From Oscillospiraceae bacterium (GTDB lineage Bacteria; Bacillota; Clostridia; Oscillospirales; Oscillospiraceae), in the NCBI GenBank assembly GCA_015068325.1, contig SVKQ01000004.1, forward strand, positions 1 to 64,000: a DNA stretch of 64,000 nucleotides. Reading direction: 5' to 3'. The notes beneath the pieces were generated by a model. It saw only the letters and a list, made by a program, of their open reading frames with translations, was not told the origin of the DNA and searched no databases. A program made the translations under genes and the position numbers. Of the stretch, positions 1-64,000 are shown piece after piece (positions within the stretch are counted from its first letter, which is position 1; every line of letters starts with the position of its first letter).

Positions 1-1
1 G

Positions 2-286
2 ACGGTGGTGGCGAAGCCGGCGATCACGACCCAGCCGAAGAGCGTGAGTGTGACGGCGGGCAAGACGGCGACCTTCAAGGTGGTGGCCAGCGGGACGGGC
101 CTGACATACCAGTGGTACTACAGGACGGGCAGCAGCGGCACGTGGACGAAGGTGAGCAAGAACGGGACGTCGGCCACGTATACGCTGACGACGGCGGCGC
201 GACACAACGGGTACCAGTACCGTTGCCTGGTGAAGAACGACGCAGGCAGCGTGTACAGCAGCGTGGTGACGCTGACGGTGAAGTGA
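2..286 (+). CDS. Ig-like domain surface protein, C-terminal fragment
   Basis: The reading frame is open from the left window edge, so only the last ~94 codons are visible. They form one bacterial immunoglobulin-like domain: a QPKSVSV strand, TAGKTATF, a core Trp in YQWYY, and the C-terminal YxCxVxN-type strand (YQYRCLVKNDAG), ending in TLTV and a lone Lys. Such domains occur as repeats in large secreted adhesins or S-layer-like proteins. There is no LPxTG-type sorting signal or membrane anchor in the visible end. The rest of the protein, and so its function, lies outside the window. Confidence 0.7.
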   Translation, partial: TVVAKPAITTQPKSVSVTAGKTATFKVVASGTGLTYQWYYRTGSSGTWTKVSKNGTSATYTLTTAARHNGYQYRCLVKNDAGSVYSSVVTLTVK

Positions 287-310
287 GCGGCGCAGCCGAG
301 CAGAACAAAC

Positions 311-341
311 GGCGCGGGGAGCGATCCCCGCGCCGTTCTTT
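311..341 (+). terminator. intrinsic terminator after the Ig-like protein
   Basis: A perfect 10-bp GC stem (311-320 with 325-334) with a GCGA tetraloop is followed by GTTCTTTC. It lies 24 bp past the stop codon. Confidence 0.8.
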
Positions 342-472
342 CGGGCGGAATTTGGTGTGTTCGCGGCCTTCTTGACAAATTGCCCAAATTTCATATTGGC
401 AAGAACCATAATTATATATACTTAAACAGGCGTTCCAGCCTGCCAATATTATAATAACGGGAGGATACGGAC

Positions 473-688
473 ATGAAACAGGGCTTGGGCATTCTGCTGA
501 CCCTGGCCCTGCTGCTGTCGACGGTACCGGGTACGGCGATCATGGCATTTTACCGCGTCAACAGCGGCAGAGCATACTATCCAAAGGGAGATTCCACCTG
601 GATGGCCTCCGTGCGGCAGAGCTACGGCGGAATGTTGACCTGGGTCGCCTATTGGCAGGCGGAGAACACTTCTCATATGTTCACATGA
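473..688 (+). CDS. small secreted or membrane protein of unknown function
   Basis: Encodes 71 aa. A GGGAGG-type ribosome site precedes the ATG by a normal distance, and a strong terminator follows the stop, so this is a self-contained small gene. Residues 3-25 are hydrophobic (GILLTLALLLSTV...) and read as a signal peptide or single membrane anchor. The rest is a short polar, aromatic tail (YYPKGDSTW, MLTWVAYW). A TTGACA at 372-377 and a TTGGCA at 396-401 lie upstream, but neither has a convincing -10 partner. I do not recognise the family. Confidence 0.5.
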   Translation: MKQGLGILLTLALLLSTVPGTAIMAFYRVNSGRAYYPKGDSTWMASVRQSYGGMLTWVAYWQAENTSHMFT

Positions 689-725
689 AAAGGATCCCCT
701 GGTGCAACCGGGGGATCCTTTCCTG
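689..725 (+). terminator. intrinsic terminator after the 71-aa ORF
   Basis: An 11-bp stem AAAGGATCCCC (689-699) pairs with 711-721 and runs into T residues. It also lies just past the 3' end of the convergent aldolase gene. Confidence 0.75.
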
Positions 726-746
726 TATATGCACATATGCGGCGGC

Positions 747-1787
747 TTATTTTTCCAGCGCATTCACAGCGTTGCGCAGGGCGTCCACCTGCTTCTGGGT
801 GGTGGCCCAGCTGGAGGCAAAGCGTACACCGGAGTGGGTGGCGTCCACCCGCTCCCAATACTCATAGCCGAAGTTTTTGCCTAGAATGGCCAGTTCCTCG
901 TCGCTCATGATGGGATACTGCTGGTTAGTGGGGGAGTCGAACAGCAGGGGATAGCCGGCGGATACGAAAATATCACGCACCTGGTAGGCCATTTCGTTGG
1001 CGTGGCGGGCGATGCGGAAGTAGAGGTCATCGGTGAACAGGGCATCGAATTGCAGGCCCAGCAGGCGGCCCTTGGCCAGCATGCCGCCCCGCTGCTTCAG
1101 CATAGGCCGGAAGTCCCGCTTTAGGGCGGGGTTCATGATGACCACCGCCTCACCGAACAGGGCGCCCACCTTGGTGCCGCCGATGTAGAACACGTCGCAG
1201 AGGCGGGCCAACTCCGGCAATGTCAGGTCAGCTGCATCAGAGGTGAGACCGTAGCCTAGGCGGGCACCGTCGATGAACAGGTACAGGCCGTATTTGCGGC
1301 AGGTGTTGTACATAGCGGTCAGCTCCGCCTTGGTGTACAGGGTGCCGCCCTCGGTGGGATAGGAGATATAGACCATGCCGGGATAGACGATGTGCTCCAC
1401 ACTCTCGTCGTTGCGGTGCCACTCCACATAGTCGGCCACCTGCCTGGCGGTGATCTTGCCGTTCTCGGCGGGCAGGGCGATGACCTTGTGGCCCGTGGAC
1501 TCGATGGCGCCGGCCTCGTGGCAGTTGATGTGTCCGCTGACGGCGGATACCACGCCCTGATAGGGCCGCAGCACGGCGGCGATAACGGTGGTGTTGGTCT
1601 GGGTGCCGCCCACCAGGAAGTGTACGTCGGCCTCCGGCGCGGCGCAGGCGGCGCGGATCTTCTCCCGGGCGAGATCGCAATAGGGGTCGCAGCCGTAGCC
1701 GATGGTCTGCTCGAGATTGGTGCTGACCAGACGCTCCAGCACGGCGGGATGGGCGCCCTCCAGATAGTCGCTGTTGAAGTGGATCAT
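747..1787 (-). CDS. ltaE: low-specificity L-threonine aldolase (beta-eliminating lyase family)
   Basis: Encodes 346 aa. This fold-type I PLP enzyme would cleave L-threonine/allo-threonine to glycine and acetaldehyde in the cytosol. The N-terminus FNSDYLEGAHPAV, the cofactor-contacting FIDGARLGYG (Asp173) and the Schiff-base lysine in YIGGTKVGALFGE (Lys206) fit the GLY1/LtaE family and its usual ~340-residue length. The frame is open further upstream, but ATG at 1787 has an AGAGGG ribosome site and begins at the conserved N-terminus. Monocistronic, divergent from srtB. Threonine synthesis genes (hom, thrC, thrH) lie a few kb away. Confidence 0.88.
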   Translation of the reverse strand: MIHFNSDYLEGAHPAVLERLVSTNLEQTIGYGCDPYCDLAREKIRAACAAPEADVHFLVGGTQTNTTVIAAVLRPYQGVVSAVSGHINCHEAGAIESTGHKVIALPAENGKITARQVADYVEWHRNDESVEHIVYPGMVYISYPTEGGTLYTKAELTAMYNTCRKYGLYLFIDGARLGYGLTSDAADLTLPELARLCDVFYIGGTKVGALFGEAVVIMNPALKRDFRPMLKQRGGMLAKGRLLGLQFDALFTDDLYFRIARHANEMAYQVRDIFVSAGYPLLFDSPTNQQYPIMSDEELAILGKNFGYEYWERVDATHSGVRFASSWATTQKQVDALRNAVNALEK

Positions 1788-1875
1788 ATGCGTATATCCC
1801 TCTTTCGTTTGCAGATTGCCCCTTTCGCGCCGGTCCGGTGGCGGAGAAGGTGCTGGCGCAAGTGTTCTCTGCCAC

Positions 1876-1904
1876 ATTTTACCGCATCCGGATTCATAAG
1901 TAAA
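1876..1904 (-). promoter_or_regulatory. sigma-A-type promoter of ltaE
   Basis: On the minus strand, -35 TTTACT (1904-1899), a 17-bp spacer and -10 TAAAAT (1881-1876). Confidence 0.55.
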
Positions 1905-1929
1905 GAGTAAACCGCAGCGGAACAGGTGC

Positions 1930-1958
1930 TTGCACAGCGGGAAAATATTTGGTATAAT
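1930..1958 (+). promoter_or_regulatory. sigma-A-type promoter of the sortase gene
   Basis: TTGCAC (1930-1935), a 17-bp spacer and a perfect TATAAT (1953-1958), 31 bp before the chosen ATG. Confidence 0.75.
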
Positions 1959-1989
1959 GCGGTCAGCACAGGAAAGGGAGGGTATGGCA

Positions 1990-2739
1990 ATGAAAAAGGC
2001 ATTATTCTGGATCATCATCGTGGCCTTGCTGGGCGTGTTTGCCTATTCCTCCTATCAAATCGGCGGATATCTGCTGGAGAAACGCCGCAGCGACAAGAGT
2101 GTAGAGGAAGTTGCCCGGTACGTCCGCGTGCCGGATGGCTATGGCGCAAAAAAAGACGGCGTCTCCGACGGGAACGAGGAAGACCCGAACCGGATCGAGG
2201 TGGATTTTGACGCCCTGTGGGAGATCAACAGCGACGTAGTGGCCTGGCTGGTCAGCCCCGACACCGGCATCAACTATCCCGTGCTGCAGGCCCCCGACAA
2301 CGACTACTATCTCCACCGGCTGATCGACGGCAACTGGAACGACAATGGTTCGCTGTTTCTGGACTACCGCTGCAGCGGAGACTTTTCCGATGAGAACAGC
2401 ATCATCTATGGCCACAATATGCGCTCCGGCGCCATGTTCGGCAATCTGGTGAAGTATAAGGATCAGAACTATTACGACGAGCACTCCGACATCTATCTGG
2501 TTACGCCGGAGCGGCAGTACCGGCTGGACCTGTTTGCCGGCTGCATCATCGAATCCGACGCCGATATCTATCAGAACCACGTGTCACAGGAGTATCTGCA
2601 ACGCTGCATCGCCCGGTCCACCTTCCAGCCGGACCACGTGGTGGTGCCGGAGGGGCCGATCCTGACGCTGTCCACCTGCTCCTACGAGTTCCAGAATGCC
2701 CGCTATGTGGTGCTGGGCGTCCTAGTACCCACGGATTGA
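1990..2739 (+). CDS. srtB: class B sortase
   Basis: Encodes 249 aa. A membrane-anchored cysteine transpeptidase expected to attach a surface protein to peptidoglycan. Residues 3-24 form an N-terminal membrane anchor (ALFWIIIVALLGVFAYSSY). The catalytic triad is visible: His142 in IYGHNMRSG, Cys230 in TLSTCSYE and Arg238 in NARYVV. TLSTC followed by Arg eight residues later is the sortase signature, and the long segment before the Cys fits class B. ATG 1990 is preferred over 1984 because it is 7-8 nt from the AAAGGGAGG site. No sorting-signal substrate is seen next to it; the Ig-like protein at the window edge lacks one. Confidence 0.88.
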   Translation: MKKALFWIIIVALLGVFAYSSYQIGGYLLEKRRSDKSVEEVARYVRVPDGYGAKKDGVSDGNEEDPNRIEVDFDALWEINSDVVAWLVSPDTGINYPVLQAPDNDYYLHRLIDGNWNDNGSLFLDYRCSGDFSDENSIIYGHNMRSGAMFGNLVKYKDQNYYDEHSDIYLVTPERQYRLDLFAGCIIESDADIYQNHVSQEYLQRCIARSTFQPDHVVVPEGPILTLSTCSYEFQNARYVVLGVLVPTD

Positions 2740-2751
2740 CGAAACGCACAA

Positions 2752-2789
2752 AACAGCAGCCCTCCGGCGCCTACCGGAGGGCTGCTGTT
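2752..2789. terminator. bidirectional terminator between convergent srtB and the DivIVA-like gene
   Basis: A 16-bp perfect stem (2752-2767 with 2774-2789). The minus-strand side runs into TTTTG, the plus side into TTC, so it should serve mainly the minus-strand gene. Confidence 0.7.
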
Positions 2790-2799
2790 CATATACATA

Positions 2800-3375
2800 T
2801 CATTCATCCAGTGCGCGTTCGGCGTCCTGAAGCTGCTGGGCCAGACGGTCGAAGCCCGCCAAATCCAGCGCATTCAGCGCCTCCTGGGCGGAGCGGAGTT
2901 GCTGCTGCAGGTTCTCCTGAATGGCAGAGTACTCCTGGCGACGTCCGTCGCACCAATCCCTCTGCTGGGCCATCATGTCGTGGAGCTTGGCCACGGCAGA
3001 GGCGCGGAACTCCTCCGTCCGCCGGTGGGCGGAGATCTCGATGTCGGCGATGTGATCCTTCAGCGACTGGTACTCCTGTGCCTGGACACGCAGCTGCTCG
3101 TTCTCGGCGGTCAGCGCCTCCACCTGCCTTGTCAGCTCCTCGGCGCGCACCTGCAGCGTCTCCAGCGCGTCCGCAGTGGGGATATACTTGTCGGCCAGAT
3201 CCCGCAGGGAGGCCAGCTCCTCGCTCATGATCTCGTTGTCCCGGCGCAGCGTTTCGTTGCTGCGGGTCAGTTCGTCCAGGCGTTCTTTGTTCTCCCGGGC
3301 GGTCTTTTCAATGTAGGCGATCACATCCTCGCGGTCGAAGCCGCCGAAGAGGCAGGTCTTGAAGGTGGTAGCCAT
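2800..3375 (-). CDS. DivIVA-domain coiled-coil protein
   Basis: Encodes 191 aa. The N-terminus (FKTCLFGGFDREDVIAYIEK) resembles the DivIVA/GpsB membrane-curvature-binding module. It is followed by long heptad-rich coiled coil from about residue 25 (ENKERLDELTRSNETLRRDNE...) to about residue 185. Proteins of this type act at division sites or cell poles. ATG 3375 is chosen because an AGGAGG site precedes it; the upstream in-frame extension is A+T-rich noncoding sequence. Single gene convergent with srtB. Assignment to DivIVA, GpsB or another coiled-coil organiser cannot be settled here. Confidence 0.7.
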   Translation of the reverse strand: MATTFKTCLFGGFDREDVIAYIEKTARENKERLDELTRSNETLRRDNEIMSEELASLRDLADKYIPTADALETLQVRAEELTRQVEALTAENEQLRVQAQEYQSLKDHIADIEISAHRRTEEFRASAVAKLHDMMAQQRDWCDGRRQEYSAIQENLQQQLRSAQEALNALDLAGFDRLAQQLQDAERALDE

Positions 3376-3530
3376 ATCGATATCCTCCTGTAAAAGCGTG
3401 TCATTTTTTGTTATACCATAGCACAATCGTGGAGAATTTACAAGAGAGAAGAAAAAAATCGTGAAAAGCAAAAAATGCGCTTGCAATTTGGGCAACGTTA
3501 TGTTATTATAATCAAGCTGTTCCGGAAGAT

Positions 3531-3607
3531 GCGCCGTTAGCTCAGCTGGATAGAGCGTCTGGCTACGGACCAGAAGGCCGGGGGTTCGAATCCCTCACGG
3601 CGTGCCA
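3531..3607 (+). tRNA. tRNA-Arg (anticodon ACG), CCA encoded
   Basis: 77 nt. The acceptor stem GCGCCGT pairs with ACGGCGT (one G-U pair), the D-arm contains TAGCTCAG, the anticodon stem TCTGG/CCAGA encloses CTACGGA (anticodon ACG), and the T-arm reads GGGGGTTCGAATCCCTC. Discriminator G and an encoded CCA follow. A TATAAT at 3507-3512 is correctly placed as its -10 element. Confidence 0.96.
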
Positions 3608-3644
3608 AAAGATCCATACCGCATGTGCGGTATGGATCTTTTGT
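3608..3644 (+). terminator. terminator directly after tRNA-Arg
   Basis: The stem AAAGATCCATACCGCA pairs with TGCGGTATGGATCTTT around a very small loop, and the right arm ends in TTTTG. Confidence 0.8.
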
Positions 3645-3824
3645 TATGGCTTCTGCCGTTTGAAGGATTCGAAACAAACTCCGAAGGCGGGCGGTGTCAC
3701 CGCGCCGGCTTCGGCCGCAAAGCGCGCCCAAATAACCTCGTAGATTTCTGGACAAACTATGATTGAGGGAGAATAGCGTTATAGCATGATTGGCCCTGCC
3801 GCGAGGAAAAGAGAATCACTATAT

Positions 3825-3982
3825 GCGGCCACCAATATCCCGGAGTTCAGCATGGACCTGAAGACCTACTGCCCCATGGGCCGCGCAGGTCGTCCGGGCG
3901 AGCTGGGCGGCGCTGTGATCTACTTCGCCTCTCCTATACCTCCGGCTATACCACGCAGCTGCTGACCATCGACGGCGGCTGG
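3825..3982 (+). pseudogene. remnant of a short-chain dehydrogenase/reductase gene (3' end only, frameshifted)
   Basis: Reading from 3825 gives ATNIPEFSMDLKTYC then PMGRAGRPGELGGAVIYFAS. This is the SDR C-terminal 'PMGRxGxPxEhaxAVxFLAS' segment. Near 3928-3935 the frame must shift to continue as SYTSGYTTQLLTIDGGW, the usual SDR terminus. The NAD-binding N-terminal half is missing. About 180 bp between the tRNA terminator and this fragment (3645-3824) hold nothing recognisable. The fragment probably marks a deletion scar beside the tRNA gene. Confidence 0.6.
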
Positions 3983-4020
3983 GCGACCATCCGACCACTT
4001 GTCCCTGCAAGCAGAAGAAA

Positions 4021-4050
4021 GCCGCTGGGCATACAGCGCCCGGCGGCTTT
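4021..4050. terminator. terminator downstream of asd
   Basis: Stem GCCGCTGGGC (4021-4030) pairs with 4038-4047 (one G-U pair). The plus side runs into TTTTG; the minus side, which serves asd, runs into TTTCTTCT. Confidence 0.6.
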
Positions 4051-4072
4051 TGTCATACAGGGATATATCCGG

Positions 4073-5074
4073 CTACAGCAGCAGTTCGGCAATCTGCACG
4101 GTGTTGGTGGCGGCACCCTTGCGCACCTGGTCGCCGCAGCACCAAAGATTCAGACCGCGCGGGTCGGTCAAGTCGTCGCGGATACGGCCCACGAAGACCA
4201 GGTCCTGGTCGGAGGTATCCAGCGGCATAGGATAGATGTTGTGCGGCAGATCGTCCACCAGCCGGCAGCCCGGTGCGGCGGCGATCAGCTCCCGGGCCCG
4301 TTCCACGCTGATTTTCTCCTTCGTCCGCAGCACCACAGAGACGCTGTGGCTGCGTACCACCGGCACCCGGACGCAGGTGCAGCTGACCAGTAGCTCCGGC
4401 AGATGCAGGATCTTTCGTCCCTCGTTCTGCATCTTCATCTCCTCGCTGGTGTAGCCCCTGTACTGCTCACCGCCGATCTGCGGGATCACGTTGTAGGCGA
4501 TCTGATAGGCGAACACCTTCGGCTCATATGTTTCGCCCCGTTGCAGCGCCTGCACCTCGGCCTCCAGCTCCAGGGGACCAGCGGCGCCTGCACCGCTGGT
4601 GGCCTGATAGGAGGAGGCGATGATGGCCTCGATGGGACTCTCCTGCGCCAGCGCGTGGATGGCCACCAGCGTGACGATGGTGGTGCAATTGGGGTTGGAG
4701 ATGATGCCGCTGTGCCACCGGACGTCCTCGGGGTTGATCTCAGGAATCACCAGCGGCACCTTAGGGTCCAGACGGAAGGCGCTGGAGTTGTCTACAAACA
4801 CCGCCCCGGCGTCTGTGATTGCCGGAGCGAAACGCCGGGCGATGTCGTTTTCGGCGGCGCCCAGCACGATGTCGAGTCCCGCGAAAGCATTGTCACCGGC
4901 CTCCGCGATAGGGATCTCCTCGTTCCGAAAGCGGATGAGGCTGCCGGCACTGCGGGCGGAGGCGATGGGGCGCAGCTCCGCCACAGGGAAATCACGTTCA
5001 GCCAGGATCTTGATCATCTCGCGGCCCACAGCGCCCGTGGCGCCCAGCACGCCGACTTTGACTTGTTTCTTCAT
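4073..5074 (-). CDS. asd: aspartate-semialdehyde dehydrogenase
   Basis: Encodes 333 aa. Reduces L-aspartyl-4-phosphate to aspartate semialdehyde with NADPH, the branch point to lysine/diaminopimelate and homoserine. The N-terminal nucleotide-binding glycine motif is VGVLGATGAVGREM (residues 7-20), and the nucleophile Cys130 lies in SNPNCTT. Length is typical. Its ATG overlaps the lysC stop by 4 nt (ATGA), so the two are translationally coupled. It is the last gene of hom-lysC-asd and is followed by a terminator. Confidence 0.95.
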   Translation of the reverse strand: MKKQVKVGVLGATGAVGREMIKILAERDFPVAELRPIASARSAGSLIRFRNEEIPIAEAGDNAFAGLDIVLGAAENDIARRFAPAITDAGAVFVDNSSAFRLDPKVPLVIPEINPEDVRWHSGIISNPNCTTIVTLVAIHALAQESPIEAIIASSYQATSGAGAAGPLELEAEVQALQRGETYEPKVFAYQIAYNVIPQIGGEQYRGYTSEEMKMQNEGRKILHLPELLVSCTCVRVPVVRSHSVSVVLRTKEKISVERARELIAAAPGCRLVDDLPHNIYPMPLDTSDQDLVFVGRIRDDLTDPRGLNLWCCGDQVRKGAATNTVQIAELLL

Positions 5075-6396
5075 AGCACATGCTCCTTTATAAAGCTGTC
5101 GTACAGGGTGCGGATCGTCTGCTCAAAGTCCTTTTCTTCCACACCTACGATGATGTTCAGTTCCTCCGGCCCCTGGGAGATCATGCGGATGTTGACGCCG
5201 TTCTCACCCAGCTTGGCGAAGATCTTGCCAGATACGCCGGGGCGATACGCCATCTTCCGGCCCACCGCCGCCACCACGGCGATGTGGTCGGTGACGGTGA
5301 TCTTGTCCGGCTGCACCGCCTTCTGCAGCTCGCCCAGCAGCTCGTAGATCTGCCCGCCCACCTTGTCGGTGGAGATGACAGGGGAGACGATGTCAATGCC
5401 GGAGGGAATGTACTCGATGTTGACGCCGTGCTTGGCCAGAATTTCCAGGATCTGCAGCAGTACGCCCGGCTCGGAGGACATGCCGGACTTGGCGATGGTG
5501 ATGATGGAATACCCCTTTTTGCCGGCGATGCCGGTGATGAAGCTGCCGTCGGCGTCCTCATCGCGGATGGAATCCAGGATCAGGGTGCCGGGTTGGTCGG
5601 GCCGGTTGGTGTTGCGGATATTCAGGGGAATGTCCTTTTCCCGGATGGGGAAGATGGTACCTTCGTGGAGCACCTGGGCGCCGATGTAACTGAGCTCCCG
5701 CAGCTCGCTGAAGGTCAGCCGGCGGATCGGCGCAGGGTCGGTGACGATGCGGGGATCCGCCATCAGGATGCCGTCCACATCTGTCCAGTTCTCATAGACC
5801 TCCGCGTCCAGCGCGGCGGCCGCCAGCGCGCCGGTAATGTCGCTGCCGCCACGGGCAAAGGTGCGGATGCTGCCGTCCGGCATGACGCCGTAAAACCCGG
5901 GGATCACCACACTGCGCCCGCCGGATGCCGCCTGCAGCGCCGCGTAGGAGGCGTCCTGATCCACCGTGCCGTCAAAGCGGAAGCGGACCCACCGGGCCGC
6001 ATCCACAAAGGCGTAACCTAGATATTCCGCCATCAGCCGGGCGGTGAAATATTCGCCCCGGGAAGCCAGCTCGTCCCTGGAGACGGCGCCGGCGGCCATC
6101 CGTTTCCGCAGGGTGTCAAATTCTCCGGACAGATCCGTGGCCAATCCGCAGCCCTGTGCGATCTCGCTGAAGCGGGAGCGGATCATGTCAAAAATATCGT
6201 CGTACTCCACGCCGTACTGGATATGGGCGGCGCAGAGATACAACAGGTCGGTAATCTTGTGATCGCCGGAAAATCGCTTTCCCGGCGCCGAGACCACCAC
6301 CACCCGTCGGGCCGGGTCGGCCCGGACGATGGAGCGTACCTTTTCGAATTGGGCGGCGTCTGCGCAGGATGAGCCGCCGAATTTCAATACCTTCAC
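5071..6396 (-). CDS. lysC: aspartate kinase, monofunctional with C-terminal ACT domains
   Basis: Encodes 441 aa. Phosphorylates L-aspartate in the first step of the lysine/threonine/methionine pathway. The N-terminus VKVLKFGGSSCADA is the kinase signature, FARGGSDITGALAA is a substrate-site motif, and the C-terminal ~150 residues carry tandem ACT-type segments (GYSIITIAKSGM..., ITVTDHIAVVAAVG...), so end-product feedback is likely. The start is GTG 6396, placed 6 nt after AGAAAGAAGG and beginning exactly at the conserved KVLKFGGSS. Spacing to hom is 16 nt and it overlaps asd by 4 nt. Confidence 0.93.
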   Translation of the reverse strand: MKVLKFGGSSCADAAQFEKVRSIVRADPARRVVVVSAPGKRFSGDHKITDLLYLCAAHIQYGVEYDDIFDMIRSRFSEIAQGCGLATDLSGEFDTLRKRMAAGAVSRDELASRGEYFTARLMAEYLGYAFVDAARWVRFRFDGTVDQDASYAALQAASGGRSVVIPGFYGVMPDGSIRTFARGGSDITGALAAAALDAEVYENWTDVDGILMADPRIVTDPAPIRRLTFSELRELSYIGAQVLHEGTIFPIREKDIPLNIRNTNRPDQPGTLILDSIRDEDADGSFITGIAGKKGYSIITIAKSGMSSEPGVLLQILEILAKHGVNIEYIPSGIDIVSPVISTDKVGGQIYELLGELQKAVQPDKITVTDHIAVVAAVGRKMAYRPGVSGKIFAKLGENGVNIRMISQGPEELNIIVGVEEKDFEQTIRTLYDSFIKEHVL

Positions 6397-6412
6397 TGTG
6401 TGACCTTCTTTC

Positions 6413-7516
6413 TCATGTGGGATCGGCGATGCGGGCCAGTACGGCGGTGGGATCCTCCCGCCGCAGGGCTGCGTAGCGGGCAAAGGCATCCGCTACCGTG
6501 TCCTCGGCGGTCTGATATACCCCTCCTGCGCGGAAGAGCCACCGTCCGCTGACGGCACCGTTGTCCACGGCGCAGGGTCGGGCCGTATCGGTGTAGTATC
6601 CCCGGGCACCGCCCATGATGGCGCGGCAATCGGCCAGCAGGTTGGAGGCGGTAGGGAAGCCCCCGGCCCCGGCCCCGGAGAAGCTCTGCCGTCCGATGCG
6701 CCGTCCGCACAGGGAGATCAGATTGCCGGTGCCGCCGGTGCAGGCCTCAGGCGCACCGGCGGGGAAGAGTGTGGGGCAAACCCAAGCTGCCACTCTGTCG
6801 CCCCGGCGCTCTGCTCTGGCAATCAGCTTCCAGACCGATCCCTGCTGCCGGGCCATCTCGATGTCACCGGCGGTGACAGAGGAGATGCCCACGCAGGGGA
6901 TATCCGACTCCCGCAGCGAGATGCCGAAGGCCAGATCTGCCGACAGCACCAGCTTGCGCCGGGCGTCCAGCCCTTCGATATCCGCCGTGGGATCCGCCTC
7001 TGCAAACCCCAGCGTCTGTGCACGAACCAGCGTGTCGGCAAAATCGGCGCCCTGTTCTGTCATGGCGGAGAGGATAAAGTTGGTGGTGCCGTTCACGATC
7101 CCGTCCACCGATACGATCTCGTCCACGACGGCGGCGCGGGCCAGGGAGGTGAGCCACGGGATGCCGCCTCCCGCCGCCGCGGTGCAGCGCAGCGCAGTGC
7201 CGGAGGCAGTGGACAGCGCCAGCAGCTCGTCGTAGTGGGCACACATCACCTGCTTGTTGGCGGTGGCCACGTGCTTGCCGGCGCGCAGCGCAGCAGAGAT
7301 ATAGTCAAATGCCGGCCGATCGCCGCCGATGGCCTCGGCGATGATGTCGATGGTGGGGTCCGCCAGCAGCTCGCTGAAGTCCGCCGTGACGCGGCAGTCC
7401 AGCTCCGGCCGGGGCCGGCGGGAGAGGACGGCGACTACCTGTATGTCGCTCTGCTGTGCGGCCAACTGGTAGAAATGGGAACCCACCGTGCCGAAGCCCA
7501 GCAGTCCGATGCGCAT
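6413..7516 (-). CDS. hom: homoserine dehydrogenase, short form
   Basis: Encodes 367 aa. Reduces aspartate semialdehyde to homoserine. The Rossmann motif is GLLGFGTVGSH at the N-terminus; ATANKQVM and GIVNGTTNFILSAM are the family signatures, and the catalytic region GFAEADPTADIEGLDARRK is intact. Firmicute Hom is usually about 400-435 aa with a C-terminal ACT domain. This one stops after the catalytic domain, so threonine feedback through ACT is not expected. ATG 7516 has an AGAGAGGTG site. First gene of hom-lysC-asd, divergent from thrC. Confidence 0.92.
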   Translation of the reverse strand: MRIGLLGFGTVGSHFYQLAAQQSDIQVVAVLSRRPRPELDCRVTADFSELLADPTIDIIAEAIGGDRPAFDYISAALRAGKHVATANKQVMCAHYDELLALSTASGTALRCTAAAGGGIPWLTSLARAAVVDEIVSVDGIVNGTTNFILSAMTEQGADFADTLVRAQTLGFAEADPTADIEGLDARRKLVLSADLAFGISLRESDIPCVGISSVTAGDIEMARQQGSVWKLIARAERRGDRVAAWVCPTLFPAGAPEACTGGTGNLISLCGRRIGRQSFSGAGAGGFPTASNLLADCRAIMGGARGYYTDTARPCAVDNGAVSGRWLFRAGGVYQTAEDTVADAFARYAALRREDPTAVLARIADPT

Positions 7517-7573
7517 ATCACAATCACCTCTCTTTGTACAATTCCACCATAAATGTCTTTCTATAAAAAACAC

Positions 7574-7602
7574 TTGACTTTTACGTGAGAACAATATAAC
7601 AT
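7574..7602 (+). promoter_or_regulatory. possible thrC promoter
   Basis: TTGACT (7574-7579) with TAACAT 17 bp downstream (7597-7602); TATAAC at 7595-7600 is an alternative -10 with a 15-bp spacer. It lies within the A+T-rich hom/thrC divergent region. Confidence 0.35.
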
Positions 7603-7690
7603 GTTCCCTGTGAAAATGCAACAGAAACTTTGCCGGTAGTCAACAAAAAAGTCAATGCCGACAGAGCGGGATTTTGGAGGAAACGATCAA

Positions 7691-9178
7691 ATGGAGTATC
7701 AAAGCACGCGAAGCGCGGACTGCCGCGTCAGTGCCGCCGAGGCGATTTTGGAGGGACTGGCGCCGGACGGGGGGCTCTTCACCATGCCGTCGCTGGGGGA
7801 GGTGTCGCTGGACTGGAGATCTGTCCTCACGCTGGATACACAAGGCATGGCACGGGAGATCCTGGCCGCGCTGCTGCCCTCCTTCACTCGGGAGGAGGCC
7901 GCCCCATTGGTGGACCGCGCCTATGCGGGCAAGTTTGAGACGGAGGACCTGACGCCCTGCGTGCCGGTGGGGGAGGACACGGTGCTGGAGCTGTTCCGGG
8001 GCCCCACCAGTGCCTTCAAGGATGTGGCACTGTCGCTGCTGCCCCATCTGATGACCGCCGCCCGGGAGAAGTGTGGGGCCAAGGAGGAGATCCTGATTCT
8101 CACTGCTACCAGTGGCGACACCGGCAAGGCGGCCATGGCGGGCTTTTGTGACGTGCCGGGCACCCGGATCATTGTGTTCTATCCTGACGGCGGTGTCAGC
8201 GCCGTACAACGGGCCCAGATGGTCACCCAGGAGGGAAGCAATGTCTGCGTCTGCGCAGTACGGGGCAATTTTGACGATGCCCAGACCGGTGTCAAGGACA
8301 TCTTTGCTGCCGTCACGGCGGGCGACCTGTTGCACGGGGCGAATGTGCGTCTCTCCAGTGCCAACTCCATCAACATCGGCCGCCTGGCCCCCCAGGTGGT
8401 GTACTATTTCCGTGCCTATGCGGATATGGTGAACAGCGGCCGCATCCGCTGCGGCGATCGGATGGACTGCTGTGTGCCCACCGGTAACTTCGGCAACATC
8501 TTGGCGGGCTACTTTGCCCGGGAACTTGGCCTGCCCATCGGGCGGCTGGTGTGCGCCTCCAACGCCAACAACGTGCTCACAGATTTCCTGCGGACCGGCT
8601 GCTATGACAGGAACCGCCCCTTCTACAAAACGGTGTCGCCCTCCATGGACATCCTTGTGTCCAGCAATCTGGAGCGCTTGCTGTACCTGCTCTCCGGCGA
8701 CACGGAGGCGGTGCGCGGCTGGATGGCCGCCCTGCGGACGACGGGCACCTTCCAGGTGCCGGCGGCGCTGCTGGGGGATCTGCAGTCGGTGTTTTGGCCC
8801 GGCTGCTGCGGTGATGAGGATACAAAGTGCGCCATCGGAGAGGTCTATCGCCGCCATGGCTATCTGTGCGACACCCACACGGCGGTGGCGTGGCACGTGG
8901 CACAGCAGTACAAGGCAGCCTGTCCCGGCCACGCGCCGGTGGTGATTCTGTCCACGGCCTCACCCTACAAGTTCCCGGCCGCCGTGCTGGAGGGGCTGGG
9001 AGCGGACGCCTCGGGCGACGAGTTTGCCGTGATCGACCGGCTGCACGCATTGACCGGTGTGCCGGTGCCCGGGGGTCTGACGGGCCTGGCGGACAGGCCG
9101 GAGCGGCACCAGGATGTGATCGACCGGTCGGACATGCTGGACTATGTGCTGAAAAAGGCTGTGGAGAAGGAGTGGTAA
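7691..9178 (+). CDS. thrC: threonine synthase
   Basis: Encodes 495 aa. PLP enzyme converting O-phosphohomoserine to L-threonine. MEYQSTR at the N-terminus, GLAPDGGLF and the PLP lysine in GPTSAFKDVAL (Lys110) define the family, and LTATSGDTGKAA is the phosphate-binding loop. The ~500-residue length fits the longer threonine synthase class. ATG 7691 follows a GGAGG site by 10 nt. The next gene, thrH, begins 1 nt after the stop, so the two form one operon facing away from hom-lysC-asd. Confidence 0.95.
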   Translation: MEYQSTRSADCRVSAAEAILEGLAPDGGLFTMPSLGEVSLDWRSVLTLDTQGMAREILAALLPSFTREEAAPLVDRAYAGKFETEDLTPCVPVGEDTVLELFRGPTSAFKDVALSLLPHLMTAAREKCGAKEEILILTATSGDTGKAAMAGFCDVPGTRIIVFYPDGGVSAVQRAQMVTQEGSNVCVCAVRGNFDDAQTGVKDIFAAVTAGDLLHGANVRLSSANSINIGRLAPQVVYYFRAYADMVNSGRIRCGDRMDCCVPTGNFGNILAGYFARELGLPIGRLVCASNANNVLTDFLRTGCYDRNRPFYKTVSPSMDILVSSNLERLLYLLSGDTEAVRGWMAALRTTGTFQVPAALLGDLQSVFWPGCCGDEDTKCAIGEVYRRHGYLCDTHTAVAWHVAQQYKAACPGHAPVVILSTASPYKFPAAVLEGLGADASGDEFAVIDRLHALTGVPVPGGLTGLADRPERHQDVIDRSDMLDYVLKKAVEKEW

Positions 9179-9179
9179 C

Positions 9180-9779
9180 ATGAAAATCGTCTGCCTTGAT
9201 ATGGAGGGTGTGCTGACTCCCGAGATATGGATCGAATTCGCCCGTGTCAGCGGCATCCCGGCGCTGTGCCGCACCACCCGGGATGAGCCGGACTACGACA
9301 AGCTGATGCGCTGGCGGCTGGAGATCCTGCGGCAGCACGGTCTGGGCCTGCCGGAGATCCGGAACGTCATCGCGCAGATCGACCCGCTGCCGGGCGCAAA
9401 GGACTTTCTGGATGCACTGCGGGCTGTAGCCCAGGTCATCATCCTCAGCGACACCTTTGCCGAGTTTGCCGGACCTCTGATGGCCAAGCTGGGCTACCCC
9501 ACGCTGTTCTGCAACTCACTGGAGGTGGCCCCGGACGGCGCCATCACCGGCTTTCGCATGCGCTGCGAGCAATCCAAGCTGACTACGGTCCGGGCATTGC
9601 AGTCTATCGGATTCGAGACCATCGCCTGCGGCGACAGCTACAACGATCTGGATATGATCCTGGCGGGGCGGTCCGGCTTTCTCTTTCGCACCACAGAGCA
9701 GATCAGGGCGGACTACCCGCAGCTGCCGGCACTGGAGGAATACGATGAGCTGCTGCAGGCCATCCGTGCGGTGCTGTGA
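9180..9779 (+). CDS. thrH: ThrH-type phosphoserine phosphatase / homoserine phosphotransferase
   Basis: Encodes 199 aa, HAD superfamily. It resembles Pseudomonas ThrH closely: start MKIVCLDMEGVLTPEIW with an acidic DxE variant of the HAD nucleophile motif, then VIILSDTFAEF (motif II), and GDSYNDLDMI (motif IV). ThrH dephosphorylates phosphoserine and can pass the phosphate to homoserine. Sitting 1 nt behind thrC, it may supply phosphohomoserine in place of the kinase ThrB, which is not in this window. Assignment to the family is firm; the in vivo reaction is inferred from context. Confidence 0.88.
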   Translation: MKIVCLDMEGVLTPEIWIEFARVSGIPALCRTTRDEPDYDKLMRWRLEILRQHGLGLPEIRNVIAQIDPLPGAKDFLDALRAVAQVIILSDTFAEFAGPLMAKLGYPTLFCNSLEVAPDGAITGFRMRCEQSKLTTVRALQSIGFETIACGDSYNDLDMILAGRSGFLFRTTEQIRADYPQLPALEEYDELLQAIRAVL

Positions 9780-9793
9780 GTCTGCATGTATAA

Positions 9794-9829
9794 GCAAAGC
9801 GGCGATCCCAGCGGGGATCGCCGCTTTGC
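9794..9829. terminator. bidirectional terminator between thrH and asnA
   Basis: A 16-bp perfect stem GCAAAGCGGCGATCCC (9794-9809) pairs with 9814-9829 around an AGCG loop. It separates convergent genes. Confidence 0.75.
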
Positions 9830-9849
9830 TTGTTGTGCCGCAGATCGCC

Positions 9850-10860
9850 TTACAGCAACAGTACACCCGCTGCCTCGCAGGCCGCCGTGGTCTCGGTGTC
9901 CCACAGACTGGACTGCACCTCACCGATGTGGCAGGTGCCGATCATGGCCATGCAGAGGCGGGACTGTCCGATACCGCCGCCGATCGTCAGCGGCAGCTGG
10001 CCTGCCAGCAGCATTTTGTGGAAGGGCAGCTCCCGCCGCTCGGTGCAGCCGCGGATCTCCAGCTGCCGCGCCAGCGAAGCCTCGTCCACGCGGATGCCCA
10101 TGGAGGACAGCTCAAAGGAGCGGCCCAGCACCTCGTTCCAGATCAGAATGTCGCCGTTGAGCGCCCAGTCGTCGTAGTCGGGGGCCCGGCCGTCATGGGG
10201 CTGGCCGGAGCGCTTCAGCGCGCCACCGATCTGCATCAGGAACACAGTGTGGTGCTGGCGGCAGACGGTGTCCTCCCGTTGCTTGGGCGTCAGGTCGGGA
10301 TACATGTCCTCCAGCTCCTGGGTGGAGACGAAGTACACGTCCCGCTCGATCACGGTGTGCAGGCTGGGAAAGGCCACCTGCAGCGCGTCGTTGGTCTCGC
10401 AGATGGCACCCACGATGGCGCGGACCACCTGGCGCAGATAGCTCTCAGTCCGGTCCTCGCGGCTGATGACCTTTTCCCAGTCCCATTGGTCCACATAGAT
10501 GGAGTGGAGATTGTCCACCACCTCGTCCCGTCGGATGGCGTCCATATCGGTGACGAGACCCTTGCCCTCGTTGAAGTGATAGCGTTTCAGCGCCAGGCGC
10601 TTCCATTTGGCCAGGGAGTGCACCACCTGCCCGTTGATGCCCACGTCGGGGATGTCAAAGGAGACGGGGCGCTCCACACCGTTCAGGTTGTCGTTGAGGC
10701 CAGAGTTCTCATCCACGAACAGAGGAGCGGAGACGCGGCGCAGATTCAGCGCGTTGCAGAGGTTCAGCTGGAAATTGCTCTTGATGAACTCAATGGCCCG
10801 CTGCATCTCGTAGACGGGCAGCGGCGTGCGGTAGCCCTCGGGAATATAGACCTTGCTCAT
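9850..10860 (-). CDS. asnA: aspartate--ammonia ligase (asparagine synthetase A)
   Basis: Encodes 336 aa. ATP-dependent amidation of aspartate to asparagine with free ammonia; a class II aaRS-like fold. Recognised by MSKVYIPEGYRTPL, LRRVSAPLFV, NEGKGLVTDMDAIRRDE, YVDQWDWEKV and the C-terminal GGGIGQSRLCM motif 3. ATG 10860 follows AGAGGTG. It is a single gene with its own promoter, in a neighbourhood devoted to aspartate use. Confidence 0.95.
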   Translation of the reverse strand: MSKVYIPEGYRTPLPVYEMQRAIEFIKSNFQLNLCNALNLRRVSAPLFVDENSGLNDNLNGVERPVSFDIPDVGINGQVVHSLAKWKRLALKRYHFNEGKGLVTDMDAIRRDEVVDNLHSIYVDQWDWEKVISREDRTESYLRQVVRAIVGAICETNDALQVAFPSLHTVIERDVYFVSTQELEDMYPDLTPKQREDTVCRQHHTVFLMQIGGALKRSGQPHDGRAPDYDDWALNGDILIWNEVLGRSFELSSMGIRVDEASLARQLEIRGCTERRELPFHKMLLAGQLPLTIGGGIGQSRLCMAMIGTCHIGEVQSSLWDTETTAACEAAGVLLL

Positions 10861-10894
10861 GGGGAGACACCTCTTTCCCAAAAAATATGCTCCC

Positions 10895-10923
10895 ATTATA
10901 GAGGGATTTGCCGGAGATTACAA
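10895..10923 (-). promoter_or_regulatory. sigma-A-type promoter of asnA
   Basis: On the minus strand, -35 TTGTAA (10923-10918), 17-bp spacer, -10 TATAAT (10900-10895). Confidence 0.6.
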
Positions 10924-11145
10924 GGAAAAAAATGTAGAGCTTTTTTTAGTCGTACTGTCGGTTTTTGGCAAAAAAAGCAAATGCACCGATACTTGCGGGG
11001 AATTGGAAAACACGGTTAGGAAAGGTGGGACTGAAGGGGAACATCCGACAGAAAAGATGAGTAGCAGGTAGACATACGCTGAAGAGGATGATAGAATCAG
11101 CATAGAAAATTCAGGTCGCGTATGTAAAGGAAGCGCAATGATATC

Positions 11146-11595
11146 ATGAGTAGAACAGAGAATGTTGAACTGACAGTATTATGCCTGGTCGAAGACGGCG
11201 ACAAGATACTGCTTCAAAACAGAAGAAAGAAAAACTGGCGAGGCTACGCATTACCGGGCGGTCATGTGGAACCCGGAGAATCTTTTGTGGATGCGGTGGT
11301 CCGCGAGATGAAGGAAGAAACCGGCCTGACGATCCTTGATCCGAGATTGGTTGGAGTAAAACAGTTTCCCTTAGAGAACGGAAGGTATGTCGTCCTGTTG
11401 TTTAAAGCAAAGCGGTGGTCAGGAGATCTCATTTCGTCCGATGAAGGCCAGATGGAATGGATCAAGTACAGCGACCTTTCAACAGTAAAGGCCGTTGATG
11501 ATTTTGACGATCTCCTGAAAGTGATGAACACGCCGGAACTGACGGAATTTCAGTATTTGCTTTCAGGAGATGAATGGACTGTATCAATTAGATGA
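11146..11595 (+). CDS. Nudix hydrolase (MutT-like)
   Basis: Encodes 149 aa. The Nudix box is complete: GHVEPGE (Gly39-x5-Glu45) then, seven residues later, REMKEETGL (53-61). These residues bind the metal that hydrolyses nucleoside-diphosphate-linked substrates. The remainder fits 8-oxo-dGTP diphosphatase-like proteins, but the substrate cannot be read from sequence. Codon use and G+C are clearly lower than in the neighbours (roughly mid-40s % by eye), as is the 150 bp before it, which suggests acquisition by transfer. No clear AGGAGG lies before the ATG; GGAAGCGCAATGATATC is the immediate upstream sequence. Confidence 0.85.
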   Translation: MSRTENVELTVLCLVEDGDKILLQNRRKKNWRGYALPGGHVEPGESFVDAVVREMKEETGLTILDPRLVGVKQFPLENGRYVVLLFKAKRWSGDLISSDEGQMEWIKYSDLSTVKAVDDFDDLLKVMNTPELTEFQYLLSGDEWTVSIR

Positions 11596-11705
11596 ATCGG
11601 GGATTTACATGGGGAAAAAGCATGGGTGCGCAGGAATTGTTTGACCTTCTATAGCTTATACATGATTTACCCGAGTAAGTGTCAAATTGTGACAAATACA
11701 AAAGG

Positions 11706-11731
11706 GCTCCGGAACGATTTCGTTCCGGAGC
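11706..11731 (-). terminator. terminator of glnN
   Basis: An 11-bp stem GCTCCGGAACG (11706-11716 with 11721-11731) with an ATTT loop. The minus-strand side continues into CCTTTTGTATTT. Confidence 0.7.
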
Positions 11732-11767
11732 TCTTGCATATATGAAGGTATGGGGCGCAGCGCCGCG

Positions 11768-13867
11768 TCACACGCTGAAGAGAATGTCGGCGTAGGTGGG
11801 ATAGGGCCAGTACCGGGCGGCGGTGAGGGCCTCCAGCTGGTCGATCTGCTCTCTCCCGCTGTTCAGCAGGGGACAGACCCGGTCCCGGAAGTACCGGGCC
11901 GATTCGATGCCGCCGTCGATGGCGGGGGCGTCGGCCAGCGCTGCCTGCAGAGACTGGCACGTTTCGTACAGTTCGTCGCCCAAAGCGTTGAGCCGCCGCA
12001 GCAGGTCGTCCTGGGCCCGGGAGACGGGGAGACCGCCTGCGGCCTGCTCCCGCACACCCTCCGTCAGATGCTTGCTGTAGAGGAACACGGAGGGCAAAAT
12101 GCGCCGCAGGACCATATCCAGCAGGGTGTTGGCCTCGATAGAGGACACCTTGCAGTAGTTTTCCAAGTGGATCTCGTAGCGGGCCCGCATCTCTTTCTCA
12201 CTGAAGATGCCGTGGCGGGTAAACAGGTCCACATTTTTCGCGTCGATGTAGGAGGGCATGCAGTCCACAGTGTCCTTCAGGTTGCTGAGCCCGCGGCGCT
12301 TCGCCTCCTCGACCCACTCCTCGCCGTAGCCGTTGCCGTTGAAGATAATCCGCTGGTGCTGCCGGAACGTGTCGCGGATCAGCGCCTGCAGCTCTGTCTG
12401 GAAGTTGTCGGCGTGCTCCAGCACGTCGGCGAACCGGCTCAGTTCCTCGGCCATCATCGTGTTCAGCACCACGTTGGGGCTGGCGATGGACTGGGAGGAG
12501 CCCAGCATGCGGAACTCGAACTTGTTGCCGGTAAAGGCCAGGGGAGAGGTGCGGTTGCGGTCGGTGGTGTCCTGAGGGATCTCCGGCATAGCGTCCACGC
12601 CGATCTCCAGTCGCTTTTTGGTCATGTCCACGTATTCCGAGCCGTTGATGATGGCGCTGATGACGGCGTTCAGCTCGTCCCCCAGGAAGATGGACACCAC
12701 GGCCGGGGGTGCCTCGTTGCCGCCCAGACGGTGGTCATTGCCGGGATAGCTGACGCAGCAGCGCAGCATCTCCTGGTACTCGTCCACACCCTTGACGAAC
12801 GCCGCCAGAAACAGCAGGAACTGGGCGTTCTGGCTGGGAGTACGGCCCGGCTTGAGCAGATTCTCGCCGCTGTCGGTGGCCAGAGACCAGTTGTCATGCT
12901 TGCCGCTGCCGTTGATGCCGGCGAATGGCTTTTCATGGAGCAGACAGACCAAATCATGGCGGGCGGCCACTTTTTTCAGCAGCTCCATGGTCAGCTGGTT
13001 GTGGTCACAGGCGGAGTTGGCATCTGAGTAGACGGGGGCCAGCTCGTGCTGGCTCGGCGCCACCTCGTTGTGCTCCGTCTTGGCGGGCACGCCCAGCTTC
13101 CACAGCTCCAGATCCAGTTCGTGCATGAAGGCGGCCACGCGGGGCTTGATGGCACCGTAATAGTGGTCGTCCAGCTCCTGTCCCTTGGGGGGCTTGGCGC
13201 CAAACAGCGTCCGCCCGCACAGTTTCAGATCCTCGCGCCGCTCATACATGGACCGGTCGATCAGGAAGTACTCCTGCTCCGGCCCCACCTGGGGTGTCAC
13301 GTGCTGTACCGTGTCGTTGCCGAACAGGCGCAGGATCCGTACGCACTGGCGGTCCAGCTCACGCATGGAGCGCAGCAACGGCGTTTTCTTGTCCAGCGTC
13401 TCACCGCCATAGGAGCAGAAAATGGTAGGAATGTAGAGGGTGTTGTCCTTGATGAAAGCGAAAGAGGTGGGATCCCAGGCGGTGTAGCCGCGGGCCTCGA
13501 AAGTGGCCCGCAGACCGCCGGAGGGGAAGCTGGAGGCATCCGCCTCGCCACGGATCAGCTCCTTGCCGCCCAGTTCCATGAGGATCCTGCCCTGCCCGAC
13601 GGGGGAGATGAAGCTTTCGTGCTTTTCTGCGGTATAGCCGGTCATGGGCTGGAACCAGTGAGTGTAGTGGGTGGCACCCTTCTCCGTGGCCCAGTCCCGC
13701 ATAGCGGCGGCGATCTCGTTGGCGATGGAGCGGTCCAGGGACGCACCCTCCATGACACAGCGTTTCCAGGCGGCGTAGATGTCCGGGCGCAGGCGCTGCT
13801 GCATCTGCTCCTCACCGAAGACCATGCTGCCGAAGAGCTCGGGGATATGGGGAATCGTATCACACAT
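11768..13867 (-). CDS. glnN: glutamine synthetase type III
   Basis: Encodes 699 aa. ATP-dependent ligation of ammonia to glutamate. The ~700-residue length and signatures such as ELGGKELIRGEADASSFP, TPQVGPEQEYFLID and AGINGSGKHDNWSL mark the GSIII class found in Bacteroidetes and many Clostridia rather than the ~440-residue GSI. KTEHNEVAPSQHELAP contributes metal/glutamate ligands. ATG 13867 has an AAAGGA site. It lies 59 bp behind gltX on the same strand with no terminator between, so both genes probably share a transcript serving glutamate/glutamine use. Confidence 0.94.
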   Translation of the reverse strand: MCDTIPHIPELFGSMVFGEEQMQQRLRPDIYAAWKRCVMEGASLDRSIANEIAAAMRDWATEKGATHYTHWFQPMTGYTAEKHESFISPVGQGRILMELGGKELIRGEADASSFPSGGLRATFEARGYTAWDPTSFAFIKDNTLYIPTIFCSYGGETLDKKTPLLRSMRELDRQCVRILRLFGNDTVQHVTPQVGPEQEYFLIDRSMYERREDLKLCGRTLFGAKPPKGQELDDHYYGAIKPRVAAFMHELDLELWKLGVPAKTEHNEVAPSQHELAPVYSDANSACDHNQLTMELLKKVAARHDLVCLLHEKPFAGINGSGKHDNWSLATDSGENLLKPGRTPSQNAQFLLFLAAFVKGVDEYQEMLRCCVSYPGNDHRLGGNEAPPAVVSIFLGDELNAVISAIINGSEYVDMTKKRLEIGVDAMPEIPQDTTDRNRTSPLAFTGNKFEFRMLGSSQSIASPNVVLNTMMAEELSRFADVLEHADNFQTELQALIRDTFRQHQRIIFNGNGYGEEWVEEAKRRGLSNLKDTVDCMPSYIDAKNVDLFTRHGIFSEKEMRARYEIHLENYCKVSSIEANTLLDMVLRRILPSVFLYSKHLTEGVREQAAGGLPVSRAQDDLLRRLNALGDELYETCQSLQAALADAPAIDGGIESARYFRDRVCPLLNSGREQIDQLEALTAARYWPYPTYADILFSV

Positions 13868-13926
13868 TGCGTATCATTCCTTTCACCGCAAATTTTGGTT
13901 CAGATAAGCGCAGACGGAGAGAAGTT

Positions 13927-15417
13927 TTACGCCTCCAGTTTCGCCAGCCCCAGCCGCAGCCGGCAGAGCGTTTCCTCCCGGCCCAGGATGTGGCAGATCT
14001 CCACGGCGCCGCCGGGCGTCACCAGCTTGCCGGCGGCGGCGATGCGCACCGGCCACATGAGCGTAGCGTTCTTTACGCCCAGCTGCTCCGCCAGGGCGAT
14101 GAGCCCGTCGTGGATGGCATCGCCGCTCCACTCCGGCAGGGATTCCAGCGCAGGGATCGCGGCACGGAGCATATCGCGGCACACATCGGGGTTGGTCTTG
14201 GATTTCTTGTTGGTGAAGAACTCCAAGTCATAGTCGGGCAGTGCGTCGAAAAAGTCCAGCTTCTCCGGGATGTCGGTCAGCCGCTCGCAGCGGGCCTGCA
14301 GCAGTGCGGCAATGGCCGCCGTATCGAACTGCTCACCCCGCACCGCCTGCCGGATGTAGGGCAGGGCGGCGGCGTGGAAATCCTCCGGCGCGAGAGAGCG
14401 CAGATAGACGGCGTTGAAGTGGTCCAGCTTGGCCCGGTCGAAGATGGCCGGGGACTTGGAAATGCCTGTCATATCAAAGGCCTTTACAAGCTCCGGGAGA
14501 GAAAAAATCTCTTGCTCTGCCAGCTCACCTCTGGGGCTCCAGCCCAGTAACGCCACATAGTTGAGGATGGCCTCGGTCAGATAGCCCTGGGCCTTCAGAT
14601 CCTCATAGCTGGGGTCTCCGTGCCGCTTGGACATCTTGTTCTGGGCATCCCGCATGACGGGGGAGCAGTGGACGTAGGTGGGTACCTCCCAGCCGAAGGC
14701 CTCGTACAGCAGATTGTATTTAGGCGCCGAGGCCAGGTATTCGCTGCCCCGCACCACATGGGTGATGCCCATCAGGTGGTCATCAATGACGTTGGCGAAG
14801 TTATAGGTGGGCAGGCCATCCCGCTTCAGTAGCACCTGATCGTCCAGCGTGCTGTTCTCCACGGTGATGTCGCCGAAGATAGCGTCGTGGAAAGTGGTGG
14901 TGCCGCCGTCGGGAATCCGCTGGCGGATCACATAGGGAAGGCCGGCATCCAGCCTGGCCCGGACCTCCTCCGCCGGCAGATCCCGGCAGGGGTCGGCCGC
15001 CCGGCCGAATTCGCCGCTGTCCTCCTCAGACTCGGTCTTCTCGCAGAAGCAGTAATAGGCGTGGCCCATCTCCACCAGCCGGTGGGCATACTTGCCATAG
15101 GTGTCCCGCCGCTGGGACTGGATATAGGGGGCCACCGGGCCGCCCACGTCGGGGCCCTCGTCGTGATCCAGACCGCATTCAGCCAGCGTCCGGTAGATCA
15201 CATCCACCGCGCCATCCACCAGGCGGCCCTGGTCTGTATCCTCGATGCGCAGGATAAAGGTGCCGTCGTTCCCGCGGGCGATAAGCCAGGTGTACAGCGC
15301 CGTGCGCAGGTTGCCCACATGCATGTATCCGGTGGGGGAGGGGGCAAACCGGGTACGCACCTTTCCGTGGGGGATCCGGGCTTCCATATCAGTAAAATAG
15401 GCTTGATCGACGCTCAT
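13927..15417 (-). CDS. gltX: glutamate--tRNA ligase
   Basis: Encodes 496 aa. Class I aminoacyl-tRNA synthetase. The HIGH-equivalent lies in FAPSPTGYMHVGNLRTALYTWL, and the second signature is NKMSKRHGD. VLLKRDGLPTYNFANVIDDHLMGITHVVRG is diagnostic for GluRS/GlnRS catalytic cores. Whether it also charges tRNA-Gln cannot be read here. The start ATG 15417 sits behind a perfect AGGAGG and the ORF extension upstream is noncoding leader. It is transcribed toward glnN from its own promoter. Confidence 0.94.
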   Translation of the reverse strand: MSVDQAYFTDMEARIPHGKVRTRFAPSPTGYMHVGNLRTALYTWLIARGNDGTFILRIEDTDQGRLVDGAVDVIYRTLAECGLDHDEGPDVGGPVAPYIQSQRRDTYGKYAHRLVEMGHAYYCFCEKTESEEDSGEFGRAADPCRDLPAEEVRARLDAGLPYVIRQRIPDGGTTTFHDAIFGDITVENSTLDDQVLLKRDGLPTYNFANVIDDHLMGITHVVRGSEYLASAPKYNLLYEAFGWEVPTYVHCSPVMRDAQNKMSKRHGDPSYEDLKAQGYLTEAILNYVALLGWSPRGELAEQEIFSLPELVKAFDMTGISKSPAIFDRAKLDHFNAVYLRSLAPEDFHAAALPYIRQAVRGEQFDTAAIAALLQARCERLTDIPEKLDFFDALPDYDLEFFTNKKSKTNPDVCRDMLRAAIPALESLPEWSGDAIHDGLIALAEQLGVKNATLMWPVRIAAAGKLVTPGGAVEICHILGREETLCRLRLGLAKLEA

Positions 15418-15468
15418 GCCGCAACCTCCTGTACATATTGCCGTTGATGGCAAAAAAATCACCCATAT

Positions 15469-15497
15469 ATTATATTTTATCCGGCGGAAAAGGTCAA
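15469..15497 (-). promoter_or_regulatory. sigma-A-type promoter of gltX-glnN
   Basis: On the minus strand, TTGACC (15497-15492), 17-bp spacer, TATAAT (15474-15469). Confidence 0.75.
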
Positions 15498-15514
15498 TCA
15501 CCAATCAACATTTC

Positions 15515-15543
15515 TTGCAATACCACAGGAAGAGTGCTACAAT
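15515..15543 (+). promoter_or_regulatory. sigma-A-type promoter of trpS
   Basis: TTGCAA (15515-15520), 17-bp spacer, TACAAT (15538-15543). There is no room for a T-box between this promoter and the ATG. Confidence 0.7.
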
Positions 15544-15589
15544 AAACCAAATGCTTTTGTAATAATAGACCAAAGGAGCACAGATACTG

Positions 15590-16585
15590 ATGGAAGAGAG
15601 ACGAAAGAGGATATTCAGCGGCATCCAGCCCTCCGGTGAGCTGACGCTCGGCTCCTACATGGGAGCTATCCGCAACTGGGTAGCTTTGCAGGAAGAGTAC
15701 GACTGTCTGTACTGTATCGTGGATGAGCACGCCATCACGGTACGGCAGGACCCGGCGCAGCTGCGCCGGCGCTGCGTGGCACAGCTGGCCCAGTACATCG
15801 CCTGCGGTCTGGACCCGGAGAAGAACATCATGTTCATCCAGAGCCACGTGCCCCAGCACGCGGAGCTGGCGTGGATCCTGGGCTGCTACACCCAATTCGG
15901 TGAACTGAGTCGTATGACCCAGTTCAAAGCCAAATCCCAGCAGCACGCCGACAACATTACCGCCGGCCTGTTCACCTATCCGGTGCTGATGGCGGCGGAT
16001 ATCCTGCTCTACCAGGCAGATCTGGTGCCGGTGGGTGAGGATCAGCGCCAGCATGTGGAGCTGACCCGGGACATCGCCCAGCGCTTCAACGGCGTCTACA
16101 GCGATACCTTTGTGCTGCCGGAGGCCTTCATCCCCAAGCTGGGTGCCCGCATCATGTCGCTGGACGACCCCACCGCCAAGATGAGCAAGTCCGTGCCGGA
16201 GGGCTGCATCAACCTGATGGACCCGCCGGAGGTCATCATGCGCAAGTTCAAGCGCGCCGTCACCGACTGCGAGACGGCGGTGAAGTATGACCGGGAGAAC
16301 AAGCCAGGCATCTCCAATTTGCTGACCATCTACTGCGCCGCCACCGGCAAAACGCTGGCCGAGGCGGAGGCTGCGTTCGCCGGCCAGGGCTACGGCGTGT
16401 TCAAGCCCGCCGTGGGTGAGGCCGTCGTGGAGCTGTTCCGCCCTATCCGGGAGGAGTCAGAGCGCATCATGGGCGACAAAGCGTATCTGGAGAGCGTCTA
16501 CAAGACCGGTGCCCAGCGGGCCCAGCAGCTGGCTGTACGGACGCTCGGCAAGGTGCAGCGCAAGATCGGCTTCGTGGCCCGGTGA
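15590..16585 (+). CDS. trpS: tryptophan--tRNA ligase
   Basis: Encodes 331 aa. Class Ic aminoacyl-tRNA synthetase. The HIGH-equivalent region is IQPSGELTLGSYMGAI, followed by YCIVDEHAIT; the adenylate loop is DPTAKMSKSVPEG. Length matches bacterial TrpRS. An AAAGGAG site precedes the ATG. It has its own promoter and is followed after 94 bp by the NifU-like gene on the same strand; no terminator is evident in that gap. Confidence 0.95.
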   Translation: MEERRKRIFSGIQPSGELTLGSYMGAIRNWVALQEEYDCLYCIVDEHAITVRQDPAQLRRRCVAQLAQYIACGLDPEKNIMFIQSHVPQHAELAWILGCYTQFGELSRMTQFKAKSQQHADNITAGLFTYPVLMAADILLYQADLVPVGEDQRQHVELTRDIAQRFNGVYSDTFVLPEAFIPKLGARIMSLDDPTAKMSKSVPEGCINLMDPPEVIMRKFKRAVTDCETAVKYDRENKPGISNLLTIYCAATGKTLAEAEAAFAGQGYGVFKPAVGEAVVELFRPIREESERIMGDKAYLESVYKTGAQRAQQLAVRTLGKVQRKIGFVAR

Positions 16586-16679
16586 GCGCCGCTGTTCCTT
16601 GCAAATCCCCACCGCATTTGATATAATTAACAGGACGGATCCAACAGGAATCATCACGACAGAAAGGAACATCGTCATC

Positions 16680-17372
16680 ATGATCTATACGACCGAAGTG
16701 CAGCACATGTGCCCGGTTGCCAAGGGTGCATATCACGGCCCGGCCCCCATCCCCGAGGAGGGCAAGTGGGTCCAGGCCAAGGAGATCGGCGACATCTCCG
16801 GTTTTACCCACGGCATCGGCTGGTGCGCGCCCCAGCAGGGCGCCTGCAAGCTGACGCTGAACGTGAAAAACGGGATCATTGAGGAGGCACTGGTGGAGAC
16901 CATCGGCTGCTCCGGCATGACCCACAGCGCCGCCATGGCCGCCGAGATCCTCATCGGCAAGACCATTCTGGAGGCGCTGAACACCGACCTGGTGTGCGAC
17001 GCCATCAACACCGCCATGCGCGAGCTGTTCCTGCAGATCGTGTATGGCCGCACCCAGTCCGCCTTTTCCGAGAACGGCCTGGCCGTGGGTGCTTCCATGG
17101 AGGATCTGGGCAAGGGCCTGCGCTCCCAGATCGGCACCATGTTCTCCACCCGGGAGAAGGGCCCCCGCTATCTGGAAATGGCCGAGGGCTATATCAACCG
17201 CCTGGCGCTGAATGCCGACGGCGAGATCGTGGGCTATGAGTTCGTCAGCCTGGGCAAGATGATGGACTTCATCAAGAAGGGCGATGACGCCAACACCGCC
17301 CTGGAGAAGGCCACCGGCCGCTACGGCCAGTTTGACGGTGCGGCGAAGTATATCGACCCGCGGCAGGAATAA
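16680..17372 (+). CDS. IscU/NifU-like iron-sulfur scaffold protein of the GGGtGRT pair
   Basis: Encodes 230 aa. The central part matches the IscU/NifU N-terminal fold: LTLNVKNGIIEEALVETIGCSG, then AAEILIGKTILEAL, which aligns with the scaffold motif around its second Cys. Additional Cys occur in HMCPVAK and GWCAPQQGACK. It is longer than IscU (~130 aa), with extra N- and C-terminal segments. No cysteine desulfurase (IscS/SufS) lies nearby. ATG 16680 follows AAAGGA by 11 nt. The gene directly downstream, 17 bp away, is the GGGtGRT protein, its habitual partner in Clostridia as I recall. The cluster it carries, if any, and its recipient are unknown. Confidence 0.75.
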   Translation: MIYTTEVQHMCPVAKGAYHGPAPIPEEGKWVQAKEIGDISGFTHGIGWCAPQQGACKLTLNVKNGIIEEALVETIGCSGMTHSAAMAAEILIGKTILEALNTDLVCDAINTAMRELFLQIVYGRTQSAFSENGLAVGASMEDLGKGLRSQIGTMFSTREKGPRYLEMAEGYINRLALNADGEIVGYEFVSLGKMMDFIKKGDDANTALEKATGRYGQFDGAAKYIDPRQE

Positions 17373-17389
17373 GGGAGGAGGACGACACA

Positions 17390-18388
17390 ATGGCTCTGTT
17401 TGAAAGTTACGAGAGAAGGATCGACAAGATCAACGGTGTCCTCGCCCAATACGGCATCGGCTCTGTGGAAAAGTGCCGCGAGATCTGCCGGGACAAGGGC
17501 TTCGACCCATACGAGATCGTCAAGGGTATCCAGCCTATCTGCTTCGAGAACGCCTGCTGGGCGTATACCGTAGGTGCCGCCATCGCCGTCAAATCCGGCG
17601 TCAAGACCGCCGCCGAGGCCGCCAGGCTGATCGGCGTGGGTCTGCAGGCCTTCTGTATCGACGGCTCTGTGGCCGAGGACCGCAAGGTGGGCCTGGGCCA
17701 CGGCAATCTGGGCGCCATGCTGCTCAGCGATGAGTCCAAATGCTTCGCCTTCCTGGCCGGCCACGAGTCCTTTGCCGCCGCTGAGGGTGCCATCGGCATC
17801 GTGAAGAACGCCAACAAGGCTCGCAAGGAGCCGCTGCGCGTGATCCTCAACGGTTTGGGCAAGGACGCCGCCCAGATCATCAGCCGCATCAACGGCTTCA
17901 CCTATGTGCAGACTCAGTTCGACTACTACACCGGCGAGCTGAAGGTGGTCCGCGAGATCCGCTACAGCGAAGGCGAGCGGGCCAACGTCCGCTGCTACGG
18001 CGCCGACGATGTCCGCGAGGGCGTGGCCATCATGCATTTTGAGGGCGTGGATGTGTCCATCACCGGCAACTCCACCAACCCCACCCGCTTCCAGCACCCG
18101 GTGGCCGGTACCTATAAGAAGGAGTGCATTGAGCAGGGCAAGAAGTACTTCTCCGTGGCCTCCGGCGGCGGCACCGGCCGTACCCTGCACCCGGACAATA
18201 TGGCCGCCGGTCCCGCCAGCTACGGCATGACCGACACTATGGGCCGTATGCATTCTGACGCCCAGTTCGCCGGCAGCTCTTCCGTGCCCGCCCATGTGGA
18301 GATGATGGGCTTCCTGGGTATGGGCAACAACCCCATGGTGGGCGCCACCGTCGCTGTGGCCGTCGCTGTGGAAGAGGCCTGCAAGTAA
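17390..18388 (+). CDS. GGGtGRT protein (uncharacterised conserved family)
   Basis: Encodes 332 aa. Contains the family-naming motif in VASGGGTGRTLHPDN near residue 265, plus highly conserved-looking blocks CFENACWAYTVGAAIA, GLGHGNLGAMLLSDES and the Gly/Met-rich end MGFLGMGNNPMVGATVAVAVAVEEA. The family is named after this motif and has no assigned reaction. Cys30, Cys34 and Cys52/Cys56 could bind metal, but that is inference. A GGGAGGAGG site precedes the ATG and 17 bp separate it from the scaffold gene, so both act together. A strong terminator closes the unit. Confidence 0.75.
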   Translation: MALFESYERRIDKINGVLAQYGIGSVEKCREICRDKGFDPYEIVKGIQPICFENACWAYTVGAAIAVKSGVKTAAEAARLIGVGLQAFCIDGSVAEDRKVGLGHGNLGAMLLSDESKCFAFLAGHESFAAAEGAIGIVKNANKARKEPLRVILNGLGKDAAQIISRINGFTYVQTQFDYYTGELKVVREIRYSEGERANVRCYGADDVREGVAIMHFEGVDVSITGNSTNPTRFQHPVAGTYKKECIEQGKKYFSVASGGGTGRTLHPDNMAAGPASYGMTDTMGRMHSDAQFAGSSSVPAHVEMMGFLGMGNNPMVGATVAVAVAVEEACK

Positions 18389-18409
18389 ATCACACCTGTG
18401 TAAAGAAGT

Positions 18410-18446
18410 GGCCCGCGTACTCTTCGGTACGCGGGCCTTTTGTTTT
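18410..18446 (+). terminator. terminator after the GGGtGRT gene
   Basis: An 11-bp stem GGCCCGCGTAC (18410-18420 with 18427-18437) followed by TTTTGTTTTT. Confidence 0.85.
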
Positions 18447-18453
18447 TATATGA

Positions 18454-20077
18454 AATTACGAGGCGGGGTACTACAAGTTGCTGGAGGACTTCAACTGCTA
18501 TGACCGCAACGGCAACGCAGCCCCGCAGGGGGGCGTAAAACTGACGCTGCCCACCGAGGAGAGCGCCTTCGGCTCCATGCAGGATCTGATCCGCATGGGG
18601 CTGGAGGAGGACGCGCTGCTGCAGGGCAAACAGGATGCCGCCGTTCCAGAGATCGTGAAGCAGATCAAAAACACGCTGCCGACCTTCGAGGCGGAACAGC
18701 GTGTGCAGAAGAGCGAGCGGGTGCAGTTTTCTATCAGGGAAGAAGCGAAAGAAGAGGTTAAAAAAATACTTGCAGGTGAAGAAATCCGCCACAACATCTA
18801 TTTGACGGACGGAACACCGGCAATTATGCTCGGCCATGCAGGTGTCCGGAACCTTCCACTTTCGATGAAGCCGAGCCATATTCGCGAGAACATCCTGACA
18901 GAAGAAGAAGCCAAACAGAGAGGATTCCCGACCGGACCGGATCACCACTATCATGGCCTTGGTGAGCCTTTGTTCTATGAAGTGATCGACAATCTTAACG
19001 ACATCGTAGAGGGATATCGAGGAACAAAATACGCTGCAAAACCGGCACGTCGCGAAAACTATTTCCTGCTTGTTTCCAAGTACAAGGACGCGGACCAGAA
19101 CATTATCAATATACCTGTTTACATTAACACCAAGGCTCTGAGCAACGAAATGGTTATGGTAGATACAAACAGTCTGGCTACCGTGTTTGGAAAAATCGGC
19201 TTTCGGGACTATATCAGACGAGAGGTACAAAATAAAAACCTTGTGCGCATAAAAAAGAAAGGCACTACCACCAGTGAGCGGCCGGCGCCAATTGCCGACG
19301 ACTATAGTGGTATTGCCTCTGAAAGTAGAGTACCACAAAACGCCCCTTCTGTCAACACCCAAAAATCGGACCGAGCTGTGTACAGTCAGCAGGAGCAGCA
19401 AGACCACATCCGCGCTGCGGCAAGCCACTTTGGCACGACCCACAACTGGATCGAAGCGGGGTACCTTACAACCGACGGGCAAGTGCTTGACTTCTCCGGA
19501 AGACACGACGGTGCCCCCGGCGGGTCGCGCACGGTGGATCACCGCGATATAAGCGAGGCGCTCGGGCTTGATTACGGCGGGAACGGATACTCCGATGCCA
19601 TGATCCAGTTCATGAGCGAGGGCAACATCCGGCTCATGCCGGAGACCGGTGGCATCAACCTGCAGGCGGAGCCTACCGACAGACAGTATGCCGAACTGCG
19701 GCGTTACATCACATGGGCTTTGCGGCATGACGGCGTAGTACTGGACTTTGATGATCAGAACGGAAACACCATCCGAAGCGAGTGGTACGACCCCAGCTCC
19801 AGCATCAGCAAAAACGTCAGCCGGAGCGGGGAGATCATCGAGACCATCAAGACCCACTACAAGAACGGCGGACGGCAGATGAGCGATCTGGCACGTTTCC
19901 ACAGCCAGTATTCCCTCCGATCCCCCGCCAACATCAGCAGCCGCGAGCTGCTGGCCAACGCGTTGGAGACTACAGCCCAAAACGCCGCGGAGCGGGACAT
20001 CCTGCAGCGGTACCAGGCCCGCGTGGCGGAGCTGAACGAGATCCAGCAGAAGCTGGCCGAGCAGCGCAAACGACAGA
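18454..20077 (+). pseudogene. remnant of a large phage/ICE polyvalent protein, truncated at both ends
   Basis: Continuous open frame without a start: it opens just after a terminator with NYEAGYYKLLEDFNCYDRNG and runs without a native stop into the hairpin at 20078 (the frame stays open to 20406). Part 1 (~18720-19270, lower G+C) contains GFPTGPDHHYHGLGEPL and SNEMVMVDTNSLATVFGK and resembles the barnase/EndoU-like nuclease modules of phage polyvalent proteins. Part 2 (~19400-19900) has HFGTTHNWIEAGYLTTDG, LDFSGRHDG, RTVDHRDI and EGNIRLMPETGGINL, a module common in prophage and conjugative-element giant proteins, then the start of a coiled coil. An isolated fragment of a former mobile element, probably not expressed as a working protein. 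Domain calls are from memory of the families. Confidence 0.6.
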
Positions 20078-20107
20078 CCCCATACCGCACAAATGTACGG
20101 TATGGGG
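20078..20107. terminator. terminator facing the Pro-rich cluster (minus) and the remnant (plus)
   Basis: A 10-bp stem CCCCATACCG (20078-20087) pairs with 20098-20107 around a 10-nt loop. Tails: plus CCATTGTTCTTT, minus TCTGTCGTTTG. Confidence 0.5.
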
Positions 20108-20117
20108 CCATTGTTCT

Positions 20118-20441
20118 TTACAGGATCAGCAGCAGGCCCAGCGCGATCAGGATTTCCTCGTCGGCCTCCTGCCGGAAGAGGAGAAACAGGATCAGCAGCA
20201 ACAACAGGTCGCCGGAGTCCAGATCGCCCAGATGCAGTGCGTCCAGTAGCCGGTCCAGAGCCGGCAGCCCCGGCAGAGGAGGTGAGGAAGACGGTACGGG
20301 CGGCGCATCAGGAACGGGTGGTGGCGGCGGAGGCGGTGCCTCAAAGGGTGGCGGCGGCGGAGGCCGGTGCGGTGGCGGCTCCTCCCGCTGCACCACCCGT
20401 TCATAGCGGCCGCTCTCATCACGGATGTAGCGGTTATACAT
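20118..20441 (-). CDS. proline-rich small protein with hydrophobic Leu-rich C-terminus, unknown
   Basis: Encodes 107 aa. Three visible parts: a short polar Tyr/Arg head (MYNRYIRDESGRYERV), a central polyproline segment (about residues 23-58, runs of six and seven Pro), and a Leu-rich tail with LDSGDLLLLLILFLLFR and LIALGLLLIL. The tail reads as one or two hydrophobic helices. Its ATG overlaps the upstream ORF's stop by 8 nt, so the two are co-translated. Last gene of a three-gene minus-strand cluster below nth. Similar Leu-rich tails occur in short clostridial hypotheticals as I recall, but no function is known to me. Confidence 0.6.
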   Translation of the reverse strand: MYNRYIRDESGRYERVVQREEPPPHRPPPPPPFEAPPPPPPPVPDAPPVPSSSPPLPGLPALDRLLDALHLGDLDSGDLLLLLILFLLFRQEADEEILIALGLLLIL

Positions 20442-20805
20442 GGCCCGACCCCCGTTCCAGCAGGAAGGCTTTTCCTACATGGATCATATGGGACAACTGT
20501 GCGGCCCGGGCCACCTTGTCCCGCTTTTCCGGCTTCAGGAAGGGGCGCAGTGCCATCAACAGCTGCATGGTCTGACTGTTGCTCTGGCTGTATGCCCGCA
20601 GCAGCGGCATCAGACGCCCAATCAGTTGCGGGTCGATCCCCTCCGGCGCCGCCGGCGGAACGGGCGGCGAGGCCGGGACAGATGCATCCGCAGCCGCACT
20701 GCCCTGTCCCATGGCGCCGGAGAGCTGCTGCGCCAGCTGCATGACCTGGGCCATGCTGCCGGGATCGGATAGCAGCGCGTTCAGTTTGTCCTCCAGCTCG
20801 GCCAT
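20434..20805 (-). CDS. small helical protein of unknown function
   Basis: Encodes 123 aa. Predominantly helical, with MAELEDKLNALLSDPGSMAQVMQLAQQLSG at the N-terminus, an Ala/Pro-rich linker (about residues 38-55), and a C-terminal LIGRLMPLLRAYSQSN... helix ending in LERGSGHV. A clear AAAGGAG precedes the ATG. The 'LSDPGSMAQVMQLAQ' segment echoes 'LMRLLQGRDGGQRLQQ' in the gene upstream, suggesting related helical modules. Genes at 20824 (18 bp upstream) and 20441 (overlapping) form one operon with it. Not assignable. Confidence 0.6.
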   Translation of the reverse strand: MAELEDKLNALLSDPGSMAQVMQLAQQLSGAMGQGSAAADASVPASPPVPPAAPEGIDPQLIGRLMPLLRAYSQSNSQTMQLLMALRPFLKPEKRDKVARAAQLSHMIHVGKAFLLERGSGHV

Positions 20806-20823
20806 GGTGCCTGACTCCTTTCC

Positions 20824-21075
20824 CTATTTTTGCAGGTCCTGCCCGATCCGGCGGATCAACTCTGCGCCCCCCGGCGTGGCCATGATGCTTTGGAGCATCT
20901 GCAACAGCTGTGCCGTACTGCCGGCAGCGGCCTGTGAGGCGGCCTGCTGCAGCCGCTGGCCACCGTCCCGGCCCTGCAGCAGGCGCATCAGCGCCTGGCC
21001 GTCCGGCGAACGGGCAATGGCCTGCAGCGCGGCCGGATTTTCCTTCAGCCGCTCGATCATCCTTTTCTGATCCAA
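20824..21075 (-). CDS. small helical protein of unknown function (TTG start)
   Basis: Encodes 83 aa from TTG 21075, which lies 7 nt behind an ideal GAGGAGG site; the more distal ATG at 21102 has no such site. The protein is Gln/Ala/Leu-rich and helical (KRMIERLKENPAALQAIARS, GGQRLQQAASQAAAGSTAQL), ending RRIGQDLQK. First gene of the three-gene cluster. No signal peptide or membrane segment is seen. The family is not recognised. Confidence 0.6.
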   Translation of the reverse strand: MDQKRMIERLKENPAALQAIARSPDGQALMRLLQGRDGGQRLQQAASQAAAGSTAQLLQMLQSIMATPGGAELIRRIGQDLQK

Positions 21076-21120
21076 GGAAACCCCTCCTCGTGTCGTTCTC
21101 ATGGCAGTATATGAGCCGGA

Positions 21121-21153
21121 CAAAAGAAAAGTGCCTGCCGCAGCGGCAGGCAC
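21121..21153 (-). terminator. terminator of nth
   Basis: A 10-bp stem GTGCCTGCCG (21131-21140) pairs with 21144-21153 around CAG. The minus-strand tail is TTTTCTTTTG. Confidence 0.85.
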
Positions 21154-21168
21154 GGATCCATATGGAGT

Positions 21169-21801
21169 TTATGCCGTCGGGTGATCGCACAGGCTGCGCA
21201 GCGGGCAGTCAGCGCAGTGGGGGCTGCGGGCCGTGCACACGTCCCGGCCGAAGAGCACCATGCGGTGGCAGAAGTTGTTGGACTCCTCCGGCGGGATGGC
21301 CTTGCGCAGCTGCTGCTCCACCTTCAGCGGGTCCTTGCTGCCGTCGGTGATGCCCAGACGGCCAGTGATGCGGATGCAGTGGGTGTCGCAGACATAACCC
21401 TCTTTGCCATAGATGTCCCCCAGGATCAGGTTGGCGGTCTTGCGTCCCACGCCGGGCAGCGTCAGCAGATCCTCCATGTTGTCGGGGACCCGCCCGCCGA
21501 AGCGCTCCAACAGATGCCGGGCACTGCCCACGATGTCCCGGGCTTTGGCCCGCCAGAAGCCGCAGGAGTGGACGTACCGACCCACCTCCTCCACGTCGGC
21601 CCCGGCAAAGGCCTCCAGCGTGGGGTAGCGTTCGAACAGTGCCGGCGTCACTTGGTTTACCCGCGCGTCGGTGCACTGGGCGGACAGCCGCACAGAGAAC
21701 AGCAGTTCGTAGTCCTTGCCGTAGTCCAGCGAACACAGCGCGTCGGGGTAGAGCCCTTTCAAAGTGTCAATGATCGCCGCGGTATCGGCCTTCGACTTCA
21801 T
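21169..21801 (-). CDS. nth: endonuclease III (DNA glycosylase/AP lyase)
   Basis: Encodes 210 aa. Base-excision repair of oxidised pyrimidines. The helix-hairpin-helix is LPGVGRKTAN with catalytic Lys121; the catalytic Asp139 is in YVCDTHCIRI; and the [4Fe-4S] motif is C189-x6-C196-x2-C199-x5-C205. Length is normal for the family. Monocistronic, divergent from rarA, with a strong terminator on the 3' side. Confidence 0.96.
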   Translation of the reverse strand: MKSKADTAAIIDTLKGLYPDALCSLDYGKDYELLFSVRLSAQCTDARVNQVTPALFERYPTLEAFAGADVEEVGRYVHSCGFWRAKARDIVGSARHLLERFGGRVPDNMEDLLTLPGVGRKTANLILGDIYGKEGYVCDTHCIRITGRLGITDGSKDPLKVEQQLRKAIPPEESNNFCHRMVLFGRDVCTARSPHCADCPLRSLCDHPTA

Positions 21802-21834
21802 TCGACATCACCTCGCCGCCCATTATAACAGCGG

Positions 21835-21863
21835 TTGCACAAAAATGCAAATGATGCTATAAT
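21835..21863 (+). promoter_or_regulatory. sigma-A-type promoter of rarA
   Basis: TTGCAC (21835-21840), 17-bp spacer, perfect TATAAT (21858-21863), 31 bp before the GTG start. Confidence 0.8.
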
Positions 21864-21894
21864 CATTCTATTCCAAACGAGAGGAGGCGGCGCC

Positions 21895-23160
21895 GTGAAA
21901 CCGCTGGCAGATGAGATCCGGCCCCAGACGCTGGATGAGATGGCAGGGCAGAAGCACCTGTTGGGCGAGGGTGCGCTGCTGCGCCGCCTGATCGAGAGCG
22001 GCACCTCGGCCAACCTGATCTTCTATGGACCCTCCGGCACCGGCAAGACCACCGTGGCCAACATCATCGCCAAGCGGACGGAGAAGGCTCTCTATCACCT
22101 GAATGCCACCACCGCCTCACTGCAGGATGTGAAGAACATCATCGCCGATGTGGATACCATGCTGGCCCCCAACGGCGTGCTGCTGTATCTGGATGAGATC
22201 CAGTACTTTAACAAGAAGCAGCAGCAGAGCCTGCTGGAGTTCATGGAAAACGGAAAAATCACGCTGATCGCTTCCACCACGGAGAACCCCTATTTCTATA
22301 TCTACAACGCCCTGCTCTCCCGCAGTACGGTGTTCGAGTTCAAACCGTTGACGGCGGAGGAGACGCTGCCGGCTGTAGAGCGGGCGATGGAAATCGTCCG
22401 GCGCCGCAGCGGATTACCATTTACCTGGGAGGACACGGTGCCCTCCACCATCGCGGCTTCCTGCGGCGGCGATGTGCGCAAGGCCATCAACGCTGTGGAA
22501 CTGCTCTACCAATCCGCCAGACCAAAAGACGGCGTCTTATATGTGACAAGTGAAGACGCTTTACAGCTATCCCAGCGCAGCGCGATGCGCTATGACAGGG
22601 AGGGGGACGACCACTATGATCTCCTCTCGGCACTGCAGAAATCTATCCGCGGCTCCGATCCGGACGCAGCGGTGTACTATCTGGGCCGGCTGCTGACAGC
22701 GGGCGACCTGCTCTCACCCTGCCGGCGGCTGCTGGTCATCGCGGCAGAGGATATCGGCCTGGCCTATCCCCAAGCTGTAGTCGTTACCAAGGCCTGTGTG
22801 GACGCGGCGCTGCAGTTGGGCCTGCCGGAGGCCCGTATCCCCCTGGCGGAGGCGGCGATCCTGCTGGCCACATCGCCCAAGTCCAACTCCGCCAACAGCG
22901 CCATCAACGCCGCCATGTCGGATATCCAACGGGGCGCTATGGGCAATATCCCCCGCCACCTGCAGAATGCCCACGCCGACAGTGCCGGCAGCGACCCGGT
23001 GCCGAAGTACAAGTATCCTCACAATTACCCCAACCACTATGTCCGCCAGCGCTATCTGCCGGAGGAGCTGGGGGACAGGCACTACTACGAGTACGGTGAG
23101 AACAAGACCGAGCAGGCTGCCCGGCACTATTGGGATTTGATCAAAGGGCAGGACACGTAA
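21895..23160 (+). CDS. rarA: replication-associated recombination protein A (RarA/MgsA AAA+ ATPase)
   Basis: Encodes 421 aa from GTG 21895, 6 nt after GAGAGGAGG and at the conserved KPLADEIRPQTLDEMAGQ. Clamp-loader-like AAA+ protein acting at stalled forks. Walker A is FYGPSGTGKTT, Walker B VLLYLDEIQYF, sensor ASTTENPYF, and the C-terminal tetramerisation region includes SPKSNSANSAINAAMSDI and GMxxx-type KYPHNYPNHYV. Followed after 15 bp by the DUF951 gene, so probably first in an operon reaching the Dabb gene. Confidence 0.93.
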   Translation: MKPLADEIRPQTLDEMAGQKHLLGEGALLRRLIESGTSANLIFYGPSGTGKTTVANIIAKRTEKALYHLNATTASLQDVKNIIADVDTMLAPNGVLLYLDEIQYFNKKQQQSLLEFMENGKITLIASTTENPYFYIYNALLSRSTVFEFKPLTAEETLPAVERAMEIVRRRSGLPFTWEDTVPSTIAASCGGDVRKAINAVELLYQSARPKDGVLYVTSEDALQLSQRSAMRYDREGDDHYDLLSALQKSIRGSDPDAAVYYLGRLLTAGDLLSPCRRLLVIAAEDIGLAYPQAVVVTKACVDAALQLGLPEARIPLAEAAILLATSPKSNSANSAINAAMSDIQRGAMGNIPRHLQNAHADSAGSDPVPKYKYPHNYPNHYVRQRYLPEELGDRHYYEYGENKTEQAARHYWDLIKGQDT

Positions 23161-23175
23161 TGGAGGAGGATCACC

Positions 23176-23373
23176 TTGGACCTGAAGCTGCACGACAAGC
23201 TGGAGCTGAAGCGCGCACACCCCTGCGGCAGCAAGGTGTGGGAGGTGCTGCGCGTGGGCATGGATATCAAGCTGCGCTGTCTGGGCTGCGGCCATGAGGT
23301 GATGGTCACCCGCCGCAAGGTGGAAAAGGCCATCCGGCGCGTTATTTCGGAGGAGGGAGAACAGACGACATGA
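23176..23373 (+). CDS. DUF951 (YyzM-like) small zinc-ribbon-like protein
   Basis: Encodes 65 aa from a TTG start behind GGAGGA. Signature KLELKRAHPCGSKVWEVLRVGMDIKLRCLGCGHEVMVTR: a single Cys in HPCGS and a CxxC in RCLGCGH could form a small metal site. Its family is widespread in Firmicutes, usually near ychF or parB/rpsF, and has no established role. Its TGA overlaps the ATG of the next 31-codon ORF. Confidence 0.85.
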   Translation: MDLKLHDKLELKRAHPCGSKVWEVLRVGMDIKLRCLGCGHEVMVTRRKVEKAIRRVISEEGEQTT

Positions 23374-23465
23374 AGCGAAAAAGATGGATTCGATACATCT
23401 CCATGGGGATCGCCTTTTTGCTGGCGCTACTTATGCTGGCCGGCCTGATTATACCCTATCTGTGA
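23370..23465 (+). CDS. 31-residue single-pass membrane peptide
   Basis: ATG 23370 overlaps the DUF951 stop (ATGA), and GGAGGAGGGAG lies 8-14 nt upstream, so translation is well supported. The peptide has a basic head (MKRKRWIRY) followed by one hydrophobic helix of about 20 residues (SMGIAFLLALLMLAGLIIPYL) and stops at once. This topology predicts an N-in membrane peptide. Function unknown. It is too short for standard gene calling and may be missed in related genomes. Confidence 0.6.
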   Translation: MKRKRWIRYISMGIAFLLALLMLAGLIIPYL

Positions 23466-23485
23466 CCTAAGGGGAGGCGTGTTCT

Positions 23486-23773
23486 TTGAAACATATGATC
23501 CTGGCCAAATTCAAGCCGGAGGTGGCCAACAAAGCGGCGCTGCTGGAGCCCATCCGCGTGCTGTTTTCCGCTGCGGACCAGATCCCCGGCGTTCGTGGCG
23601 CGGCGGTCTATCCCTGCTGCGTGCAGCGGAACAACCGGTACGACGTGCTGATCGTGCTGGACATGGACCGGGAGGCCCTGCCCATGTACGACGATTCGGA
23701 GATGCACCACGCCTGGAAAGCGCGATACGGAAGTTTGTTGGAGAAAAAGGCGATCTTCGACTGTGACATGTGA
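23486..23773 (+). CDS. Dabb-domain (dimeric alpha/beta barrel) stress-responsive protein
   Basis: Encodes 95 aa from TTG 23486 (GGGGAGG 9 nt upstream). The pattern KHMILAKFKPEV...LLEPIRVLFSAADQIPGVRGAAVYPC...NRYDVLIVLDMDREAL...Y is typical of the Dabb family (A/B barrel dimers), whose bacterial members are mostly uncharacterised. Catalytic function cannot be inferred. Probably cotranscribed with rarA-DUF951; a terminator follows. Confidence 0.8.
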   Translation: MKHMILAKFKPEVANKAALLEPIRVLFSAADQIPGVRGAAVYPCCVQRNNRYDVLIVLDMDREALPMYDDSEMHHAWKARYGSLLEKKAIFDCDM

Positions 23774-23781
23774 AAAAAGAC

Positions 23782-23813
23782 GAGCCCGTCATCCCGGCGG
23801 GTTCTCTTTTTTT
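23782..23813 (+). terminator. terminator after the Dabb gene
   Basis: Seven-bp stem GAGCCCG/CGGGTTC (one G-U pair) followed by TCTTTTTTTG. Confidence 0.65.
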
Positions 23814-23869
23814 GACCGTTTTTGTGGAGCACAGGCGCTATAATGGAACGGCACTCGGGGGTGAGGCCC

Positions 23870-24793
23870 ATGACCACCGTATATATCGACCGGGTATTCC
23901 TGCTGAACTTTCTGGCGGATTACCTGCTGCTGCTGACGGCGTCCCGCCTGGCCGGCATCCCTCTGCGCCGCCTTCGGCTGGCGCTGTGTGCGCTGTTGGG
24001 CGCAGCCTATGCGGTGGCCGTTTTTCTGCCGGGCGGCGCCATACTGGCATGGCCCGTTTGGCGACTGTCCGTCGGTGTGGGCATGGCGGTGCTGGCCTTT
24101 TGGCCCCAGCCCCGGCGGCTGCGGCTGACGGCACTGTTCCTTCTGCTCTCCGGCGCGCTGGCAGGAGTGCTGTTGGCGCTGGGCCTGGCGGTCGGGGCGC
24201 CTGAGGCGTATCTGGGCCGTACCCTGCGGGCAGAAATCAGCTGGCCGGTGTTCGCCGGTGCAGCAGCGGCGTTTTATCTGTTGCTGACGCTGCTGTTTCG
24301 CCGCAGCCTGCGCCACGGAGGAGGAGAGATCATGCGAGTTACTGTCACCATCGGAGAGAAGAAGCGGACACTGCTGGCGCTGCACGACACGGGCAACACC
24401 CTGTGTGATCCGGTCAGCGGCGAGGCGGTGCTCGTGCTGGAGCAGTCAGCCATCTATGACCTGTGGCCGCCGGAGGTGAGCGGTATCCTGGACCAGCTTC
24501 TGCCGCCGGAGGAGAAGATGGTGCAGCTCCACCGCCTGCAGCTGGGGCGGGCTTTCTCGCTGCTGCCCTACCGCAGCGTGGGTGTCCCGTCGGGGCTGCT
24601 GCTGGCCTATCGCAGCGACGGCATCACGGTGGAGGGCCGGACCCATCGGCGGACGCTGCTGGCACTGTCAGAGGGGCCCCTCAGCGACGGCGGTACATAT
24701 CAGGCCCTGTGGGGCGGAGAGGAGAGAAGAAAATATGACGGGCATATGGCGCGCCATGCGGCGGTGGCTCCGCCGGAGGATCAGGCCGTGTAA
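23870..24793 (+). CDS. spoIIGA: sigma-E processing peptidase SpoIIGA
   Basis: Encodes 307 aa. Membrane aspartic protease that matures pro-sigma-E in the mother cell once signalled from the forespore. The N-terminal half has about five membrane helices (start [21 protein letters not shown]), and the C-terminal domain carries the pepsin-like [11 protein letters not shown] (Asp173). ATG 23870 follows GGGGGTGAGG. A TATAAT at 23839-23844 is a possible -10 but lacks a well-spaced -35. The gene overlaps sigE by 59 nt, an unusually long overlap for this pair. Confidence 0.93.
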
Positions 24794-25439
24794 GGTCATG
24801 TACATCGGCGGCAGCGACACGCTTCCTCCACCGCTGCCCCGCGAGGAAGAAGCGGCACTGGTCGTCCGGCTGGATGCCGGGGACGAGACGGTCCGCCAAA
24901 CGCTGATCGAGCGCAATCTCCGGCTGGTGGTATATCTGGCCCGGCGGTTTGAAAATACCGGCATCAATATCGAGGATCTGATCTCTATCGGTACCATCGG
25001 CCTCATCAAGGCGGTGAACACCTTCCGGGCCGACAAGAACATCAAGCTGGCTACCTACGCTTCCCGCTGCATCGAAAATGAGATCTTGATGCATCTGCGC
25101 AAGACCAGCGGTATGCGCACAGAGGTCAGTTTCGACGAGCCGCTGAACACTGACTGGGACGGTAAGGAGCTGCTGCTCAGCGATGTGCTGGGCACCGACG
25201 GCGATATCGTGATGCGGCCCATCGAGGCCGACGTGGACCGTCAGATCCTGCACACGGCCGTCTCCCGCCTCAACAGCCGCGAGCGGGATATCATCACCAT
25301 GCGCTTCGGCCTGCGGGGACACAAGGAACTGACACAGAAGGAGGTGGCCGACCGATTAGGCATCTCCCAGTCTTATATCTCACGTCTGGAAAAGCGTATC
25401 ATCGCCCGCCTGCGCAGCGAGATCCAGAAGATCGGATAA
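24735..25439 (+). CDS. sigE: RNA polymerase sporulation sigma factor sigma-E (pro-form)
   Basis: Encodes 234 aa. Early mother-cell sigma factor. The N-terminal ~25 residues are the basic pro-sequence, ending at the known cleavage neighbourhood [15 protein letters not shown]. Region 2 ([54 protein letters not shown]) and the region 4 helix-turn-helix ([24 protein letters not shown]) are intact. ATG 24735 lies inside the 3' end of spoIIGA. sigG, often next in other genomes, is not present; 190 bp without a gene or clear terminator follow. Confidence 0.95.
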
Positions 25440-25557
25440 GACAAATGAAGAGATTTTGTACGCAATACAAAGACAAACATTGCTATTCTATGCACATAAC
25501 TGGTTTTATGACGAAAAATGTGCTCAAATTTTGTGCAAATAGTAGATGGTAAAGGGA

Positions 25558-25586
25558 TTGACTTTCCTGCTTTAGAACGCTAAAAT
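25558..25586 (+). promoter_or_regulatory. sigma-A-type promoter of the two-TM gene
   Basis: TTGACT (25558-25563), 17-bp spacer, TAAAAT (25581-25586). Confidence 0.7.
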
Positions 25587-25628
25587 GAGGGCAATTCACA
25601 CGACAGCAAGCGAAAGGAGCGGAGCAGC

Positions 25629-25865
25629 ATGATGCAGCACAGAATGCGTACCAACATGGCTCCTGCGTCCGCCGGTATGGCAGACGCCTGTTTCGCCTGC
25701 TCCTTGATCGCGGTCATTTTGGGCACCATTGCGATGGTGTCCATTTTTTCTGTTCTCGTATGCGGGGTATCCCTGCTGGGGCTGTCCATCCTGGTATGCC
25801 TGGTCATTATTCCGGTTTGCCTGATCCCCTATGGCATGCCGACGGTGCTGGAAACGCGAAGGTGA
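25629..25865 (+). CDS. small two-helix membrane protein, unknown
   Basis: Encodes 78 aa. Start MMQHRMRTNMAPASAGMAD is polar, then two adjoining hydrophobic segments (about residues 21-46 and 48-68: FACSLIAVILGTIAMVSIFS, LLGLSILVCLVIIPVCLI), then a short polar tail. AAAGGAGCGGAG lies 8 nt before the ATG, a strong promoter precedes and a strong terminator follows, so it is very likely expressed. It sits between sigE and the amino acid transporter. No family recognised. Confidence 0.6.
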   Translation: MMQHRMRTNMAPASAGMADACFACSLIAVILGTIAMVSIFSVLVCGVSLLGLSILVCLVIIPVCLIPYGMPTVLETRR

Positions 25866-25881
25866 TTTGACGATCACACGA

Positions 25882-25915
25882 GAGCGGTCCCGCCGGCGGC
25901 GGGACCGCTCTTTTA
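25882..25915 (+). terminator. terminator between the two-TM gene and livJ
   Basis: A 12-bp GC stem GAGCGGTCCCGC (25882-25893 with 25899-25910) followed by TTTTAT. It ends only about 35 bp before the livJ start. Confidence 0.85.
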
Positions 25916-25952
25916 TGATGGATATGTGCAACATTTGAAAGGAGAAAAGATG

Positions 25953-27191
25953 ATGAAAAAGAAAGTATTTGCTCTTGTGATGGCCATGGTCATGGTATGG
26001 AGCCTGGCCGCCTGCGGAGGGGGCTCCAACAACAGCGGCGGAAACAACAACAGCAGCGGGGGGGACAGCAACACCTCCGGCGACGAAGCCCAGGAGATCG
26101 TGGTGGCCCTGATCACCAACACCACCGGTGACTACGCCAACTACGGACTGCCCGTCCACAACGCCGCCATGATGTACTTCGAGGAAGTGAACGCTGCCGG
26201 CGGCATCAACGGCAAGCAGCTGAAGATCCTGGAGTACGATGACAAGGCGGATGGCACCGAGTCCACGAACGCGCTGAATCTGGCCGTGCAGAACGGCGCC
26301 ACGGCGGTGCTGGGCTCCGTGCTGACCGGTGCCACCATCGCCCTGGCCGACGCTACCTATGAGCTCAATCTGCCCCAGATCACGGCCTCTGCCACGGCGT
26401 TGAACGTGACCCAGATCGATCCCGACGATCCCAACGGCGAGGTGCGTACCAACGTGTTCCGCGCCTGCTTCACCGATCCCTACCAGGGCGAGCTGATGGC
26501 AGATTACGCCTACAATAAGATGGGCGCCCGCACGGCAGCCATCCTCTATGAATCCGGCAGCGACTATTCCGAGGGCCTGATGAACGCCTTCACCGCCAAG
26601 GCCAAGGAGGTCGGCATGGAGATCGTGGGCAGTGAGGCTTTTGCCACCGGCGACAAGGACTTCAAGGCCCAGCTGACCAACATTGTCAACGCGAACCCCG
26701 ACGTGGTGTATTTTCCCTTCTACTATGCGGAGGCCGGTGTGGCCGTGACCCAGGCCCGCACTTTGGGCCTGAAGCAGACCATCCTCGGTGGTGACGGCTT
26801 CGGCGGCATCAAGGACTATGCCTCCGCCGAAGACCTGGAGGGTACCATCTACTGCTCTGGCTATGCCCCCGGCACCGATTCCGTGAAGGACTTCGAGGCC
26901 GGCTATAAGGCCAAGTACAACGAGGATGTGCCCAACATGTTCGCTCCGCTGGCCTACGACGCGGCCATGATCCTCTGCAAGGGTCTGGAGGCGGCCGAGG
27001 CCAAGGGATTGACCCCCGGCAGCGACGAGTATAAGCAGACTGTGATCGACACCATCGCTGCCATGGACGGCGTGGCGGGCATCACCGGCAGCTACAGCTT
27101 CGACGAGTACAATAACCCCGAGAAGCCCGTGGCCATGATCATGCTGAAGGACGGCGCCGAGATCTTCGACGCCATGTATGAGATGAAGTAA
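25953..27191 (+). CDS. livJ: branched-chain amino acid ABC transporter, substrate-binding lipoprotein
   Basis: Encodes 412 aa. N-terminal signal peptide with lipobox SLAAC then a Gly/Ser/Asn-rich linker (CGGGSNNSGGNNNSSGGDSN), so a membrane-tethered receptor outside the cell. The body matches the LivJ/type I periplasmic-binding fold: IVVALITNTTGDYANYG, AALWYFEEVNAAGGINGK-like AAMMYFEEVNAAGGINGK, ATAVLGSVLTGATIALA. Ligand specificity (Leu/Ile/Val or other) is not readable. ATG 25953 is 8 nt after AAAGGAG; ATG 25950 is also possible. First gene of livJ-livH-livM-livG-livF. No promoter is evident in the ~35 bp after the preceding terminator. Confidence 0.9.
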   Translation: MKKKVFALVMAMVMVWSLAACGGGSNNSGGNNNSSGGDSNTSGDEAQEIVVALITNTTGDYANYGLPVHNAAMMYFEEVNAAGGINGKQLKILEYDDKADGTESTNALNLAVQNGATAVLGSVLTGATIALADATYELNLPQITASATALNVTQIDPDDPNGEVRTNVFRACFTDPYQGELMADYAYNKMGARTAAILYESGSDYSEGLMNAFTAKAKEVGMEIVGSEAFATGDKDFKAQLTNIVNANPDVVYFPFYYAEAGVAVTQARTLGLKQTILGGDGFGGIKDYASAEDLEGTIYCSGYAPGTDSVKDFEAGYKAKYNEDVPNMFAPLAYDAAMILCKGLEAAEAKGLTPGSDEYKQTVIDTIAAMDGVAGITGSYSFDEYNNPEKPVAMIMLKDGAEIFDAMYEMK

Positions 27192-27201
27192 GCCCATGCG
27201 C

Positions 27202-27236
27202 ACAGCGTGTGGAAGCAGCCCGCTTCCACACGCTGT
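27202..27236 (+). promoter_or_regulatory. stem-loop between livJ and livH
   Basis: A 15-bp perfect stem ACAGCGTGTGGAAGC (27202-27216 with 27222-27236), 5-nt loop, no U-run. It probably protects the livJ mRNA 3' end or lowers expression of the permease genes relative to the binding protein. Confidence 0.65.
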
Positions 27237-27343
27237 TAGCGCACCGGAAGGTGTGTGGCGGCTCTTCGAGGGCTGCCGTTGGAGAAAAACGGCGGTCATC
27301 GAAGCGCTGCCCGATCCGGCCCGTGCCGGGAAAGGATCCGTTA

Positions 27344-28228
27344 ATGAATGTGCTATCTCTGATTTTTCTGCAGCTGATCAACGGTCTGCAGTCCGGTTCG
27401 ATCTACGCACTGGTGGCGCTGGGATACAGCATGGTATACGGCGTCATCCTGCTGCTGAACTTTGCCCACGGCGATGTCATCATGGTGGGCGCCTATATGG
27501 TGTACTATTCCATCACCATGTTCGGTTTCCACCCCGTTACGTCGATGCTGCTGGCAGTGGCCGCCTGTACGCTGCTGGGCGTCCTGGTGGAAAAGGTGGC
27601 CTACACACCGCTGCGCTCGGCGCCACGCCTGAGTCTGCTGATCACCGCCATCGGTGTGTCGTTCCTGCTGGAAAACGGCGCGCAGCTGTTGTTTGGTGCT
27701 GACGCCAAGCGCGTGGAGTCTCTTATCAACGGGGCTTTCCGCATCGGTGAGGCCCAGATCAGCTACACGGCTGTGGTGACCATCGGCGTGATGGTGCTGT
27801 CCATGGTGCTGCTGACGCTGTTGGTCCGGCGTACCAAGCTGGGCAAGGCCATGCGGGCTGTGTCGGAGGACATGAGCGCCGCGCAGCTGATGGGTGCCAG
27901 CCTCAACATGACCATCATGTTCACCTTTGCCGTGGGTTCTGCGCTGGCAGGCATCGGCTCGGTGCTGTACGTATGCGCCTATAACCAGGCCTCGCCCACC
28001 ATGGGCAGTATGCTGGGCCTGAAGGCCTTCGTGGCGGCGGTGCTGGGTGGCATCGGTTCCATCCCCGGCGCCATGATCGGCGGCCTGGCCATCGGCCTTC
28101 TGGAGGCGCTGGTTTCCGCGGTGGGCCTGTCCGGCTGGAAGGACGCTGCCGTCTTCGCGATCCTGATCATCGTGCTGCTGGTCAAGCCGACGGGCATCCT
28201 GGGCAAACGTACCCAGGAGAAGGTGTAA
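27344..28228 (+). CDS. livH: branched-chain amino acid ABC transporter permease LivH
   Basis: Encodes 294 aa. Polytopic inner-membrane permease with about eight hydrophobic helices. FLQLINGLQSGSIYALVALGYSMVYGVILLLNFAHGD is the LivH N-terminal signature, and GLKAFVAAVLGGIGSIPGAMIGG is the conserved cytoplasmic coupling region. ATG 27344 follows AAAGGA. 152 bp, including the stem-loop, separate it from livJ; livM follows after 13 bp. Confidence 0.93.
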   Translation: MNVLSLIFLQLINGLQSGSIYALVALGYSMVYGVILLLNFAHGDVIMVGAYMVYYSITMFGFHPVTSMLLAVAACTLLGVLVEKVAYTPLRSAPRLSLLITAIGVSFLLENGAQLLFGADAKRVESLINGAFRIGEAQISYTAVVTIGVMVLSMVLLTLLVRRTKLGKAMRAVSEDMSAAQLMGASLNMTIMFTFAVGSALAGIGSVLYVCAYNQASPTMGSMLGLKAFVAAVLGGIGSIPGAMIGGLAIGLLEALVSAVGLSGWKDAAVFAILIIVLLVKPTGILGKRTQEKV

Positions 28229-28241
28229 GGAGGGCAGCAAC

Positions 28242-29349
<1,108 letters not shown>

Positions 29350-29357
<8 letters not shown>

Positions 29358-30192
29358 CACGAAGACCAGATTGGTGCCGGTCCCCTCGACCGCGCTGATT
29401 CCCGAGCGCGACAGCGATAAATCCCCCATCCTGCGCTGCATCGACCTGGGCATCACCTTTGGCGGCCTGAAGGCCGTGGAGGGCTTCGACCTGGTCCTGG
29501 GCCGCACGGAGATCGCCGGCCTGATCGGTCCCAACGGCGCGGGCAAGACCACGGTCTTCAACCTGCTGACAAAGGTATATCAGCCCACCAAGGGCACCAT
29601 CCTGCTGGACGGTCAGGATACAAACGGCATGACCACCGCCCAGGTGAACCACGCTGGTATCGCCAGAACGTTCCAGAACATCCGGCTGTTCCCCACCCTG
29701 ACGGTGGAGGAGAACGTCACCGTGGCCATGAATGCCCAAATGCGTTATGGGCTCCTCAGCGGCATGTTCCGCCTGCCGTCCTATTGGAAGGAGGAAAGGG
29801 TGGCCCATGAGCGGGCCATGGAGCTGCTGAGCATCTTCTCCATGGAGAATATGGCCTCTTGGCAGGCTGGCTCGCTGCCCTACGGCGCCCAGCGCCGGTT
29901 GGAGATCGTGCGGGCGCTGGCCACCAACCCCAGCCTGCTGCTGCTGGATGAGCCGGCGGCCGGCATGAATCCGTCAGAGACGGCGGAGCTGATGGAGCAC
30001 ATCCGCCAGATCCGCGACACGTTTCAGATCGCCATTTTGCTCATCGAGCACGACATGAACCTGGTGATGAACATTTGCGAGGGCATCTGCGTCCTCAACT
30101 TCGGCCGGGTCATTGCCAAGGGCTCGCCGGAGGACATCCAGTCCAACCCGGCGGTGATCGAGGCATATCTGGGCAAGCAGAAGGAGGCGTGA
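29350..30192 (+). CDS. livG: branched-chain amino acid ABC transporter ATPase LivG
   Basis: Encodes 280 aa. Walker A GPNGAGKTT, family-specific GIARTFQNIRLFPTLTVEENV, Walker B LLLLDEPAAGMNP, and C-terminal HDMNLVMNICEGICVLNFGRVIAKG. The ABC signature region reads LPYGAQRRLEIVRALATNP, the LivG variant of LSxGxQ. An N-terminal extension of ~28 residues precedes the first strand. Its ATG lies inside the end of livM; livF begins 2 nt after its stop. Confidence 0.94.
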
Positions 30193-30194
30193 CC

Positions 30195-30902
30195 ATGGAG
30201 CCGATTCTGAAGATCGATCGTATCAATGTGTACTACGGCAGCATCCATGCCATCAAGGATATCTCCTTCGAAGTGAACCAGGGCGAGATCGTCACGCTGA
30301 TCGGCGCCAACGGCGCCGGCAAATCCACCACGCTGAACACCGTCGTGGGTCTGTTGCGCAGCAGGACCGGGTCCGTGACTTTCATGGGCGAAAACGTCAG
30401 CCGTGTCCCCTGCCACAAGATGGTGGCAAAGGGCATCGCCATGGTGCCGGAGGGTCGCCGCGTCTTCACCCAGATGACGGTGCAGGAGAACCTGGAGATG
30501 GGCGCCTACTGCCGCAAGGGACGCATCGGTGACAGTCTGGACCGTGTCTATGAGCAGTTTCCCCGTCTGAAGGAGCGCCGCCGCCAGGTGGCCGGTACGC
30601 TCTCCGGCGGCGAGCAGCAGATGCTGGCCATGGGCCGGGCGCTGATGAGCGAGCCGAAGGTGCTGATGATGGACGAGCCCAGCATGGGCCTGGCACCCAT
30701 CCTGGTGGAGCAGATATTCAACATCATCCAGGATCTGCACCGTTCCGGCGCCACCATTTTGCTGGTGGAGCAGAATGCTCAGGCCGCGCTGTCTGTGGCG
30801 GATCGCGGCTATGTACTGGAGACGGGTCATATCGTCACCACCGGCACCGGCGAGGAGCTGTTGGCTTCCCCGGCCATCAAAAAGGCATATCTTGGCGGAT
30901 AA
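30195..30902 (+). CDS. livF: branched-chain amino acid ABC transporter ATPase LivF
   Basis: Encodes 235 aa. Second ATPase of the pair. ILKIDRINVYYGSIHAIKDISFEVNQGEIVTLIGANGAGKST, GIAMVPEGRRVFTQMTVQENLEMG, signature LSGGEQQMLAMGRALMS and Walker B VLMMDEPSMGLAP are all typical of LivF. It is the last gene of the operon and is followed by a terminator. ATG 30195 follows AAGGAGG. Confidence 0.95.
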   Translation: MEPILKIDRINVYYGSIHAIKDISFEVNQGEIVTLIGANGAGKSTTLNTVVGLLRSRTGSVTFMGENVSRVPCHKMVAKGIAMVPEGRRVFTQMTVQENLEMGAYCRKGRIGDSLDRVYEQFPRLKERRRQVAGTLSGGEQQMLAMGRALMSEPKVLMMDEPSMGLAPILVEQIFNIIQDLHRSGATILLVEQNAQAALSVADRGYVLETGHIVTTGTGEELLASPAIKKAYLGG

Positions 30903-30916
30903 ACCCGTACAAAAGA

Positions 30917-30944
30917 CGCCGTCGGCTTTGCCGGCGGCGCTTTT
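30917..30944 (+). terminator. terminator of the liv operon
   Basis: A 10-bp stem CGCCGTCGGC (30917-30926 with 30930-30939, one G-U pair) followed by CTTTTCGTT. Confidence 0.7.
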
Positions 30945-31014
30945 CGTTCGCTTCTAAATCCTGCCGCCAATGCATAGACATGGAGCAACAAGCTGTTACG
31001 GCGGAGGGAGCATT

Positions 31015-32496
31015 ATGAATCAAACCACATCCATCTATCAGGACATGGCTGTTCGCACGGGCAACAGCATCTATATCGGTGTCGTGGGCCCGGTCCGCAC
31101 GGGCAAGTCCACCTTCATCAAGCGCTTCATGGAGACACAGGTCATCCCCAACATCGGCGATGACTTCCGCCGCGACAGGGCCCGGGACGAGCTGCCACAG
31201 AGCGGCTCCGGCCGCACGATCATGACGGCGGAGCCCAAGTTCGTGCCGGAGGAGGCGGTAGAGGTCCGGCTGGCGGACGGCGTCTCCTGCTCCGTCCGCT
31301 TGATCGACTGCGTGGGCTATATGGTGCCCGGCGCCATGGGCCAGTACGAGGATCTGGCACCCCGCATGGTGATGACCCCCTGGTATGACCACGAGATCCC
31401 TATGCCGGAGGCGGCGGAGCTGGGCACCCGCAAGGTCATCACCGACCACTCAACCGTGGGCATTGTCGTCACCACCGACGGCACGGTGACCGAGATACCT
31501 CGGGAGGACTACCGGGAGGCGGAGGAGCGTGTGATCCGGGAACTGCAGGAGATCGGCAAGCCCTTTATCGTGCTGCTGAACTCCCGCCAGCCGGAGAGCG
31601 CCGCCGCTGTTGCTGCGGCGGAGGAGATCCGCCACCGCTGCGGCGCCGAATGCCTGCCCGTCAACTGCCAGGAGCTGGATGAGGAGGCGGTGACGGAACT
31701 GCTCCGCGCGCTGCTGTATGAGTTCCCGCTGCAGGAACTGGATGTTTTTCTGCCCGCCTGGGTGGATGCGCTGCCGGTGGAGCACCCCATCCGCAGCCGA
31801 CTCTACCAGACCATCCGCCAACAGACCGGTCAACTGCAGCACATCCGCCAGCTTGAGGGGTGTATGGCGGCGCTGGCGGGGGAGGAGAGTGTGGCGTCGG
31901 CGGAGCTGCGGACCGTGGATCTGGGGACCGGCGTGGCTGCAGCGGAGATCGTGATGCCCCGGAAGTTGTTCTATCAGACTCTCAGCGACCGCTCCGGCCT
32001 GACGGTGGCCGACGACGGAGACCTGATGGAGCAGCTGACGGCGCTGGCCGCCGTCAAGAGCGAATACGACAAGGTAGCCGGGGCGCTGCGGGAGGCCCGG
32101 GAGACCGGCTACGGCATCGTTGTGCCCGGTGTGGAGGAGCTGGATTTGGAGGACCCGGAGATTGTTCGGCAGGGCGGCCGTTACGGCGTGCGCATGAAGG
32201 CCAGCGCCCCGTCTATCCACATGATCCGGGCGGACATCGAGACCACCGTATCACCCATCGTGGGCAACGAGAAGCAGTCGGAGGATATGGTGAATTATCT
32301 CCTGCAGGAGTTCGAGGGCGACACCGGCAAGCTTTGGCAGTCCAATATCTTTGGCCGCAGCTTCCACGAAATCGTGGGCGACGACCTGCAGGCCAAGCTC
32401 AAGCGCATGCCGGAGGACGCGCGGAAGAAGATGCGCCAGGCGCTGGAGCGCATCATCAACGAGGGCAGCGGAGGTCTGATCTGCATCATCCTGTGA
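31015..32496 (+). CDS. spoIVA: stage IV sporulation protein A (spore coat morphogenetic ATPase)
   Basis: Encodes 493 aa. ATP-driven polymer that forms the basement layer of the spore coat on the outer forespore membrane. Start SIYQDMAVRTGNSIYIGVVGPVRTGKST includes Walker A (residues 25-32); LIDCVGYMVPGA and VGIVVTTDGTV are family blocks; the C-terminus GGLICIIL is the conserved anchoring end. GGAGGG precedes ATG 31015. Upstream, CATAGACAT (30973-30981) resembles a sigma-E -10, with only a weak -35 (TCTAAAT, 30953-30959), so sigma-E control is plausible but not well supported by sequence. Confidence 0.96.
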   Translation: MNQTTSIYQDMAVRTGNSIYIGVVGPVRTGKSTFIKRFMETQVIPNIGDDFRRDRARDELPQSGSGRTIMTAEPKFVPEEAVEVRLADGVSCSVRLIDCVGYMVPGAMGQYEDLAPRMVMTPWYDHEIPMPEAAELGTRKVITDHSTVGIVVTTDGTVTEIPREDYREAEERVIRELQEIGKPFIVLLNSRQPESAAAVAAAEEIRHRCGAECLPVNCQELDEEAVTELLRALLYEFPLQELDVFLPAWVDALPVEHPIRSRLYQTIRQQTGQLQHIRQLEGCMAALAGEESVASAELRTVDLGTGVAAAEIVMPRKLFYQTLSDRSGLTVADDGDLMEQLTALAAVKSEYDKVAGALREARETGYGIVVPGVEELDLEDPEIVRQGGRYGVRMKASAPSIHMIRADIETTVSPIVGNEKQSEDMVNYLLQEFEGDTGKLWQSNIFGRSFHEIVGDDLQAKLKRMPEDARKKMRQALERIINEGSGGLICIIL

Positions 32497-32502
32497 CGAG
32501 GG

Positions 32503-32529
32503 GGGCGACGGTCATCCGCCGCCCTTTTT
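32503..32529 (+). terminator. terminator of spoIVA
   Basis: A 9-bp stem (32503-32511 with 32516-32524, one mismatch) followed by TTTTTG. Confidence 0.7.
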
Positions 32530-32565
32530 GTGTGCCGGACGGGGCACTTCCGCCGTCGAATACCG

Positions 32566-32595
32566 TTGACAGCGTCCGCCGTGCCGCCGTATAAT
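32566..32595 (+). promoter_or_regulatory. consensus sigma-A promoter of the RNase/barstar pair
   Basis: TTGACA (32566-32571), 18-bp spacer, TATAAT (32590-32595); both hexamers perfect. Confidence 0.85.
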
Positions 32596-32626
32596 ATCGG
32601 CAGAATCAGTAAATGGCGGTGATGGG

Positions 32627-33199
32627 ATGAAGAGCATAAAGCGGTGGCTGGGCCTTGCCTTGGCGGCGGTGATCATCGTGGCGGCGGTGTACCAGTGGCT
32701 GCGCCCGGCGCAGGAGCCGGACGAGCCTGCCCCAAATCAGCAGCAAGAGACGGTGCTCCCCGGCGACGAAGGCGATGAGACACCGGCTGATCCGGCGCAG
32801 CCGGAGGACGGCGCAGGCGAGGACCCGGCGGCGCAGCCGGAGACGCTGCCGGAGGCCGGTACCTATACCACCCGGGACGATGTGGCGCTGTATCTCCACC
32901 TGTACGGCCATTTGCCAGGCAACTTCATCACCAAGCGCGAGGCAGAAAAGCTGGGCTGGCCCGGCGGTTCGTTGGAGCCCTACGCCCCCGGCTGCTGCAT
33001 CGGCGGCGACCGTTTCGGCAACTATGAGGGGAGCCTGCCCAAGAAAGACGGCCGCAGTTATAAGGAGTGCGACATCGACACACTGGGGACCGACAGCCGC
33101 GGTGCCAAGCGTATCGTGTACTCCAACGACGGACTGATTTATTACACAGAGGACCACTATAATACCTTTATACTGCTCTATGGAGAGGAGGCGGGCTGA
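32627..33199 (+). CDS. barnase-like secreted or membrane-anchored ribonuclease
   Basis: Encodes 190 aa: N-terminal hydrophobic anchor or signal (residues 5-24), an acidic/Pro-rich linker of ~50 residues, then a guanyl-specific ribonuclease domain (about 78-186). All catalytic positions of barnase have counterparts: Lys103 (ITKREAEKLGW), Arg143 (KDGRSY), Glu147 (KECDID), Arg158/Arg162 (DSRGAKRIVYS) and His177 (TEDHYNTF). It should therefore be an active RNase acting outside the membrane. The stop TGA overlaps the start of the barstar gene. A consensus promoter drives the pair. Confidence 0.9.
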   Translation: MKSIKRWLGLALAAVIIVAAVYQWLRPAQEPDEPAPNQQQETVLPGDEGDETPADPAQPEDGAGEDPAAQPETLPEAGTYTTRDDVALYLHLYGHLPGNFITKREAEKLGWPGGSLEPYAPGCCIGGDRFGNYEGSLPKKDGRSYKECDIDTLGTDSRGAKRIVYSNDGLIYYTEDHYNTFILLYGEEAG

Positions 33200-33441
33200 T
33201 GCGGCTGTTTTTGGACGGTGAGAAGCTGCCCTACCGGGGGCAGGTGCACCTCTACCTGGCGTATCATCTGCACTTTCCCGCGTGGTACGGCCAGAATTTG
33301 GACGCCCTTTACGACTGCCTGCTGGACCTGCGCGAGGACACCGAACTGGTGCTGCGCAACTGGAACGATCCGGCCCTGCGCCAGGTGCTGGAGGACGCCG
33401 CCGCAGACAACGACTGCCTGACGCTCACCGTGGAAGAGTAG
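33199..33441 (+). CDS. barstar-like ribonuclease inhibitor
   Basis: Encodes 80 aa. Short barstar-family protein. FPAWYGQNLDALYDCLLDL matches the barstar motif, in which Asp35 and Asp39 plug the RNase active site. No signal peptide is present, so it protects the cytoplasm from the RNase encoded directly upstream (TGATG overlap). Slightly shorter than B. amyloliquefaciens barstar (~90 aa). Confidence 0.9.
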   Translation: MRLFLDGEKLPYRGQVHLYLAYHLHFPAWYGQNLDALYDCLLDLREDTELVLRNWNDPALRQVLEDAAADNDCLTLTVEE

Positions 33442-33567
33442 GGGAGCGGCATCCCTGCCCCGGAGATTGACGCGGTGAGGAGACCATGAAAAGTGTATCT
33501 GTCTTCAAGATATGGTGCCTTGCATTTCTTTTCGTTGTTCCAGGCGGGGGGCCTCTTGACGCCCCTC

Positions 33568-33597
33568 TTGACAAACGCGCCGATTCTGTACTATACT
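33568..33597 (+). promoter_or_regulatory. sigma-A promoter of the valS T-box leader
   Basis: TTGACA (33568-33573), 18-bp spacer, TATACT (33592-33597). Confidence 0.75.
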
Positions 33598-33609
33598 GGT
33601 TGTCAGAAC

Positions 33610-33868
33610 ATGCGATGATGGGAAGTAGTAAGCGGTCTGCGGATGCGGAGAGAGGGAGCGGTTGGTGCAAGCTCCCATGAGGCGCCGCCCAAGTCGTCCC
33701 GGAGCTTCGTGGCTGAAGGTGTCAGTAGGCCGCGGCGGAGGCCCTCCGTTACCGGGGCGCGGCACGGCTGTGCCGGCGAAGTGCGGGAGCGATCCCGAAT
33801 GCAGGTGGTACCGCGGACCCATGGTTCGCCCTGTTTTGCCCTATGGCAAAGCGGGGCGTTTTGTTTTG
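33610..33868 (+). promoter_or_regulatory. T-box leader of valS, valine-type specifier
   Basis: Stem I carries the AAGTAGTAAG and AGAGAGGGAGCGGTTGGTGCAAGCTCCC-like apical features (33620-33680). The specifier position after CGCCGCCCAA appears to be GTC (Val), around 33692-33700. The invariant T-box AGGTGGTACCGCG is at 33803-33815. A 14-bp terminator stem (33827-33840 with 33845-33858) followed by TTTTGTTTT completes the attenuator. Uncharged tRNA-Val should block terminator formation and raise valS expression. A small ORF that overlaps this region is discounted. Confidence 0.9.
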
Positions 33869-33899
33869 CCGAAATACTGTAGAAAGTGAGCGCACATCT

Positions 33900-36533
33900 A
33901 TGAGAAAAGATCTCCCCAAGGTGTATGAGCCCCGGGACGTGGAGTCCCGCATCTATCAAATGTGGATGGACAACAACTGCTTCCGGGCGGAGGCCGATCC
34001 GGCGAAGAAGCCCTTCTCCATCGTCATGCCTCCCCCCAACGTGACGGGGCAGCTCCACATGGGACACGCTATGGACTCCACCCTGCAGGACATCCTGACC
34101 CGCTTCAAGCGAATGCAGGGATATTCCGCCCTGTGGCTGCCCGGTACTGACCACGCCGGAATCGCTACCCAGATCAAGGTGGAAGAGACGCTGCGCAACG
34201 AGGAGGGCCTGACCCGCTACGACCTGGGCCGGGAGAAGTTCTTGGAGCGCGTTTGGGCCTGGAAGGAGAAGTACGGCAACCGCATCGTGGAGCAGCAGAT
34301 GAAGATGGGTGCCTCCTGCGACTGGAGCCGTTCCCGCTTCACCATGGACGAGGGCTGCTCCCACGCTGTCCGTGAGGCGTTCTGCTCCCTCTATGACAAG
34401 GGGCTCATCTACAAGGGCAGCCGCATCATCAACTGGTGTCCCCACTGCCTCACCGCCCTCTCCGACGCCGAGGTGGAGTATGTGGACAAGCCCGGTAGCC
34501 TGTGGTATATCCGCTATCCCCTCGCCGACGGCAGCGGCGACATCGTGGTGGCCACCACCCGGCCCGAGACCATGATGGGAGACACCGGCGTGGCGGTGAA
34601 CCCGGAGGACGAGCGCTTCCGCCACCTAATCGGCAAGACCTGCATCCTGCCCATTATGAACCGGGAGATCCCCATCGTGGGCGACGAGTACTGCGAAATC
34701 GGCTTCGGTACCGGCGCCGTGAAGATGACGCCCGCTCACGACCCCAACGACTTTGAGGTGGGCCTGCGCCACCACTTGGAGATCGTCCGCGTCATCAGCG
34801 ACGACGGCACCATCAACGAAAACGGCGGCCCCTACAACGGCATGGACCGCTACGAGTGCCGCAAGGCCCTGGTGCGCGACCTGGAAGAGCAGGGGTACCT
34901 CATCAAGTCTGAACCCTACTCCCACAATGTGGGTACCTGTTACCGCTGCCACAACGACGTGGAGCCCTTGATTTCCGCCCAGTGGTTTGTGAAGATGGAG
35001 CCCTTGGCAAAGGAGGCTATCCGTGTGGTGAAGGACGGTACCATCAAGTTCGTGCCGGAGCGCTTCACCAAGACCTATATCAACTGGATGGAGAATGTCC
35101 ATGACTGGTGCATCTCCCGCCAGCTGTGGTGGGGCCACCAGATCCCCGCCTGGTACTGCGAGGCGTGCGGCCACATCAACGTGAGCCGGGAGGATCCCAC
35201 CTGCTGCGAGGCGTGCGGCTGTGAGCAGCTGCGCCGTGAAGAGGATGTACTTGACACCTGGTTCAGCTCAGCGCTTTGGCCCTTCTCCACCATGGGATGG
35301 CCCGACCGGGAGGCGCCGGATCTCAACTACTGGTATCCCACCTCCGTCATGGTCACCGGCTACGACATCATCTTCTTCTGGGTGGCCCGCATGATCTTCT
35401 CCGGTATGGAGCACATGAAGCGGGAGCCCTTTGGCACCGTATTCATCCACGGCCTGGTCCGCGATGACAAGGGCCGCAAGATGTCCAAATCCTTAGGCAA
35501 CGGCATCGACCCGCTGGAGATGGCGGAGCGCTACGGCGCCGACGCGCTGCGCTTCAACCTAATCACCGGCAACAGCCCCGGCAACGACATGCGCTTTTTC
35601 GTGGAAAAGTGCGAGGCCATGCGCAACTTTGCAAACAAGATCTGGAACGCCTCCCGCTTCGTGATGATGAACCTGACCATCGACAAGGTGGCCCTGCCCG
35701 AGAAGCTGGAGCGGGAGGACAGGTGGATCCTCAGCAAGCTGAATACCTTGATCCGCGAGGTCACCGACAACATGGAGGCCTTTGAGCTGGGCGTGGCCTC
35801 CGCCAAAATCTATGACTTCATCTGGGACACCTACTGCGACTGGTATATCGAGCTGACCAAGACCCGCCTGAACGGCGAGGATCCCGAGGCCCGTCTGGCA
35901 GCGGAAAACGTGCTGTGCTATGTGCTGCTGCGTATTTTGGAGCTGCTGCACCCCTACATGCCATTCATCACCGAGGAGATCTGGCAGGCGTTGCCCCACG
36001 AGGGCGACTTCCTGATCCGTGCCCCCTGGCCGACGTACAGTGAGGCGCTGTGCTTCCCAGAGGATGAGGCGGCCATGGAGTCGGTGAAGGACGCCATCTC
36101 CGCCGTCCGCGCCCGCCGCGCCGAGATGAACGTGCCGCCGTCCCGCAAGGCCAAGGTCATCATCGCCACCGCCCGGCCGCATGACTACGAGGCGGGCCGT
36201 CACTTCATCACCCGCCTGGCCTACGCCGCTGAGGTGGAGGTCATTGCCGAGGCGCCCGCCGATCTGAGCGGAATGGTCGCCGTGGCCACCCACGACGCCA
36301 CCGTCTATATGCCCTTGAACGAGCTGGTGGACTTGGAGAAGGAATGCGAACGCATCGAGAAGGAACTGACCAGAGCCCGGGAGAATCTGCAGCGCATCGA
36401 GGGAAAGCTCCGTAACGAGTCCTTTGTATCCAAGGCGCCGGAAGCCGTGGTCAATGCCGAGCGTGAGAAGGCGGACAAAGCCCGCGCACTGATCGCCAAG
36501 CTGGAGGAGTCCGCCGCGGCGATGAAAAACTGA
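33900..36533 (+). CDS. valS: valine--tRNA ligase
   Basis: Encodes 877 aa. Class Ia synthetase with CP1 editing domain. HIGH motif in [18 protein letters not shown], editing-site [10 protein letters not shown], and KMSKS in [16 protein letters not shown]-terminal coiled-coil arm ([22 protein letters not shown]) is typical of ValRS. ATG 33900 begins the conserved [19 protein letters not shown]; the ribosome site (GAAAGTGAG) is weak. The gene is controlled by the T-box leader and followed by a hairpin at 36590. Confidence 0.96.
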
Positions 36534-36589
36534 TTTCTCCAAACCCGTGACAGTTTTCGACCAAAAGGGAGAGGTTCCATAGAGTATAA

Positions 36590-36623
36590 TCACCGCAGAT
36601 CGATGATCTGCGGTGATTTTTTT
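36590..36623 (+). terminator. terminator after valS, inside the spoIIA leader
   Basis: A 12-bp stem TCACCGCAGATC (36590-36601) pairs with 36605-36616 around GAT and runs into TTTTTTT. A TATAAT (36585-36590) abuts it on the 5' side. It ends 20 bp before the spoIIAA start. Confidence 0.75.
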
Positions 36624-36642
36624 ACACAGAGGAGGCGGACAA

Positions 36643-36948
36643 ATGGAGATCAGCGTATCCGGCAGCGGGCGGGATCTGACGCTGCGGCTGCAAGGGGAAC
36701 TGGACCACCACGGTGCGCGGGGACTGATCGGCAGGGCGGAGCAGGAGATCGACGCCGGTCTGCCGCTGCGTCTGGTGCTGGATTTCAGCGGCGTGACATT
36801 TATGGACAGCTCCGGCATCGCTGTGGTCATGCGGTGCCGCCAGCGGATGCGGGAGCTGGGCGGCGGAGTCGTCATCCGAGGCGTGTCCCAGCAGCCCCGC
36901 AGAGTTTTTGAAGCGTCTGGTATCACACGGCTGATAGCTGTGGAATAA
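36643..36948 (+). CDS. spoIIAA: anti-sigma-F factor antagonist SpoIIAA
   Basis: Encodes 101 aa. STAS-domain protein that releases sigma-F from SpoIIAB when unphosphorylated. The regulatory serine is in TFMDSSGIAVVM (Ser56/Ser57). Length is somewhat short but complete (C-terminus VFEASGITRLIAVE). GAGGCGG precedes ATG 36643. First gene of spoIIAA-spoIIAB-sigF, 12 bp before spoIIAB. Confidence 0.93.
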   Translation: MEISVSGSGRDLTLRLQGELDHHGARGLIGRAEQEIDAGLPLRLVLDFSGVTFMDSSGIAVVMRCRQRMRELGGGVVIRGVSQQPRRVFEASGITRLIAVE

Positions 36949-36960
36949 GGAGGAGTACAT

Positions 36961-37407
36961 ATGAAGCGTATCGAAAATTACGTGAAGATCGAGTTTCTCA
37001 GCCGCAGCAGTAACGAGAGCTTTGCCCGTGTGGCGGCGGCTGGCTTTGCTGTGCAGATGGATCCCACATTGGACGAGCTGGGCGACATCAAGACAGCGGT
37101 CAGCGAAGCCGTCACCAACGCCATTGTCCACGCCTATCCTGACTCGCTGGGGAAGATTATGCTGAGACTGCGCCTTATGGAAGGCAACGTGCTGGAACTG
37201 ACGATTCGGGATTGGGGCCGCGGCATCGAGGATGTGGAGCAGGCTCGCCAGCCGCTGTTTACCACCGGCGGCGCTGAGCGCAGCGGCATGGGCTTCACCA
37301 TCATGGAAAGCTTTATGGACAAGCTGTCAGTCAAGTCCGTGCCGGGCCGGGGCACCACCGTCACCATGCGCAAGCGGATCGCCGCCCGCGTTGCCGCCGG
37401 CCGATGA
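36961..37407 (+). CDS. spoIIAB: anti-sigma-F factor SpoIIAB (serine kinase)
   Basis: Encodes 148 aa. GHKL-type kinase that holds sigma-F and phosphorylates SpoIIAA. N-box DIKTAVSEAVTNAIVHAYP, G1 motif RDWGRGIEDVEQARQPLFTTG and ATP lid GMGFTIMESFMDKL are intact. AAGGAGGAG lies upstream. The TGA overlaps the sigF start (ATGA), coupling inhibitor and sigma factor synthesis. Confidence 0.95.
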   Translation: MKRIENYVKIEFLSRSSNESFARVAAAGFAVQMDPTLDELGDIKTAVSEAVTNAIVHAYPDSLGKIMLRLRLMEGNVLELTIRDWGRGIEDVEQARQPLFTTGGAERSGMGFTIMESFMDKLSVKSVPGRGTTVTMRKRIAARVAAGR

Positions 37408-38108
37408 GCCGACTGCACACACTATTGGAGCGCGCCCGGGAGGGCGACGAGATGGCCTGCCGGACCGCGCTGGAGGAGAATGAGGGCCTCATCTGGTCCG
37501 TGGTGCGGCGCTACATTGGCTGCGGCGTGGAGACAGATGATCTCTATCAACTGGCTTGTATAGGATTTATCAAAGCAGTAAAGTGTTTTGACTTTACATA
37601 TGGGACGCAGTTTTCCACATATGCCGTGCCCAAAATTGCCGGTGAGATCCGTCGCTATCTGCGGGACGATCAGGTTATCAAGGTGGGTCGCACCACCCGG
37701 GAAAAGGGGCAGACGCTCTGGCGGGTGCGGGAAAGGCTGCGGGGTACGCTGGGCCGTGAAGCCCGCCTGTCGGAGCTGGCGGAGGTTTCCGGCATGACGG
37801 TGGAGGAGATCGCCCTTATCGAACTGGCCACAGCCGCACCGGAGTCTCTCCAGCAGGAGACTGCCGACGGACTGACATTGGAATCCACACTGGGTACAGA
37901 GGGACCGGAGGAGCTGCTGGTGGAAAAGCTGGCGCTCCGGGAGGCTGTGGAGAGCCTGCCGGAGCGCGAGAAGTGGATTATACTGCTGCGCTTTTTCAAG
38001 GGTCTCACCCAAAACCAGACAGCCCGGATTATCGGGGTGTCCCAGGTGCAGGTATCCCGTCTGGAGCGCCGGAGTTTGGAAAGACTGCGGTCGATCCTGG
38101 GGGAATAG
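37404..38108 (+). CDS. sigF: RNA polymerase sporulation sigma factor sigma-F
   Basis: Encodes 234 aa. First forespore-specific sigma factor. Region 2: LIWSVVRRYIGCGVETDDLYQLACIGFIKAVKCFDFTYGTQFSTYAVPKI; region 4: LTQNQTARIIGVSQVQVSRLERRSLERLRS. The start overlaps spoIIAB by 4 nt. The last 80 nt overlap, tail to tail, the convergent TIGR03915 gene, and there is no terminator between them. Confidence 0.95.
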   Translation: MSRLHTLLERAREGDEMACRTALEENEGLIWSVVRRYIGCGVETDDLYQLACIGFIKAVKCFDFTYGTQFSTYAVPKIAGEIRRYLRDDQVIKVGRTTREKGQTLWRVRERLRGTLGREARLSELAEVSGMTVEEIALIELATAAPESLQQETADGLTLESTLGTEGPEELLVEKLALREAVESLPEREKWIILLRFFKGLTQNQTARIIGVSQVQVSRLERRSLERLRSILGE

Positions 38109-38871
38109 TGGCCTGCCGCGCCTCATAATCGGTGGGCAGGAATTCCGTCATCACACCGCGGTAGCGCTTGGGGAGGAAGGAGTTCTGGCAACGGGGATTG
38201 GTCCGCTCCTGGATGGCGATGGTGTCATAGAAGCGTTTCCATAGCTCCCGGTAACAGAGCTCCTCCTGACCCGGCAGCGTGAGCTGCAGTCGGTCCACCG
38301 GCAGGATGCGGGAGCGTCCTGCCGTGTGGAGCAGCAGCTCCCGGTGGTTGCGGTCGTAGATGAAGAAGGATTCGTTGGCATAGCGATTGCAGAAATGGCT
38401 GCGCAGCAGAGGCAGCACCCGGTTTTTCGGCTTGATCTCCGCGCCCAGCACGCCGCCGTAGTCAGAGAAACGGATGAAGCCCCGCAGCTTTTCCAGCTCG
38501 CCGTTCATGTGGCGAATGGCTCTGGCCAGGGGGTAGTAGGTCGGGTCGGACCGGTTTTTCATAAAGTCGGACCCCTGGGCGTAGAGCTTGCGGACAAAGG
38601 CATACAGATGCTGCTCCCGGTCCTCCATACAGGTGAGAAAGGCCCGGCGCAGTACATCCACTGCCGGCTCCGAGCGGGTCAGCAGGCTCCGCATCACCCG
38701 CCGGGCATGCTCTCGCTGGGTGATGACACAGCGCACCTCATAGAGGGAAAAGTATTCCTCATCGCCGCAAAAGGCGATGGGGAATTCTCTGTTGACGTAG
38801 CTCTCATAGACGCAGCAGAGAAAGCCGTCAAATGTGCCGTCATATTGATAGATCGTCTCTTGCCATGCCAT
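38029..38871 (-). CDS. TIGR03915-family putative DNA-repair partner protein
   Basis: Encodes 280 aa. Start AWQETIYQYDGTFDGFLCCVYESY, plus DPTYYPLARAIRHMNGELEKLRGFIRF and HFCNRYANESFFIYDRNHRELLLH, match the family that always accompanies the TIGR03916 radical SAM protein and is described as a putative DNA metabolism protein. No biochemical role is known to me. ATG 38871 (GGGGTGA 6 nt upstream) is chosen over GTG 38880. The last ~25 codons (after VMTEFLP) are Pro/Gly-rich and read antisense to the end of sigF, probably a tail grown into the neighbour. It overlaps the radical SAM stop region on its 5' side (stop at 38877, start 38871, 5-nt gap). Confidence 0.8.
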   Translation of the reverse strand: MAWQETIYQYDGTFDGFLCCVYESYVNREFPIAFCGDEEYFSLYEVRCVITQREHARRVMRSLLTRSEPAVDVLRRAFLTCMEDREQHLYAFVRKLYAQGSDFMKNRSDPTYYPLARAIRHMNGELEKLRGFIRFSDYGGVLGAEIKPKNRVLPLLRSHFCNRYANESFFIYDRNHRELLLHTAGRSRILPVDRLQLTLPGQEELCYRELWKRFYDTIAIQERTNPRCQNSFLPKRYRGVMTEFLPTDYEARQATIPPGSTAVFPNSGAPDGIPAPGTPR

Positions 38872-38876
38872 AGCCG

Positions 38877-40148
38877 TCACCCCGCGTTGTCAAAAAGGGA
38901 CAACTGCACCGGCGTGCCGTCGGCCGGCAGTTCGCCCCGCCCGATGCTCTCCAGCTGGTTTGCCAGTGTGGCCGCCGAAAAGCGCAGACCGCTGCGTATC
39001 CGCCCGCCGCAGGTGGTAAAAAACTGTGCCCGCTTGACCACGACGCCCAGCTTTTTCAGGTCCTCATAGGTCAGATGCGCCATCCGTCTGGCTGATACGA
39101 TCCGCCGTGCGCTGACCGGCCCGATGCCGGGCACCCGCAACAGCGTCTCGTAATCCGCCCGCATGATCTCGACAGGGAATTGCTCCAGATGGTTGAGCGC
39201 CCAGTGGCACTTGGGATCAATCAGCGGGTTGAAATCCGGCTGCGCCTCCGTCAGTAGCTCCTCTGCCCGGAAGCCGTAGAAACGCAGCAGCCAGTCCGCC
39301 TGATAGAGGCGGTGCTCCCGCAGCAGGGGCGGCTTGGTGCTTGGGGCAGGAAGGAGGCTGTGTTCCACCACCGGCACATAAGCGGAGTAGAACACCCGCT
39401 TGAGCCGGTAGCGCTCGTAGAGGGACTCCGTCAGGTGGAGGATGTGCCGGTCGCTGTCTTCCGTGGCGCCGACGATCAGCTGTGTGCTCTGTCCGGCGGG
39501 GGCGAAGGAGGGGGCGTGTCTGTATTTCACCAGCTCCGCCTTGCTTTGGGCTGCCCGGTCCCGAATTTGCCCCATGGGCCGCAGGATGGCGGCCTTGTTC
39601 TTGTCCGGCGCCAGCGTCTGCAGTCCTGCCTCTGACGGCAGCTCGATGTTGACGCTGAGCCGGTCGGCCAGCAGCCCCAGCTGATAGACCAGCTCCGGCG
39701 ATGTGCCGGGAATGGCCTTGGCATGGATGTAGCCGTTGAAGGCATAGTCCTGCCGCAGGATGCGCAAACAGCGGACCATCTGCTCGGTGGTGTAGTCCGG
39801 ACTGCGCAGCACGCCGGAGGAGAGGAACAGCCCCTCGATATAGTTGCGCCGGTAGAAGCCGATGGTCAGTTCCGCCAGCTCCCGCGGCGTGAACGCAGCG
39901 CGCCGCGTGTCGTTGGAGCGGCGGTTGACGCAGTACTTGCAGTCGTACACGCAGCTGTTGGTCATTAGTACCTTCAGCAGCGTGATACACCGCCCATCAG
40001 CGGAGAAGCTGTGGCAGCATCCGGCGATGGAGGAAGAGGTGTTGCCGATCTTCCCGGGCTGGAAACCCCGCCTGACACCGCTGGAGGTGCAGGCCGCGTC
40101 GTACTTGGCCGCGTCGGACAGGATCGTCAGTTTCTCCAGCAGGTCCAT
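38877..40148 (-). CDS. TIGR03916-family putative DNA modification/repair radical SAM protein
   Basis: Encodes 423 aa. Radical SAM enzyme: C66-x3-C70-x2-C73 in SCVYDCKYC, preceded by further Cys (AAC20, AGCC44) that could bind a second cluster. A helix-hairpin-helix in the C-terminal third (LLRVPGIGPVSARRIVSAR) suggests DNA binding. The extreme C-terminus has QLSLF (residues 415-419), a canonical sliding-clamp-binding pentapeptide. The substrate is unknown. Partner gene TIGR03915 lies 5 nt downstream; a 38-aa membrane peptide lies 9 bp upstream. The promoter carries LexA-like boxes. Confidence 0.88.
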   Translation of the reverse strand: MDLLEKLTILSDAAKYDAACTSSGVRRGFQPGKIGNTSSSIAGCCHSFSADGRCITLLKVLMTNSCVYDCKYCVNRRSNDTRRAAFTPRELAELTIGFYRRNYIEGLFLSSGVLRSPDYTTEQMVRCLRILRQDYAFNGYIHAKAIPGTSPELVYQLGLLADRLSVNIELPSEAGLQTLAPDKNKAAILRPMGQIRDRAAQSKAELVKYRHAPSFAPAGQSTQLIVGATEDSDRHILHLTESLYERYRLKRVFYSAYVPVVEHSLLPAPSTKPPLLREHRLYQADWLLRFYGFRAEELLTEAQPDFNPLIDPKCHWALNHLEQFPVEIMRADYETLLRVPGIGPVSARRIVSARRMAHLTYEDLKKLGVVVKRAQFFTTCGGRIRSGLRFSAATLANQLESIGRGELPADGTPVQLSLFDNAG

Positions 40149-40157
40149 AGTGGCCTG

Positions 40158-40274
40158 TCAGGCGGCGCGGCGCCGGCCGTGCCGGGGCTGGTCGATCCGG
40201 TCAATCAGATGCATCAGGTGCACGGCAATAGAGCCGGCGCCCAGGATCACAATGATGTAGCTCATAGTAGTCAT
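40158..40274 (-). CDS. 38-residue single-pass membrane peptide heading the repair operon
   Basis: ATG 40274 (or the internal ATG 40265) encodes MTTMSYIIVILGAGSIAV, a hydrophobic helix of ~17 residues, then HLMHLIDRIDQ and a basic tail RHGRRRAA. The ribosome site is weak (CGGGGGC). It is the first ORF after the LexA-flanked promoter and ends 9 bp before the radical SAM start. SOS-induced mini-membrane proteins such as YneA and Caulobacter SidA block division, which suggests a role, but there is no sequence similarity I can claim. It could also be a non-functional leader ORF. Confidence 0.5.
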   Translation of the reverse strand: MTTMSYIIVILGAGSIAVHLMHLIDRIDQPRHGRRRAA

Positions 40275-40290
40275 AGCAGTTGCCCCCGAT

Positions 40291-40361
40291 AAAACATTTG
40301 TTCTATCAGCATTGTAAATCGAACAAATGTTTTTGTCAATAGAAAATCGAACAAATTTTCG
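40291..40361. promoter_or_regulatory. three LexA (DinR)-like operator boxes
   Basis: Compared with the Bacillus box CGAACRNRYGTTYG: box 1 on the minus strand, AGAACAAATGTTTT (40304-40291, 12 of 14); box 2 CGAACAAATGTTTT (40320-40333, 13 of 14); box 3 CGAACAAATTTTCG (40348-40361, 13 of 14). Starts are spaced 29 and 28 bp. Box 2 fills the -35/-10 spacer of the minus promoter, box 1 covers its start point, box 3 lies just upstream of its -35. Confidence 0.8.
40311..40339 (-). promoter_or_regulatory. sigma-A promoter of the predicted repair operon
   Basis: On the minus strand, perfect -35 TTGACA (40339-40334), 17-bp spacer, -10 TACAAT (40316-40311). Confidence 0.8.
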
Positions 40362-40380
40362 ATATTTTTTATTTCGGACG

Positions 40381-40409
40381 TTGACCGGCAGAGCAAACTG
40401 TATTAAAAT
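40381..40409 (+). promoter_or_regulatory. sigma-A promoter of the helicase gene
   Basis: TTGACC (40381-40386), 17-bp spacer, TAAAAT (40404-40409). The nearest LexA box ends 19 bp upstream of the -35. Confidence 0.7.
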
Positions 40410-40444
40410 AGGGACAGAACGATAGATAGACAGAGAGGGACCCT

Positions 40445-42913
40445 ATGAGCGATTTGGAGAAGAGATTTCTGGCAGCGCGGCGCCGCGCTATCGCCGCGGA
40501 TTACCGCCATCTGAACGAGCGGCAGATAGAAGGCGTACTGGCCACGGAGGGACCGCTGCTGCTGCTGGCCGGTGCCGGCAGCGGCAAGACCACGGTGCTG
40601 ATCAACCGCGTGGCCAATCTGCTGCGGTACGGCCGCGGCAGCGACAGCGATGAGATCCCGCTACCCGTATCGGAGGACGAGGTGGAATTTCTGGAGCAGT
40701 ACGCCCTCCAGCCCACGGAGAGTCAGCGTCCGCTGGCACAGTACCTCTGCGCTGTGGAACCGGCGCGCCCCTGGGAGGTGCTGGCCATCACCTTCACCAA
40801 CAAGGCCGCCAATGAGCTGAAGGAGCGCCTGGAGAAAATGCTGGGGGAGGACGCCCGGGACGTGTGGGCTGCCACCTTCCACTCGGCCTGCGTGCGCATC
40901 CTGCGGCGCGATATCGACAAGCTGGGCTTCTCCCGGGACTTCACCATCTATGACACAGACGACAGCCGGCGCGTCATCCGGGACGTCCTCAAGGAACTGG
41001 GCCTGGAGGAGAAGACCTTTCCCATTCGCGAGGTACTGTCGGTCATCTCCAATGCCAAGGATGCCATGCTCGACCCGGAGAACTTCATCCACAAGTGGGA
41101 GGGGAACGGCGATTGGCGTAAAATCAGAATCGGTAAAGTATATGCGCTTTACAATAAGAGACTGCGGGATGCCAATGCGCTGGACTTCGACGATATCATC
41201 CTCCACACGGTCCGCCTGCTGCAGACCAACGCAGAGAGCCGGGAATACTACCAGCGCAAGTTCCGCTACGTGCTCATCGACGAGTATCAGGACACCAACC
41301 ACCTGCAGTATCTGCTGGCCAGCCTGCTGGCGGGTGGCTGCCGCAACATCTGCGTGGTGGGCGACGACGACCAGAGCATTTACCGTTTCCGCGGTGCCAA
41401 TATCGAGAATATCCTGAACTTTGAAAAGGAATTCCGCGGCGCCCGCACCATCCGCCTGGAGCAGAATTACCGCTCTACTCAGCACATTCTGGACGCGGCC
41501 AACGCCGTGATCCGCCACAACGTGGGCCGCAAGGGCAAGACGCTGTGGACAGAAAACGGCAGCGGGGAGCGGGTGCTGATCCGCACTACCTTCAACGAGA
41601 GCGACGAGGCCAACTTCGTGGTGGGCCAAATCATGATGGGATACAACCGCGGCGGCAGCTGGCGGGATCACGCCGTGCTCTACCGCATGAACGCCCAGTC
41701 CAACGCGCTGGAATATGCCTTCAAGCGCAATGGCGTACCCTACAAGGTAGTGGGCGGCATGAAGTTCTTCGACCGGGCCGAGGTCAAGGACATGCTGTCC
41801 TACCTCTGTGTCATCAACAACCCCTCGGACGACCTGCGCCTGCGCCGCATCGTCAATGTGCCATCCCGCAAAATCGGCGAGATCACTGTGGACAGGGCCC
41901 AGCAGCTGGCCACGCGGGACGGTGTGTCCCTCTACGCGGTGTTCCGCCGGGCCTCTGAATACCCGGAACTAAAGAATTCAGCCGGCAAGCTGATGGCCTT
42001 TACAGACATTGTGGAGGAAATGCGCAGCCGTGTCGGCACGATGGAACTGGTATCCTTCTACAGCTATGTCTGTGACCGGACCGGGTATGTGCAGGCTCTG
42101 ATGGACAAGAACGACCTGGAGAGTCGTAGCCGTATTGAAAACGTGCAGGAGTTGGCCTCCAGTATCCTGGGTTTTCTGGAAAATGAGCCGGAAAACCCCA
42201 CCCTGGCCGGCTTCCTGGACGAGGTGGCGCTCTACACCGATCTGGACGAGACCAACGACAGCGATAACACCGTGACGTTGATGACCATGCATGCGGCCAA
42301 GGGTCTGGAGTTCCCCTGCGTCTACGTGGTGGGTATGGAGGACGGGCTCTTCCCCGGCAACCGCGCCATGGGCGACGAGGAGGAGATGGAGGAGGAGCGC
42401 CGCCTGTGCTATGTGGCCATGACGCGGGCCAAGGAGAAGCTGACCCTGACCAACGCCCGCCAGCGGACGCTCTTCGGCCGAACCACGCCCTGCATGCCAT
42501 CCCGCTTCTTAGCGGAGATCCCGGAGGGTGACATGGAGTGGATCGGAAAGCCGGAGCTCCGCCCGACCCGTCGGGAGTGGGACGGTGGTTGGGATGACGC
42601 CTTTGGCTATGGAGAGAGCTTCCATAGTCGTCCGGTCGAGCGCAGCGACGACGGGGATACTCCCCATATCCCGAGACAGGAGACGTACCGCCAGCGCGGC
42701 ACCTCTGCGGCGCTTCACCGGGGTGGAGGCGGCGGTATTCCGCTGCTGCAGCTACAGCCCGGCGACAGCGTGTCCCACAGCGCCTTCGGGCAGGGCATGG
42801 TGCTGAGCGTGCGGCCCATGGGTGGCGACGCCCTCGTGGAGGTGGCCTTTGACCAGGTGGGCACCAAGAAGCTGATGCTGAAGGCGGCAGGGCAGCACCT
42901 GAAAAAGTTGTGA
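40445..42913 (+). CDS. pcrA: UvrD/PcrA-type ATP-dependent DNA helicase
   Basis: Encodes 822 aa. SF1A helicase. Q-motif LNERQIEGV, motif I LLLLAGAGSGKTT, motif Ia LAITFTNKAANELKERL, motif II VLIDEYQDTN, motif III VVGDDDQSIYRFRGA, motif IV LEQNYRST, motif V VTLMTMHAAKGLEF, motif VI YVAMTRAKEKLTL. Between motifs I and Ia there is an acidic insertion of ~43 residues (about 64-106) absent from Bacillus PcrA, which explains part of the extra length (family ~720-750). The C-terminus has the usual GDSVSHSAFGQGMVLSV RNA-polymerase-contacting Tudor-like segment. Confidence 0.93.
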   Translation: MSDLEKRFLAARRRAIAADYRHLNERQIEGVLATEGPLLLLAGAGSGKTTVLINRVANLLRYGRGSDSDEIPLPVSEDEVEFLEQYALQPTESQRPLAQYLCAVEPARPWEVLAITFTNKAANELKERLEKMLGEDARDVWAATFHSACVRILRRDIDKLGFSRDFTIYDTDDSRRVIRDVLKELGLEEKTFPIREVLSVISNAKDAMLDPENFIHKWEGNGDWRKIRIGKVYALYNKRLRDANALDFDDIILHTVRLLQTNAESREYYQRKFRYVLIDEYQDTNHLQYLLASLLAGGCRNICVVGDDDQSIYRFRGANIENILNFEKEFRGARTIRLEQNYRSTQHILDAANAVIRHNVGRKGKTLWTENGSGERVLIRTTFNESDEANFVVGQIMMGYNRGGSWRDHAVLYRMNAQSNALEYAFKRNGVPYKVVGGMKFFDRAEVKDMLSYLCVINNPSDDLRLRRIVNVPSRKIGEITVDRAQQLATRDGVSLYAVFRRASEYPELKNSAGKLMAFTDIVEEMRSRVGTMELVSFYSYVCDRTGYVQALMDKNDLESRSRIENVQELASSILGFLENEPENPTLAGFLDEVALYTDLDETNDSDNTVTLMTMHAAKGLEFPCVYVVGMEDGLFPGNRAMGDEEEMEEERRLCYVAMTRAKEKLTLTNARQRTLFGRTTPCMPSRFLAEIPEGDMEWIGKPELRPTRREWDGGWDDAFGYGESFHSRPVERSDDGDTPHIPRQETYRQRGTSAALHRGGGGGIPLLQLQPGDSVSHSAFGQGMVLSVRPMGGDALVEVAFDQVGTKKLMLKAAGQHLKKL

Positions 42914-42925
42914 AAAAAGGAAGTG

Positions 42926-42951
42926 AGGCGTCCTCTGCCGGGAGGACGCCT
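42926..42951 (+). terminator. stem-loop after pcrA
   Basis: A 10-bp stem AGGCGTCCTC (42926-42935 with 42942-42951), but only a weak T-tail (TTGAATT). Confidence 0.4.
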
Positions 42952-43070
42952 TGAATTGCAGACGCGGATAATTTGCAGGAAAGATCTGACGCATGTGGGA
43001 TATTTTGGAAAGGGATGAGAGCCCTCTTGCGTGAAAAAATGCTCCCTTTGCAAAGGTGAGGGCGCATGTA

Positions 43071-43104
43071 AAAAGCCCTGCTCCCCAGAGCAGGGCTTTT
43101 GTCT
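43071..43104. terminator. terminator of rpmB (bidirectional)
   Basis: A 13-bp stem AAAAGCCCTGCTC (43071-43083) pairs with 43088-43100; the minus tail is TTTTTACATG and the plus tail TTTTGTC. Confidence 0.75.
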
Positions 43105-43112
43105 GTCCAATT

Positions 43113-43301
43113 TCAGATCGCTCTGGTAACTTTACCAGAACGCAGACACCGGGTACAAACATACACATGGCGGGGCGTACCGTTGATCAGAGCCTTCACG
43201 CGCTTGACATTGGGCTTCCAAGGACGATTGGAACGCCGATGGGAGTGGGAAACCTTGATACCGAAGGTCACACCCTTGTCGCAGAACTCGCATTTTGCCA
43301 T
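43113..43301 (-). CDS. rpmB: 50S ribosomal protein L28, zinc-binding form
   Basis: Encodes 62 aa. Start MAKCEFCDKGVTFGIKVSHSHRRSNRPWKPNVKRVK. The two Cys pairs, CEFC and CTRC, identify the zinc-containing (C+) paralogue type. AGGAGGTG precedes ATG 43301. Single gene with its own promoter and terminator, divergent from hprK. Confidence 0.96.
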   Translation of the reverse strand: MAKCEFCDKGVTFGIKVSHSHRRSNRPWKPNVKRVKALINGTPRHVYVCTRCLRSGKVTRAI

Positions 43302-43356
43302 CCGTTGCACCTCCTTGCTGTGACTAAGTACTCGCTGGCTTTTGCAAGCAGAAAAT

Positions 43357-43385
43357 ATATTAACAGATGGAGAGAAAAAATGCAA
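43357..43385 (-). promoter_or_regulatory. sigma-A-type promoter of rpmB
   Basis: On the minus strand, TTGCAT (43385-43380), 17-bp spacer, TAATAT (43362-43357). Confidence 0.5.
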
Positions 43386-43432
43386 GTACTATTTACCAAA
43401 AAAACGAAAAAAACTGAAGGCCGCGGAAACTA

Positions 43433-43459
43433 TTGCGAAAGCGCGTGGCATACGGTATA
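43433..43459 (+). promoter_or_regulatory. probable promoter of hprK
   Basis: TATAAT at 43454-43459 with TTGCGA at 43433-43438 (15-bp spacer, shorter than usual). Confidence 0.5.
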
Positions 43460-43517
43460 ATAAATTATTAAAATAGGTGAAGACGGCACGAAGTCCCGCC
43501 GCCAGGAGGAGGACCCC

Positions 43518-44480
43518 ATGCAGGAAAAGGTGCGTATCACACCGGCGAAGCTGAGCGAGCTGGTGGAGAGCTTTGATCTGGAGATACTCAACAAAGGAAC
43601 AGACTACGATTCACGGGAGATAGACATCTCGGACGTGAACCGTCCTGCGCTGCAGCTGGTGGGCTTTTATGGCAATTTTGATGTAAAGCGCCTGCAGATC
43701 CTGGGGCGTGCGGAGATGACGTATCTGGGCGACATGGAGGCTAGACAGCGGCATCGCGTTTTTGACGATCTCTTCCACTGTGAGATCCCCGCGCTGATCG
43801 TGGCCCGCGGCATGGAGGTGTTCCCCGAGATCATGGACAGCGCCCGCCGTCACGGCCGCACGCTGCTGCGCTCTCCACTGTCCACGGTGGAGATCACCAG
43901 CCGCATCATCGACTATCTGAACCGGGCTCTGGCGCCTCAGATTACACGCCACGGTGTGCTGATGAACATCTATGGCCAAGGCGTGCTGCTGCTGGGTGAC
44001 TCCGGCATCGGCAAGAGCGAGACGGCCATCGAACTGCTCAAGCGCGGACACCGTCTGGTAGCGGATGACGCTGTGGAGATCCGGCGCGTATCTGATTCGC
44101 TCTACGGTGCCGCTCCGGAGATCATCCGCCACTATATCGAGATCCGGGGCGTCGGCCTCATCGACGTGCAGCAACTGTTCGGCATGGGCGCGGTGCAGTT
44201 CGAAACAGAGATCGATCTGGTGATTCAGCTGGAGCAATGGGTCCAGGGCAAGTTTTATGACCGGCTGGGCCTGGGCGAGGAGAAGTATCAGATACTGGAT
44301 GTAGAGTTGCCGGTGGTGACGGTGCCGGTGCGGCCCGGCCGAAATCTGGCCGGCATCGTGGAGATCGCCACCATGAAGAACCGGCAGATGAAATACGGCT
44401 TCAACACGGCCCGCAGCTTCATTGAGCATTTTGACCGTCAGGTGGACCGCATGGGACCGCAGAGCGGGGAGAAAGCATGA
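43518..44480 (+). CDS. hprK: HPr kinase/phosphorylase
   Basis: Encodes 320 aa. Bifunctional sensor enzyme that phosphorylates and dephosphorylates Ser46 of HPr for carbon catabolite control. P-loop GVLLLGDSGIGKSETAIEL, then HRLVADDAVEI and EIRGVGLIDVQQLFGMGAV, the family signature. Length is typical. GGAGGAGG precedes the ATG. It overlaps glcK by 4 nt and is the first gene of hprK-glcK-murB-rapZ-yvcK-whiA. Confidence 0.96.
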   Translation: MQEKVRITPAKLSELVESFDLEILNKGTDYDSREIDISDVNRPALQLVGFYGNFDVKRLQILGRAEMTYLGDMEARQRHRVFDDLFHCEIPALIVARGMEVFPEIMDSARRHGRTLLRSPLSTVEITSRIIDYLNRALAPQITRHGVLMNIYGQGVLLLGDSGIGKSETAIELLKRGHRLVADDAVEIRRVSDSLYGAAPEIIRHYIEIRGVGLIDVQQLFGMGAVQFETEIDLVIQLEQWVQGKFYDRLGLGEEKYQILDVELPVVTVPVRPGRNLAGIVEIATMKNRQMKYGFNTARSFIEHFDRQVDRMGPQSGEKA

Positions 44481-45439
44481 AATATATCGGCATCGATATC
44501 GGCGGCACCAACCTCAAGGCGGGGCTGGTGGATGAGAGCGGCCTGGTCCTGGCCACCCAAAGGATGAAGGTGGCCCAGGTGGATGATCCTGACTCTCTGG
44601 CCTGGACGCTGGTGGCGCTGACCCAGGATCTCTGTCGGGCGGCGGGGGTGCCGTTGGATCAGGTGGCTTCGGTGGGCGTGGGCGTGCCGGGCACAGTGGA
44701 TATCCGCGCCGGCTCCATCCTTTACACCTGTAACCTGCCCCTGCAGAATGTGCCCCTGCGCAAGCTTTTTCACCGGTACCTGCCCTTGCCGCTCTATATC
44801 GAGAACGATGCCAACTGTGCTGCACTGGCCGAATACTTTGCCGGTGCCGGGCGGGGCAGCAAACGGTTCGTGACCATCACATTGGGCACCGGCATCGGCG
44901 GCGGCATCATCCATAACGGCAAGATCTTCCACGGCGCCAACGGCATGGCTGGCGAGGTGGGCCACATGACCATCGTCTACGGGGGCGAGCCTTGTCCCTG
45001 CGGCCGCCGGGGCTGTTGGGAGCGCTATGCCTCTGCCAGTGCCCTCAAGCGCATGACGGCCCGGGCGATGGCGGATCACCCGGACAGCATCCTGCACCGC
45101 GTCGTGGAGGAACACGACGGCCATGTATCCGGCCAGTCGGCCTTTATGTCTATGCGGCTGGGGGATCCTGTGGGGCGGCAGGTCTGTGAGCAGTACATCG
45201 ATTATCTGGCCGCCGGCATCGTGAATGTGATCAACATCTTCCAGCCGGATACCTTAGCCATCGGCGGCGGTGTCAGCAACGAAGACGACGCCTATTTGCT
45301 CCAGCCGCTGCGCCGGCGGGCGGAGCAGGAGAGCCTGCCCGGCAGCCGAGATCGGTTGACCCGCATCGTACGGGCGGAGCTGGGTACCCAGGCGGGCATC
45401 ATCGGCGCGGCCTTTTTGGGAAAGAATAAGCGTGTATAG
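44477..45439 (+). CDS. glcK: ROK-family glucokinase
   Basis: Encodes 320 aa. Phosphorylates glucose to glucose-6-phosphate. N-terminal phosphate loop YIGIDIGGTNLKAGLVDESG, sugar site ENDANCAALAEYFAGAG, second Gly motif TLGTGIGGGIIHNGKIFHG, and the ROK zinc motif CPCGRRGCWERYAS (with the upstream GEVGHM His). Coupled to hprK by an ATGA overlap, which fits a role in sugar-phosphate sensing. The stop codon lies within the first of three short direct repeats. Confidence 0.92.
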   Translation: MKYIGIDIGGTNLKAGLVDESGLVLATQRMKVAQVDDPDSLAWTLVALTQDLCRAAGVPLDQVASVGVGVPGTVDIRAGSILYTCNLPLQNVPLRKLFHRYLPLPLYIENDANCAALAEYFAGAGRGSKRFVTITLGTGIGGGIIHNGKIFHGANGMAGEVGHMTIVYGGEPCPCGRRGCWERYASASALKRMTARAMADHPDSILHRVVEEHDGHVSGQSAFMSMRLGDPVGRQVCEQYIDYLAAGIVNVINIFQPDTLAIGGGVSNEDDAYLLQPLRRRAEQESLPGSRDRLTRIVRAELGTQAGIIGAAFLGKNKRV

Positions 45440-45481
45440 GCGCCGATCAGGCGTGTATAGGAACATATAGGCGCGTACAGG
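45430..45481 (+). repeat. three 11-bp direct repeats between glcK and murB
   Basis: GCGTGTATAGG (45430-45440), GCGTGTATAGG (45451-45461) and GCGCGTACAGG (45471-45481), with start-to-start spacing of 21 and 20 bp. The first includes the glcK stop codon; the last runs into the murB ribosome site. Confidence 0.7.
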
Positions 45482-45488
45482 AGGATAT

Positions 45489-46403
45489 ATGCTCTGGTAT
45501 GAGGAATTTGACCGCGCGGCAGCGGACTACCTGCCGGATGTGACGGTGGAGCGGGAGGAGCCGCTGGCGAAGCACTGCTCCTTCCGCATCGGTGGTCCGG
45601 CCCGGCGGATGGCTTTTCCACGCAGCGGTGAACAGCTGGTGCTTCTGGAGAGCTTCGGCCGCGACTGCGGCGGCGAGCCGCTGATTCTGGGCAACGGTAC
45701 CAACGTACTGTTTCCCGACGAGGGATTGGACCGCCTGGTCATCAACACCCGAGACATGTGTCTGCTGGAGCGGATCGGGGAGCGGGAGGTATTGGCCGGT
45801 GCGGGATTGCCTCTGGTGCGCCTGGCGGTGTTCGCCCAGCAGAACGGCCTGACCGGCCTGGAATTCGCCCACGGCATCCCCGGCAGCGTGGGCGGTGCGG
45901 TGTGCATGAACGCCGGCGCCTATGGCGGCGAGATCAAGGGTGTGCTGCAGGAGGCCTTGATTCTGTTCCCGGAGGAGGGGATCCGCCGCCTGACGGCGGA
46001 GGAGCTGGACCTTTCCTACCGGCACAGCCTGCTGACTGACCGGCCCGAAGCGGTGGTGCTGCAGGCTGAGTTCCGCTTGACGCCCGGCGACCCGGCTGCC
46101 ATCCGGACGCAGATGGAGGATTTGATGGCTCGGCGCAAGGCATCCCAGCCGCTGGAGTACCCCAGCGCCGGCAGCACCTTCAAGCGGCCGGCCGGTCACT
46201 ATGCCGGCGCGCTGATCCAGGAGGCGGGGCTCAAGGGGCTTAGAGCAGGCGGTGCACAGGTGTCCGAAAAGCACGCCGGCTTCGTCATCAACACCGGCGG
46301 CGCCACCTGTGCTGACGTGCGGGAGCTGATCACGCGCGTGCAGCGGGCGGTGCTGGAGACCTCCGGCGTACTGCTGGAGCCGGAGGTCCGGATCATTCAG
46401 TGA
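45489..46403 (+). CDS. murB: UDP-N-acetylenolpyruvoylglucosamine reductase
   Basis: Encodes 304 aa. FAD enzyme that makes UDP-MurNAc for peptidoglycan. Signatures: CSFRIGGPARRMAFP, ILGNGTNVLFPDEG, GLEFAHGIPGSVGGAVCMNAGAYGGE, and the catalytic Ser in YPSAGSTFKRP of the type II form common in Firmicutes. ATG 45489 follows AGGAGGA. Next gene rapZ starts 10 bp after the stop. Confidence 0.95.
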   Translation: MLWYEEFDRAAADYLPDVTVEREEPLAKHCSFRIGGPARRMAFPRSGEQLVLLESFGRDCGGEPLILGNGTNVLFPDEGLDRLVINTRDMCLLERIGEREVLAGAGLPLVRLAVFAQQNGLTGLEFAHGIPGSVGGAVCMNAGAYGGEIKGVLQEALILFPEEGIRRLTAEELDLSYRHSLLTDRPEAVVLQAEFRLTPGDPAAIRTQMEDLMARRKASQPLEYPSAGSTFKRPAGHYAGALIQEAGLKGLRAGGAQVSEKHAGFVINTGGATCADVRELITRVQRAVLETSGVLLEPEVRIIQ

Positions 46404-46413
46404 GGAGGCCACT

Positions 46414-47271
46414 ATGGAAATCTTGATCATATCCGGTCTCAGCGGCAGCGGCAAGAGCCAGGCTGCCTCCTATCTGGAGGACATCGGATACTACACGGTG
46501 GATAATCTGCCGGCGGAGATGATGGTGAAGTTTGCCGAGTTCTGCGTGGCCTCCGGCGGTCACTACGACAAGGTGGCCCTGGTGTACGACGTGCGGGCCG
46601 GCGAGCCCTATACCGAACTGGTGGAGGCCATGGACCAGATGCGCTCCATCGGCGTCGTGTGCCGCATGCTGTTTCTGGAGGCGTCCACCCAGACCATCGT
46701 CAATCGCTATAAGGAGACGCGGCGGCTGCACCCACTGGCCGGCAGGGGCCACAGCATTGAGGAGTCCATCCAGGCAGAGCGGGAAATGATGCAGCCAATC
46801 CGCGACCACGCGGACTTTATCATCAACAGCACGTCCTATTCTACAGCCAAGCTGCGCAGCGAGCTGCTGAACATCTTCGGAGGCCAGAACGACCGGTCGG
46901 GGCTGAACGTGAATGTGCTGTCCTTCGGCTTCAAGCACGGCATCCCCATCGAGGCGGACCTGGTATTTGACGTGCGCTTCATGCCCAATCCCTTTTACGA
47001 GGAGGAACTCAAGCACAAGACGGGCCTGGATCAGCCGGTGCGGGATTTTGTGTTCTCCTTCCGCCAGACCCATGACTTTATGGAGCAGTTGGAGAAGATG
47101 CTTTCGTTTCTGCTGCCACTGTACAGCGAGGAGGGCAAGACGGTGCTGGTCATCGCCGTCGGCTGCACCGGCGGCCACCACCGCAGTGTGGCAGTGGCCC
47201 ATGAGTTGGCGGAGTACATAGCCAAGGCCGGCTACCAGGTGACGGAAAATCACCGCGACATCTCCCGGTAA
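46414..47271 (+). CDS. rapZ: RapZ (YvcJ) nucleotide-binding regulator
   Basis: Encodes 285 aa. Walker A IISGLSGSGKSQA, GYYTVDNLPAEM, FLEAS, RETRRxHPL-like YKETRRLHPLAGRGHSIEESI, and C-terminal IAVGCTGGHHRSVAVAHEL. RapZ senses GlcN6P in enterobacteria; YvcJ in Bacillus binds nucleotides with unclear output. It is in the conserved rapZ-yvcK-whiA block, linking cell-wall precursor and carbon control. Confidence 0.95.
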   Translation: MEILIISGLSGSGKSQAASYLEDIGYYTVDNLPAEMMVKFAEFCVASGGHYDKVALVYDVRAGEPYTELVEAMDQMRSIGVVCRMLFLEASTQTIVNRYKETRRLHPLAGRGHSIEESIQAEREMMQPIRDHADFIINSTSYSTAKLRSELLNIFGGQNDRSGLNVNVLSFGFKHGIPIEADLVFDVRFMPNPFYEEELKHKTGLDQPVRDFVFSFRQTHDFMEQLEKMLSFLLPLYSEEGKTVLVIAVGCTGGHHRSVAVAHELAEYIAKAGYQVTENHRDISR

Positions 47272-47310
47272 GTCAGACCGGAAGAGAGCTTCCCGAGGAG
47301 GGATCGTACC

Positions 47311-48357
47311 ATGGAAGGTTATCTCTATCAGGTGCCGCCGGAGCGTGGCCCCCACATCGTCGCCATCGGCGGCGGGACGGGCCTGTCTACGCTGCTGCGG
47401 GGCTTGAAGCTGTATACGAAGCATATCACCGCCATCGTCACCGTGGCGGATGACGGCGGCGGCTCCGGCATGCTTCGCCATGACCTGGGTATGTTGCCGC
47501 CGGGCGACATCCGAAACTGTCTGGAGGCGCTGGCCAACTGCGAGCCCATGATGTCTCAGCTGATGGAGTACCGGTTCACCGAAGGGACCCTGGCGGGACA
47601 GAGCTTCGGCAACCTCTTCCTGGCGGCGCTGGACGGCATTATGCCCAGCTTTGACGCCGCTGTGGAGAGCCTCAGCGAGGTGTTGGCCATCACCGGCCGG
47701 GTACTGCCCGTGACCAACGAGAACATAGAGCTGGAGGCCACGCTGGAGGACGGCACCGTGGTGACGGGCGAGTCTCATATCGCCCGTGTAAAGAGGCTGC
47801 AGGGCAGCCGCATCTCCCGGATCCGGCTGCTGCCGGAGCGGCCCCGGGCCCTGCCGGCGGCGCTGGCCGCCATTGAGAAGGCGGACATGATCGCCCTGGC
47901 GCCCGGCAGCCTCTACACCAGCATCATCCCCAATCTGCTGGTGGGAGGCATCGTAGATGCCATCCGGCGCTCCCACGCGCTGAAGCTGTATATCTGCAAC
48001 ATGATGACCCAGCCGGGTGAGACGGAGGGCTATGCCGTATCTGACCACATCCGGGCGCTGTTCAAGCACTCCTTTCAGGAACTGTTCCACATCTGTTTGG
48101 TCAACTCCACGCCGATCCCGCCGCTGGTAGCCCGCCGGTACGCCGAGCAGGGCGCAGAGATGCTGCGCTGTGACACTGCCGCCTGCGAAGCACTGGGCGT
48201 GGAGATCATCAGGCGGCCGCTGGCGGCGGTGGAGAACGGCGCCGTGCGGCACAACCCCGGTTATCTGGCCCGGGAATTGATAGAGCTGCACGCCAGCCGC
48301 AGCATCCGGGTGGTGGGCGAGTCGGTCCGCCACAGTACCAACCGGGTGGAAGTATGA
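47311..48357 (+). CDS. yvcK: YvcK/GlmR gluconeogenesis and cell-wall regulator
   Basis: Encodes 348 aa. CofD-like fold: VAIGGGTGLSTLLRGLK, VTVADDGGGSGMLR, LPPGDIRNCLEALA, ALAPGSLYTSIIPNLLVGGI. In Bacillus and Listeria it binds UDP-sugars and is needed for growth on gluconeogenic carbon sources. GAGGAGGG precedes ATG 47311. Followed by whiA. Confidence 0.95.
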   Translation: MEGYLYQVPPERGPHIVAIGGGTGLSTLLRGLKLYTKHITAIVTVADDGGGSGMLRHDLGMLPPGDIRNCLEALANCEPMMSQLMEYRFTEGTLAGQSFGNLFLAALDGIMPSFDAAVESLSEVLAITGRVLPVTNENIELEATLEDGTVVTGESHIARVKRLQGSRISRIRLLPERPRALPAALAAIEKADMIALAPGSLYTSIIPNLLVGGIVDAIRRSHALKLYICNMMTQPGETEGYAVSDHIRALFKHSFQELFHICLVNSTPIPPLVARRYAEQGAEMLRCDTAACEALGVEIIRRPLAAVENGAVRHNPGYLARELIELHASRSIRVVGESVRHSTNRVEV

Positions 48358-48374
48358 GAACGGGAGGGAGAGGG

Positions 48375-49283
48375 ATGCAGTCTTTTGCCTACAAAGTGAG
48401 GTCGGAGTTGTGCCGCACACCGGTACAGCGCCTCTGTTGCGCCCGGGCGGAGGCCTACGGTGTGCTGCTGTTCGCCAACACCTTCACGCCGATGGAGATA
48501 CGCATCATCACAGAGAACGCGGAATTTGCCGCTCGGCTTCCGCGTCTGTTTCAGCGGGCCTTCGCCTTGAAGTTCGACCGGCTGCCGGAAGAGGACGCCG
48601 GGGGTAAGCTGATTTTCGGCATTACGCAGCGGGAGAAACTGGAGCGGATCATCAACCAGTTCGGCTATGCCCCACGCCAGGCGCTGGCGTTGCACGTGAA
48701 TTTCGGCCTGTTGGAAGACGACTGCTGCCGCGCCTCTTTCCTGCGGGGTGCTTTTTTGGCCGGGGGTAGCGTCACTAACCCGGAGAAGCGATATCATCTG
48801 GAACTGGCCACCTCGCACATCCAGGCCAGCCGGGAGGTGTCCGCCCTGCTGACGGAGATGGGGTTCCTGCCCCGCAGCGTCCGGCGCGGAGCCAATAATG
48901 TGATCTATTTCAAGCAGTCCGAGCACATTGAGGATTTTTTGACCACCATCGGCGCGCCGGTGTCCGCCATGGATATTATGACGGCCAAGGTGGACAAGGA
49001 GATCCGCAACGGCGCCAACCGGGCCATGAACTGCGACATGGCAAACGTGAACAAGACGCTGGACGCGGCGCAGGAGCAGTGCAGCGCCATTGAAAAGCTG
49101 CAGCGCAGAGGTGCGCTGGAGCGCCTGCCGGAAAAGCTGCGCCAGACGGCGGAGCTGCGGCTGGAGCACAAGGAGTTGACGCTGCTGCAGCTGGCCGAGC
49201 GGTGCGATCCGCCGGTGAGCAAATCCTGCATCAACCACCGGATGCGCAAGCTGATGGAGTTGGCAAGAGAGGATCGGATATGA
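48375..49283 (+). CDS. whiA: WhiA DNA-binding regulator
   Basis: Encodes 302 aa. LAGLIDADG-like domain (FLRGAFLAGGSVTNPEKRYHLEL) plus C-terminal helix-turn-helix (LTLLQLAERCDPPVSKSCINHRMRKLMELA). Involved in cell division and chromosome segregation in Bacillus and sporulation in Streptomyces. ATG 48375 is chosen because GGGAGGGAGAGGG precedes it; an ATG at 48354 that overlaps the yvcK stop is possible. Confidence 0.94.
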   Translation: MQSFAYKVRSELCRTPVQRLCCARAEAYGVLLFANTFTPMEIRIITENAEFAARLPRLFQRAFALKFDRLPEEDAGGKLIFGITQREKLERIINQFGYAPRQALALHVNFGLLEDDCCRASFLRGAFLAGGSVTNPEKRYHLELATSHIQASREVSALLTEMGFLPRSVRRGANNVIYFKQSEHIEDFLTTIGAPVSAMDIMTAKVDKEIRNGANRAMNCDMANVNKTLDAAQEQCSAIEKLQRRGALERLPEKLRQTAELRLEHKELTLLQLAERCDPPVSKSCINHRMRKLMELAREDRI

Positions 49284-49729
49284 CGAAAGAGGATCGCTGC
49301 CGCAGAGCGCTGGCACTGCACGAGGGAACGCTGAACTGCGCACAGTGCATGATGGTCGCGTTTTCCGACGTGCTGGACCTGAGCGAGGAGACCTGCGCCG
49401 CGCTGGGCGGCGGATTGGGCCGCGGCGGCGGCTACGGCGGCATGTGCGGCACCGTCAACACCGCGCTCATGGTCTTGGGAGCCCGGTGTCCCCATACGGC
49501 AGAGCACGATATGGAGGGCAGGCGCCGCTTGGCCCGGCTGACGCGGGAGTTCCGCCGGAGATATCAGGAGCGCTTTGGCGCGTTGGACTGCCGTGAACTG
49601 CTGGCCACAAAGGAGCTACGCGGCACGGAGATGGTGGAAAAGCTGGGTGTTGCCGACCACTGCGGGATACTGATCGTCTCGGCGGTGGAGATGCTCAGCG
49701 ACATGCTGGACGAGCTGGATAAGGAGTAA
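49280..49729 (+). CDS. C_GCAxxG_C_C-family putative redox protein
   Basis: Encodes 149 aa. The family pattern is recognisable: NCAQCMMVAFSDVL, GGGLGRGGGYGGMCGTVNTALMVLG, ARCPHTA and a late Cys in LDCRELL and DHCGILI. These proteins are proposed to bind metal or act in redox; none is well characterised. The ATG overlaps the whiA stop (ATGA) and dnaE follows 4 bp after its TAA, so it is embedded in this operon, where it is not normally a core member. Confidence 0.82.
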   Translation: MTKEDRCRRALALHEGTLNCAQCMMVAFSDVLDLSEETCAALGGGLGRGGGYGGMCGTVNTALMVLGARCPHTAEHDMEGRRRLARLTREFRRRYQERFGALDCRELLATKELRGTEMVEKLGVADHCGILIVSAVEMLSDMLDELDKE

Positions 49730-49733
49730 GACC

Positions 49734-52700
49734 ATGGCATTTGCACACCTGCATGTGCATACGGAATACAGCCTGCTGGACGGCGCCTGCCGCATCCGCG
49801 ACCTGCCGAAGCTGGTCAGGGAGATGGGGCAGACGGCGGTGGCCATCACCGATCACGGCGCCATGTACGGCGTGATCGACTTTTACCGCGCATGCAAGGC
49901 CGAGGGGATCCATCCGGTCATCGGCTGCGAGGTCTACGTGGCTCGACGCACCCGGTTCGACAAGGTACATGAGTTCGATAGCGAGTCTCGCCATCTGGTG
50001 CTGCTGTGCGAGAACGAGACGGGTTACCGCAACCTGTCCTACATGGTGTCGCAGGCATATGTGGAGGGCTTCTATATCAAGCCACGCATCGACCTGGACC
50101 TGCTGCGCCAGCACGCCGAGGGGCTGATCGGCCTGTCGGCCTGTCTGGCTGGCGAGATCCCACGGCGCATCCTGAGCGGCGACTACGAGGGAGCCAAGAG
50201 CTACGCCCTGGAGATGCAGGGCATTTTGGGGGAGGGCAATTTCTACCTGGAGCTGCAGGACCACGGTATCGCCGACCAGACCACGGTGAACCGGGCGCTG
50301 CTGCAGATCCACAATGAGACGGGCATCCCGCTGGTGTGCACCAACGACGCCCACTATCTGCGCCGGGAGGACGCTGAGAGCCATGACGTGCTGCTGTGCA
50401 TCCAGACGGGCAAGACGGTGGACGACGAGAACCGCATGCGCTATGAGCCGCGGAATTTTTACCTCCGCTCCACAGAGGAGATGGAGGCACTGTTCGACGG
50501 TTATCCCGACGCAGTGGAGAACACCCAGCGCATCGCCGACCGCTGCCAGGTGGAGTTCACCTTCGGCAAATACCATCTGCCGGAATTCAAGCTGCCGCAG
50601 GGTTATGATTCCCCTACCTATCTGCGCAAGCTGTGCGACGAGGGCTTTGCCCGGCGATACGGCCCAGAGAAGGAGGGGTACCGCCGGCAGCTGGAGTATG
50701 AGCTGGACATGATTGAGAAGATGGGGTTCACAGACTACTTCCTCATCGTGTCCGATTTCGTCCGCTACGCCAGAAGCGCCGGTATCCCCGTGGGACCCGG
50801 CCGCGGCAGTGCCGCCGGCTCCATGGTGTCCTACTGCCTGCACATCACCGACATTGATCCGGTGGAGTACAACCTGTATTTTGAGCGCTTTTTGAACCCG
50901 GAGCGGGTGTCCATGCCGGATATCGACATGGACTTCGGCGACACGCGGCGCGGCGAGGTAGTGGACTACGTGCGCCGCAAATACGGCGATGATCACGTGG
51001 CCCAGATCGTCACCTTCGGCACTATGGCCGCGCGGGGCGCCATCCGTGACGTGGGGCGGGCACTGAACATGACCTATGCAGAGGTGGACGTGGTGGCAAA
51101 GCTGGTGCCGGTTGCCCTCCACATTACGCTGGATGACGCGCTGCGGTTGAGCAAGCAGCTCAGCGACCTCTATGAGGCCGACGAGCGCATCCGCCGGCTC
51201 ATCGACATGGCCAAGGCGCTGGAGGGCATGCCCCGCCATGCCTCCACCCACGCCGCCGGCGTGGTGATCACCAAGCGCCCGGTATACGAATACGTACCGC
51301 TGGCCCGCAACGATGACGCTATCGTCTGCCAATTCAACATGATCACGCTGGAGGAGCTGGGCCTTTTGAAGATGGACTTCCTGGGTCTGCGAAATCTGAC
51401 TGTGCTGGACGACGCGGTGAAAATGGTGCAGCAGCGCCAGCCGGACTTCACACTGGAGTCGATCCCCATGGATGATCCGGCAGTGTTCCAAATGCTGACC
51501 GAGGGGAAAACCTCCGGCGTGTTCCAGATGGAGTCCACCGGCATGACCGGCGTGTGCCTGGGCCTGAAACCGGAGAATATCGAGGACATTACCGCCATCA
51601 TCGCCCTGTACCGCCCCGGCCCGATGGAGTCCATCCCGCGGTTCATCGCCTGCAAGCACGATCCGCGGCTCATCTCTTACAAACATCCGCTGCTCAAGCC
51701 TATTCTGGACATCACCTACGGCTGCATCGTCTATCAGGAGCAGGTGATCCAGATCTTCCAGCAGCTGGCGGGCTACTCCCTGGGCCAGGCGGACATGGTG
51801 CGCCGTGCCATGAGCAAGAAAAAGGTCAAGGATATTGAGAAGGAGAGGGGTGCTTTCCTCCACGGCGACCCGGCGCGCGGCATCAAGGGCTGCGCCGCCA
51901 ACGGCATCCCCGAGGACGTGGCCCAGTCCATCTACGACGAGATCTATGACTTCGCCAACTACGCTTTCAACAAAGCCCACGCCGTTTCCTATGCGGTGGT
52001 GGCCTATCAGACCGCCTGGTTCAAGTGCCACCACGTGCGGGAGTACATGGCCGCGCTGCTGACCAGCGTGCTGGACAACTCCGACAAGATCGCTGAGTAT
52101 ATCGCCGAGTGCCGCAACTGCGGCATCACGCTGCTGCCGCCGGACGTGAACCGGTCCTTCGACCGTTTTACGGTGGAGGAGAACGGCATCCGGTTTGGCC
52201 TGGTGGCTATCAAGAACATCGGTCGCGGCTTCGTTCAGGCCGTGGTGCGCGAGCGGGAGCGCGGGGGAAGCTTTGCCTCCTTCCAGAACTTCTGCGAGCG
52301 GATGTTCGACTGCACCGACATGAACAAGCGGGCCGTGGAGAACCTGATCCGGGCCGGATCCTTCGACACGCTGGGCGCCCGCCGCTCCCAGCTGATCGCC
52401 GTATATGAAAAGGTACTGGACAGCATCGCCGACAGCCGCCGTCACAATGTGGAGGGACAGTTGGACTTTTTCGGCATGGCCGCAGCCGCCTCGGCGGACA
52501 GTCACACCCACATCGACCTGCCGGACATCCCGGAGTACAGCGCCACGGAGCGGATGTTCATGGAGAAGGAGACCACCGGCCTCTACCTGAGCGGGCACCC
52601 CATGGCGGACTACCGTGAGATCGCCCGCCGTGCCGGTGCTGCCTCCATCCATGACATCATGGAGGACTTTGCCCAGGAGGCGGGCCCCACCCGTTTTGCC

Positions 52701-53216
52701 GACGGGCAGAATATCACGGTGGCGGGCATCGTCACCTCCAGCAAGACCCGCACCACTAAGAACAACAGCCTGATGGCCTACGTGGTGGTGGAGGACGAGA
52801 TGGCCTCCATTGAACTGCTGTGCTTCAGCCGGGTCATTGAGACAAACGGCAGCTATATGCAGGTGAATATGCCGGTGCTGGTGAAGGGTCGGCTCTCTGT
52901 CCGGGATGAAAAGCCGCCCCAGATCATGTGCGAAGCCATCTATCCGCTGCAGCAGACGGCGGGGCCGGGGCCGGAGAAAAAATCGGCAGCGGAGGGGCAG
53001 AGCGCTGTGATCTATCTGCGCGTACCGGGACAGGACAGCCCGGCCTTTCGCCACATCCGTCTGGTGATGACCATGTTCGAGGGGGAGACTCCCGTGAAGA
53101 TCCGTCTGGCCGACAGCGGCAAGCTGCTAGGAGGCAAATGTCTCCATCATCCGGCCCTGCTGCAGGAGTGCCGTGAGTGGCTGGGCGAGGAGAACGTGGT
53201 GGTTAAGGAGAAATAA
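49734..53216 (+). CDS. dnaE: DNA polymerase III subunit alpha (DnaE)
   Basis: Encodes 1160 aa. PHP domain at the N-terminus (AFAHLHVHTEYSLLDGACRI), catalytic polymerase motifs VGPGRGSAAGSMVSYCL and MPDIDMDFGDTRR, and KLVPVALHITLDDAL... helical region, then HhH, a clamp-binding QLDFFGM near residue 917 and an OB-fold (ITVAGIVTSSKTRTTKNNSLMAYV). This is the DnaE1-type length. No proofreading exonuclease domain. Last gene of the operon, followed by a hairpin without a U-run. Confidence 0.95.
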   Translation: MAFAHLHVHTEYSLLDGACRIRDLPKLVREMGQTAVAITDHGAMYGVIDFYRACKAEGIHPVIGCEVYVARRTRFDKVHEFDSESRHLVLLCENETGYRNLSYMVSQAYVEGFYIKPRIDLDLLRQHAEGLIGLSACLAGEIPRRILSGDYEGAKSYALEMQGILGEGNFYLELQDHGIADQTTVNRALLQIHNETGIPLVCTNDAHYLRREDAESHDVLLCIQTGKTVDDENRMRYEPRNFYLRSTEEMEALFDGYPDAVENTQRIADRCQVEFTFGKYHLPEFKLPQGYDSPTYLRKLCDEGFARRYGPEKEGYRRQLEYELDMIEKMGFTDYFLIVSDFVRYARSAGIPVGPGRGSAAGSMVSYCLHITDIDPVEYNLYFERFLNPERVSMPDIDMDFGDTRRGEVVDYVRRKYGDDHVAQIVTFGTMAARGAIRDVGRALNMTYAEVDVVAKLVPVALHITLDDALRLSKQLSDLYEADERIRRLIDMAKALEGMPRHASTHAAGVVITKRPVYEYVPLARNDDAIVCQFNMITLEELGLLKMDFLGLRNLTVLDDAVKMVQQRQPDFTLESIPMDDPAVFQMLTEGKTSGVFQMESTGMTGVCLGLKPENIEDITAIIALYRPGPMESIPRFIACKHDPRLISYKHPLLKPILDITYGCIVYQEQVIQIFQQLAGYSLGQADMVRRAMSKKKVKDIEKERGAFLHGDPARGIKGCAANGIPEDVAQSIYDEIYDFANYAFNKAHAVSYAVVAYQTAWFKCHHVREYMAALLTSVLDNSDKIAEYIAECRNCGITLLPPDVNRSFDRFTVEENGIRFGLVAIKNIGRGFVQAVVRERERGGSFASFQNFCERMFDCTDMNKRAVENLIRAGSFDTLGARRSQLIAVYEKVLDSIADSRRHNVEGQLDFFGMAAAASADSHTHIDLPDIPEYSATERMFMEKETTGLYLSGHPMADYREIARRAGAASIHDIMEDFAQEAGPTRFADGQNITVAGIVTSSKTRTTKNNSLMAYVVVEDEMASIELLCFSRVIETNGSYMQVNMPVLVKGRLSVRDEKPPQIMCEAIYPLQQTAGPGPEKKSAAEGQSAVIYLRVPGQDSPAFRHIRLVMTMFEGETPVKIRLADSGKLLGGKCLHHPALLQECREWLGEENVVVKEK

Positions 53217-53230
53217 AGAGGTTATGACAG

Positions 53231-53266
53231 AGAGGACTCCGGCGGCATATTGCTGCCGGAGTCCTC
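53231..53266 (+). terminator. long hairpin after dnaE
   Basis: About 17 bp of stem (AGAGGACTCCGGCGGCA against 53250-53266, one non-canonical pair). No U-run follows, so termination would be weak or factor-dependent. Confidence 0.45.
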
Positions 53267-53294
53267 TCACATTCGCGGGACCGCAGCATACAAT
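53267..53294 (+). promoter_or_regulatory. sigma-E-like (mother-cell) promoter of the Cys-rich gene
   Basis: -35 TCACATT (53267-53273, 6 of 7 to KMATATT), 13-bp spacer, -10 CATACAAT (53287-53294), matching the Bacillus sigma-E consensus. Confidence 0.6.
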
Positions 53295-53341
53295 GGATTG
53301 AAAGAGGCCATCTTTCAGTACTTAAAACAGGAGGTAAGCCA

Positions 53342-54172
53342 ATGCCTGAAAATGTCATGCCGGGCCCGGTGAACGATCTGGAAAACATCCGGGAATCCGT
53401 CTGCATCCATACCCGAAAGATATTTGACAGCTGCCGCGACAAGGACTGCGTGGAGGACCTGCGGTTCTATCCCACGGTGGAATCCCGGGAGATCCTGAAC
53501 ACCTCGCAGATGGTGAAGGGCGGCACGGCAGAGCTTCTGTACGTCTATACCGATGTGGAGCCGGTGACCTTCAACCGGGGGTTTTACTCCATCGACATGC
53601 GCTTTTTCTACCGGGTGCTGCTGCAGGTCTACACAGGCGCGCCTCGCTACACCGAGGCCGAGGGCCTGTGCGTGTTCGACAAGCGGTGTATCCTCTTCGG
53701 CAGCGAGGGGAACGCCAAGATCTTCTCATCTGACATGGTGCTGGAGGAGCTGGATGTTCCCGGGGCCATGCGCAGCAATCTCCCTGTGGCGGTGGTGGAG
53801 GCGGTGGACCCCATCGTGCTGGACACCCGCATCTCTGACCGCAGCCTGGGCACCGACGTGCCACTGACGGAGATCCCGTCCTTCATTGCAGAGAGCTTCT
53901 CCGGCGAGCTGGTGTTCGACAGCGCTGAGGAGCGCCGCTACTACGTGACGCTGGGCCAGTTCTCCCTGGTGCGGCTGGAGCGGGATACTCAGTTGCTGAT
54001 CCCGGTGTATAACTACTGCATCCCCCAGACCGACTGCCCCAGCAACGACCAGGAGGATCCCTGCGGCCTGTTCCGCAGCGTGGCGTTCCCCGTCAGTGAG
54101 TTCTTCCCGCCCAACACGGTGGAGACGCCCACTGACTATTCCAGCGCTCGCAGCTACTGCGCATGCCGGTAG
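53342..54172 (+). CDS. conserved Cys-containing protein, probable sporulation protein of unknown function
   Basis: Encodes 276 aa. No signal peptide or membrane segment. The N-terminus reads NIRESVCIHTRKIFDSCRDKDCVEDLRFYP (three Cys in 19 residues), followed by a mostly beta-pattern body (AELLYVYTDVEPVTFNRGFYSID, FFYRVLLQVYTG), and a Cys-rich end (YNYCIPQTDCPSNDQEDPCGLF, SYCACR). Similar proteins are common in spore-forming Clostridia as I recall, annotated hypothetical. AGGAGG lies 7 nt before the ATG. The sigma-E-like promoter suggests mother-cell expression, so a spore coat/exosporium or coat-assembly role is plausible but unproven. Confidence 0.65.
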   Translation: MPENVMPGPVNDLENIRESVCIHTRKIFDSCRDKDCVEDLRFYPTVESREILNTSQMVKGGTAELLYVYTDVEPVTFNRGFYSIDMRFFYRVLLQVYTGAPRYTEAEGLCVFDKRCILFGSEGNAKIFSSDMVLEELDVPGAMRSNLPVAVVEAVDPIVLDTRISDRSLGTDVPLTEIPSFIAESFSGELVFDSAEERRYYVTLGQFSLVRLERDTQLLIPVYNYCIPQTDCPSNDQEDPCGLFRSVAFPVSEFFPPNTVETPTDYSSARSYCACR

Positions 54173-54213
54173 AGGACCGGCTCTAAAAAGAGGGAGAATA
54201 CGGGAAAAGGAGA

Positions 54214-54239
54214 GAGGAGCGGACCCTTGTCCGCTCCTC
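54214..54239 (-). terminator. terminator of the aromatic operon
   Basis: A 10-bp stem GAGGAGCGGA (54214-54223) pairs with 54230-54239. The minus tail is TCTCCTTTTCC. Confidence 0.5.
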
Positions 54240-54259
54240 ATGCTCGTGCCTTGGAAAAC

Positions 54260-55288
54260 TCACATCAGCTCTGCCAGGTCGTAGATCAGCCGCTCGGACT
54301 TCTCCCAGCCCAGGCAGGGGTCGGTGATGGACTTGCCGTAACAGCCGCCGCCGATCGGCTGGGCGCCGTCCTCGATGTAACTCTCGATCATAAAGCCTTT
54401 GACCAGGGAGCGGACGGTGTCACTGTAGCGCCGGTTCATCATGACCTCCTTGGCGATGCGGATCTGCTCCAGATACCGCTTGCCGGAATTGGCGTGGTTG
54501 GTGTCCACGATGACGGCCGGGTTCTGCAGGTCCCGCTGGGCGTAGGCCTCAGCCAGGTGGATCAGGTCCTCGTAGTGGTAGTTGGGATGGGATTTGCCGT
54601 GCTTATCCACGTAGCCCCGCAGCACGGCGTGGGCGTGAGGATTGCCGTGGGAGTGGGCCTGCCAGCCCCGATAGACGAAAGTGTGGGAATGTTGGGCGGC
54701 GGTGATGGCGTTCATCATAATGTCGATGTCGCCACCGGTGGGATTCTTCATGCCTGCGGGCACCTCCAGACCGCTGGCGGTGAGCCGGTGCTGCTGATCC
54801 TCCACCGAGCGGGCACCCACGGCCACATAGGACAGGAGATCGTCCAAATACTTGTGGTTTTCGGGATAGAGCATCTCGTCGGCGCAGGAGAAGCCCGTCT
54901 CGGCCAGAGCGCGCATATGCATCTCGCGGATGGCCACGATGCCCTTGAAGAGATCCGGCTTGCCGTTGGGGTCCGGTTGGTGGAGCATACCCTTGTAGCC
55001 CTCGCCGGTGGTACGGGGCTTGTTGGTGTAGATCCGGGGCACGATGAAGAGCTTGTCGGCCACCTTCTCCTGCACGGTGCGCAGGCGGCTGATGTAGTCG
55101 ATGACGCTGTCCTCATTGTCAGCCGAACAGGGACCGATGACCAGCAGCAGTTTGTCAGAGTGGCCGCTGATGATCTCCTTGACGGCTACCCGCCGGCGAT
55201 CCACGATATCTGCCAGCGGTCGGGAGAGCGGGTACATCTCCTTGACTTCGGCGGGGATGGCCAGCTTTCTGTCAAAATCCATGTTCAC
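54260..55288 (-). CDS. aroF: 3-deoxy-7-phosphoheptulonate synthase (DAHP synthase, type I)
   Basis: Encodes 342 aa. Condenses PEP and erythrose-4-P, the entry step of the shikimate pathway. VIGPCSADNEDSVIDY, PRIYTNKPRTTGEGYKGML, CADEMLYPENHKY, GMKNPTGGDI and DTNHANSGKR are the E. coli AroF/G/H-type signatures. That class is usually feedback-regulated by a single aromatic amino acid. GTG 55288 lies 10 nt from AAAGGAG, ATG 55282 is the alternative. Although pathway step one, it is the last gene of the operon, 16 bp after tyrA. Confidence 0.94.
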   Translation of the reverse strand: MNMDFDRKLAIPAEVKEMYPLSRPLADIVDRRRVAVKEIISGHSDKLLLVIGPCSADNEDSVIDYISRLRTVQEKVADKLFIVPRIYTNKPRTTGEGYKGMLHQPDPNGKPDLFKGIVAIREMHMRALAETGFSCADEMLYPENHKYLDDLLSYVAVGARSVEDQQHRLTASGLEVPAGMKNPTGGDIDIMMNAITAAQHSHTFVYRGWQAHSHGNPHAHAVLRGYVDKHGKSHPNYHYEDLIHLAEAYAQRDLQNPAVIVDTNHANSGKRYLEQIRIAKEVMMNRRYSDTVRSLVKGFMIESYIEDGAQPIGGGCYGKSITDPCLGWEKSERLIYDLAELM

Positions 55289-55304
55289 GGTCGTACAGCT
55301 CCTT

Positions 55305-56168
55305 TCATTCCTCAGGCTCGTCAAAGGCGGCGCGGCGTTGGGTGGACAGGCGCATCCGGGCGCGCAGACCCTCCGCGTCGTCGTCTGTCAGGCAGTGCCG
55401 GAGGGCCTGCAGCTCGCCAATAAAGGCGTCCATGTGACGCAGCAGAGGCTCTTTGTTCAGCAGAAACAGCTCGCTCCACATATCCTCATTGATCCGTGCA
55501 ATGCGGGTCAGATCGCGGAAAGAGTTGCCGGTGTATTCTGCCAGATGACGGCTGTCATTGCAGGTCATCAGAGCGATGGCGATGCAGTGGGTCAGCTGGC
55601 TCAAAAATCCAATCATCTCGTCGTGTTCCTCCGGTGAGAGGACGACCACCCGGGCAAAACCCAGCACCTGGCCCAGACTTTTGCACCACTCTATGGCTTC
55701 CGGCGTGTTCCGCGCTGTGGGCACCACGATGTAGTTGGCATCCAGGAAGATGCGCTCATCGCTGTTTTCTACACCATATACCTCCCGGCCGGCCATGGGG
55801 TGGGCGGCGATATACTCCACGTCAGGCCGCAGCATGGCCTGGATGGCGTAGACAAGGCAGCTCTTTACGCCGGTGACGTCGGTGAGCAGTGCACCGGACT
55901 TGAACAGGTGCTGGTATTGTGCGATCCAAGCCTTGAACACACCGGGGTAGAGGGCGAAGATCACCGCGTCGGAATCACCCAGCGCAGCCGCGTCCGGCTC
56001 CGTGAAGCCCCGGTCGATGATACCGCGGTCCAGGGCATAGCGGATGGCCTCCGCACGGCTGTCGATGGCGCTGACACGATAGCCCAGCCGCTTCAGGGCG
56101 CGGGCATAGCTGCCGCCCATCAGACCCAGACCCACGATCATGATGTTGCTCTTACTGATCCATTCCAT
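55305..56168 (-). CDS. tyrA: prephenate dehydrogenase
   Basis: Encodes 287 aa. NAD(P)-dependent oxidative decarboxylation of prephenate to 4-hydroxyphenylpyruvate, the tyrosine branch. Rossmann motif IMIVGLGLMGGSYARALKR, AHPMAGREVYGVENSD, and SQLTHCIAIALM are characteristic. There is no ACT domain. ATG 56168 overlaps the aroA stop by 17 nt and follows AGGTTG. Its presence makes the operon specific for tyrosine. No prephenate dehydratase gene is in the window. Confidence 0.92.
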   Translation of the reverse strand: MEWISKSNIMIVGLGLMGGSYARALKRLGYRVSAIDSRAEAIRYALDRGIIDRGFTEPDAAALGDSDAVIFALYPGVFKAWIAQYQHLFKSGALLTDVTGVKSCLVYAIQAMLRPDVEYIAAHPMAGREVYGVENSDERIFLDANYIVVPTARNTPEAIEWCKSLGQVLGFARVVVLSPEEHDEMIGFLSQLTHCIAIALMTCNDSRHLAEYTGNSFRDLTRIARINEDMWSELFLLNKEPLLRHMDAFIGELQALRHCLTDDDAEGLRARMRLSTQRRAAFDEPEE

Positions 56169-57372
56169 ACGTTTCAACCTCGATTCCGAGATGTTGCAGC
56201 CGGGGAAAGAAATCCGGCAGACTCTTGGCCACCGCCTCGGCACCGCGGATCACGCCGCCGGTGCGGGTGGACAGTACCGCCAGCGCCATGACAATGCGGT
56301 GGTCGTTGTGGCCCAGGAGCGGTTGTGTAGGGACCTGCAGGGAGGAAGGAGGAATGGTCACGGTGTCCGCTCCCAGACAGGCTCTGACGCCGAATTTGGC
56401 CAGCTCCTCCGCCATGGCGGCGACCCGATCGCTCTCCTTGAGCTGCAGCCGCTGGGTACCGGTGAATACGGCGCCGTGGAGTGCCGCCGCCAGCGCCATG
56501 CAGACGGGGCCCAGGTCCGGACAGTCGGACAGATCCAACGTGGGAGAGCCGTCCCGTAGCGCCGCAAAGTATCGGGGATAGACCCGGTCGCCCTGCAGAC
56601 TGTCTGCCTGCAGCCCGGAGAGCTGTACATCGCCGCCCAACGTGTTCAGCGCATCGAAAAAGGCGGCGTTGGACCAGTCGCCCTCAACGGCCACATCCCG
56701 CGGCATGTACTGCTGGGAGCCGGGAATGCGGATGGTGACTTCATCTTCAAAACCGGCGGTAACACCGAACAGGGACAGGGCCTGCAGCGTCATATCGATA
56801 TAGGGCCGGCTCTCCACCGGCGGCAGGAGGCGGATGACGCTGTCGCTGTCCAGCAGTGGCAGGACAAAGAGCAGACCGCTGATAAACTGGCTGCTGATGT
56901 CCCCCGGAATCGTAAAGGTTCCGGTGGTCAGCGGACCGCAGACCGTCAGAGAGTCGCTCCCGAGCTGCCAGAGAAGCCCCTGTGCTCGGCAGAGGCCTTC
57001 ATAAACCGACAGCGGACGGGCAAATAGGCGCCGACTGCCTGTAAAGGTAAAATGCCTGTCATGCAGTAGGGCCAAAGGAATCAGAAAGCGAAGCGAACTG
57101 CCGGACTCCCGGCAGGGCAGCACCGCTCCGGAGAGCGTTCCCGGGAGGTGGGCTCCGGTGACAACGGCCATCTCATCGTCGCAGTCGATGCGGGCGCCCA
57201 AGGCGCGGAGGCAGTCCATGGTGGCCAGCATGTCCTGGGACGGCGCGATGCCGCGGACGGTGCTGACGCCGCCGGACAGCGCGGCGCAGATCAGCAGCCG
57301 GTGAGCGGCACTCTTTGAGGGAGGCGCAATCACAGAGCCCCGCGCCGCAGAGGGACGTATCTCAGCGATCAT
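56152..57372 (-). CDS. aroA: 3-phosphoshikimate 1-carboxyvinyltransferase (EPSP synthase)
   Basis: Encodes 406 aa. PPSKSAAHRLLICAAL binds shikimate-3-phosphate and PEP; CRESGSSLRFLIPLAL, SSQFISGLLFVLPLL, EGDWSNAAFF and LKESDRVAAMAEEL, GHNDHRIVMAL are all present. In the glyphosate-site region, QDMLATMDCLRALGA replaces the GNAGTAMRPL type with CRESGSSLRFL, typical of class variants in Clostridia. Overlaps aroQ by 11 nt and tyrA by 17 nt. Confidence 0.95.
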   Translation of the reverse strand: MIAEIRPSAARGSVIAPPSKSAAHRLLICAALSGGVSTVRGIAPSQDMLATMDCLRALGARIDCDDEMAVVTGAHLPGTLSGAVLPCRESGSSLRFLIPLALLHDRHFTFTGSRRLFARPLSVYEGLCRAQGLLWQLGSDSLTVCGPLTTGTFTIPGDISSQFISGLLFVLPLLDSDSVIRLLPPVESRPYIDMTLQALSLFGVTAGFEDEVTIRIPGSQQYMPRDVAVEGDWSNAAFFDALNTLGGDVQLSGLQADSLQGDRVYPRYFAALRDGSPTLDLSDCPDLGPVCMALAAALHGAVFTGTQRLQLKESDRVAAMAEELAKFGVRACLGADTVTIPPSSLQVPTQPLLGHNDHRIVMALAVLSTRTGGVIRGAEAVAKSLPDFFPRLQHLGIEVETYGMDQ

Positions 57373-57805
57373 GGCCGTTTACCTCTGCCAGCAGGAGGTC
57401 GATGGCCTCCAGGTATCCGTCGATGCCGTGACCGGTGATGGTGGCCAGACAGGCGGCACGGACATAGCTGATCTGCCGGAAGGATTCCCGCTCCTCCACC
57501 CGGGAGAGGTGTACCTCCACTGCGGGCAGAGCTACGGCCTTCAGCGCGTCCAGCAGGGCGACGCTGGTGTGGGTATAGGCGGCGGGATTGATGACGATGC
57601 CGTCGGCACGGCCGTATGCCGCCTGGATCCTGTCCACCAGATCACCCTCGTGGTTGGACTGGTATATCTCCACCGACACGCCCCGGAGTACGGCGTGGTC
57701 CTCGATCCGGCTGCAAAGTTGGGTATAGGTGGTGCGGCCGTAAACATCCGGCTCCCGGATGCCCAGCATGTTGAGATTGGGTCCGTTGATGACGAGTATG
57801 TGCAT
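57362..57805 (-). CDS. aroQ: 3-dehydroquinate dehydratase, type II
   Basis: Encodes 147 aa. Signatures INGPNLNMLGIREPDVYG (catalytic Tyr in the lid), QSNHEGDLVDRIQ, INPAAYTHTSVALLDAL and EVHLSRVEERESFR. Length is standard for the dodecameric type II enzyme. ATG 57805 is 8 nt after AAGGAG. It starts 5 bp after the aroE-aroK stop and overlaps aroA. Confidence 0.95.
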   Translation of the reverse strand: MHILVINGPNLNMLGIREPDVYGRTTYTQLCSRIEDHAVLRGVSVEIYQSNHEGDLVDRIQAAYGRADGIVINPAAYTHTSVALLDALKAVALPAVEVHLSRVEERESFRQISYVRAACLATITGHGIDGYLEAIDLLLAEVNGHDR

Positions 57806-57810
57806 GTGTT

Positions 57811-59052
57811 TCACTCCTTAGCGCAGCAGGAGATCACCGAGTCGGCGACCGCAGATATATCTTCCGTTACGGGAATGACCGCATCGGCGGCAGACAGATA
57901 GATGGGACGTCGCCGGGCATACAACGACCGCAGCTTGTCATTGGAGTCCGACAGCGGGCGATCCGCCGTGGGGAGCAGATGTTCCAAAGGGCGGTCCAGA
58001 AAGACTAGCGAGCCATTCAGCCGCAGCAGCTCCACATTCTCCGGCCGCAGGACGCACCCGCCGCCGGTGGCGATGACCAGACCTGTCCGCCCGGCTGCCT
58101 CGCGGACGGCGGCGCTCTCCAGATCCCGGAAGGCCACCTCGCCGTCCCGGGCGAAGATATCGGTGATAGGACGTCCGGTATGCCGGACGATCTCCTCATC
58201 CAGATCGACAAAGGGGCGCTCCAGCCGTTCCGCCGCCAGGCGGCCCACGGTGCTCTTGCCGCTGCCGGGCATACCGATCAGCACGATGTTCCGCTTGGAG
58301 CGCAGCAGAGTGTCATAGATGCGGTCGGTGGTCTCCACCGGGTAGGTTTTGCCGGTGAAGAGCGTCGCCGCCATCACCGCCTGGGCCACCAGCATGTAGA
58401 GCCCCCCCTGGGCGGGGATGCCGCGCCTGCGGGCCGCCAGGACCAGGCGTGAGGACAGGGGATTGTACACGGGATCCGCAACACCCTGCAGCGCCGGGAA
58501 ATACGACAGGTCGATGGGACAGCCGTCAAGGTCGGGGAACATGCCGCAGGGGGTAGCGTTGATGATATACGCCGCATCTGTATGGGAGCGGCGGGCCTCG
58601 GCATAGGTGACGGAGCCGCTCTTTTCGCTGCGACTGACGACAATGATCTCCGCCGCGCCCAGACTGCGGGCCACGGTACGGGCCGTCTTGCTGGTGCCGC
58701 CGGTGCCCAGTACCAGCACCTTTTTGCCCCGCAGGTCGACGCCGATGCGCCGGATCAGAGCGGACAGGCCGCCGAAGTCCGTGTTATAGCCATACAGCCT
58801 GCCGTCCCGATTCACCACGGTGTTGATGGCGCCGATGGCGGCGGCCGTGTCACTGATCTCGTCCAGGTAGGAGAGCACCCGCTCCTTATAGGGGATCGTA
58901 ACATTGAGGCCCTTGAAATCACGTGCGCGCATGAAGGCGTCCAGTTCATCCTCCGGCACCTCACGCAGGATATAATCGTAGTCTCCGATCATGGCGTGGA
59001 TCAGGGCGGAGAAGCTGTGGCCCAGCTTCGGGGCGATACAGGCGTATTTCAT
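57811..59052 (-). CDS. aroEK: shikimate dehydrogenase-shikimate kinase fusion (AroE-AroK)
   Basis: Encodes 413 aa. Residues 1-~245: AroE, with shikimate site GHSFSALIHA, catalytic Lys56 (NVTIPYKER) and Asp92 (GYNTDFGG), and NADP loop LVLGTGGTSKTA (114-123). Residues ~253-410: AroK, with Walker A GMPGSGKST (260-268), shikimate-binding DLDEEIVRHTGRPI, FRDLE and TGGGCVL, and the LID PTADRPLS. A single protein would do two successive steps. No stop or frameshift lies at the junction (linker about 245-254). Overlaps aroC by 4 nt. Confidence 0.93.
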   Translation of the reverse strand: MKYACIAPKLGHSFSALIHAMIGDYDYILREVPEDELDAFMRARDFKGLNVTIPYKERVLSYLDEISDTAAAIGAINTVVNRDGRLYGYNTDFGGLSALIRRIGVDLRGKKVLVLGTGGTSKTARTVARSLGAAEIIVVSRSEKSGSVTYAEARRSHTDAAYIINATPCGMFPDLDGCPIDLSYFPALQGVADPVYNPLSSRLVLAARRRGIPAQGGLYMLVAQAVMAATLFTGKTYPVETTDRIYDTLLRSKRNIVLIGMPGSGKSTVGRLAAERLERPFVDLDEEIVRHTGRPITDIFARDGEVAFRDLESAAVREAAGRTGLVIATGGGCVLRPENVELLRLNGSLVFLDRPLEHLLPTADRPLSDSNDKLRSLYARRRPIYLSAADAVIPVTEDISAVADSVISCCAKE

Positions 59053-60176
59053 GTGGCCGCCCTTTCTGCGGGGGCTTCATCTGTCCTGCCGCACAGCCAG
59101 TCGGTCCCGAAACGGCCGGTCAGCAGGTCGCACAGCACCAGCGCGGCGACGCTATCCACCACCACCCGGGCCCGGTGGACGATGGCGGGATCATGGCGCC
59201 CGCGGATCTGCAGAGGAACGCTCTCTCCGCTGCGGAGGTCCACCGTCTCCTGCTCCCTGGCGATAGAGGGGGTGGGCTTGACCGCACAGCGGAACAGAAT
59301 CGGCATCCCGTTGGTAATGCCGCCGTTGATACCGCCGTTGTGGTTGGTTTTCGTGACGACGCGGCCATTTTTCAAACAGAAACTGTCGTTGCAGCAACTG
59401 CCGGCGGCGTCTGCCATGGCGAAGCCGTCGCCGAACTCCACACCCTTGACGGCGGGAATGCTGAACAGCGCGTGAGAGAGGAGACCCTCCACCGTGTCGA
59501 ACCACGGCTCACCCACGCCGGCGGGCAGACCGGTCACGGCCGTTTCCAGCACGCCGCCCACGCTGTCGCCGTCGGCAGCGGCCCGGAGGACAGCCTGCTG
59601 CATGGCCTGAGCGGCGGCTCTGTCCAGCACGGCAAACGGCATGGTGTTCAAGGCGGCGAGGTCCGACGCCAAATCACCGAAGGGACGGTCGGAGAGGCCA
59701 CTGCAGCGGAGGATGTGGGTGCCAATGCAGATACCCTTGCTGCGCAGCGCCGTGAGGGCGATGGCACCCGCCGCCACCAGCGCGGCAGTGAGGCGTCCGC
59801 TGAAGTGGCCGCCGCCGCGGTAGTCCTGATGACCGTGGTACTTGCATTGTGCGGTGTAGTCGGCGTGACCGGGGCGTGGCAGGTGGCGCAGGGCGGTGTA
59901 GTCGCCGCTGCGGGTGTCGGTGTTGGGGATCAGGATGCACAGGGGCGTGCCGGTGGTTTTCCCCTCGAATACGCCGCTGACAATGGAGAACGCATCCGCC
60001 TCGCGCCGGGCCGTACTGAGATCGCCGGCGGGACGCCGCAGCGTCAACTGATCGGCGATGAACGACTCGTCCACCGGGATGCCGGGTGCCAGACCGTCCA
60101 TGACGGCGCCGATGGCGGGGCCGTGGCTCTCACCGAAAAGCGTTACGATCAGATTCTGTCCAAAGCTGTTCTTCAT
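59049..60176 (-). CDS. aroC: chorismate synthase
   Basis: Encodes 375 aa. FMN-dependent elimination of EPSP to chorismate. GESHGPAIGAVMDGLAPG, RRPAGDLSTARREAD, FEGKTTGTPLCILI, RPGHADYTAQCKYHGHQDYRGGGHFSGR and the late TNHNGGINGGITNGMPI are the family signatures. It overlaps both neighbours by 4 nt (ATGA), so it is tightly coupled to the CM-aroB and aroE-aroK genes. Confidence 0.95.
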   Translation of the reverse strand: MKNSFGQNLIVTLFGESHGPAIGAVMDGLAPGIPVDESFIADQLTLRRPAGDLSTARREADAFSIVSGVFEGKTTGTPLCILIPNTDTRSGDYTALRHLPRPGHADYTAQCKYHGHQDYRGGGHFSGRLTAALVAAGAIALTALRSKGICIGTHILRCSGLSDRPFGDLASDLAALNTMPFAVLDRAAAQAMQQAVLRAAADGDSVGGVLETAVTGLPAGVGEPWFDTVEGLLSHALFSIPAVKGVEFGDGFAMADAAGSCCNDSFCLKNGRVVTKTNHNGGINGGITNGMPILFRCAVKPTPSIAREQETVDLRSGESVPLQIRGRHDPAIVHRARVVVDSVAALVLCDLLTGRFGTDWLCGRTDEAPAERAAT

Positions 60177-61465
60177 GCGTCTTCCGCTCCTTTCAAAATG
60201 ACGGGCAGGAGAGCCTGCAGTTCCGCTAGGGTGACAGACCGCATGACGAAGTGGCCCGCCTCATGTACCTCTGTCACCGTGATGTGGGTGCCGTCAGCCT
60301 TTTTGTCATGCAAAAGGGCATCCAGCAGGCGTGACTCATCCGCACGGCAGGAGGTGGGCAGACCCAACTGCTCCAGTACACGGATCAGGCGGCAGCGCAC
60401 ATCGGGGGCGCAGAGAGGCAGCATACCCAACGCCACGCACTCGCCGTGGAGCAGATCGGGGCGGACAGCCTCGATGGCGTGGCCGATGGTGTGGCCGAAG
60501 TTCAGTACGCGCCGCAAACCTGCCTCTTTCTCATCTTGGGCGACCACATCCGCCTTGATGCGCAGAGCCCGGGCGATGATCTCGTCCAAGGGAAGGGATG
60601 AGAAGCCGGACTCCAACTGTTCAAACAGCTCCCGATCAGAGGTCAGGGCCATTTTGACGATCTCTGCCTGGCCGGCGGCCAGTTGCCGGGGAGGAAGTGT
60701 ATCCAGCACCGAGGGATCGATCAGCACCGCTTTGGGAGGATAGAAGGCACCCACGATGTTTTTGAGCCCGGCAAAGTCGATAGCGGTCTTGCCACCGATG
60801 GAGGAGTCCACCTGGGCAAGCAGGGTGGTGGGAATGTTGTAGAAGTCGACGCCGCGCATATACATCGAGGCTGCGAATCCGGCCAGATCGCCCACGACGC
60901 CGCCTCCCACGGCTGCCACGCAGTCGCTGCGGGTGAAACCGGAGTCCAGCATGCGGCCCAGGAGAAGCTGCAGCGTATCAAAGCTTTTGCTGCCCTCGCC
61001 CTGTGGGATACATATGACGAAGGGGTCCCGACACTGTGCGGCGATGAGGTCGGCATACGCAGTCGGGACGCCGTCGTCAGTAACCACCAGCACCTTGCGC
61101 TGCAGATTCAGGTGCTGCGACGCATGCCGGATACTGTCCCGCGCAAGGACAATGTCGTAGCCCAGACCGGTCGTCCGAAGAGCGGGACAGGCATCGGCTG
61201 CCAGCAGGTCATGCTGATATCGTTTTGAAACAGCCATCACGTTCTGTAGAAAAACAGTGTAATAAGGGCGAAGCGCCTCCGAGGGAAGTGTGGACATGTT
61301 GTGGGAGATGACGGCGCGCTCCCGGGCCTCGTCCAGAATCGGCAGACCGTGGTCGCGCTTATAGGCGGCAATCGTCCCGACTGCCTCCATGCGTTTGCAG
61401 AAAAGCGCCGCTATTTCGCGGTCTGTGTTGTTGATGATTGCCCGGGCCTGCTCCAGCTCACTCAT
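60173..61465 (-). CDS. aroB: chorismate mutase-3-dehydroquinate synthase fusion
   Basis: Encodes 430 aa from ATG 61465 (GAGGTG 6 nt upstream). Residues 1-~86 are an AroQ-class chorismate mutase: the E. coli active-site set Arg11/Arg28/Lys39/Asp48/Arg51/Glu52 maps to Arg8, Arg25, Lys36, Asp45, Arg48, Glu49 with identical spacing, plus Gln84. Residues ~95-430 are AroB (DHQ synthase): GEGSKSFDTLQ, AVGGGVVGDLAGFAASMYMRG, PTTLLAQVDSSIGGKTAID, GHTIGHAIEA (zinc/NAD ligands). One polypeptide thus holds the second step of the pathway and the first step after chorismate. First gene of the operon after the attenuator. Confidence 0.9.
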   Translation of the reverse strand: MSELEQARAIINNTDREIAALFCKRMEAVGTIAAYKRDHGLPILDEARERAVISHNMSTLPSEALRPYYTVFLQNVMAVSKRYQHDLLAADACPALRTTGLGYDIVLARDSIRHASQHLNLQRKVLVVTDDGVPTAYADLIAAQCRDPFVICIPQGEGSKSFDTLQLLLGRMLDSGFTRSDCVAAVGGGVVGDLAGFAASMYMRGVDFYNIPTTLLAQVDSSIGGKTAIDFAGLKNIVGAFYPPKAVLIDPSVLDTLPPRQLAAGQAEIVKMALTSDRELFEQLESGFSSLPLDEIIARALRIKADVVAQDEKEAGLRRVLNFGHTIGHAIEAVRPDLLHGECVALGMLPLCAPDVRCRLIRVLEQLGLPTSCRADESRLLDALLHDKKADGTHITVTEVHEAGHFVMRSVTLAELQALLPVILKGAEDA

Positions 61466-61480
61466 GGTCATCACCTCACC

Positions 61481-61525
61481 GGAAGAATAAAAGAAAGCGG
61501 TTCCGCGCGAAACAGAACCGCTTTC
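61481..61525 (-). terminator. attenuator terminator ahead of CM-aroB
   Basis: On the minus strand, stem GAAAGCGGTTC (61525-61515) pairs with 61503-61493 (11 bp perfect) and is followed by TTCTTTTATTCTTCC. It lies between the leader peptide and the first structural gene, 28 bp before the ATG. Confidence 0.8.
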
Positions 61526-61558
61526 ACAGAGTAGAAAAAGCTACTGCTTACGCTCGAA

Positions 61559-61663
61559 TCAGGACATGGAGCGGGCGCAATAGGAGTAGCCCGCATCGAT
61601 GCGAACGAAAGCACAATAGGAGCCCAGCATGCCCCGGGTGTCGGCGACAGAAATCTGATCCAT
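61559..61663 (-). CDS. 34-residue leader peptide of the aromatic operon (Tyr-containing)
   Basis: ATG 61663 has a near-ideal AAAGGAG site 7 nt upstream. The peptide begins MDQISVADTRGMLGSYC and ends GYSYCARSMS. Tyr codons are at 16, 26 and 28 and a Phe codon at 19. Codons 26 (TAC) and 28 (TAT) lie in the loop of a hairpin with stem GCGGGC/GCCCGC (61593-61588 with 61576-61571). An intrinsic terminator follows. The two SYCA-containing segments look like a partial duplication. Best read as a transcription-attenuation leader responding to tyrosyl-tRNA; it could alternatively encode a short functional peptide. Confidence 0.65.
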   Translation of the reverse strand: MDQISVADTRGMLGSYCAFVRIDAGYSYCARSMS

Positions 61664-61702
61664 GACGAAGCTCCTTTCCATAGAAGTAGGTATGTGTTTA
61701 CT

Positions 61703-61731
61703 ATGATAGTACGTTGCAGCGGAAAAAGCAA
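61703..61731 (-). promoter_or_regulatory. sigma-A-type promoter of the aromatic operon leader
   Basis: On the minus strand, TTGCTT (61731-61726), 17-bp spacer, TATCAT (61708-61703). Confidence 0.6.
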
Positions 61732-61759
61732 CGGGCAATTTGCATTTTTCCTGTTTTCC

Positions 61760-62836
61760 TCATTCGCCGTAGGTCAGCTCAGCGTCCAGACCGATGACGC
61801 AGATGTAGCTGTGTCCCACCTGTAGCGAGAGAGGCGTGCCGTCGGCGTGGTAATAGGTGAAGGGCTCGTAGATGCTCGCCTTGCTCCAGGTGATGGGCTC
61901 GGCCTTGCCGCCGCAGAAGAAGACGCCTTCACCGGTGCCTTCCAGATCAATGTTCATATGGCCCTTGGCATCGCCGCTGTTGGTCACGCTGGTACGCAGC
62001 ACCAGCAGGTTGGTGGTGCCCACCTGTTCGCCGGTGTTGCCGTCCACATAAGGGGCGTTGTACTCGCTGATCATGTACAGACCGGATTCGGCGTCATAGT
62101 CGAAGAGGCCAGTCTTGTAGTTGGAGAAACGGACGGAGATGTGGTTGGCGGCCTGACCGCCCTCCGGCGTGGCGACTTCTACATAGGTGACGGGATAGAT
62201 GTAATCCTCCTCATGCTGCCGGCGTACGGACGATGATTCCAAGTAATTTGCGATGTTTTCACCGGAGGTCATCAGCGTATGCTCATAGGACATGGTTTTG
62301 CGTCGCTCGGTGTCACGCCAATAAGGATCTCCTTCCTTGCTGATACTGGGTACACCATAATTGCTGATCATATTTCGGGCGGCACCGCTGCCCCCGGCGT
62401 GGAAATAGATGGCGTCCATGCCGATCACAGTCTCCACGAAACAAGGGCGGGCGCTGCGGACAGAGCCGATGGTGCCCGCCTGAGAGGGATCCTGATAGAA
62501 TGCCACCATGCGGGTGATACCGCCTTCCACATTAAACTCAAAAATCATGTCTGCGTCGGACTGTCCGTGCTGTGGCAGGGCGACATGGATGTTGTTCAGC
62601 ATCACCGCCACGGGGCGGGCCTTGGCTAACTCCTCATCTTCCATGGGCTCGCCGGTCAGGGGGTTGACGATGGCGGGAATCTCCGGCTCCGGCTCTGGCT
62701 CCGGAACGGGGTCCACGTTCTCCTCCGGAATATTGTTGTCGATGTTGTCGGCGGTGTCCTCACTGGTGCCGCCACAGGCTGTGCAGGCCAGCAGCATCAG
62801 TGCGGCCAGCAGAAAACTGAGGATCCTCTTGTACAT
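61760..62836 (-). CDS. DUF3048-domain lipoprotein (YerB-like)
   Basis: Encodes 358 aa. Signal peptide with lipobox (ALMLLACTAC, Cys18 or Cys21), then an acidic PEPEPEPE linker, then a DUF3048 N-terminal domain (NPLTGEPMEDEELAKARPVAVMLNNIHVALPQHG, IGSVRSARPCFVETV, YFHAGGSGAA) and C-terminal domain. Exported and lipid-anchored. The Bacillus homologue YerB is uncharacterised. GGGAGG precedes ATG 62836. It is separated from the aromatic operon by its promoter and is divergent from the DUF4364 gene. Confidence 0.88.
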   Translation of the reverse strand: MYKRILSFLLAALMLLACTACGGTSEDTADNIDNNIPEENVDPVPEPEPEPEIPAIVNPLTGEPMEDEELAKARPVAVMLNNIHVALPQHGQSDADMIFEFNVEGGITRMVAFYQDPSQAGTIGSVRSARPCFVETVIGMDAIYFHAGGSGAARNMISNYGVPSISKEGDPYWRDTERRKTMSYEHTLMTSGENIANYLESSSVRRQHEEDYIYPVTYVEVATPEGGQAANHISVRFSNYKTGLFDYDAESGLYMISEYNAPYVDGNTGEQVGTTNLLVLRTSVTNSGDAKGHMNIDLEGTGEGVFFCGGKAEPITWSKASIYEPFTYYHADGTPLSLQVGHSYICVIGLDAELTYGE

Positions 62837-62939
62837 ACATATGCCTCCCGGGTACAACATATAGAATTGCCTGTATTTATCATAGCAGATATGTCGGGTA
62901 ATTGCAATTCGGATGGGGAGAAAATTTGTCGTGTTCCCC

Positions 62940-62968
62940 TGTACAAATGTGAAAAAAGACGGTATAAT
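62940..62968 (+). promoter_or_regulatory. probable promoter of the DUF4364 gene
   Basis: Perfect TATAAT (62963-62968) with TGTACA (62940-62945) at a 17-bp spacing. Confidence 0.5.
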
Positions 62969-63011
62969 CAATCATAAGAACATAGGAGATCACAGGAAAG
63001 GAGGCGCTGAC

Positions 63012-63542
63012 GTGGGCGTTGGATTTATCCGCGACAAGATCGAGATCAAATTCTTGATCCTGTATATTGCGGCGAGGGTGATCGAGCCGCTGCCGCTGGA
63101 GGGAATGCAGGAGCTGACCATGTGTGATGAGGGCATTGACTATTTTGCTTTTTCTGAGTGCCTCAACGACCTGGTCCGCACCGAGCATCTGCGGCTGACC
63201 GAGGAGGGGACCTACTGCATCACGCCGAAGGGACTGAAGAACAGCGAGATTTGCCAGACGAGCCTGCCGTATTCCATCCGCGTGCGCACAGACCAGAACG
63301 TGGCAGTCTACAACAGGCAGCTGTTGCGCCGTGCACAAGTGCGCGGCCAGGTGACGCCACGCGACAGCGGGACATTCACAGTGGAGTTGTCTCTGAGTGA
63401 CGATCTGGAGAATGTGATGCGTCTGCAGCTGATGGTGGCGACGGAAGAGATGGCCCGCGACCTGGCGGAGCGCTTTCGGCGGAGTCCGGAGAAGACCTAT
63501 TCCCGGTTGTTAGCGGCTCTGTATCCGGAGGAAGATCAGTAA
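63012..63542 (+). CDS. DUF4364-family protein (PadR/winged-helix-like)
   Basis: Encodes 176 aa from GTG 63012, 7 nt after GGAAAGGAGG. The first ~90 residues, FIRDKIEIKFLILYIAAR...CLNDLVRTEHLRLTEEGTYCITPKGLKNSEIC, look like a small winged helix with an open 'LVRTEHLRLTEEGTYCITPKG' wing, followed by a beta-rich C-terminal domain. The family is conserved in Clostridia and uncharacterised. Single gene with promoter and strong terminator. Confidence 0.8.
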   Translation: MGVGFIRDKIEIKFLILYIAARVIEPLPLEGMQELTMCDEGIDYFAFSECLNDLVRTEHLRLTEEGTYCITPKGLKNSEICQTSLPYSIRVRTDQNVAVYNRQLLRRAQVRGQVTPRDSGTFTVELSLSDDLENVMRLQLMVATEEMARDLAERFRRSPEKTYSRLLAALYPEEDQ

Positions 63543-63564
63543 AGCAAAATTCCGTAAAGCGAAT

Positions 63565-63595
63565 CCCCTGTACATTTGTACAGGGGTCTTTTTTT
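63565..63595 (+). terminator. terminator after the DUF4364 gene
   Basis: A 9-bp stem CCCCTGTAC (63565-63573 with 63578-63586) with an ATTT loop, followed by TCTTTTTTTG. Confidence 0.85.
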
Positions 63596-63603
63596 GTGCA
63601 CCG

Positions 63604-63632
63604 GCATATCGGGGGACAACCCGTCATAGAGT
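63604..63632 (+). promoter_or_regulatory. sigma-E-like promoter of spoIIIA
   Basis: -35 GCATATC (63604-63610, 6 of 7 to KMATATT), 14-bp spacer, -10 CATAGAGT (63625-63632). The spoIIIA operon is a known sigma-E target in Bacillus. Confidence 0.6.
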
Positions 63633-63658
63633 AGACCATCAAAAAGGAGATGGGTGAC

Positions 63659-64000
63659 TTGGGTATGCGTGACGGGACGGAGCGGTATATAGAGGCGGCA
63701 GAACTGCTGCCATTTCGTTGGCAGCGGGCGGCGAAAGCGCTGCCGGCAGAGCAGAAGGGATTGGCAGAGGAGTTTCGCCTGCGGGCGGGACATCCGGTAA
63801 CGGTGCTGTTGCCGGAGGGAGAGCTGCCGCTCGATGGCGGGGGATTACGGGTGACGGCGGGGGATCTGGAGCAAATGTGCGACCGGCTCACCGGGTATTC
63901 TCGTTATGCCGCCACAGAGACGCTGCGTCAGGGATATCTGACGGCGGAGGGGGGCTTCCGTGTCGGCGTATGCGGCACCGCTGTCATGGATGGAGGCGTC
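63659..64000 (+). CDS. spoIIIAA: stage III sporulation protein AA, N-terminal part (cut by window edge)
   Basis: The frame is open to the last base. Visible residues include LPAEQKGLAEEFRLRAGHPVTVLLPEG, VTAGDLEQMCDRLTGYSRYAATETLRQGYLTAEGGFRVGVCGTAV. This matches the N-terminal domain of SpoIIIAA, the secretion-type ATPase of the mother cell-forespore channel; its Walker motifs lie beyond the window. TTG 63659 is 9 nt from AAAGGAG and is preferred; ATG 63665 is the alternative. Expected to head spoIIIAA-AH. Confidence 0.88.
   Translation, partial: MGMRDGTERYIEAAELLPFRWQRAAKALPAEQKGLAEEFRLRAGHPVTVLLPEGELPLDGGGLRVTAGDLEQMCDRLTGYSRYAATETLRQGYLTAEGGFRVGVCGTAVMDGGV

Follow-up and report, generated by a model that had tools for sequence, protein, structure and literature searches.

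The 71-bp stretch at positions 40291 to 40361 of the window, by which we mean the whole 64,000-nucleotide stretch of Oscillospiraceae DNA that was analysed, appears to be a three-site LexA operator at the predicted promoter of a probable three-gene operon. A probability of about 0.85 may be attached to this reading, which, like the view that the unit is likely switched on by DNA damage, draws on sequence and its conservation. The original prediction had assigned the promoter to a TIGR03915/TIGR03916 gene pair; the pair probably does belong to the unit, but the transcript would begin with the gene of a small peptide. LexA control of such a pair is prior art and not new, as the CAC3343-CAC3344 genes of Clostridium acetobutylicum were predicted to form a LexA operon in 2013 from footprints and expression data (PMC3828012). 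These genes are equated with the pair in the window by product name and not by sequence, and the available part of that report mentions neither a triple operator nor a small membrane-peptide gene (PMC3828012).

The three boxes and the predicted promoter

The predicted promoter of the operon, TTGACA-17-TACAAT, occupies positions 40311 to 40339 of the minus strand and agrees with the consensus at 11 of 12 positions, its -35 element (TTGACA, 40339-40334) and -10 element (TACAAT, 40316-40311) being 17 nt apart. Box 1 (AGAACAAATGTTTT, 40291 to 40304, minus strand) has two mismatches to CGAACRNRYGTTYG and lies at the inferred transcription start, where it would span approximately +1 to +14 for a start about 7 nt past the -10 element. 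Box 2 (CGAACAAATGTTTT, 40320 to 40333, plus strand), with one mismatch, is wholly within the 17-nt spacer, and this overlap with the promoter is of the kind expected of a LexA operator. Box 3 (CGAACAAATTTTCG, 40348 to 40361, plus strand), also with one mismatch, begins 8 bp beyond the -35 element; one of its half-sites is imperfect, as it is in relatives too. The inverted half-sites of the Gram-positive GAACN4GTTC type of LexA operator were found in all three boxes, each of which has 7 of 8 half-site bases in an inverted GAAC/GTTC arrangement with the halves 4 bases apart (row L049). Matches of 13, 13 and 12 of 14 positions had been claimed and were recovered as 12, 13 and 13 for boxes 1 to 3, and the placement of the boxes around and inside a near-consensus promoter likewise agrees with what had been described.

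The 11-mer GAACAAATGTT occurs in exactly three copies in the 1.96 Mb genome, namely in box 1, in box 2 and upstream of lexA (C14:158831-158841), so that the genome's own lexA is preceded by the same site. Simple abundance of the consensus tells a different story, and enrichment was rejected as a line of proof since counts were equal to, below or barely above those of controls. The window holds 10 matches with at most two mismatches against a shuffle mean of 14.2 (at least 10 matches in 88 of 100 shuffles), the genome holds 16 matches with at most one mismatch against 23 for the reversed control, and MGAACANNTGTT was found 7 times against 5 in its control. Sites in which 7 or all 8 half-site bases agree, however, arose at a mean of only 0.037 per base-shuffled region of 130 bp, and three in one such region were seen in none of 4800 base shuffles. 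What is not random is the cluster of boxes and their identity with the lexA site, and not the consensus count; the cluster and GAACAAATGTT exceed chance, the consensus as such does not.

Sites of the GAACN4GTTC type are also known from Clostridium difficile, whose LexA binds the recA operator in vitro (PMC4234289), and this operator has 13 of 14 bases in common with box 1. As far as the accessible part of that report describes it, the C. difficile system differs from the window, which has three sites at one promoter and belongs to a genus whose recA is without a recognisable site; the term 'radical SAM' is absent from the main text of the same paper (PMC4234289).

Proposed mode of repression

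The position of the boxes relative to the predicted promoter supports the LexA-type repression geometry that had been claimed. As long as the DNA is undamaged, LexA bound as dimers to box 2 (in the spacer) and box 1 (over the start) would keep RNA polymerase off the promoter, and box 3 would add LexA occupancy upstream; upon DNA damage, RecA-stimulated self-cleavage of LexA would release the promoter. It is less sure that the radical SAM protein, with its helix-hairpin-helix, and the TIGR03915 protein would then act together on damaged DNA, and that the small peptide would take part in this response at the membrane, the simplest possibility being a brake on division or growth.

The start-to-start distances between neighbouring boxes are 29 and 28 bp, and cooperative binding had been read into this spacing. 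At 10.5 bp per turn, 28-29 bp makes about 2.7 turns of the helix; adjacent dimers would therefore not lie on a common face, and contact on the same face is not implied. The spacings in two-box loci elsewhere are different again (24-35 and 51-62 bp), and the cooperativity reading was set aside as unsupported by helical phase and by spacings that vary.

Conservation of the operator among relatives

Boxes upstream of TIGR03916 genes in relatives had been named as a means of checking the prediction, and they proved to be conserved. TIGR03916 was found in 43 of 60 relatives, 38 of them over the cut-off, and 30 loci were taken, from which 25 upstream regions were aligned (24 of the genus, including the window, and one of another genus of the family). 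The five unaligned loci comprise one at a contig edge (L042) and four at the level of the order, where one box was found in L022, two in L024 and none in L023 and L027. The operator is present in some form in all 25 aligned regions and, at a threshold of 7 of 8 half-site bases, three boxes are counted in 23 of the 24 genus operators and two in the remaining one.

The architecture is also uniform in 33 loci that were chosen for carrying the small ORF and are not a sample of all TIGR03916 operons. All 33 have TTGACA followed by a 17-nt spacer, the spacing of boxes is 28/29 in 23 of them, and the two spacings sum to 56-58 bp in every case. Box 2 lies within the spacer across these loci, being degraded in L034, and some boxes of L031, L099 and L180 have only 6 of 8 half-site bases. 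Such counts include the window's own locus where the genus is counted, and many loci are from close relatives and hence non-independent.

A wider scan, with a matrix built solely from the lexA boxes of the genus, recorded a box within 300 bp of TIGR03916 in 46 of 80 loci from named genomes, these being the best 80 matches listed, compared with 17 of 1600 first-order Markov-shuffled sequences and 23 of 1869 other windows from the same loci (plain base shuffles were used for the half-site counts). The best 80 loci listed come from Oscillospiraceae, Lachnospiraceae, Paenibacillus auburnensis, Desulfosporosinus acididurans and others. Among another 27 loci of the family, 17 had a box. At the matrix threshold no box was seen in 34 of the best 80 loci listed or in 10 of the 27, and the link between a LexA box and TIGR03916 is common, not universal. 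These observations bear on the suggestion that the three boxes are no more than chance matches in an AT-rich intergenic region, a suggestion that could appeal to a consensus that is over-represented neither in the window nor in the genome. There is next to no room for it given the conservation of box positions and half-sites over 33 loci, the shuffles described above and the contrast between the best 80 loci listed and controls in which boxes occur at about 1%.

LexA, RecA and a second LexA-like gene

The original prediction presupposed a LexA gene in the genome, and lexA and recA are both present: LexA scores 194.9 bits against a cut-off of 110.95 (gene at C14:158121-158762, minus strand) and RecA 557.4 bits against 325.3. 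A lexA match was found in 31 of the 32 genus genomes, over the cut-off in 30, and a box lies within 130 bp upstream of lexA in all 28 loci with a recognisable start among 30 examined, L080 and L089 being left out of the count as their starts were not found. The start of L089 (genome G015) was located in a separate check, and there is no box upstream of this lexA. G015, the sole genus genome with a readable lexA start but no box, is also without a TIGR03916 match.

Counted by half-sites, the genus has one box at lexA (28/28), three at the operon (23/24) and none at recA (26/27). At the matrix threshold, recA had no box in any of 27 readable loci (L219, L260-L287), in regions that cover the 360 bp upstream of an N-terminal motif, part of them coding, and in which a promoter lying farther away would go unseen; the recA counts exclude L283 and L286, in which the motif was not found, and L288, which was not examined. 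Barring transcription from a more distant promoter, recA of this genus appears to escape LexA control.

The genome also encodes a second LexA-like protein (L002/L245, G000:C11:135577-136155), which at 104.5 bits falls below the lexA cut-off. A related box, CAAACGGATGTTCG, is found in a promoter-like spacer just upstream of this gene, and recombinase-like genes, judged by eye, lie downstream. Could the three boxes be bound mainly by this repressor of contig C11 and not by the chromosomal LexA? The protein exists and a related box precedes its gene, yet that box is not the same as the three operator boxes, whose match is with the site upstream of lexA; most genomes of the genus have only one lexA match, and two or three boxes are still found in all 24 genus operators examined. 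It is very improbable that the second repressor is the main one, and LexA itself remains the preferred regulator of the operator.

Two further intergenic sites were noted in the genome. A box much like that of lexA (GCAACACTTGTTCG, matrix score 14.1; L018, G000:C19:73456-73466) is situated just upstream of a gene whose product starts MADKQKSC, possibly a further LexA target, and a site with a matrix score of 11.5 (CTAACATCTGTTCC; L010, G000:C11:104564-104574) lies upstream of a gene that by eye resembles a PrsW-type membrane protease.

The TIGR03916/TIGR03915 pair

The two larger genes of the predicted operon are assigned to their families by profile scores over the curated cut-offs. TIGR03916 (rSAM_link_UDG; 38877 to 40148, minus strand; 642.6 bits, cut-off 343.5) is a radical SAM protein with a helix-hairpin-helix, and its gene overlaps by 4 bp that of the TIGR03915 (SAM_7_link_chp)/DUF4130 protein (38029 to 38880, minus strand; 195.1 bits, cut-off 112.25), just after which a weak terminator-like hairpin of 5 pairs was found as a pattern match only (38015 to 38027, minus strand). 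TIGR03915 adjoins TIGR03916 in 108 of 110 loci. DUF4130 has been predicted to be a mutagenesis-related enzyme, with links both to SplB-like radical SAM proteins and to uracil-DNA glycosylases (PMC3765255); that study was a gene-neighbourhood analysis of the SOS response, in the available part of which LexA boxes on the pair are not mentioned (PMC3765255). Searches of the literature returned no match for TIGR03916 under its family name, none for UdgX together with radical SAM, and none that was related, as judged by title, for Oscillospiraceae with LexA.

Structural comparison adds a few details. The predicted structure of TIGR03916 (pLDDT 54) is too poor to use, and its profile has one short PDB match, to a ComEA-related protein, in the helix-hairpin-helix part. 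TIGR03915 has no sequence match in the PDB. Its predicted structure weakly resembles DHH phosphoesterases (RecJ, Cdc45, PAP phosphatase); TIGR03915 is not assigned to the DHH phosphoesterase superfamily, as an alignment of 24 sequences has no conserved DHH run. A repair role for the pair is suggested by its regulation, in the sense of guilt by association.

A predicted small membrane-peptide gene at the probable head of the operon

Between box 1 and TIGR03916 there is an overlooked ORF of 38 codons (40158 to 40274, minus strand), probably the first gene of the operon, which would encode a single-pass membrane peptide with an arginine-rich tail. All 25 aligned loci have a counterpart of 35-43 residues, and all 25 peptides have one hydrophobic stretch and a tail with a net charge of +2 to +6; the best 18-residue mean hydropathy ranges from 1.53 to 2.27 over the 25 sequences, and the short, single-stretch character of SOS peptides is found in them. 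Over 300 pairwise comparisons, which are not independent, mean pN was 0.316 and mean pS 0.570, with a pooled pN/pS of 0.554 in frame and of 1.012 and 1.460 in the other two frames. The small ORF is under purifying selection on its amino acids, in its own frame only.

Relatives of the peptide extend beyond the genus. Peptide matches were obtained in 6 of 120 genomes of the family (5 of 106 genera) and, in a larger draw, in 29 of 400 (6 of 106 genera), the sixth genus being represented by one weak match without TIGR03916 nearby. The ORF is also present in four other genera of the family. Fifteen loci from outside the genus were newly read, and 12 of them have the promoter and boxes 2 and 1 ahead of the peptide, with TIGR03916 after it; of the other three, L229 and L231 are at a contig edge and L243 is unlinked (no TIGR03916). 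Among the loci outside the genus, at least L232 and L237 have no evident box 3. The peptide has no family match in Pfam or PHROGs, and a relative of 43 residues matches 12 database proteins, none of them named. No relatives were found in phage records, and none of 27 pattern matches in viral contigs was confirmed.

An ORF that is so short, without a family match and preceded in the window by a weak ribosome site (GGGGGC, where most relatives have GGAGG), might be a non-coding leader or encode an attenuator-like leader peptide. This is unlikely, as the amino acids are conserved above silent sites in this frame only, all 25 peptides retain the hydrophobic stretch and the basic tail, and the ORF recurs across genera. 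A functional membrane peptide is thus the favoured interpretation, and by analogy with other SOS-induced single-pass peptides it may be a brake on division or growth, a tentative idea with the odds somewhat against it. The peptides DinQ (PMC3567139), YneA (PMC13396833) and SosA (PMC6851548) are SOS-induced in their own hosts, and the available parts of these sources describe DinQ and YneA as single-transmembrane, as the window peptide is predicted to be single-pass behind a predicted LexA operator. The likeness is one of description and not of sequence, and the window peptide, unlike these three, is co-encoded with a radical SAM repair-type pair.

The divergent helicase gene

A pcrA-like helicase gene (40445 to 42913, plus strand; TIGR01073 at 822.1 bits, below the cut-off of 911.2) is transcribed away from the operon, and an effect of the boxes on its promoter had been thought possible. 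The predicted pcrA promoter, TTGACC-17-TAAAAT (40381 to 40409, plus strand), is outside the operon and is conserved among the aligned relatives. That the boxes serve pcrA, or both genes equally, would accord with the divergent arrangement, with the fact that UvrD/PcrA-type helicases are SOS genes in some bacteria, and with locus L119, which has both a box and pcrA. However, the core promoter as predicted is clear of box 3, with its -35 element 19 bp beyond it, and loci in which no pcrA was found (L098, L101, L117) still have the operator. Moreover, only 28 of 110 loci have pcrA next to the operon, a much looser association than that of TIGR03915, and the operator thus travels with the operon, not with pcrA. 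A role of the boxes at pcrA is highly unlikely on this evidence; the pcrA-like gene is probably not LexA-controlled from these boxes, and the effect proposed for its promoter finds no support.

Unlinked copies or look-alikes in prophage-like regions

Several genomes have further copies of the peptide, relatives or look-alikes, in prophage-like early regions. In L246 and L247 the peptide match is near a LexA-like repressor gene and genes for phage replication initiation and DnaB-like proteins, in L249 it is near Sak- and RecE-like recombination genes, and in L182 (the place of L252), L253 and L254 it directly follows genes matching the end of phrog_434 (a RecE-like profile) and phrog_1956. L259 is a weak peptide match with an anti-repressor gene nearby, and in L250 the one gene tested had no phage match. 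No LexA box adjoins the ORF in any of the unlinked copies in prophage-like regions. Matches among short membrane peptides arise easily, and in L248 and L251 the match precedes an oxoamine-synthase-like gene (by eye) and then a dehydrogenase-like gene, a context which indicates that some of the hits may be no more than look-alikes.

A Kil-like reading of the peptide comes to mind because kil of phage lambda and kilR of the Rac prophage, both division inhibitors, are found near recombination genes. One could speculate that the peptide founds a new LexA-commanded family of single-pass peptides, a Kil-like brake on division or the membrane shared by Oscillospiraceae prophages, in their repressor/replication and RecE/Sak modules, and by a host SOS operon, in a genus whose SOS response dropped recA and became centred on lexA and the peptide/radical-SAM unit; this larger scenario is rather doubtful.

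Possible implications for the SOS response of the genus

Should recA indeed escape LexA control, the SOS circuit of this genus would depart from the textbook wiring. With three boxes, release of the unit could be tighter or later than that of lexA itself. The small ORF is a concrete, previously unlisted candidate SOS gene, testable by simple expression. TIGR03915 and TIGR03916 form a widespread pair, and the conservation of a LexA operator ahead of it suggests that its substrate should be sought after DNA damage.
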